Below are positions 1-24,667 of a stretch of 24,667 bases of DNA, in pieces. The notes beneath the pieces are model-generated. The model ran no database searches and was not told the origin of the DNA. It was given only the letters and a program-made list of their open reading frames with translations. Positions within the stretch are counted from its first letter, which is position 1. Every line of letters begins with the position of its first letter. The DNA is from a virus: positions 1 through 24,667 of IMG/VR virus record IMGVR_UViG_3300047276_000202; one strand, written 5' to 3'. The position numbers and the translations under genes were made by a program.

Positions 1-7
1 GGAGGAG

Positions 8-208
8 ATGAGGCGCAAGGGTTCGTTCCTTGTACGTATGGGTTCGGCTGCTGGTCCTTTGAAGGATGAGAAGGGTCGCCCGACGAGATTGAAACTTTCA
101 CTTGAGGCTTGGGGTCATGGTGGTGACAAGGCGAGTGCTGTCGCCAAGGGTCGTGCCTTGCTTGCCCGGTATCAGGCTTTGAAGAAAAAGAAGAAGTCCA
201 ATGGCTGA
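8..208 (+). CDS. Small basic phage protein, possibly 5'-incomplete
   Basis: A 66-residue protein with a strongly basic C-terminus (five consecutive lysines near the end). Its middle (GPLKDEKGRPTRLKLSLEAW, then LLARYQ) has a conserved look that I recall from small phage and environmental proteins often found next to DUF5872-like genes, but I cannot name the family securely. The frame is open to the left edge, so the true start may lie outside the window. The GGAGG at bases 1-5 is only two bases from the ATG at 8, which is too close for a good ribosome site. The Met at base 38 is another possible start. The stop overlaps the next gene by 8 bases, suggesting translational coupling. Function unknown; the charge would allow nucleic acid binding, which is inference only. 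Confidence 0.6.
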   Translation: MRRKGSFLVRMGSAAGPLKDEKGRPTRLKLSLEAWGHGGDKASAVAKGRALLARYQALKKKKKSNG

Positions 209-608
209 GTCGGCTTCCAAGACAAACCCTGCTCTTTGGAAGAGAGTGGTCGCCCGTGTGAAGGCAGGTGACAAGGGTGGGAAGTCGGGCCAGTGGTCTG
301 CTCGGAAGGCCCAGTTAGCAACTCTTGCCTACAAGAAGGCGGGTGGTGGTTATCGTGGGGCCAAGTCCGAATCGAATTCCTTGGCAAAGTGGACGAAGCA
401 GAAGTGGCGTACCAAGTCTGGCAAGCCTTCTACCCAGGGCAAGGAGGCCACTGGTGAACGGTATCTGCCGGAGAAGGCCATCAAGTCTTTGTCATCAGAA
501 GAATATGCGCGTACGAGTGCAGCCAAGCGGGCGGCCTTAAAGCGCGGTCAACAATTCTCGAAGCAGCCGAAAGGTATTGCCGAGAAGGTCAAACCACATA
601 GGTCTTAA
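201..608 (+). CDS. DUF5872/DUF6321-like basic protein
   Basis: A 135-residue, Lys/Arg-rich protein. Residues about 8-55 contain the WKRVVARVKAGDKGG and GQWSARKAQLATLAYKKAGG motifs that I recognise as the DUF5872 signature. Residues about 85-130 carry TGERYLPEKAIKSLSSEEYA followed by AAKRAALKRGQQF, resembling DUF6321. Both families are known from phages and large DNA viruses and have no assigned function. The gene starts inside the end of the previous one and is followed after one base by the next, so it belongs to a tight operon of small basic proteins before the terminase. Family naming is from memory of motifs; the function is not known. DNA or RNA binding is a guess based on charge. Confidence 0.75.
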   Translation: MAESASKTNPALWKRVVARVKAGDKGGKSGQWSARKAQLATLAYKKAGGGYRGAKSESNSLAKWTKQKWRTKSGKPSTQGKEATGERYLPEKAIKSLSSEEYARTSAAKRAALKRGQQFSKQPKGIAEKVKPHRS

Positions 609-609
609 T

Positions 610-771
610 ATGGAAAAGAAACCTCCTCTTGGTTCTGGCGAGCGATTCAAGAAACTGACTAGTCAGCTTGAAAAGCAGGGTGCAAAGAACCCGAAAGCAC
701 TTGCGGCCTATATTGGTCGGAAGAAGTACGGCAAGAAGAAGTTCCAAGAGCTTGCCGCGAAAGGGAAGTGA
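610..771 (+). CDS. Small basic hypothetical protein (KKYGKKKFQ motif)
   Basis: A 53-residue protein beginning MEKKPPLGSGERF and containing NPKALAAYIGRKKYGKKKFQ, a pattern I recall from many short phage proteins located upstream of terminase genes. The start at 610 is chosen over an in-frame ATG at 577 because 577 lies inside the preceding gene, the conserved-looking PPLGSGERF region begins right after 610, and 610 lies one base after the preceding stop. Lysine-rich, no membrane segment, no enzyme motif. Function unknown. Confidence 0.7.
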   Translation: MEKKPPLGSGERFKKLTSQLEKQGAKNPKALAAYIGRKKYGKKKFQELAAKGK

Positions 772-772
772 C

Positions 773-913
773 ATGGCTAAGATGATGAAGTCGATGGAAA
801 AGATGGAAGGGTCCAAGAAGGACATGGCTTCCGACAAGATGCAGATGGCCAAGAAGAAGATGGCTATGGCTGCGGCCAAGAAGAAGATGATGTCCAAGAA
901 GGGCATGAAGTGA
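773..913 (+). CDS. Met/Lys-rich mini-protein
   Basis: A 46-residue protein of extreme composition: I count 13 Met and 15 Lys among 46 residues, with the remainder mostly Ala, Ser and a few acidic residues. It contains KK/KKK clusters separated by Met-rich steps, which could form an amphipathic or very positively charged helix. The start at 773 is two bases after the upstream stop; an in-frame ATG at 668 lies inside the previous gene and would add an unrelated Arg-rich stretch, so it was not used. The stop is overlapped by a GTG that opens a possible mini-gene (910-996). Low complexity lowers certainty that it is a real gene, but its snug fit between neighbours supports it. Function unknown. 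Confidence 0.55.
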   Translation: MAKMMKSMEKMEGSKKDMASDKMQMAKKKMAMAAAKKKMMSKKGMK

Positions 914-996
914 GCGGCATCGCTCTCTCATCTGGCGAGCTGTTGGTGATATTCCTCCAGCTCGCTACCTTGGTTTTCCTCGTACACAAGTTGTAG
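910..996 (+). CDS. Possible 28-residue single-TM mini-protein
   Basis: A GTG at 910 overlaps the preceding stop as GTGA, the same arrangement that starts the terminase at 1437. It opens a 28-codon frame ending at TAG 994-996, two bases before the next ATG. The product is VSGIALSSGELLVIFLQLAT followed by LVFLVHKL. From about residue 10 to 26 it is a continuous hydrophobic segment ending in His-Lys, typical of a single membrane-spanning helix. It exactly fills an otherwise non-coding 85-base gap in a tightly packed operon. There is no strong ribosome site, so it would depend on coupling. It could be chance; the hydrophobic composition and the fit are the only evidence. Confidence 0.4.
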   Translation: MSGIALSSGELLVIFLQLATLVFLVHKL

Positions 997-998
997 TC

Positions 999-1244
999 AT
1001 GGACAATGTGATTCGGTTTCGGCCTCGTCGTGTTCCTCGTGAGATCCACGAGACTGAACCGGCAGACATTGATGACATCCTTGACTACGCTCGGGGACGC
1101 CTGACCAACCTAGTCCTAATCGGCATGGACGATGAGGGCCACGGTATTGTGGCAACCTATCCTGGATCTCTCCATAAGGATGAGGTCACGGAACTCTTCG
1201 ACATCGTGCAGCAACTGGTGTTTGGCTATGAACAGCATTCTTGA
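999..1244 (+). CDS. Hypothetical protein before terminase
   Basis: An 81-residue protein. After a basic start (MDNVIRFRPRRVPRE) it contains an acidic helix-like stretch (ADIDDILDYARGRL) and a segment TNLVLIGMDDEGHGIVATYP that looks like paired beta-strands with a turn. I recall similar small proteins in phages and proteobacteria where a 'D.G' turn separates two strands, but no function is known. Its 3' end overlaps the next gene by 17 bases, consistent with an operon leading into the terminase. No clear ribosome site is seen upstream. It might be a small packaging accessory from position alone; no DNA-binding motif is visible. Confidence 0.65.
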   Translation: MDNVIRFRPRRVPREIHETEPADIDDILDYARGRLTNLVLIGMDDEGHGIVATYPGSLHKDEVTELFDIVQQLVFGYEQHS

Positions 1245-1440
1245 AGCCGGTGGCTTTACGAGTCAGTTGTCGGTGGCTGATCGAGACCGGCTGCGCCATA
1301 TTGTCCGCAAGGTGCATCTGTCCCACTACCCGCAAGACAAGCTGACCAACCTTGAAGTCGATAAGCTGATCGACGCCTGGGGGCCGGAGATTGCAGGCAA
1401 GTTGGTCAAAAAAGCCGTCGATGCGGGTTTGATCTCGTGA
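1228..1440 (+). CDS. Hypothetical protein directly upstream of TerL
   Basis: A 70-residue, mostly helical protein. The start at 1228 is preferred over the in-frame ATG at 1132, which would add residues encoded wholly inside the preceding gene. Residues about 15-65 run LSVADRDRLRHIVRKVHLSH through LEVDKLIDAWGPEIAGKLVK and AVDAGLIS, which fits two or three helices. Its stop overlaps the GTG start of the terminase gene (GTGA), so the two are probably translationally coupled. Small proteins with a 'DKLIDAxGPExxxKLxKxAVDxGLI'-like ending are familiar to me directly before podovirus terminases. By position it is a candidate small terminase or packaging accessory, but I see no sequence evidence of DNA binding. 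Confidence 0.65.
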   Translation: MNSILEAGGFTSQLSVADRDRLRHIVRKVHLSHYPQDKLTNLEVDKLIDAWGPEIAGKLVKKAVDAGLIS

Positions 1441-2963
1441 ACTTTAACTACAAGCCCGAAGGTCAAACGCTCAAAGACTTCATGAAGGATAACTCCTTCT
1501 TTCGCGGTCTGCGTGGTCCTGTCGGTGCGGGTAAGTCTGTATGCTGTGCCGTTGAGATATTTCGGCGAGCCCTTCAACAAGAACCCGATGCCAATGGTAT
1601 GCGCCGCAGCCGGTGGGCCATTGTTCGAAACTCCTATCCTCAGTTGAGAACTACAACCATCAAGACCTGGCTTGATTGGTTTCCCGAAGATGTCTGGGGC
1701 AAGATGCTCTGGCATCCACCGCCATATACCCATCGACTTCGCCGTGGCAGTCTGGATATGGAAGTCATCTTCTTAGCCCTCGATAGGGCTGAAGATGTGA
1801 AGAAGCTCCTATCTCTGGAGTTGACCGGCGTCTGGATCAACGAAGCGCGTGAAGTACCTAAGGCTATTGTCGATGCCTGTACCATGCGCGTTGGCCGATT
1901 TCCCTCGATGAAGGATGGAGGCCCTACCTGGTATGGGGTCATTGCCGATACCAACGCACCAGATGAAGATCATTGGTGGCCAATCATGGCGGGCGAGGCT
2001 CCCTTGCCAGACCATATTACCCGTGAAGAAGCACTCATGTTGGTTAAACCTGAGACATGGAAGTTCTTCAATCAGCCGGGAGGTATGGTGGAGATCAAGG
2101 ATCAGGATGGTTCGCTGACCGGATATAAAATGAACCCGGTGGCTGAGAATCGTAAGAACCTAACGCCCAACTACTACCCCGACATTATTAAGGGTAAGGC
2201 AAAGAACTGGATCGACGTCTATGTCTTGAATAAGCTGGGCAGCCTCTCGGATGGCAAGGCAATCTATCCCATGTTCACCGATGACCTCCATGTGGCAAAA
2301 GAGCCACTGCTCCCAATTCCCAATGTGCCCATCATTGTGGGCATGGACTTTGGTCTGACTCCGGCGGCAGTCTTTGCCCAGCACGTTCGTGGCAAATGGC
2401 TGATCCTGCATGAACTTGTAGCTCAGGATATGGGCATCGTTCGCTTTGCCGAGCTATTCCGCATCGAGCTTGCCCAGAGGTTTCCCGGCATGAATGCTCA
2501 TGTCTATGGAGATCCGGCTGGTGATTATCGCGCCCAGACAGATGAGCGAACGCCATTTCAGATCCTTCGATCCGCTGGGATCAAGGCATTCCCGGCTGGC
2601 AATAATGATGTCTCGCTTCGGCTTGAGGCCGTATCGACTGCACTGAGCCGCCTGATTGATGGACAGTCTGGGTTCCTGGTGGACTCGCGCTGCGTTAATC
2701 TGCTCAAAGGATTCCGTGGCGGCTATCAGTATCGCCGTCTCCAGGTATCTGGGACTGATCGGTATGAAGAGAAGCCGGACAAGAACAAGTTCTCCCATAT
2801 CCATGACGCACTGCAATATGCCTTGATTGGTGGCGGTGAAGGCCGAGCATTGACGAATACGGGACAGAACCATAGACCTGTAGTTGCTCGACGAGACTTT
2901 GATGTGTTTACCCGGCAGCCCATGCAGAGGCGTGGCCCACGGGTTAGGTTCGGTCCATTGTAA
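1437..2963 (+). CDS. terL: Terminase large subunit (ATPase and nuclease)
   Basis: A 508-residue packaging motor that pumps DNA into the prohead through the portal and cuts concatemers. The N-terminal ATPase has a Walker A motif GPVGAGKS at residues 27-34 and a Walker B region LTGVWINEA at about 129-137, with Glu136 as the likely catalytic carboxylate. The C-terminal RNase H-like nuclease shows the expected acidic set: Asp304 in GMDFG, Asp359 in VYGDPAGD and Asp457 in HIHDALQYAL. This matches the Terminase_6 layout, and the length is normal. The start is a GTG at 1437 overlapping the previous stop. The terminase precedes the portal here, whereas in T7 it lies after the fibre and lysis genes. 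Confidence 0.95.
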   Translation: MNFNYKPEGQTLKDFMKDNSFFRGLRGPVGAGKSVCCAVEIFRRALQQEPDANGMRRSRWAIVRNSYPQLRTTTIKTWLDWFPEDVWGKMLWHPPPYTHRLRRGSLDMEVIFLALDRAEDVKKLLSLELTGVWINEAREVPKAIVDACTMRVGRFPSMKDGGPTWYGVIADTNAPDEDHWWPIMAGEAPLPDHITREEALMLVKPETWKFFNQPGGMVEIKDQDGSLTGYKMNPVAENRKNLTPNYYPDIIKGKAKNWIDVYVLNKLGSLSDGKAIYPMFTDDLHVAKEPLLPIPNVPIIVGMDFGLTPAAVFAQHVRGKWLILHELVAQDMGIVRFAELFRIELAQRFPGMNAHVYGDPAGDYRAQTDERTPFQILRSAGIKAFPAGNNDVSLRLEAVSTALSRLIDGQSGFLVDSRCVNLLKGFRGGYQYRRLQVSGTDRYEEKPDKNKFSHIHDALQYALIGGGEGRALTNTGQNHRPVVARRDFDVFTRQPMQRRGPRVRFGPL

Positions 2964-3008
2964 GGCTAACTGCACATTTGCAAGTGTCGCACGATCAAGG
3001 AGACTATC

Positions 3009-3230
3009 ATGTGCTTCAGCTCCCCTAAACCCCCGCCAGTTCCACCGGAAGATCCGGCTCTTGCTGAACAACGTCAAGCACAACTTGACGCAGCCAATGC
3101 TCAGAAAACTGAAGATAAGCAACGTCGCCTTCAGGAGCAGATCACTCGTACTGGTGGCATGGCTGGCTTCCGTTCCCTTATCTCTGGCAGCAAGGGCGGC
3201 GGTGGCTTCGGTCGCGGCCTGTTGAGCTAA
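3009..3230 (+). CDS. Small Pro/Gly-rich protein upstream of portal
   Basis: A 73-residue protein with three parts: a Pro-rich start (MCFSSPKPPPVPPEDP), a charged helix rich in Gln/Arg (residues about 17-45) and a Gly/Ser-rich tail (GSKGGGGFGRGLLS). A good ribosome site AAGGAGA lies at 2997-3003, six bases before the ATG. Proteins of this design, with a Pro-rich head and a 'TGGxxGxRSL' Gly-rich end, are common in podoviruses just before the portal. T7 has the small virion protein gp7.3 in a comparable place, but I see no firm homology. It may be a minor virion or assembly protein. Function not proven. Confidence 0.65.
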   Translation: MCFSSPKPPPVPPEDPALAEQRQAQLDAANAQKTEDKQRRLQEQITRTGGMAGFRSLISGSKGGGGFGRGLLS

Positions 3231-3231
3231 T

Positions 3232-4797
3232 ATGATCATCAACGAACCACTACCCGATACGTCTGGCAATGAGGCCGAGGTTCTTAGCAATCGCTTCAAG
3301 CGAGCTAAGACCATCAAGGACTTGTGGCTTCCCAAGTTTGAGGAATGCTATGAGTACTCTATGCCGCAGCGCGAAAGCCTGTATGCCCAGACGCAGGGTC
3401 AGGTTCGTACCGATAAGATCTTCGACGAGACGGCAGTAGTTGGTGTTCAAGAGTTTGCATCTCGCTTGCAAGCTGGTCTTGTTCCCAACTTCGCCCGTTG
3501 GGCTGAACTCATTGCAGGATCTGAGATCCCTGATGAGCAGAAGTCCGAAGTAGATGTGGCGCTTGAAACCGTCACCAATTACATCTTTGAGATCATTCAA
3601 AACTCCAACTTTTCTCAAGAAGTCCATGAGGCATTTCTTGATCTCGCAGTTGGAACTGCTTGCCTTCAGGTCATGGAAGGTGACGCAATCAATCCGGTTA
3701 TCTTTACTGCCATCCCATTGAATCAGTTATATCTGGATATTGGGCCGGACGATAAGATCGACCACATCTTCCGTGAGCGTTCGCTTCGCGCATCCAACAT
3801 CAAGGTTGCCTATCCAAAGGCTACCATTCCTGATGATATGCAGCGTAAGCTAGATACCGGTAAAGATGAACACATCACTCTTGTTGACTGCACCTATCGA
3901 ATCTATGGATCGCTCGATGAGGAGCATCAGCGTGTAGTCTTTGATCCCAAGACCAAGGACATCTACTTCAAAGAGAAGTTTAAAGGTGTTGGCTCAGGTC
4001 AGTATATTGCATTCCGCTGGTCTAAAGCAGCCGGTGAAGTCTATGGCCGTGGGCCATTGATGAATGCAATGCCAGCAATCAAGACCTGTAATCTGACGGT
4101 TCAGATGGTTCTTGAGAATGCTCAAATGGCAATCTCCGGTTTCTACACTATGGAAGATGATGGTGTAGTTAATCCTGATACCGTGCAGATTTTGCCTGGT
4201 ACTATTGTGCCCGTTGCCCCTGGATCGAGTGGCTTGAAGCCAGTTGCTCCTGCCGGTGACTTCAATGTCAGCCAGCTTATTCTGTCTGATATGCGAATGA
4301 ACATTCGCAAGGCACTCTACAACGATATGCTTGGCAATCCTGACAAGACGCCTATGAGCGCGACTGAAGTAGCGCAGCGCATGGCCGATCTGTCTCGCCA
4401 GATTGGCGCAGCCTTTGGCCGCTTGCAGGCTGAGTTTGTGAACCCTGTTCTTCGCCGTGTAGTCTACATCTTGAAGAAGCAGGGCCGCATTAATCTACCG
4501 ACTGTCAATGGTCGTGAGGTCAAAGTTCGCTCAACAAGCCCGCTTGCCCAGGCACAGGCACAGCAGGATATTGTTGTCTTTGATCGGTTTGTCGAACTGG
4601 TGCAAGGACGATTCGGTCCTCAACTGGTTAACTTGCTGGTCAAGAGCGAGGACGCCGCAAAGTATCTAGCCGACAAGTTTGGCGTACCAGAACGACTGCT
4701 TCGCTCTGACAAGGAACGCGCAGATCTGGTGGCTCAACTTACTCAGATTCAGGGAGCTATGAATGGTGGAGAAACGCCTACAGGTGGTGGGGCCTGA
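3232..4797 (+). CDS. Portal (head-tail connector) protein, T7 gp8-like
   Basis: A 521-residue protein close in length to T7 gp8 (536). It would form the twelve-subunit ring at the unique capsid vertex through which DNA enters and leaves. Recognisable family stretches include LQAGLVPNFARWAEL after a helical start with SMPQRES, the GRGPLMNAMPAIKTCNLTVQ region at about residues 275-295, and the C-terminal helix LYNDMLGNPDKTPMSATEVA leading to RQIGAAFGRLQAEFVNPVL. It starts one base after the previous stop and its last 35 bases overlap the next gene in another frame. Placement between terminase and scaffold fits. This is the Head-tail_con family of T7-like podoviruses. Confidence 0.95.
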   Translation: MIINEPLPDTSGNEAEVLSNRFKRAKTIKDLWLPKFEECYEYSMPQRESLYAQTQGQVRTDKIFDETAVVGVQEFASRLQAGLVPNFARWAELIAGSEIPDEQKSEVDVALETVTNYIFEIIQNSNFSQEVHEAFLDLAVGTACLQVMEGDAINPVIFTAIPLNQLYLDIGPDDKIDHIFRERSLRASNIKVAYPKATIPDDMQRKLDTGKDEHITLVDCTYRIYGSLDEEHQRVVFDPKTKDIYFKEKFKGVGSGQYIAFRWSKAAGEVYGRGPLMNAMPAIKTCNLTVQMVLENAQMAISGFYTMEDDGVVNPDTVQILPGTIVPVAPGSSGLKPVAPAGDFNVSQLILSDMRMNIRKALYNDMLGNPDKTPMSATEVAQRMADLSRQIGAAFGRLQAEFVNPVLRRVVYILKKQGRINLPTVNGREVKVRSTSPLAQAQAQQDIVVFDRFVELVQGRFGPQLVNLLVKSEDAAKYLADKFGVPERLLRSDKERADLVAQLTQIQGAMNGGETPTGGGA

Positions 4798-5020
4798 CGG
4801 CATTCCACGTTCCCCTGATAAAGAGGAGGAACTGAACAAGATCTTCAATGGTGTATTTAGTGGGACCGCTGGGACGGAGGTCTTGCGCTATCTACGTTCA
4901 ATTACTATTGAAGCTGTTTCAGGTCCAAACATCACCTCGACTGAACTCTTTCACCGCGAGGGTATGCGCTACCTCGTAGGTATTATTGAGCAGCGCATCT
5001 CAAGGGGCCGTAATGTCTGA
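4763..5020 (+). CDS. Bbp19-like small phage protein
   Basis: An 85-residue protein between portal and scaffold, overlapping the portal gene by 35 bases and the scaffold gene by 8. The central FNGVFSGTAGTEVLRYLR, followed by ELFHREGMRYLVGIIEQRI, resembles the Bbp19 family of Bordetella phage BPP-1 and relatives. In those proteins a short 'F...F....G..VL..L' helix precedes a 'F.EG.R.....I...L' helix. The family has no well-established role; the conserved location between portal and scaffold suggests head assembly. No frameshift signal joining it to the portal frame is obvious; it has its own ATG. The family assignment is moderately sure, and the function is unknown. Confidence 0.75.
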   Translation: MVEKRLQVVGPDGIPRSPDKEEELNKIFNGVFSGTAGTEVLRYLRSITIEAVSGPNITSTELFHREGMRYLVGIIEQRISRGRNV

Positions 5021-5786
5021 TAGTCTTATCTCATCCGGCAATAGCCAGCAGGGCGATGGTGCATCGGCTACCAATAGCCAAATCACTGATGCCGTTACTC
5101 AAGCGAACCAGGGCGAGCAGCGTCCTGAGTGGTTGCCCGAGAAGTTTTGGGTTGAAGGTAAGCCTAGCTACGAGAATCTGGCTAAGAGTTATACCGAAAT
5201 CCAAGCCAAGTTTGGTAGCAAGGAGGAGGATCTTCGCGCCAAACTCTTGGAAGAACTTTCCAATGAAGCCATCGAGGGACGCCCAGAAGCGCCTGAGAAG
5301 TACGAACTTCCTGAGATCCAGGGTGCAAACTACGAGGAAATGGCAAACCATCCACTGACAAAGTGGTGGTCTGAGTTTGCCTTTGAAAATGGTTTTGACC
5401 AGGACACCTTCAAGGAAGGTATCTCTCGGTACATTGAAGCGCGTATGTCGGATGTTCCGAACTACGAAGCTGAGATGAAGGCACTCGGAGATAACGCTAC
5501 GGCTCGAACTGAGGCTGTTGGCTTGTGGGTCAATAAGAACTTTAGCGAGACCGAGCGAAGCCAGATCGAGAAACTTTGCGCCACCGCTGAGGGCGTCAAG
5601 GTTATGGAGAAGGTCATGTCCATGCTGAAGGATGGAGGCTCAAGCTCTGCTTTTGAACCGCCGCCTGAAGTGACGGATAAGGACATCCAGAAGATGATGA
5701 TGGATCGTCGCTACTGGTCTACCAGTGACCGAGATCCGGCCTATGTTGCTAAGGTCGAGGGGTACTTCAAGAAGAAGTACGGCTAA
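5013..5786 (+). CDS. Scaffolding protein, T7 gp9-like
   Basis: A 257-residue acidic protein expected to guide capsid assembly and leave the mature head. The N-terminus is low-complexity (Ser, Gln, Asn, Ala). It is followed by RPEWLPEKFW, a motif typical of podovirus scaffolds, then Lys/Glu-rich helices, and ends in a basic helix (VAKVEGYFKKKYG) as expected for the capsid-binding end. The start at 5013 is preferred over an in-frame ATG at 4986 because AAGGGG at 5002-5007 is correctly spaced for 5013, and the 4986 start would sit deeper in the upstream gene. Its position between portal and capsid matches T7. Its stop overlaps the next start as TAATG. Confidence 0.88.
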   Translation: MSDSLISSGNSQQGDGASATNSQITDAVTQANQGEQRPEWLPEKFWVEGKPSYENLAKSYTEIQAKFGSKEEDLRAKLLEELSNEAIEGRPEAPEKYELPEIQGANYEEMANHPLTKWWSEFAFENGFDQDTFKEGISRYIEARMSDVPNYEAEMKALGDNATARTEAVGLWVNKNFSETERSQIEKLCATAEGVKVMEKVMSMLKDGGSSSAFEPPPEVTDKDIQKMMMDRRYWSTSDRDPAYVAKVEGYFKKKYG

Positions 5787-6244
5787 TGCTAATCCGGCCT
5801 TTTGAGGCTCGCGATCTTAATGCTTGCATTGAGATTGGGGCCATGATGCACGAAGAGAGCGTGTATCGTATCCACCCATTCAGCCGGGAGCGTCTAACGT
5901 TCCTGGCCCATCTTTGCCTGACAGATCCAAATTATGTCTGTCTGGTTGCCGAGAAGGATGACCGCCTTGTGGGGCTTATGGTTGGACTGGCTGCACATAA
6001 TTTCTTTGCCGATACCAGGTATGCGGCTGACCTAGCCTTATATGTTGTTCCAAAGTATCGAGGTTCTACCGCTGCTGTCCGACTGGTCATTGAGTTCCAG
6101 AAATGGGCCATGAATGCCAACTGTAACGAAATCCGTTGCGGAATTACAACAGGCATCAATGACGAGGTTGGGGCTAAGATCTATAGGCGATTCGGATTTG
6201 AGTTTGGCGGCAGTCTGTATGTCAAGCAGATTAGTCCATTGTAA
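5786..6244 (+). CDS. GNAT-family N-acetyltransferase
   Basis: A 152-residue single-domain GNAT protein, which would transfer an acetyl group from acetyl-CoA to an amine. The pattern is an N-terminal MLIRPFEARDLNAC beta-alpha unit, a central strand pair (CLVAEKDDRLVGLMVGLA) and the acetyl-CoA motif ALYVVPKYRGSTAAVRLV at about 84-101. A final YRRFGFEFGGSLYVKQ forms the last strands. In the loop the usual R-G-x-G-x-G/A is R-G-S-T-A-A, so the second glycine is replaced by Thr, a tolerated variant. It sits inside the head operon and its start overlaps the scaffold stop (TAATG). GNATs occur in this position in several podoviruses; the substrate is unknown. A virion protein or a host protein are both possible. 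Confidence 0.85.
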   Translation: MLIRPFEARDLNACIEIGAMMHEESVYRIHPFSRERLTFLAHLCLTDPNYVCLVAEKDDRLVGLMVGLAAHNFFADTRYAADLALYVVPKYRGSTAAVRLVIEFQKWAMNANCNEIRCGITTGINDEVGAKIYRRFGFEFGGSLYVKQISPL

Positions 6245-6245
6245 A

Positions 6246-6285
6246 TATGCGGACCTCAAGAAAAACCTATACCCAGGCCCGCATA
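6246..6285 (+). promoter_or_regulatory. Long imperfect hairpin upstream of capsid gene
   Basis: Arms TATGCGGACCT (6246-6256) and AGGCCCGCATA (6275-6285) pair over 11 positions with one A-C mismatch, leaving an 18-base A-rich loop. It begins two bases after the GNAT stop and lies about 95 bases before the capsid ATG, in the longest non-coding stretch of the head block (6245-6379). No T-run follows, so it does not look like an intrinsic terminator. It could be an RNA-processing or transcript-stabilising hairpin comparable in position to the T7 RNase III site before gene 10. The rest of the gap holds a shorter GGTGA...TCACC repeat (6321-6325, 6342-6346). No convincing promoter was found. Confidence 0.5.
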
Positions 6286-6379
6286 ACTGGACGAGCCCCG
6301 CAAGGGACAACTCATCCCCCGGTGACTGTCGGATAACCTATTCACCACAGGTTTAACCAAACGTTGAAAGGGCTAGATC

Positions 6380-7201
6380 ATGGCTGTGACCATTGACCAG
6401 GCTTTTATCAAGCAGTTTGAGTCCGAAGTTCACATGGCCTATCAGCGCCAGGGCTCCAAACTGCTCAATACGGTTCGCTTTAAGGGTTCAGTTCAGGGCA
6501 AGTCCACCACCTTCCAAAAGGTTGGTAAGGGCACTGCTTCGACCAAGAGCCGCCACGGCAACCTCCCCGTCATGAACGTTGACCACACCAACGTTGAATG
6601 CACGCTCGCCGACTACTACGCTTCGGACTATGTTGATAAGCTCGATGAGCTCAAGATCAACATCGACGAGCGTCAGATTGTTGCATCGAGCGCGGCATAC
6701 AGCCTTGGCCGTAAGTCCGACGATCTCATCCTGACCGCTGCTGACTCAACCTCGAACACCATTACCGAGGCTGGCACGGACGGTCTGACCCAGGCAAAGA
6801 TCAACACTGTGTTCGAATACTTTGGCACGAACGATGTGCCGGATGACGGCGAGCGTTACTTTGTCATCAGCCCTGCTGGCTGGGTGGATCTGCTCGGCAT
6901 CTCGGCGTTCTCGGACGCTGACTTCGTTGGTCCCGATGACCTCCCCTACAAGGGTGGCATGGTGGCTAAGCGTTGGCTCGGCTTCATGTGGATGACGCAT
7001 TCCGGCCTGTCGATTGCTTCGACAATCCGTAAGTGCTTCGCCTATCACCGCTCTGCCATCGGCATGGCTTCGGGCCAGGACGTTTCGACGGAAGTCAACT
7101 ACGTCCCCGAAAAGGCAGCACATCTCATCACGGCTATGATGTCCCAGGGCTCTGTCCTGATCGACACCACGGGCGTGTACGAAGTCCAGATCAAGGAGTA
7201 A
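6380..7201 (+). CDS. Major capsid protein
   Basis: A 273-residue capsid protein of the podovirus 'Phage_capsid_2'-like group, probably with the HK97 fold. Features are the N-terminal helix IDQAFIKQFESEVHMAYQRQ, an early strand region with STTFQKVGKGTAS, a middle domain with LADYYASDYVDKLDEL, and a C-terminal SQGSVLIDTTGVYEVQ strand. The start at 6380 is preceded by AAAGGG (6367-6372). Codon choice is visibly more C-rich at third positions than in the downstream ejection genes: I count 14 GAC against 7 GAT for Asp. This would suit very high expression. It follows the scaffold and GNAT genes and is followed by a small decoration-like gene, an arrangement typical of T7-like heads. Confidence 0.93.
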   Translation: MAVTIDQAFIKQFESEVHMAYQRQGSKLLNTVRFKGSVQGKSTTFQKVGKGTASTKSRHGNLPVMNVDHTNVECTLADYYASDYVDKLDELKINIDERQIVASSAAYSLGRKSDDLILTAADSTSNTITEAGTDGLTQAKINTVFEYFGTNDVPDDGERYFVISPAGWVDLLGISAFSDADFVGPDDLPYKGGMVAKRWLGFMWMTHSGLSIASTIRKCFAYHRSAIGMASGQDVSTEVNYVPEKAAHLITAMMSQGSVLIDTTGVYEVQIKE

Positions 7202-7207
7202 TCTGAG

Positions 7208-7453
7208 ATGGCTCTTACCGCTGCTACTCTGTCCAAGGTCGCTGGTGGCGCTCGTCAGGTCTGGATTTACGAATCCGCTGATACTGCTGTCACGATTGCT
7301 GGTTCCGGCTACTTCAACGCCGTGACCGACAATCTCCGTCAGTTTGACATCATCCTCTGCGTGGGTGGTGTCGGCACGACGGTGACCGTTGATGTCCTGG
7401 TTGTCACGTCCGCTACGGGCGCTGCAACCGTGACCACGACGAATGGTACCTAA
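7208..7453 (+). CDS. Probable head decoration/stabilisation protein
   Basis: An 81-residue protein with alternating beta-strand pattern and little charge: SGYFNAVTDNLRQFDIILCV is followed by TVDVLVVTSATGAATVTTTN. The 'GYFN....L...D.I.V' start followed by strand repeats is a small beta module that I recall from phage proteins encoded directly after capsid genes. It has a strong ribosome site, AAGGAG at 7193-7198, overlapping the end of the capsid gene, and shares that gene's C-rich codon use, implying high expression. Together these support a capsid-surface protein, but homology to a characterised decoration protein is not shown. A hairpin terminator follows. Confidence 0.65.
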   Translation: MALTAATLSKVAGGARQVWIYESADTAVTIAGSGYFNAVTDNLRQFDIILCVGGVGTTVTVDVLVVTSATGAATVTTTNGT

Positions 7454-7484
7454 TCGGTCTCCTCGGCTCCTTTGAGGCGATCTT

Positions 7485-7513
7485 GCGGGTGGGGCTACGG
7501 TTCCACCCGCTTT
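7485..7513 (+). terminator. Intrinsic terminator-like hairpin after head genes
   Basis: GCGGGTGG (7485-7492) and CCACCCGC (7503-7510) form a perfect, GC-rich 8-base stem with a 10-base loop; two G-U pairs could extend it to 10. Three T follow directly, then ACTATAA, so the T-run is short. It lies 31 bases after the decoration gene and 19 before the tail tubular A start. T7 places its late terminator at the same point, between gene 10 and gene 11, where partial read-through lowers tail gene expression relative to capsid. The same role is inferred here. Confidence 0.7.
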
Positions 7514-7529
7514 ACTATAAGAGGGTTCC

Positions 7530-8117
7530 GTGGCTACAACCGACATCGACATCTGCGCTCGTGCGCTAATCCTGATCGGCGCTAGCCCGATTACCTCTTT
7601 TGATGATGGCACGACCGAGGCTACAGTTGCTGCCAATCTCTATGAAGATACAGTCCGAGACTGCCTGTCTCGCCATCGCTGGCGTTTTTCCTCTGGTCAG
7701 GTCCAGCTTTCCCGTCTTACCGCAGCGCCAGACGCTCGATGGGACGCCGCCTATCAGCTTCCTTCTGATCTTCTGCTCTTGCACAATGTAACCGTGACCG
7801 ATGATCCGATTGCCTATGATAGGTATCAGGACATGGTTTATTGCAATGCAACAGTCGAAGATGTGGTCTATGCAGACTATAGCTTTCGAGCTACTGAGGA
7901 TCTCTGGCCGCCATACTTTGTGACGGCTGTGCAATATCAACTGGCTTCTATCTTTGCCTATTCCGTGGCGGCACAGGAAGCCTTGTCCGATCTCTTTGAG
8001 AAACGCGCTCTGCGTCAGATGACTATTGGCAGAACGCTTGATAGCCAGAGCCAGACCACTCGCCGCCTTAACGTGCAGCGGTTCAACCAGGTACGGACTA
8101 CGACGAGAGGATACTAA
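7530..8117 (+). CDS. Tail tubular protein A, T7 gp11-like
   Basis: A 195-residue protein, equal in size to T7 gp11 (196). It would form the adaptor ring below the portal that starts the short tail. Family traits are the start TDIDICARALILIGASPITS, then VRDCLSRHRWRFS, a DARWDAAYQLPSD segment with the aromatic-Pro motif typical of gp11 proteins, and a C-terminal helix with ALRQMTIGRTLDSQ. The start is a GTG at 7530 preceded by GAGGG at 7521-7525. The next gene begins three bases after the stop. A terminator-like hairpin separates it from the capsid genes, so expression is probably lower than capsid. Confidence 0.93.
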   Translation: MATTDIDICARALILIGASPITSFDDGTTEATVAANLYEDTVRDCLSRHRWRFSSGQVQLSRLTAAPDARWDAAYQLPSDLLLLHNVTVTDDPIAYDRYQDMVYCNATVEDVVYADYSFRATEDLWPPYFVTAVQYQLASIFAYSVAAQEALSDLFEKRALRQMTIGRTLDSQSQTTRRLNVQRFNQVRTTTRGY

Positions 8118-8120
8118 CCG

Positions 8121-10298
8121 ATGGGTATGAAGCTAGTCCAAACTAACTTCTCATCGGGAGAGATTGGTCCTCTGATGGATATGCGCCATGACACTGGCGC
8201 TTATCAGAATGGCGCTCGTCGGCTGCGTAATGTCTCCGTATTGAACCAGGGTGGCATTACTCGTCGCCCAGGCACAGAATATTTTGCGACTTTGAATGGT
8301 AGATCTCGCATGATCCCATTCGAGTTCTCTAACACTGAGCAGTATATCTTTGCCTTTGGTGACCAGAGGCTTGATATTTATTCAACTGCTGGCTCTCTTA
8401 TCCAGAGCCTTACTAGCTGCCCTTGGACTACGAGCATCCTATTCTCTATGACATACTCGCAAGCTGCGGATGTCATGATTGTTTGCTCACCACAAATGGC
8501 AACGCAGATTATTCGACGCACATCTGCAAATACGTTTACTAGGACTGCTTTTGCTTTCGACTCCTCAGTCAATGGCAATGAAGTTTATCAGCCATACTAT
8601 AAGTTTGCTGATGATACTGTAACGCTTAGTTGCTCAGGAACAACCGGTAGTGTCACGGTTACTTCTAGCGCGGCGCATTTTACTGCTGGCTATGTTGGTT
8701 CTCGTATTCGCTGGTTTGGAATTGAACTAGAGATTACGGGATATACAAACTCAACAACGGTAACCGCTACTGTTAAGGGTACACTTCGTGGGACTTATGA
8801 TATTGATCCCATGAAAACTACTGATGGTAATAGTGTAATTGAAGTTACTCATGTTAATCATGGGCTTTCGACTGGCACTTCTATTACTATAGAAGGTGCT
8901 AATGCTTTTGCAGGGTTAACTAAGGCGCATATCAACGGAACTTTTACAATTACAGTTCTAAACGATAACGTCTATCAGTTTACTGCTGGTGGTACGGCCA
9001 ATTCTTCCGCTGATGGCGGTGGACCAAATGTTCACTTCTATGGAAATAATATCCCAACTAGAAACTGGGATGAACCAGCATTCTCGGCTGTCAGAGGCTA
9101 TCCTGGTTGCGTGACCTTCCATGAAAGTCGCTTGTGGTTTGGTGGATCTTATTCCCAACCAGATAGTCTATGGGCTTCTAAGATTGGTCAGTTCTTCAAC
9201 TTCAACGTTGGCGAAGGATTGGATAACGAATCGATCCAAGTGTCTGTTGGTTCTGATGACATCTCATCTGTTCTGCACCTTGTATCAAACCGTCATCTTC
9301 AGATCTTCACAGCGACATCTGAGTTCTATGTTCCTCGCGTATCTCAATCTACGATTACGCCAGGTAACATTACAATTGCTCGTCAGACGCCTTATGGCTG
9401 CTCTAATGTGCCGCCAATGCCGTTTGATGGAGCGACCGTTTATCTTCAAGGAACACGAGCAGCTATTCGTGAGTTTCTGTACACAGATACAGAACAAGCA
9501 TATAGCGCACCAATGCTTACCCTATTGGCAGATCACTTGATTGATACGCCTAATGATATGGGTATTCTCTTTGGCACTGAGGATAGGCCAGAGCAATATT
9601 TGCTTGTGGTTAATAATGATGGAACAGTTGCTTGCTTCCATTCTGCTCGATCCGAAAAACTAGCTGCATGGTCGCTTTGGGAAACAGAGCATCCATCTAA
9701 TACAGCAAAGTTCGACTCACTAGTCTCTATTGGAAATAGGATGTACTTCTCTGTACTGAGGGGTTCATCTTATTATCTAGAGCGTCTAGCCAAGAATGAT
9801 CTTGATCTTACACTTGATTGTGCCAAGAGCTATACGTCTGGTTCTGCCACAAAGACTTGGACAATCAATGCTATCTACGCCAATAAGACTGTATCTGTCG
9901 TGTCGAACAACTATTACTTGGGCGATTTTGCTTGTAATGGTTCGAACCAGATTGTTCTTAATGATGAAGTTACCAGCATCACCGTTGGCTTTAACTACGA
10001 TGTCACCATCGAGAGTTTACCTGCTAACATCAATCTACCGTCTGGCAATTACTCTGGCCGTCCTAAGCGCATTGCTCGCGTTATTCTTGCGCTAAACTCA
10101 ACGCTGGCAGTCAATGTTCAGGGTAACCGTCTCATCATCCGACAAGTCACGGATGACTTCTCACTTCAACCTACAGCAGTAACCGGCAAGCGAGAGTTCT
10201 TTTTGCTTGGGTTTAACCGTGATGCCACGGTTATTATAACCCAATCAGAACCCTTGCCACTTCGACTGCTTGGTATGGCTATGGAGGTATCCATCTAA
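8121..10298 (+). CDS. Tail tubular protein B (nozzle), T7 gp12-like
   Basis: A 725-residue nozzle protein. The start KLVQTNFSSGEIGPLMDMRH and the following RNVSVLNQGGITRRPGTEYF are a clear gp12 signature; CVTFHESRLWFGGS and TPYGCSNVPPMPFDGATVYL are further family segments. T7 gp12 is 794 residues. Between about residues 165 and 305 there are two beta-rich stretches that look like inserted modules: GSVTVTSSAAHFTAGYVGSR, and then a second one starting HVNHGLSTGTSITIEGANAF and running to the 'VYQFTAGGT' strand. The second resembles a small beta module found in many phage surface proteins. ATG at 8121; MKL at 8127 is an alternative start. Overlaps the next gene as TAATG. Confidence 0.93.
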   Translation: MGMKLVQTNFSSGEIGPLMDMRHDTGAYQNGARRLRNVSVLNQGGITRRPGTEYFATLNGRSRMIPFEFSNTEQYIFAFGDQRLDIYSTAGSLIQSLTSCPWTTSILFSMTYSQAADVMIVCSPQMATQIIRRTSANTFTRTAFAFDSSVNGNEVYQPYYKFADDTVTLSCSGTTGSVTVTSSAAHFTAGYVGSRIRWFGIELEITGYTNSTTVTATVKGTLRGTYDIDPMKTTDGNSVIEVTHVNHGLSTGTSITIEGANAFAGLTKAHINGTFTITVLNDNVYQFTAGGTANSSADGGGPNVHFYGNNIPTRNWDEPAFSAVRGYPGCVTFHESRLWFGGSYSQPDSLWASKIGQFFNFNVGEGLDNESIQVSVGSDDISSVLHLVSNRHLQIFTATSEFYVPRVSQSTITPGNITIARQTPYGCSNVPPMPFDGATVYLQGTRAAIREFLYTDTEQAYSAPMLTLLADHLIDTPNDMGILFGTEDRPEQYLLVVNNDGTVACFHSARSEKLAAWSLWETEHPSNTAKFDSLVSIGNRMYFSVLRGSSYYLERLAKNDLDLTLDCAKSYTSGSATKTWTINAIYANKTVSVVSNNYYLGDFACNGSNQIVLNDEVTSITVGFNYDVTIESLPANINLPSGNYSGRPKRIARVILALNSTLAVNVQGNRLIIRQVTDDFSLQPTAVTGKREFFLLGFNRDATVIITQSEPLPLRLLGMAMEVSI

Positions 10299-10810
10299 TG
10301 TGCGTCACGGCTCTTGTCGCCTCTACTCTAGTCTCGGCTGTTGGTGGCTTTGTCCAAGCTGGTATGGCTTCGGCTGCTGCTGAATCTGAAGCTGCATTCC
10401 GAAACTATCAACTTGAAGTTCAAAACAAACAACTTGAAGAAGATCGCAAGATGGCTGAACTTCAGGCACTGCAAACTGAAAATGCAAGGCTGCTTCAAGC
10501 TCGCAAAATTCGCGCGCAGAATGAAGCCTTCATTGCTGCTTCTGGTGTTGGTGAAAGTCGCTCATTCTTGCAAGGCGCAGATGTAGCAAGTGAGCAAAAT
10601 CTTAGACAGGATGTTGCAAATTTGCGACTGACAAATGTTCAAACCACCAGCCGTATTGCTGATCAAATTGCAGTAAATAGGGCTGAGGGTGCGTTCCAAA
10701 CTGCTAAGGCAGGAATGACCGGCCAGTCCGCATATATTAATGCAGCATTCAATGCGGCATCTAGTGGTCTGAATAACTACACAAAGTATGCCTATTATAA
10801 GACGAGGTAA
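10298..10810 (+). CDS. Internal virion protein, T7 gp14-like
   Basis: A 170-residue protein with a hydrophobic N-terminal segment (VTALVASTLVSAVGGFVQAG, residues about 3-22), followed by an Ala/Glu/Gln-rich coiled coil to about residue 75 (YQLEVQNKQLEEDRKMAELQ). A Gly/Ser-rich centre contains AASGVGESRSF. This is the usual pattern of the small podovirus ejection protein that is expelled first and forms the channel in the host outer membrane (T7 gp14, 196 residues). It lies directly after the nozzle gene, sharing a TAATG overlap, and before the two giant ejection proteins, the same order as in T7. Sequence similarity to gp14 itself is likely weak, so the call rests on pattern and order. Confidence 0.85.
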   Translation: MCVTALVASTLVSAVGGFVQAGMASAAAESEAAFRNYQLEVQNKQLEEDRKMAELQALQTENARLLQARKIRAQNEAFIAASGVGESRSFLQGADVASEQNLRQDVANLRLTNVQTTSRIADQIAVNRAEGAFQTAKAGMTGQSAYINAAFNAASSGLNNYTKYAYYKTR

Positions 10811-10812
10811 CG

Positions 10813-13695
10813 ATGGCTATCGAAACTGATCCACAGCGTATTGGTGTCCAGCCATCTGGCCGCATGATTCGTGAATTTCGTACGGATCTTCCATCACCAA
10901 ATATGTCTGGTGTGCAGAAGTTTGCCGAAAGCCTCTCATCTATTGGTGAGATGGCAGCAAAGCAACAAGCAGAAGAAGATGTTAAGAGCGCATTAGCTGC
11001 TGCTCCATCTAAAGATGGCAATGGCAACTATATGGTTCCTCCTGCGCCAGAAACATTCGGTCCATTTGCTCGTCGTATGTTTGATGATGCAGTTGAGACT
11101 CGTTATAAAAATAACGTCTTTCAAGATTTCCAGACTACATTAAATCGTGTAGCTGCTGAAAATCAAAACGATCCAGATACAGCCTTTGCCCTCATGGAAG
11201 GTCATATGCGCGGAACCCTTAAAGGGATGGACCCGCGCATTGCTAAAGATCTAGAAGCCAACTTTATGCGTGAAGTTAATGAACGTCATCGTGGCGTTCT
11301 TAATCTTGCAACTTCTCGCGAGCGCGAAGCAACGGTTGGTGATCTTCGTGTTCAACGAGATAGCATGTTATCTCAAGCCCAGGATGCTCATTCTAGAGGA
11401 CTAACATCTGAAGCTGAGCGACTTGAACAAGAAGCTGCTGGTATTACTCAACGTCTTGTTGGCCTTAAAGCTGAAAGCGTTTTGAATCCTGCACAGGTTC
11501 AAGAAATTCAACGTGGCAATCGTGAAGCTGGCCGTATTCTTTCTGCTATGAATAAGGCGATTGAAGATGGCACGATTACACCAGAGCAGTTGAATTTCCT
11601 GCATCTAGCCTCCCAGGGGCTTGGGGGTGATCGAACTATCACTGTTGGTGATATGACGATTAGTGGAAACCAGGTTCTTGAGTTAATTAAAGATCCACGC
11701 ATTCGCACTGTTTTAGGTACACGCATTAAGCAGGCGACTGGAGATCTACTTCCAAACTTTGAGCGTGATAATGCTGCGGCAGCTATTAACACTATCAATA
11801 CCCTTGCTGACCGTGGTGTTCGCAGCTTTCCACTGAACACATCAGGTGAGCAGCAAACTCAAGCAATGCTAAGCTGGGTGCAGCAGCAGCGTGCAAAGGG
11901 TAATAATATTGATCCATCTACTCCAGAAGGATTTAATATTATTTTCCAACGCTATGGTGCTATTCCAAAGGATTACTATAAGAAGTTGTTTGAGGGCGTA
12001 AACACTGAAAGTGCTGAGGCCCTTGAGCGACTGAGGCCACTATATCAAGCAATGGAAAATACACTGACTAGTACAGGTCAGCGTCGATCTCTTGCTGGTG
12101 AAGTTTTGCCGCAGAGAGATGATGCCATTATGTATTGGTATTCATTGGCTCGTGGCCCTGGTGGCACTAAAGGTTATGAGCCGACTGCCGCAGCAGAATT
12201 TGCAGTTAAGGCAGTCAATCGTGGTCTTGAAAAGTTTAGAACTGATCGACCTGAAAACTTTGTTGTTCGCTCCTATCAAGAAGCTCAAGGCGACCCAAAG
12301 GCTAACAATCTAAAAGTATTCGATCAGATCAAAGGACAAGTTGGCTTTGATATTGCCAAGATGGATGATGATGCTCGACAGGCATTGATGGCATCCATTG
12401 GCTTGTTTGCTGCAACTGGCTTGCCATTCAAAGAAGCAGTTAATCGTGGTGCACTTCATTTTAATTCAAACTATGAAGTGAATAAGTTTACACTGCAATC
12501 TGGTCTGTCTGGTAAAAATGGACCCACACCAAAAGCGTTGAACCCACCAGAACTTCCAGATCAGGATGGCAATGTTAGCTATGATTATCTAAAGCCTCTA
12601 GCTAAATTTGCCATCAAAGAAATGGCTTCTACAACACAGCCTAATTTTAAAGTACCTGTTGATCAGTTGGAGCTTGGTAAGAACCTTTGGTTAAAACCAA
12701 CGGGTGCTGACTCAGCCAATCCAAGTTTTCAACTATGGTACTTTGAAAAAGGTGGGACACAAGTGCCCGTCTTAGATAACAATGGTCGCATTGTTACTAT
12801 GTACATTGGCAAGTATATCCAGGCACAATCGGCTGCATCTAATGATGCCTCTATTAATCGTGAAGTTATACGTCGCGGTGCTATTGAAGAACTAAATCGT
12901 GCAGGAGCAACAGATCCTATGACTGGGATGGTTATTACAGAACCATCGGCTGTTACTCCAAACGTAGGACAAGTAACACAACAACGCACTCCTGCGTTTA
13001 TTGAACCACGTCCTGAGCATATCATGCCACCTCCTTTAATTAGGCAAATGCTTGAGCGTCCTGTTAGCCCACTTGAACCTGATCGTGTTAATCGTGGTAG
13101 AACGCCTCGCAATCAGCCACTTGGTCAGCGTACTGGATCTCTCAGTGGAGATGCTACAGTTCAGCCAACATCATTTGGTGCTACCAGTAAAAATGTGATT
13201 GAAAGCGCATCGAACTGGCTTGGCATTAATGAGAGATCTGGGCGTCAAGCACTTGCATCCTTCTTCCAAAAGACAATCGGTGAATCGGTAGATCCGGTTC
13301 AAACAGCATGGTGCGCTGTCTTTGTAAATGCTGTGCTAAGAGAGAGTGGATATGCTGGTATTTCTGGCAATAGTTCAAAGATGGCAAGAACATTTCTTGC
13401 ATATGGTGAACGTGCCGATAAGCCGAGTGAAGGTGATATTGTTGTATTGCAACGTGGTAGCGATCAGCGCACGGGCCACGTTGGCTTTTTCATGGGATAT
13501 GAAACACGAGGTGGTCAGCAATATGTAAAGGTCCTTGGTGGCAATCAAGCCGACTCTGTGAATGTAACTACATTTCCAGTTAGCCAGATTCTTGGCATTC
13601 GCCGTCCTATGAAACTTGAGCGTATGGCTGAACTTCCAGGCTTTGAGGGAACTCTGTTCTCTCAATGGAATGATGCAATAGAGGACTATGCCTAA
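10813..13695 (+). CDS. Internal virion protein, gp15-like, with C-terminal Cys peptidase-like domain
   Basis: A 960-residue ejection protein. The first 750 or so residues are long helices rich in Ala, Glu and Gln, as in the T7 gp15 type (747 residues), which forms part of the periplasmic tube. A linker rich in Pro, Arg and Gln (about 700-790) leads to a C-terminal domain with a Cys/His/Asn set. Cys834 is in TAWCAVFVNAVLRESGY, His889 in RTGHVGFFMGYE and Asn911 in VLGGNQADSVNV. This matches CHAP/NlpC-P60-like wall hydrolases of the TIGR02594 type, which would cut peptide cross-links during DNA entry. T7 instead carries its lytic domain in gp16. Start two bases after the previous stop; overlaps the next gene. 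Confidence 0.88.
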   Translation: MAIETDPQRIGVQPSGRMIREFRTDLPSPNMSGVQKFAESLSSIGEMAAKQQAEEDVKSALAAAPSKDGNGNYMVPPAPETFGPFARRMFDDAVETRYKNNVFQDFQTTLNRVAAENQNDPDTAFALMEGHMRGTLKGMDPRIAKDLEANFMREVNERHRGVLNLATSREREATVGDLRVQRDSMLSQAQDAHSRGLTSEAERLEQEAAGITQRLVGLKAESVLNPAQVQEIQRGNREAGRILSAMNKAIEDGTITPEQLNFLHLASQGLGGDRTITVGDMTISGNQVLELIKDPRIRTVLGTRIKQATGDLLPNFERDNAAAAINTINTLADRGVRSFPLNTSGEQQTQAMLSWVQQQRAKGNNIDPSTPEGFNIIFQRYGAIPKDYYKKLFEGVNTESAEALERLRPLYQAMENTLTSTGQRRSLAGEVLPQRDDAIMYWYSLARGPGGTKGYEPTAAAEFAVKAVNRGLEKFRTDRPENFVVRSYQEAQGDPKANNLKVFDQIKGQVGFDIAKMDDDARQALMASIGLFAATGLPFKEAVNRGALHFNSNYEVNKFTLQSGLSGKNGPTPKALNPPELPDQDGNVSYDYLKPLAKFAIKEMASTTQPNFKVPVDQLELGKNLWLKPTGADSANPSFQLWYFEKGGTQVPVLDNNGRIVTMYIGKYIQAQSAASNDASINREVIRRGAIEELNRAGATDPMTGMVITEPSAVTPNVGQVTQQRTPAFIEPRPEHIMPPPLIRQMLERPVSPLEPDRVNRGRTPRNQPLGQRTGSLSGDATVQPTSFGATSKNVIESASNWLGINERSGRQALASFFQKTIGESVDPVQTAWCAVFVNAVLRESGYAGISGNSSKMARTFLAYGERADKPSEGDIVVLQRGSDQRTGHVGFFMGYETRGGQQYVKVLGGNQADSVNVTTFPVSQILGIRRPMKLERMAELPGFEGTLFSQWNDAIEDYA

Positions 13696-16600
13696 TGCCT
13701 TCATTTGATGAACTGCTCTTATCGCAACTTCAGGCTAGCCGAGATCGGGGTATAGATCCGGCAGAAGGTGCTTTTACGGGCACTCGTCCTGGCATGGCAA
13801 AGGCTGAGCCACCAAATAGTTTCTTTGCTAATGTTTATGATAACATAGCAACGCAACCCTTCTATCAGTTACTTGGTCAAGTATCTGACTCAATGTATCC
13901 GGTTGAGGAAGGATATGATCCTTTGACCAAAGAAGAGTTAAAGGGTTATGAGCAATATGCTTCTTACTTTCGTGAGTCACGAAGCCGTGCTCAAACAGAA
14001 GCAATGAAGCAGCGGCTCGACTCTCTTCAAGAAAGAAAAGATCGCTTGTTAAGCGATGGTGGTATTGGCTCCGAGATTGTTGCTGAGTTAGCTAATCCAA
14101 TTAATTACATTGGCCTGGGTGCCTTACGTAAGGGTGTTGGCTTTGCTTATGGTGCTTTGCAAGGAGCTAAAGCTGTTGCACCTTCTATTGCTGTAGAAGA
14201 AACCTTACGTTCTCAGATTGACCCTACAGCAACCAGAGAAGAGTTAGCTATCAATACAATCACCGGCCTTGCCTTTGGTGGCATTCTTGGCGGCGGTATT
14301 GGCATGATTGGTGGCATGTCAACAAGAAAGCGCATTATTGATAGTTATAATTCAACAATGACACGCATTGATGGTGATGTTCCATCTGTCAAAACGTTGG
14401 AAACAACGGAACCATCAGGTGTTAAAACAGCCTATGAAGCTACGCCAACTGAAATAGAAGCAGGTATTAAATCGGCCTTTGGCCTGGAAAAAGTTACAAG
14501 TCGCATGACCTCTTATGGCCGACTTGTAAATAAAGGTTTTGCTGCGGTTGAGGACTTTGCCAATGCATTGGCAGGGGACTTCGACTTGATGTTCAAGCGA
14601 AATGAAAAAGGCCTTCCTACAGAGGGATCTGCCTATCTACGTGCTGGTCAATGGCGTGGCTTAGCCGGTGATACCATTGGTAAGCTTGATAAGATTTACA
14701 ATGAATATCTTGGCAATGGTCCAGATCCGCTCACTATTGGAAATGTTAACATTCCAGTGACGATGCGTCGAGTTGGGCAGGCTGTTGGTATTCGTCCGTC
14801 TGATGGGTTGATGACCTATCAGGAATTTATGGAAGCAGTCTTTAAGGCTCATAAGGCAGATCGAATTGAAGCAGCCAATCCATTTGTGCAAAAGGCTGCT
14901 ACTACAGTTCGAACGTTTTTTGATCAAGCGAGAGACGCTGGCGTTGAAACTGGATTCCTTTTTTCTAAAGGTTTTCAGCCTAAAGCTGTTGCTAAATATA
15001 CAGATCGAGTTGCTGACTTTGATCGGCAAATTGCTGCACTTAACGCAAAAGTTAAGGATGGAGTTGAGCTTAGTCCAAATGAACAAGCTCAACTTACTCT
15101 TCTTAATGATGCCAAAAGTAGAGCTGAAAAGCGTTTAGCTAGAGCTAAACTCTCGCTTGAGAGAGGCGAGTTAACAGAATATGAAGGTCCAAATGGTGAG
15201 AAGTTTTATCTTCCACGCCAATGGGATATTGAAGCTATTCTAGCTGACGAAGCTGGTCCGCAAAATCTGCGTAAGATTTTGTTTGATTGGTTCAAAAACA
15301 ATCCTCCATCTACGCAAGAGCTTGAACGAGTCAGCGCTCTGATTGACGATTTGATTGAGTTCAAGACAAGACAAAACCCTAAGAAAGTTGAGCTTCTGGC
15401 TTATCTTGAAAAGCTTGGAGATGAGTGGAAGGGTCTCAGCCCAAATCAATTTGATTTGCTAACCCAGCTACGCAAAGAACTTGGTACAACACCAACCTTT
15501 ACAAATGCTCAATGGGATTTATTGAGCAAGCTCACTGCTTCTTATCGTAAAGAAAAAGGGCGACTAGAATATCTTAATAATGAAGAAAACATTTCTAAGA
15601 GAGTAGAGCAGACCATTAAAAATATTATTGGTCAGGGCTCACTTGGAGACTTTCAGATTGGCCGTCCTGGTGGTGGTTCTTTCCGTCTATCGCGTACTCT
15701 TGATATTCCAAATGAGCTTGTTGCGGACTTTGTGCAACGAGACGTTGGTGCGCTTATTCGTGGCTATGCTAGCCAAGCTGGGATTGGGATTGAGTATGCT
15801 AGAAAGTTTGGCACACGAGACGCAGAAGATGCGATTGATGATATGCTGCTGCAAGTTGCGCGTGAAGCTAAGGGATCCGTTGAAGATATTAATAAGCTTC
15901 TCCAAGAGATCCGAGACAATGCTATTGAACTGAGAGATCTGACACTCGGTGATGCATTTGCTCGTAATCCAGTATCTATGTCTCGCGATGCAGCTCAGGC
16001 GCTTACATCTTTTGCTGCTATTACTCAAATGGGTGGAGCAGTAATTACATCTTTGGCCGAACCTGCTAAGCAAGTCATGATTCATGGCGTTCAGAGAACA
16101 TTGGGTTTCGCTCTCAAGGCTATGTCTGATCCGAAAATGTTTAACCAAATTGCTGAAGAGACCCGTCGCCTTACTGGTGAGGGGATGGAAGTTGCTCTTG
16201 GCATTCATATGCAAAGACATATGGAGATGGGAGGGCTATCTGCTCCAGGCATGAATAAAGTTGGCCGAGCATTTCATAATGCCACAAGGCCCTTGGTCAA
16301 TTTTGCTCAAGGACCATATTATGTTGCGAATCTTCTTGGCCCATATACAGATATTATCAAAACTTATGCTGGCGTAATGTCATCGCATTATCTGTTAACT
16401 GACATTCAAAGAGCAGCCAAAGGTCAAGGTGGTGATAAACTCATCTCTAAATTAGCAAGCTATGGCTTGTCTTTAGATGATGTAAAAAAGATTGCTGCAC
16501 AACCTTTAGAGGTTGGACAAAATCTTAAATTTGCCAATGCCTCTAAGTGGGACGATCCAGAGCTGGCGGCTAAATTCTATATGGCGGTTGCTGGTGAGGT

Positions 16601-17219
16601 TCGACGAACAGTTGTGACTGCTGGCCCTGCCAATAAACCCAATATTACACAAGGCTTTATTGGTAAGGGAGAAAATATGCGCGAAGTAGCACTGGCGCGT
16701 ATTCCATTCCAATATATGAACTATGGACTAGCGGCTTTAAATAAGAACCTACTATCTGCCCTACAGGGCCGTGAGGCTAATGCCTTTGCTGGCGTGGCAG
16801 CCATGGTAGGCATGGGATATATGGTTGCTAGGCTCAAGTCATCAGATGCGGCTTGGGAGCAGATGCCGGAAGGTGAGAAGATCCTGCGTGCGGTTAACTT
16901 CTCTGGCGTAGCTGGCATCATTACAGATCTTCCTAACATGATTGAGAATGCTACCCGTGGAGAATATGGGGTTCGTCCAGCTCTCGGTCTACCACCCGCT
17001 TATGGCTACTCCATGTATGATGACTACTCACCATACGCTACAGCAGCCGGTCCAGGTGGCGGGAAGATCATTGATCTTTACAAACTCTTTGTCGATGACT
17101 CTATCAGCGACAAAGAACAAGCAAAAATCATCAGGCGTATGATCCCTCTAAATGATCTCTTTTATTGGAAGTCTCTGTTTAATGCCGGAGAGCGCCAACT
17201 AAGGGATCAACTATACTAA
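13695..17219 (+). CDS. Large internal virion protein, T7 gp16-like
   Basis: A 1174-residue protein, close to T7 gp16 (1318), in the correct position as the last of three ejection proteins. It would cross the host envelope and help pull in DNA. Residues about 130-210 contain hydrophobic stretches (ANPINYIGLGALRKGVGFAY; ITGLAFGGILGGGIGMIGGM) that could meet membrane. Around 430-480 there are charged coiled coils (QIAALNAKVKDGVELSPNEQ). The last third carries more hydrophobic pieces (ALTSFAAITQMGGAVITSLA; AFAGVAAMVGMGYMVARLKS) and a conserved-looking KIIRRMIPLNDLFYWK ending. I do not see a lytic transglycosylase 'ESGG..GLMQ' motif, which T7 gp16 has at its N-terminus. TAATG overlap with the previous gene. 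Confidence 0.87.
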   Translation: MPSFDELLLSQLQASRDRGIDPAEGAFTGTRPGMAKAEPPNSFFANVYDNIATQPFYQLLGQVSDSMYPVEEGYDPLTKEELKGYEQYASYFRESRSRAQTEAMKQRLDSLQERKDRLLSDGGIGSEIVAELANPINYIGLGALRKGVGFAYGALQGAKAVAPSIAVEETLRSQIDPTATREELAINTITGLAFGGILGGGIGMIGGMSTRKRIIDSYNSTMTRIDGDVPSVKTLETTEPSGVKTAYEATPTEIEAGIKSAFGLEKVTSRMTSYGRLVNKGFAAVEDFANALAGDFDLMFKRNEKGLPTEGSAYLRAGQWRGLAGDTIGKLDKIYNEYLGNGPDPLTIGNVNIPVTMRRVGQAVGIRPSDGLMTYQEFMEAVFKAHKADRIEAANPFVQKAATTVRTFFDQARDAGVETGFLFSKGFQPKAVAKYTDRVADFDRQIAALNAKVKDGVELSPNEQAQLTLLNDAKSRAEKRLARAKLSLERGELTEYEGPNGEKFYLPRQWDIEAILADEAGPQNLRKILFDWFKNNPPSTQELERVSALIDDLIEFKTRQNPKKVELLAYLEKLGDEWKGLSPNQFDLLTQLRKELGTTPTFTNAQWDLLSKLTASYRKEKGRLEYLNNEENISKRVEQTIKNIIGQGSLGDFQIGRPGGGSFRLSRTLDIPNELVADFVQRDVGALIRGYASQAGIGIEYARKFGTRDAEDAIDDMLLQVAREAKGSVEDINKLLQEIRDNAIELRDLTLGDAFARNPVSMSRDAAQALTSFAAITQMGGAVITSLAEPAKQVMIHGVQRTLGFALKAMSDPKMFNQIAEETRRLTGEGMEVALGIHMQRHMEMGGLSAPGMNKVGRAFHNATRPLVNFAQGPYYVANLLGPYTDIIKTYAGVMSSHYLLTDIQRAAKGQGGDKLISKLASYGLSLDDVKKIAAQPLEVGQNLKFANASKWDDPELAAKFYMAVAGEVRRTVVTAGPANKPNITQGFIGKGENMREVALARIPFQYMNYGLAALNKNLLSALQGREANAFAGVAAMVGMGYMVARLKSSDAAWEQMPEGEKILRAVNFSGVAGIITDLPNMIENATRGEYGVRPALGLPPAYGYSMYDDYSPYATAAGPGGGKIIDLYKLFVDDSISDKEQAKIIRRMIPLNDLFYWKSLFNAGERQLRDQLY

Positions 17220-17230
17220 AGCTGAGCCTT

Positions 17231-17252
17231 GGGATTAGTCCATTTCTAACCC
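17231..17252 (+). promoter_or_regulatory. Weak hairpin in the gap before the fibre gene
   Basis: GGGATTAG (17231-17238) can pair with CTAACCC (17246-17252) over 7 bases with one bulged A and a TCCATTT loop. It sits in the 70-base gap between the gp16-like gene and the fibre gene. No T-run follows, so termination is unlikely. It may shape the fibre leader RNA or be chance. The gap also holds the fibre ribosome site TAGGAGAG at 17278-17285. No phage-type promoter repeated elsewhere in the window was recognised. Confidence 0.25.
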
Positions 17253-17289
17253 ATTGAAACAGCCGGAGAAAGGTATCTAGGAGAGTAAC

Positions 17290-20130
17290 ATGGCCATTCT
17301 AATCAACGACACCACGCCTCGCGCCCAATACACGGCGACCTCTGGTCAGACCGTGTTCTCTGTGCCGTTTGAATTCTTTGAGAATGCGGATCTCAAGGTC
17401 TATAAAAACTCCACTCTCCTGACCTTGACTACCCATTACACGGTAACTGGCGCTGGCGTAACTGGCGGTGGTTCGATTACCCTGGTGACTGGCGCAACGG
17501 CTGGCGATGTCCTGACCATTACCCGTGACATTGCGGTTAAGCGTGTCACTGACTTTCCTACGTCTGGCCCGTTCAATGTAGACGCGCTGAATACCGATCT
17601 TGATCGGCTAACTGCAATGATGCAGGAGCGCGAGAATGGCCTGACTCGCGTCGTTCAACTCTCCGAGACTGACACGGCAGCTTCTCTCCAGCTACCTGAG
17701 ACAGCCACTCGTGCCAATAAAGTTCTTGGTTTTAATGGCAGTGGCACTGCTATTGTTATGCAAGAAATTGGTAACTTTAAAGGCAATTGGGCCGCATCTA
17801 CTGCTTATGTCTTGCGCGACATTATTAAAGATACAAGCAACAGCAATATTTATATTTGCATTGTTGCTCACACATCGAGCGGTTCTCAACCAATCTCAAG
17901 CAATGCCGATTCTGCTAAGTGGGCGTTGATTGTTGATGCTTCTGCTGCTGCTACTTCAGCCAGCAATGCAGCAACTAGCGAAACTAATGCTGCTGCCTCG
18001 GCAATTCTGGCTAATGATTGGGCCACTAAGACAAGTAGTCCTGTAGCTGGTGGAGAATACAGCGCCAAGTATCATGCACAAGCTGCGGCAACATCTGCGT
18101 CTAACGCATCTACGTCCGCGACGAACGCAGCTTCATCTGCATCAACTGCCTCTACTCAGGCAACTAATGCTTCTAATTCTGCATCGTCTGCATCTACTAG
18201 TGCGACTAATGCGGCTAATTCAGCTACAGCGGCGTCTGCTTCTGCGGCTGCTGCGGCTGCTGCGGCTGCATCAGGATTGTATCGTCAGGTTTTAGACAAG
18301 ACTGCAAACTACACTATTGTTGCAGCAGACCAAGGTACACTGTTCCGCGCCAATACTGGTAGTGGAGCAATTACTTTTACGCTTCCAGCAATCTCAACTG
18401 TTTCTGATGGCTTTAAGGTATCTATTGTTAAATGGACATCTGATGCTAATACGGTTGATATTAATCGCGCTGGCTCAGATACAATTAACGGTGGAACAAC
18501 AACTCAAATTACTTCGCAATATGCGCAAGTAATTCTTGTTGCTGACTTTGAAAGCAACACTTGGTTTGCATCTCAATCTGGTTTGGGTGCAACCAATATG
18601 AATATTGATTTGTTTAGTGGTAATGGCAGTACAACTGCTTTTACACTAACGGCTGATCCTAGCACGGAAAACAATGTCAATATCTTCATTAGTGGCGTGC
18701 AACAAGCGCACTCTACTTATTCTATTGCTGGGACTACACTAACCTTTAGCACTGCTCCTCCATCTGGTAGCAGCAATATTGAAGTAATTTATGGTACGCC
18801 ATTGGCTATTGGAACGCCGAGTGATGGTACTGTAAGTGCTTCAAAAATTGCTGCTGGTGCTGTTGATCTTACGACAAAGGTTACTGGAGTTCTGCCAGCA
18901 GTAAATGGCGGTACTGGTCTTTCTTCTCCAGGAACATCAGGTAATGTTCTCACATCTAATGGAACAAATTGGGTAAGCTCTGCTCCCAATTCAATTCCAA
19001 CTGGAACTATCCTTTCTTATGGATCGTCTACACCACCTAGCGGTTATCTTGCTTGTGATGGCAGCACCTACACAAAGTCGTCTTACACGGCACTTTCAAC
19101 GGTGCTTGGCAACGTGATGAGCAATACCTTTACACGGACTTATACAAGTACAACTCCGCGATTGGCTGTTGTTGCTAATTCGCGTATTTTTCTCCTAATA
19201 GGCGATGGTACTGCCGGATCTGTTTCTTCAGATTCTGGTATTACATGGTCATCAACTGGGTCTGGCATTAGCCATAGCGTTGCATGGAATGGGACGCGAT
19301 ACGTTTCAAGCAATATGTATTATAACGGTTGCACGTGGGCTGTAGGCTTGTGGTACAGCACAACTGGAACATCTTGGACTGGAACAACAACTAATGTGAA
19401 TTATGCAGTCATTGGTCCTGTTTGGACTGGTTCCCGTTTTATTGTAACTCAGTTTGATGCAACAAGTGCTCCATCTTCATATAGTACAGATGGAGTTACA
19501 TGGACCGCAGGTGGAACCTTAACAAACATCAGGCCAGTAGATATTGCTTATGGCAATAGTATTGTTGTTTGTGTAGGAACTGGCACGGCCAAGATTGCAA
19601 CAACAACAGATGGATCAACTTGGACAAGCAGGACGGCTCCCGCTGGTCTGCAAACTCCACGTGGTGTTTCTTATGTGAACAATCAATTTGTGATTGTTGA
19701 TAGCAGTGGAAACTTGGCAACAAGTACTGACGGTATTACTTGGACGTTAACTTATACCCAAACATCAACGTCTGCACTTGCCCCATATTTTGCCTATTAT
19801 CCAAATATAAGTGGAACTTATATTCCTCAACGAGTTGCCTATAATTCTACAGATGGCCGGTATTACTATGGGTCTTGTTATAGCACAAATCTAACAAGCT
19901 GGTTCACTGTCCCATATTCATCAGTTTATGGTGCTTACCAACCAGACGGTGGCTATGCATTGGCGTCTTATATAGGACGTATGTTTAACTGTGCATCGGA
20001 TGGGACGCGTCTCTACAACCCATATGGCGCAGTTTACAACCCATACCCATACACAACTGCCACGCAGTTCATTGTGCCAAACTTGTCTAGCCAGACAAGC
20101 GGCGGCACTTACTACTACATCAAGACTTAA
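17290..20130 (+). CDS. Main tail fibre: T7 anchor, coiled stalk, collar domain interrupted by Asp-box repeats
   Basis: A 946-residue receptor-binding fibre. Residues 1-150 are the T7 gp17 N-terminal domain that fixes the fibre to the tail (YTATSGQTVFSVPFEFFENA; TRDIAVKRVTDFPTSGPFNV). About 160-215 looks like a carbohydrate-binding type 5/12 module (FKGNWAASTAYVLRDI). About 216-325 is an Ala/Ser/Asn/Thr heptad stalk ending in nine Ala. Beta modules follow, then a stalk repeat at 546-563. A tail-collar domain opens at 569 (IPTGTILSYG, GYLACDGSTY). It is interrupted by Asp-box-like repeats near 648, 691, 733, 773 and 813 (such as YSTDGVTWT, TSTDGITWT). At about 925 the collar ends with TQFIVPNL, then GGTYYYIKT. 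The repeats suggest a beta-propeller that binds or cuts a surface glycan. Confidence 0.9.
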   Translation: MAILINDTTPRAQYTATSGQTVFSVPFEFFENADLKVYKNSTLLTLTTHYTVTGAGVTGGGSITLVTGATAGDVLTITRDIAVKRVTDFPTSGPFNVDALNTDLDRLTAMMQERENGLTRVVQLSETDTAASLQLPETATRANKVLGFNGSGTAIVMQEIGNFKGNWAASTAYVLRDIIKDTSNSNIYICIVAHTSSGSQPISSNADSAKWALIVDASAAATSASNAATSETNAAASAILANDWATKTSSPVAGGEYSAKYHAQAAATSASNASTSATNAASSASTASTQATNASNSASSASTSATNAANSATAASASAAAAAAAAASGLYRQVLDKTANYTIVAADQGTLFRANTGSGAITFTLPAISTVSDGFKVSIVKWTSDANTVDINRAGSDTINGGTTTQITSQYAQVILVADFESNTWFASQSGLGATNMNIDLFSGNGSTTAFTLTADPSTENNVNIFISGVQQAHSTYSIAGTTLTFSTAPPSGSSNIEVIYGTPLAIGTPSDGTVSASKIAAGAVDLTTKVTGVLPAVNGGTGLSSPGTSGNVLTSNGTNWVSSAPNSIPTGTILSYGSSTPPSGYLACDGSTYTKSSYTALSTVLGNVMSNTFTRTYTSTTPRLAVVANSRIFLLIGDGTAGSVSSDSGITWSSTGSGISHSVAWNGTRYVSSNMYYNGCTWAVGLWYSTTGTSWTGTTTNVNYAVIGPVWTGSRFIVTQFDATSAPSSYSTDGVTWTAGGTLTNIRPVDIAYGNSIVVCVGTGTAKIATTTDGSTWTSRTAPAGLQTPRGVSYVNNQFVIVDSSGNLATSTDGITWTLTYTQTSTSALAPYFAYYPNISGTYIPQRVAYNSTDGRYYYGSCYSTNLTSWFTVPYSSVYGAYQPDGGYALASYIGRMFNCASDGTRLYNPYGAVYNPYPYTTATQFIVPNLSSQTSGGTYYYIKT
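18244..18269 (+). repeat. 9-base tandem repeat in fibre stalk
   Basis: GCGGCTGCT is repeated nearly three times and codes for the poly-Ala end of the fibre stalk. The 9-base unit equals three codons, so slippage would change stalk length without changing frame. Confidence 0.8.
18928..18978 (+). repeat. Stalk repeat, copy 1 (in main fibre)
   Basis: Codes for PGTSGNVLTSNGTNWVS directly before the collar domain. The 51 bases match 20432-20482 at 37 positions, with most differences at third codon positions. It marks the left end of the duplicated receptor-binding unit. Confidence 0.75.
20053..20069 (+). repeat. Collar-end repeat, copy 1
   Basis: ACAACTGCCACGCAGTT, coding for TTATQF at the end of the main fibre's collar domain, matches 21665-21681 at 16 of 17 bases. 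This is much closer than the Asp-box region between the paired stalk and collar-end repeats. Confidence 0.75.
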
Positions 20131-20139
20131 GAGGGCGTC

Positions 20140-20376
20140 ATGCAGACGATCTATCAGTACGATAGCAACAACATCTACACAGGCATCAGCGACCAGATCG
20201 CAGATGATGCTGGATGCCCGCTTGGTTGGACGTTATCAGCTCCACCACAAATTCCTACCGGTAAATATGCTTATTATTTACCACCCGACTGGATTATCAT
20301 TGATGAATATCCAGTTCAGTTTGCTGCACAAACTTCTCCCAATGCAACTCCAGGCGAAGCTCCTGCGGTAATCTAA
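20140..20376 (+). CDS. Small fibre-associated protein (chaperone- or cap-like), copy 1
   Basis: A 78-residue protein directly after the main fibre, with ribosome site AGAGGG before the ATG. It starts MQTIYQYDSNNIYTGISDQI and continues with a Gly-Trp-Thr strand and IPTGKYAYYLPPDWIIID. The order of a small strand pair, a Pro-rich middle and a 'G.yA....W' strand is the same as in N-terminal regions of phage fibre assembly (Tfa/gp38-type) proteins. The gene at 21772-22029 is its paralogue, also following a collar-Asp-box protein. Each is therefore probably the partner (folding helper or tip cap) of the fibre gene before it. The role is inferred from location and pattern; no catalytic motif. Confidence 0.6.
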   Translation: MQTIYQYDSNNIYTGISDQIADDAGCPLGWTLSAPPQIPTGKYAYYLPPDWIIIDEYPVQFAAQTSPNATPGEAPAVI

Positions 20377-20392
20377 TACAGGATTTACAAAC

Positions 20393-21763
20393 ATGGCTCT
20401 CACCAAAGTTCCCCTCTCGCTGCTTGATAGTCCAGGTACATCTGGCAACGTATTAACATCTGATGGTACAAGTTGGGTGTCTCAAACTCCAGCTACTCCT
20501 GCTGGCGTTCCAACTGGCGGCATTATTTATTGGCCCTCAACTACGCCTCCATCTGGCTATCTTAAATGTGATGGGTCTATCTACAATCGCTCTTCTTATT
20601 CTTCACTTGCATCTGTAGTTGGCACTCCCATGCTGCCATCAAGTGAAACGCTTCGTAATTCTGGTCTTGCGATTGGAAGTGGTCTTGGCTACCCAAATTA
20701 CATAACATCAGTTAATGGTGTTATCTTTACCTCTGGCTCTGCTGGACTTACTACAAGTTCTGTAGCCAACGGATTCCGCACATCTACTGATGGGATCACA
20801 TTTACATCGCGTACTGGCGCTGGAATTTATACATTCCAAGGAACTGTTGCCTATTTTGCATCTACATATGTCACGCTTGTAAGTTATGGCGCGACTAATA
20901 GTGCAACATCAAACTTTCAAACTAGCACTGACCTAGCAACGTGGACGCAGCGTACATTTACGGCTGCAACATTGTCTGGCGGTCAACTTGCTCTTGCTGG
21001 AAATCAGACTTGGGGTCGTGGCATTATGCACAATGGCACGACAGGCTGGGATGGCTGCGGATACGTTATTAGTAATCCGTATACATGGTACTATTCAACC
21101 AATGCAACAACATGGACTGCTGCTGCATCGCCGCCTACAAATACACAAGGCTTCAGCGCTCACCACGTTGTCGCTGGAACAGCAAGTGCTTTAGCACTTT
21201 ATGGTGCTTCAGGTACAGGCTTTGCTCTATGGTACACGGCTGATGGTTCTACTTATACCAACGTAACATCAAACATCACATCATCGTTCCCAAATGTCAC
21301 GACAGTCTACAAGGTGTTTTGGACTGGCACATACTTCTATCTGCTATGCAATTCAAACATCGTGCTGCGAAGCACTACTGGAGCAAGTGGAACGTGGTCC
21401 CAAGCAACTAATATGCTTGGTATTGGAAACGGTGGAACTAATACATTTAGCTCCATGTCTAGTGATTCATACATATATAGTACAGATGGTACATATCACA
21501 TCATGAGTGCTGGCACTGGCGCTTTTTGGTATTCATCAGATTTGGTGAATTGGTCATATATTAGTGGGCGTAGTGGTTTTTACGCTGCGGTTACTGGCTC
21601 AACATTTGTAGGCAGAACTGCTAGTGGACCAATAAGCACATACACAATGACTGGAACCGGATATACAACTGCAACGCAGTTTCCAGTACCTAATCTAAAT
21701 CTAGCCTCTGCAAATCCTGGTGGAACATTTGCTCCTCCACCAGTCGCATACATCAAAACATAA
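20393..21763 (+). CDS. Second receptor-binding protein: collar domain interrupted by Asp-box repeats
   Basis: A 456-residue protein with the same design as the C-terminal half of the main fibre, but with no T7 anchor. The short start MALTKVPLSLLD is followed by the stalk repeat PGTSGNVLTSDGTSWVS (residues 14-30). The opening of a collar domain follows (VPTGGIIYWPSTTPPSGYLK, CDGSIYNRSSY). From about residue 130 to 385 there are Asp-box-like turns such as TSTDGITFTS, TSTDLATWTQ, YSTNATTWTA, YTADGSTYTN and YSSDLVNWSY, 45-55 residues apart, suggesting propeller blades. The collar resumes at the very end with TTATQFPVPNL and YIKT. It could be a second fibre, a tip protein or a soluble adhesin. How it attaches to the tail is not visible. 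Confidence 0.8.
   Translation: MALTKVPLSLLDSPGTSGNVLTSDGTSWVSQTPATPAGVPTGGIIYWPSTTPPSGYLKCDGSIYNRSSYSSLASVVGTPMLPSSETLRNSGLAIGSGLGYPNYITSVNGVIFTSGSAGLTTSSVANGFRTSTDGITFTSRTGAGIYTFQGTVAYFASTYVTLVSYGATNSATSNFQTSTDLATWTQRTFTAATLSGGQLALAGNQTWGRGIMHNGTTGWDGCGYVISNPYTWYYSTNATTWTAAASPPTNTQGFSAHHVVAGTASALALYGASGTGFALWYTADGSTYTNVTSNITSSFPNVTTVYKVFWTGTYFYLLCNSNIVLRSTTGASGTWSQATNMLGIGNGGTNTFSSMSSDSYIYSTDGTYHIMSAGTGAFWYSSDLVNWSYISGRSGFYAAVTGSTFVGRTASGPISTYTMTGTGYTTATQFPVPNLNLASANPGGTFAPPPVAYIKT
20432..20482 (+). repeat. Stalk repeat, copy 2 (in second receptor-binding protein)
   Basis: Codes for PGTSGNVLTSDGTSWVS at residues 14-30 of the second protein. It pairs with 18928-18978 (37 of 51 bases equal). 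Confidence 0.75.
21665..21681 (+). repeat. Collar-end repeat, copy 2
   Basis: ACAACTGCAACGCAGTT, coding for TTATQF near the end of the second receptor-binding protein. It differs from 20053-20069 at one base. Confidence 0.75.
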
Positions 21764-21771
21764 GGTGAGCC

Positions 21772-22029
21772 ATGTCTGACACCTATCGCATCTATCAATA
21801 TAACCATGCCGGATACTATCACGGTATCTTTCAAGACATCCCAAGCGATCAAGGTTATCCCGCTGGTCCTTGGACTGATGTGCTTGTGCCTACTATTCCA
21901 GATGGTCAGTTTGCTGTGTTCAATGGTCAGGGCTGGTTTCTAACTTCTGAGCCAGAACCGCCTATGCCGCCTGAACCAGAGCCTATTGTTGGTCCTGACG
22001 CAACCGGTCTCACGCCGACGGTGATTTAA
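21772..22029 (+). CDS. Small fibre-associated protein (chaperone- or cap-like), copy 2
   Basis: An 85-residue paralogue of the protein at 20140-20376. Shared positions include IYQY near the start, Y.GI...I..D.G.P.GP/GWT in the middle, and IP.G..A.....W, which here reads IPDGQFAVFNGQGWFL. The C-terminal part differs: it is a Pro/Glu-rich run (EPEPPMPPEPEPIVGPD) and then TPTVI, where copy 1 ends APAVI. The 'VFNGQGWFL' strand followed by an acidic Pro-rich tail is reminiscent of phage fibre assembly proteins. It follows the second receptor-binding gene by 8 bases and overlaps the cupin gene as TAATG. Likely partner of the preceding protein; function inferred. Confidence 0.6.
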   Translation: MSDTYRIYQYNHAGYYHGIFQDIPSDQGYPAGPWTDVLVPTIPDGQFAVFNGQGWFLTSEPEPPMPPEPEPIVGPDATGLTPTVI

Positions 22030-22298
22030 TGCTGCATTCTAAGTTGGTCAGCTTTGGCAAATTGAATGGAACTATCTACGATGCAGATGGTGAGGGTGAT
22101 ACATTGCCAATGCATGACCATGATGAAAACACCGTACACATCACCATCGTCGCTCGTGGATCTTTTAAGGTTCACGGCGACGGTTGGGAAATGACAGCCA
22201 AAGCAGGCGACGTAATTGACTGGAAGGTTGGTCAAGCACATGAACTGATCGCGTTAGAGCCAAACTCTCGGTTCATTAACATCGTAAAGGGCCAATAA
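22029..22298 (+). CDS. Single-domain cupin protein
   Basis: An 89-residue small cupin. The first motif is MHDHDENTVHITIVARGSFK, with His29, His31 and either Glu33 or His37 as possible metal ligands; the second is GDVIDWKVGQAHELIAL, with His71 in the expected place. The full set of a metal-binding cupin thus seems present. Such beta-barrels can be enzymes (dioxygenase, isomerase) or sugar-binding modules, and nothing in the sequence decides which. It lies exactly between the receptor-binding genes and the lysis genes, with a TAATG overlap at its start. It may act on or bind a small ligand, perhaps linked to the tail or host metabolism; this is inference. Confidence 0.75.
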   Translation: MLHSKLVSFGKLNGTIYDADGEGDTLPMHDHDENTVHITIVARGSFKVHGDGWEMTAKAGDVIDWKVGQAHELIALEPNSRFINIVKGQ

Positions 22299-22299
22299 A

Positions 22300-22482
22300 A
22301 TGTCTAATCCGGCAGATGAAACAATTAAACTGGCAGGAGATATAGCGTCAGTGACTACTGTGGTTGGCACTTTGGTTGGCATTCTGCCATCAATCGCTGC
22401 TGTCTTTACTATTGTATGGACTAGCATTCGTATCTATGAAACCGAGACTGTTCAGTCCTGGCTGCGTAAGTGGAAGGAATGA
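22300..22482 (+). CDS. Holin-like one-TM membrane protein
   Basis: A 60-residue protein: a polar start (MSNPADETIKLAGD), a hydrophobic stretch covering about residues 19-42 (VTTVVGTLVGILPSIAAVFT, continuing IVWT), then a charged end (SIRIYETETVQSWLRKWKE). The 'PSIAA..TIVWT.IRIYET.TVQ' pattern is one I recall from short phage holins. Length and topology resemble T7 gp17.5 (67 residues, one membrane segment). It is the first of four genes leading to the endolysin. A second holin candidate follows at 22953, so one may be an antiholin or a pinholin partner. Starts one base after the cupin stop. Confidence 0.7.
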   Translation: MSNPADETIKLAGDIASVTTVVGTLVGILPSIAAVFTIVWTSIRIYETETVQSWLRKWKE

Positions 22483-22483
22483 A

Positions 22484-22942
22484 ATGGATCCGCTCACAGT
22501 CTTGGCTACTGCTAAAGCTGCGGCTGCGGGCATCTCGACAGCTCTCAAGCTAGGCAAAGATGTATCTGCCATAGTCAAGGATATGAGTACCTTGATGAAA
22601 GCAGAAGGAGATCTAGCTCGGCTAGCTGCTGATCCACCTAGAGGTTGGGGTCAAAAGGAAAGCGCGGAGGAGATTGCTCTCAAAGCTTTCACGGCAAAGC
22701 GTGAAGCCGAGATGATGCGCAACACAGTCAAGAATGAGATTGTAGCGCAGTATGGCATAACTGCTTGGGAGCAGATCCAGCAAGAGATTACACGAATTCG
22801 CAAAGCCCAGAAGGAGGCAGCGCGTAAAGAGGCAGAGGAACGAGCTGCACATTTGCAGATGTTAATGTGGGCTATTCCTGCTGTTGGCATACCATTCATA
22901 ATTTTGATTGTGATTGTGGTTGCCATTGTTCGTAATAGTTAG
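22484..22942 (+). CDS. Tail-anchored coiled-coil membrane protein, unknown role
   Basis: A 152-residue protein. It begins MDPLTVLATAKAAAAGISTA with an amphipathic Ala-rich helix. It continues with Lys/Glu/Arg-rich coiled coil (residues about 65-125, including ITRIRKAQKEAARKEAEERA) and ends in a strong membrane segment (about 129-149, VGIPFIILIVIVVAIV) followed by RNS. The start at 22484 is chosen over an in-frame ATG at 22364 because the ribosome site GGAAGGAA lies at 22472-22479 and the longer form would cross the preceding holin gene. The 'MDP(L/I/V)T....A.A' start is familiar from hypothetical proteins in marine phages. The membrane helix is C-terminal, opposite to a normal i-spanin. It may be a lysis accessory by position only. 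Confidence 0.65.
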   Translation: MDPLTVLATAKAAAAGISTALKLGKDVSAIVKDMSTLMKAEGDLARLAADPPRGWGQKESAEEIALKAFTAKREAEMMRNTVKNEIVAQYGITAWEQIQQEITRIRKAQKEAARKEAEERAAHLQMLMWAIPAVGIPFIILIVIVVAIVRNS

Positions 22943-22952
22943 GGAGGATGAC

Positions 22953-23477
22953 ATGGATTTTAGTAAACTTGGTGGGCTGATCTCATCGGTTGCACCTACA
23001 CTAGCAACTGCTATTGGCGGTCCTTTGGCTGGCCTTGCAGTCAAGACTGTCTCAAATGTTTTGCTTGGCCGACCCGATGGATCTCAAGAAGAACTTGAGA
23101 AGGCTATCCAGACGGCTACGCCTGAGCAGATCTTGCAGCTTAAGAAAACAGATGCCGACTTCCGCATTCGCATGAAGGAACTCGACATTGATCTTGAGAA
23201 GATTGCTGCCCAGGACAGGAGCGAAGCCCGTCAAAAAGAAACTACAACCCGCGATTGGACGCCGCGAATCCTGGCTTTCATTGTGGTTGGTGGCTTCTTT
23301 GGTTGCTTGGCTTGGATGCTGCTGCGCGGAATGCCGCAGTCAGGAACCGAAGCCATTCTCATGATGCTCGGTGCCCTGACAAATACTGTCACCGCTGTCA
23401 TCGCCTACTACTTTGGATCTAGTGCCGGTCGCGAGAAGGGATCTGGCACAGGGTCTGGTCAACTGGGAGTTAAGTAA
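22953..23477 (+). CDS. Phage 3TM-type holin
   Basis: A 174-residue membrane protein. The start MDFSKLGGLISSVAPTLATA, then GGPLAGLAVKTVSNVLLG, is the familiar beginning of the 3TM holin family (Holin_3TMs, GTA-type). Next come LKKTDADFRIRMKELDIDLE and the DRSEAR motif (family norm DR.SAR), and then two membrane segments (ILAFIVVGGFFGCLAWMLL; ILMMLGALTNTVTAVIAYYF) with a Gly/Ser-rich tail. The start at 22953 is preceded by AGGGAGG at 22941-22947; an earlier in-frame ATG at 22914 lies inside the upstream gene and was rejected. It overlaps the endolysin start as TAATG, the usual holin-endolysin pairing. Confidence 0.85.
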   Translation: MDFSKLGGLISSVAPTLATAIGGPLAGLAVKTVSNVLLGRPDGSQEELEKAIQTATPEQILQLKKTDADFRIRMKELDIDLEKIAAQDRSEARQKETTTRDWTPRILAFIVVGGFFGCLAWMLLRGMPQSGTEAILMMLGALTNTVTAVIAYYFGSSAGREKGSGTGSGQLGVK

Positions 23478-23989
23478 TGCGCGAGAACTTTGAAGCTAGC
23501 TTTAAGCATCTACTTAAACATGAGGGCGGCTTTGTAAATCATCCTCGTGATCCAGGTGGCATGACAAATCTTGGCGTAACCAAGCGAGCCTGGGAAGAGT
23601 ATGTCGGCCATGAGGTCGATGAGGCTGAGATGCGTAGCCTTACCCCTGAGAAGGTGGCCCCATTCTACAAGGCTCGGTACTGGGACAAGGTTAAGGGCGA
23701 TGATCTACCTGGTGGGGTAGACCATGCCATCTTTGACTATGCTGTGAACAGTGGCGTAGGACGCGCAGCAAAGGCTCTACAGGCCGCTGCTGGCGTCACG
23801 GTAGATGGTGCCATCGGACCCAAGACTCTTGCTGCTGTGGCTTCTAAAGACCCTGAGGATATGGTCGATGCTATCTGCGATGGTCGCATGGCTTTTCTAC
23901 GTAGCCTGAATACCTTCGATACCTTTGGTAAGGGTTGGACTCGTCGAGTTACCGAGGTTGAGGATCAAGCTAGAGACTTCATGGCTTAA
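23477..23989 (+). CDS. Endolysin, GH108 N-acetylmuramidase
   Basis: A 170-residue cell wall hydrolase that cuts the glycan strand of peptidoglycan. The N-terminal GH108 domain has the hallmark HEGGFVNHPRDPGGMTNLGV, with Glu16 as catalytic residue, then VTKRAWEEYVG and FYKARYWDKVKGDDLPGGVD. The C-terminal half is the PG_binding_3 domain: FDYAVNSGVGRAAKALQAAA followed by VDGAIGPKTLAAV. There is no signal peptide or SAR segment at the N-terminus, so export needs the holin encoded just upstream. The length (170) is normal for the family. The start overlaps the holin stop as TAATG. Confidence 0.93.
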   Translation: MRENFEASFKHLLKHEGGFVNHPRDPGGMTNLGVTKRAWEEYVGHEVDEAEMRSLTPEKVAPFYKARYWDKVKGDDLPGGVDHAIFDYAVNSGVGRAAKALQAAAGVTVDGAIGPKTLAAVASKDPEDMVDAICDGRMAFLRSLNTFDTFGKGWTRRVTEVEDQARDFMA

Positions 23990-24005
23990 CTAAAGGGAGA
24001 ACACT

Positions 24006-24275
24006 ATGGGACCCGAAAGCTTTCTTGGTAGCATAAGTTGGTTTGCTGGTAACTTCCCGCCAAAGGGTTGGCTGCTATGCGATGGTCATCAGCTATCTAT
24101 CCAGCAGAACACTGCCTTATTTGCTTTGCTTGGTACATACTATGGGGGCGATGGCATTCGTAACTTTGCCATTCCAGATATGCGACCAAAGGACAACAAT
24201 GGTCGCATCCTTGGTTGGGGTGAAGCCCCTCAACCTTGCATCTGCGTCGAAGGAATATTTCCTTCACGTTGGTAA
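24006..24275 (+). CDS. Short tail-collar (microcystin-dependent type) protein
   Basis: An 89-residue protein of the phage tail collar family: GSISWFAGNFPPKGWLLCDG, then the LSIQQNTALFALLGTYYGGD stretch, IRNFAIPDMRP, and the ending CVEGIFPSRW. The short form with PDMRP directly followed by a G-W-G turn and a CVEGIFPSR end is complete, not truncated; longer relatives add a variable domain after PDLRG. The ribosome site AAGGGAGA is at 23993-24000. It is the last + strand gene before the terminator. It could be a small tip protein of the fibre. Unlike the two large collar proteins here, its collar motif is uninterrupted, giving a useful internal reference. Confidence 0.85.
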   Translation: MGPESFLGSISWFAGNFPPKGWLLCDGHQLSIQQNTALFALLGTYYGGDGIRNFAIPDMRPKDNNGRILGWGEAPQPCICVEGIFPSRW

Positions 24276-24284
24276 CCAGAGCTT

Positions 24285-24314
24285 GATGATCGGCGGCCCC
24301 TTTGACCGATCATC
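24285..24314 (+). terminator. First hairpin at end of + strand operon
   Basis: GATGATCGG (24285-24293) and CCGATCATC (24306-24314) form a perfect 9-base stem with a 12-base loop, nine bases after the last + strand stop. Only TT follows, so it is probably an RNA-protecting or assisting hairpin ahead of the strong terminator. The stop codon of the minus-strand gene lies in its right arm. Confidence 0.6.
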
Positions 24315-24618
24315 TTGACTGGCGCAGCGGTATCCTCCCTGCCGCTGCGCCTTTTTCTATGATGTCCTTGAGCTTAGCCTTATCGTCTGCTGTTATGCCA
24401 TAGCCAAAGTTCCTATAGTTGATAACATCAACATCATAGAACGCTAGCTTCTTGCGTAGGTTGCAGATAGTAACCTTTACTCTGCCAGATACAGCCGCCT
24501 CATCCGAGGATCGTTTAGTATCCACGACCTCCATTGCCATATCCAAATGTTCTTGCGAACACTTCTCCGTACGATACATAGCAAACAGAAGAGCGGCCTC
24601 CTGTTGCGTCAGTGACAT
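24310..24618 (-). CDS. OmpR/PhoB-type winged-helix DNA-binding protein
   Basis: A 102-residue protein on the opposite strand to everything else here. Residues about 5-80 fit a winged-helix domain of the Trans_reg_C type: LTQQEAALLFAMYRTE as first helix, then a helix region with EEXXD-like acidic residues (QEHLDMAMEVVD), a recognition helix VSGRVKVTICNLRKKL, and the wing INYRNFGYGIT. 'LRKKL' followed by a 'GYGIT/GYRL' wing is the usual end of response regulator DNA-binding domains; no receiver domain is present. A transcription regulator of phage or host genes is likely. The last residues (KGAAAGRIPLRQSR) are encoded by the + strand terminator. No clear ribosome site or promoter is seen in the 49 bases between its start and the window edge. 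Confidence 0.72.
   Translation of the reverse strand: MSLTQQEAALLFAMYRTEKCSQEHLDMAMEVVDTKRSSDEAAVSGRVKVTICNLRKKLAFYDVDVINYRNFGYGITADDKAKLKDIIEKGAAAGRIPLRQSR
24321..24356 (+). terminator. Strong intrinsic terminator of + strand operon
   Basis: GGCGCAGCGG (24321-24330) and CCGCTGCGCC (24342-24351) form a perfect 10-base GC-rich stem with an 11-base loop, followed by TTTTT (24352-24356). This is a classic Rho-independent terminator for the + strand. It lies inside the coding region of the convergent minus-strand gene and encodes part of that gene's last residues. Confidence 0.88.
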
Positions 24619-24667
24619 GGTGTAGAGAAAAGGATTGTGCTCTGGATAGATAAGATCGTTTAGATAT

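Follow-up and report, generated by a model that had tools for sequence, protein, structure and literature searches.

A predicted CHAP-NlpC/P60 wall-cutting domain at the C-terminus of a gp15-like phage ejection protein, in a position that relatives fill with other enzyme families

Which protein opens the cell wall for the ejection tube of a phage whose gp16-like protein shows no transglycosylase, and did it acquire its enzyme from that protein? The locus considered here lies in a window of 24,667 bases (the whole stretch analyzed, an IMG/VR virus record that is possibly a fragment) with a podovirus-type gene order: terminase, capsid, tail tube, tail protein, gp14-like, gp15-like and gp16-like genes, then the rest. 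Two collar-domain tail proteins and then a GH108 endolysin follow the gp16-like gene. The original prediction held that a wall-cutting domain had moved from the gp16-like to the gp15-like ejection protein, within positions 13195–13692 (residues 795–960 of the open reading frame at 10813–13695). A DNA search of phages returned no match; a scan of genome contigs found four prophages, all distant, whose hosts are Providencia, Serratia and Pantoea. The features discussed below are collected in Table 1.

Table 1. Positions in the window of the ejection genes, the parts of the gp15-like protein and the endolysin gene
Feature	Position	Strand	Remarks
gp14-like internal virion protein P0004, 170 aa	10298..10810	+	directly 5' of the gp15-like gene
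gp15-like ejection protein P0002, 960 aa	10813..13695	+	C-terminal predicted wall-cutting domain
P0002 scaffold part, residues 1–620	10813..12672	+	common, wholly or partly, to 26 viral contigs
P0002 predicted disordered linker, residues 699–791	12907..13185	+	low pLDDT
TIGR02594 / CHAP-NlpC/P60 domain, P0002 residues 795–930	13195..13602	+	profiles and fold match
Cys834 codon	13312..13314	+	predicted nucleophile, WCA motif
His889 codon	13477..13479	+	predicted base, GHVGF motif
Asn911 codon	13543..13545	+	predicted third polar residue, GGN motif
gp16-like ejection protein P0001, 1174 aa	13695..17219	+	no detectable transglycosylase
separate GH108 endolysin P0012, 170 aa	23477..23989	+	with peptidoglycan-binding domain

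The C-terminal domain of P0002 matches TIGR02594 at 82.4 bits (cut-off 70.55), Pfam CHAP at 29.6 bits (cut-off 26; residues 830–911, E 9.9e-7) and PHROG_1259 (E 4e-28, residues 785–936), scores that place the assignment well beyond chance and bear out the predicted CHAP/NlpC-P60, TIGR02594-type identity at both curated cut-offs. Cys834, the sole cysteine of the whole protein, His889 and Asn911 are all present as foreseen, and Cys, His and Asn are kept at these positions in 17 of 17 CHAP-type rows of an alignment (A7) drawn from four different gp15-like proteins and 13 of 21 further CHAP-type loci; the other nine rows are scaffold pieces without a CHAP-type domain.

The AlphaFold2 model of P0002 (mean pLDDT 76.6) comprises helices at about residues 40–700, a disordered linker with pLDDT below 50 at 699–727 and 739–791, and an alpha/beta domain beginning at residue 795. 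Cys834 starts helix 833–844, His889 lies within strand 888–899, and Asn911 follows directly on strand 902–910. In comparisons of the predicted domain by VIA-align, the closest match is CwlO (Z 11.8, rmsd 3.5, 121 aligned residues), followed by other NlpC/P60 proteins (a T. thermophilus enzyme, Z 11.4; MepS, 10.6; LytE, 10.4), while the CHAP domain of LysGH15 (Z 8.3) and the amidase effector Tae1 (Z 7.8) score lower. These structural matches suggest that the description as peptidase-like is correct and that, among the families in the fold table, NlpC/P60 is the nearest fold. PDB sequence searches with P0002, with P0001, or with the domain alone or as an alignment gave no significant match. By score, by its Cys-His-polar residues and by its predicted papain-like fold, the domain thus belongs to the TIGR02594 / CHAP-NlpC/P60 type, and it is very likely a peptidase or amidase. 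Cutting of peptide cross-links is likely for the modeled domain and not more than that, because Tae1 stands among its fold neighbors along with D,L-endopeptidases and MepS.

The carrier is termed gp15-like on the basis of gene order and weak fold similarity, without sequence similarity to T7 gp15. Its gene sits between gp14-like and gp16-like genes, as is the case for the T7 gp15 type, although the gp14-like match is itself weak (P0004: Pfam T7_gp14 E 0.0029, below cut-off; PHROG_418 internal virion protein E 0.016). With hhalign there is no detectable similarity between P0002 and T7 gp15 (probability 2.1, E 0.023), and the comparison with phiKMV gp36 gives a probability of 1.0. In a Foldseek search of 350,542 chains with the P0002 model, no chain has E <0.001; the top match (E 0.014) is chain 9jyy_G of the mature T7 core, whose 671 residues fit gp15 in our reading, and rank four is chain A of the T7 gp15-gp16 complex 6yt5. 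The scaffold scores Z 7.0 against the T7 tunnel 7k5c, 6.2 against 6ysz and 6.4 against PhiM1 8vb2_E, in a range (Z 6–7) that unrelated helical proteins can reach by chance. The predicted fold perhaps argues for gp15 likeness.

The neighboring gp16-like protein matches PHROG_342 (E 2.3e-48, best stretch 656–1170), as expected of a T7 gp16-type C-terminal hub. At its N-terminus no SLT transglycosylase is detected (Pfam hmmscan, E 0.1), in agreement with the original prediction, which had also placed the T7 transglycosylase correctly: as a positive control, the N-terminal SLT of T7 gp16 scores 108.1 bits in a record search, made with a tool other than hmmscan. The absence of SLT from P0001 rests on hmmscan, since a PF01464 record search, although it found none in the window, also missed the window's CHAP and the SLT-like domain in the record of a relative (L102). 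An SLT-like domain profile run with filters off is uninformative on P0001, because T7's own SLT is equally missed (T7 gp16 E 0.13, P0001 E 0.97, both at noise level). SLT is likewise absent by Pfam from 37 of 37 gp16-like proteins scanned (30 of set A4 at E 0.01, seven at E 0.05) and from four further-scanned ones, two of them within A4; the scan took in all but the gp16-like proteins of L097, L135, L137, L141 and L149. An insert in the gp16-like protein of L009 has no significant PDB sequence match.

How P0001 aligns with its counterparts is consistent with a missing N-terminal part. Its residues 96–177 align with T7 gp16 297–382 (E 9.9e-5, probability 58, offset 201), and its model matches PhiM1 8vb2_A (from 268 and 551, respectively; Z 8.8, 298 aligned) and T7 9jyy_I (from 271 and 515; Z 8.4, 289 aligned, offset 244). 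Together with 9vvp_W (Z 6.7), these are the longest alignments of the fold table (281–298 residues); two unrelated chains outscore the T7 and PhiM1 matches (Z 9.0–9.3), but over 102–112 residues. The fold offsets rest on a poor model (pLDDT 60), with which Foldseek finds nothing at E <0.38. In T7 gp16, residues 1–156 are assigned to the transglycosylase and 157–228 to a "molecular tape" (PMC8954989). Sequence and fold offsets agree that P0001 is without a counterpart of these first approximately 200 residues. P0001 may nevertheless conceal a lysozyme fold, because an endolysin-type domain on EC.W1-9's gp15-like protein also escaped Pfam (discussed below).

A single-protein scan of viral contigs with the whole of P0002 found no relative. 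With the scaffold part alone as query, we identified 26 viral contigs (19, then 7 more), or 27 with the window. A profile of 19 scaffold proteins, the window's included, matches all 19 over residues ~1–615, having been built from the same proteins. The C-terminus is complete in 21 of the 27 contigs, and these divide into four types: CHAP/NlpC in six (window, L008, L009, L011, L012, L089), VanY-type M15 in five (L097, L098, L101, L135, L137), M15_3-type in four (L013, L095, L141, L142) and SLT-like in six (L096, L099, L100, L102, L104, L149). As L009, L012 and L089 encode identical proteins, as do L141 and L142, the 21 cases represent 18 different proteins. Another contig, L136, encodes its VanY domain separately, in a frame that follows an in-frame TAG; four of the five incomplete contigs (L090, L092, L103, L105) end before the C-terminus, and the fifth, L148, is rearranged, its frame ending at 598 aa.

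Curated cut-offs are exceeded by CHAP in P0002 and L009; TIGR02594 in P0002, L008, L009 and L011; M15_3 in L013; VanY in L098 and L101; and SLT in L096, L099 and L102. Below cut-off are M15_3 in L095 (22.9 vs 23.2), CHAP in L008 (24.7 vs 26), and SLT in L100 (19.6) and L104 (19.9, cut-off 21.3); L011 has no Pfam CHAP match at E 0.05. Six members (L097, L135, L137, L141, L142, L149) were classed without a Pfam scan, by class profiles whose source members all exceed a cut-off (E 1.2e-35 or better among 23 proteins); at E 0.01 there is no cross-match among the four class profiles. In the PDB, the VanY-type domain of L098 has a match to a D,D-dipeptidase/carboxypeptidase (E 6.4e-6), and the best PDB matches of the M15_3-type domain of L013 (muramoyl-pentapeptide carboxypeptidase, E 0.039) and the SLT-like domain of L102 (lytic transglycosidase, E 0.21) are weak. 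The M15-type and SLT-like domains keep their conserved motifs, which we take to be catalytic, intact.

We built two midpoint-rooted trees: the scaffold tree (620 aa) covers the window, Hodr and 18 relatives, and the tree of the gp16-like protein covers the window, Hodr and 16 relatives, some of them truncated where their contigs end. The CHAP, VanY and SLT classes each form a well-supported clade in both. Among the M15_3-type proteins, L013 and L095 group together; the position of L141 is unsettled in the scaffold tree, and the gp16 tree places it with this pair (support 94/95), subject to a warning about long branches. The simplest reading is that the content of the slot changed at least three times on a vertically inherited scaffold. 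Because four known wall-cutter families share the slot and each class (L141 aside) is a clade, what is kept there appears to be wall cutting and not a fold, and we interpret the slot, by predicted function, as a cassette in which wall-opening enzymes can be exchanged. Omega values of 0.05–0.25 for the C-terminal domains, irrespective of class, in the nine of 14 pairs with finite dS, indicate purifying selection; the other five are uninformative (two identical, three saturated), and one kept pair, L013/L095, has a dS of 2.6. Two of the nine are CHAP-class pairs (omega 0.09 and 0.14), and pairs with the window are saturated.

Among more distant kin, Pfam or TIGR02594 detects a wall-cutting domain in 8 of the 29 gp15-like proteins of alignment A3, and PHROGs alone detects one in some others; judged by these profiles, the cassette is not universal. 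The L063 protein has a lysozyme-like C-terminus (Pfam 19.0 bits, below cut-off; PHROG_31077 E 9.7e-18), L081 a glucosaminidase at residues 239–365 and Mwe-JY08 a transglycosylase match, while the Hodr protein has no wall-cutter in Pfam or PHROGs. In EC.W1-9, where Pfam found nothing, PHROGs and PDB matches point to an endolysin-type domain that matches residues 3–131 of the 1295-aa Gp29 in PDB entry 9vvp, by its length a gp16-like protein in our reading. Outside ejection proteins, the CHAP-type kin found for the window's domain are short proteins (19 of 21 loci) or tape-measure-like (2 of 21), and several of the short TIGR02594-type phage proteins have leader-like N-termini, as judged by eye. 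The best 40 of 447 records from isolated phages include hubs of Klebsiella phages, which carry the annotation tail lysozyme (34.8% identity), and tape measures of Caulobacter phages (36.3% identity); the tape measure L122 also carries this domain family. TIGR02594 is further reported for T6SS effectors (PMC13055248, PMC13340143).

We consider it probable that P0002 carries a tethered cysteine-type peptidoglycan hydrolase on a tube-forming scaffold, acting at entry and occupying an exchangeable slot. In this model the C-terminal ~150 residues would be the hydrolase, a member of the CHAP-NlpC/P60 superfamily (TIGR02594), and a flexible linker of ~90 residues would connect them to the helical scaffold. 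During ejection of the head contents, a periplasmic tube would be built from the scaffold, and the tethered domain, present in as many copies as the gp15-like tube protein, would let the tube through the wall by local cleavage of stem peptides or cross-links. For P0002 we infer that it is packaged in the virion, is ejected, forms a tube and cuts the wall at entry; the exact bond is likewise our inference. Glycan cutting at lysis would be left to the GH108 endolysin (Glyco_hydro_108 E 5.8e-28; PG_binding_3 E 8.7e-12), which likely serves lysis outside the ejection apparatus; as the record is possibly a fragment, another entry enzyme may be encoded elsewhere in the phage genome. In kin, a VanY-type or M15_3-type peptidase or an SLT-like transglycosylase would take the same slot.

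A true relocation, in which an ancestor bore its wall-cutter on the gp16-like protein, as T7 does, and this lineage shifted it to the gp15-like one, would account for the offsets of 201 or 244 in P0001, where the N-terminal part that bears SLT in T7 gp16 seems to be missing, and one enzyme family does occur at the two places in EC.W1-9 and Gp29 of 9vvp. We nonetheless regard it as unlikely. The part of the original prediction that places a peptidase-type domain on the gp15-like protein, with no transglycosylase detected on the gp16-like protein, stands; that the domain "moved" is not supported as worded. A transfer of T7's domain is without support because CHAP/NlpC is another fold, unrelated to the SLT transglycosylase; the same slot holds other enzymes in kin, SLT-like ones included, and the relatives found outside ejection proteins are short or tape-measure-like proteins. 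Moreover, no Pfam SLT occurs in the 37 gp16-like proteins, so the lineage may never have had one.

It is similarly improbable that the domain lacks catalysis and serves in wall binding or as a structural element, or that it is a protease that matures the virion. The non-catalytic NlpC/P60 protein RipD is among its fold matches (Z 9.3), yet the three catalytic-type residues are invariant across the CHAP-type rows, and the M15-type or SLT-like replacements in kin retain their presumably catalytic motifs. A role in lysis at the end of infection, as the short TIGR02594-type phage proteins with leader-like N-termini could suggest, seems very unlikely for a domain that is fused to a putative ejection scaffold in six contigs, in a phage with its own GH108 endolysin. 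The finding that one scaffold carries peptidases or a transglycosylase in its slot suggests an ejection tube that requires a wall cutter of some kind, whatever its bond or fold. More tentatively, and with some doubt on our part, this podovirus lineage might exchange enzymes of differing fold and bond in the slot to match host wall chemistry, which would help set host range; the slot family offers natural domain swaps for asking whether enzyme type follows that chemistry.

Compared with T7, the domain of P0002 would do the same job as the N-terminal transglycosylase of gp16, opening the wall for the ejection tube, but on another protein, with another fold and on another bond. In T7 the gp16 transglycosylase part forms wings of the gp15 tunnel (PMC8954989). 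P0002 shares the TIGR02594 family with baseplate hubs and tape measures of long-tailed phages, from which it differs in carrier protein and tail type, and its predicted fold with the NlpC/P60 endopeptidases CwlO, LytE and MepS (identity 19–20%), which are cellular enzymes. Phages with the hydrolase on the gp15 homolog in place of gp16 have been published before (PMC8954989, PMC11440229, PMC5380687): SP6 gp36 and phiKMV gp36 are listed as lysozymes (PMC5380687), and the gp15-position protein of K1E/K1-5 has a lysozyme, the K1-5 protein being named differently, gp35 or gp38, in two of them (PMC8954989, PMC5380687). P0002 resembles these proteins in having the wall-cutter on the middle ejection protein and, as in phiKMV gp36, at its C-terminus; they are listed as lysozymes, which cut glycan, whereas profile and fold make P0002 a predicted CHAP/NlpC cutter of peptide or amide bonds. 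In PhiM1, PMC11440229 describes a lysozyme-like domain at residues 718–903 of the octameric ejection protein gp49, with eight copies of that protein to four of the gp16 counterpart. The enzyme thus sits on a comparable carrier, to which the P0002 scaffold has a weak fold match (8vb2_E, above), but is lysozyme-like, unlike that of P0002; and the PhiM1 gp16 counterpart has an endolysin-like domain of which Pfam gives no sign in P0001. In the literature searched, mostly the freely readable part and in places only partially accessible, we found no gp15-like ejection protein for which a CHAP/NlpC or M15 domain is described. Wall-cutters on such a protein are already in print; what is new relative to this literature is the slot with its differing contents, which we take to be exchangeable.

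An in-frame TAG stops the scaffold gene of the relative L136 at 734 aa, and a VanY domain (E = 5e-28 against the family profile) follows it in the same frame, within a separate 250-aa frame 5' of gp16. The interruption could reflect readthrough, a split gene, or a sequencing error. In another scaffold relative, L148, the gp15-like frame (1187-4921) continues into inverted tail genes; this contig is rearranged or misassembled.

All five gp15-like proteins of the SLT-like class that were scanned contain a GDSL-like lipase match, with scores of 21.8-23.6 bits that fall under the cut-off of 32.9, and this stretch perhaps provides a second wall-modifying activity.

The gp16-like proteins of the close relatives L008, L009, and L011 exceed that of the window by 158-322 residues. 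Matches to ART-PolyVal, an ADP-ribosyltransferase, occur in 4 of the 30 gp16-like proteins aligned (best E = 2.6e-4), including that of L009 (residues 571-627; 20.1 bits, under the cut-off of 31.2). It is possible that the matching gp16-like proteins bring an ADP-ribosyltransferase into the cell on ejection, one absent from the window's protein.

In the window, two neighboring tail genes have a similar SPGTSGNVLTS stretch ahead of the Collar domain, as if a module had been duplicated.

Locations of features in the window and in related loci
Feature	Location	Remarks
Scaffold end/separate VanY frame	L136:8203-8988	
GDSL-like lipase match	residues ~676-783 of L096, L099, L100, L102, L104 gp15-like proteins	between scaffold and SLT-like domain
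gp16-like region with ART-PolyVal match	L009:6748-11238, residues ~560-870	also 3 other aligned proteins
Adjacent tail genes	window 17290-20130 and 20393-21763	Collar domain in each
Endolysin-type domain	L003:7785-8225	inside EC.W1-9 gp15-like protein

The endolysin-type domain of the gp15-like protein of EC.W1-9, a distant relative, matches endolysin 7q47 (E = 1.2e-16); PHROGs also point to such a domain in L018. The EC.W1-9 domain also matches residues 3-131 of Gp29 (E = 3.9e-36) in PDB 9vvp, an entry titled as core proteins of bacteriophage E1004; one enzyme family is thus found on both a gp15-like protein and another core protein.
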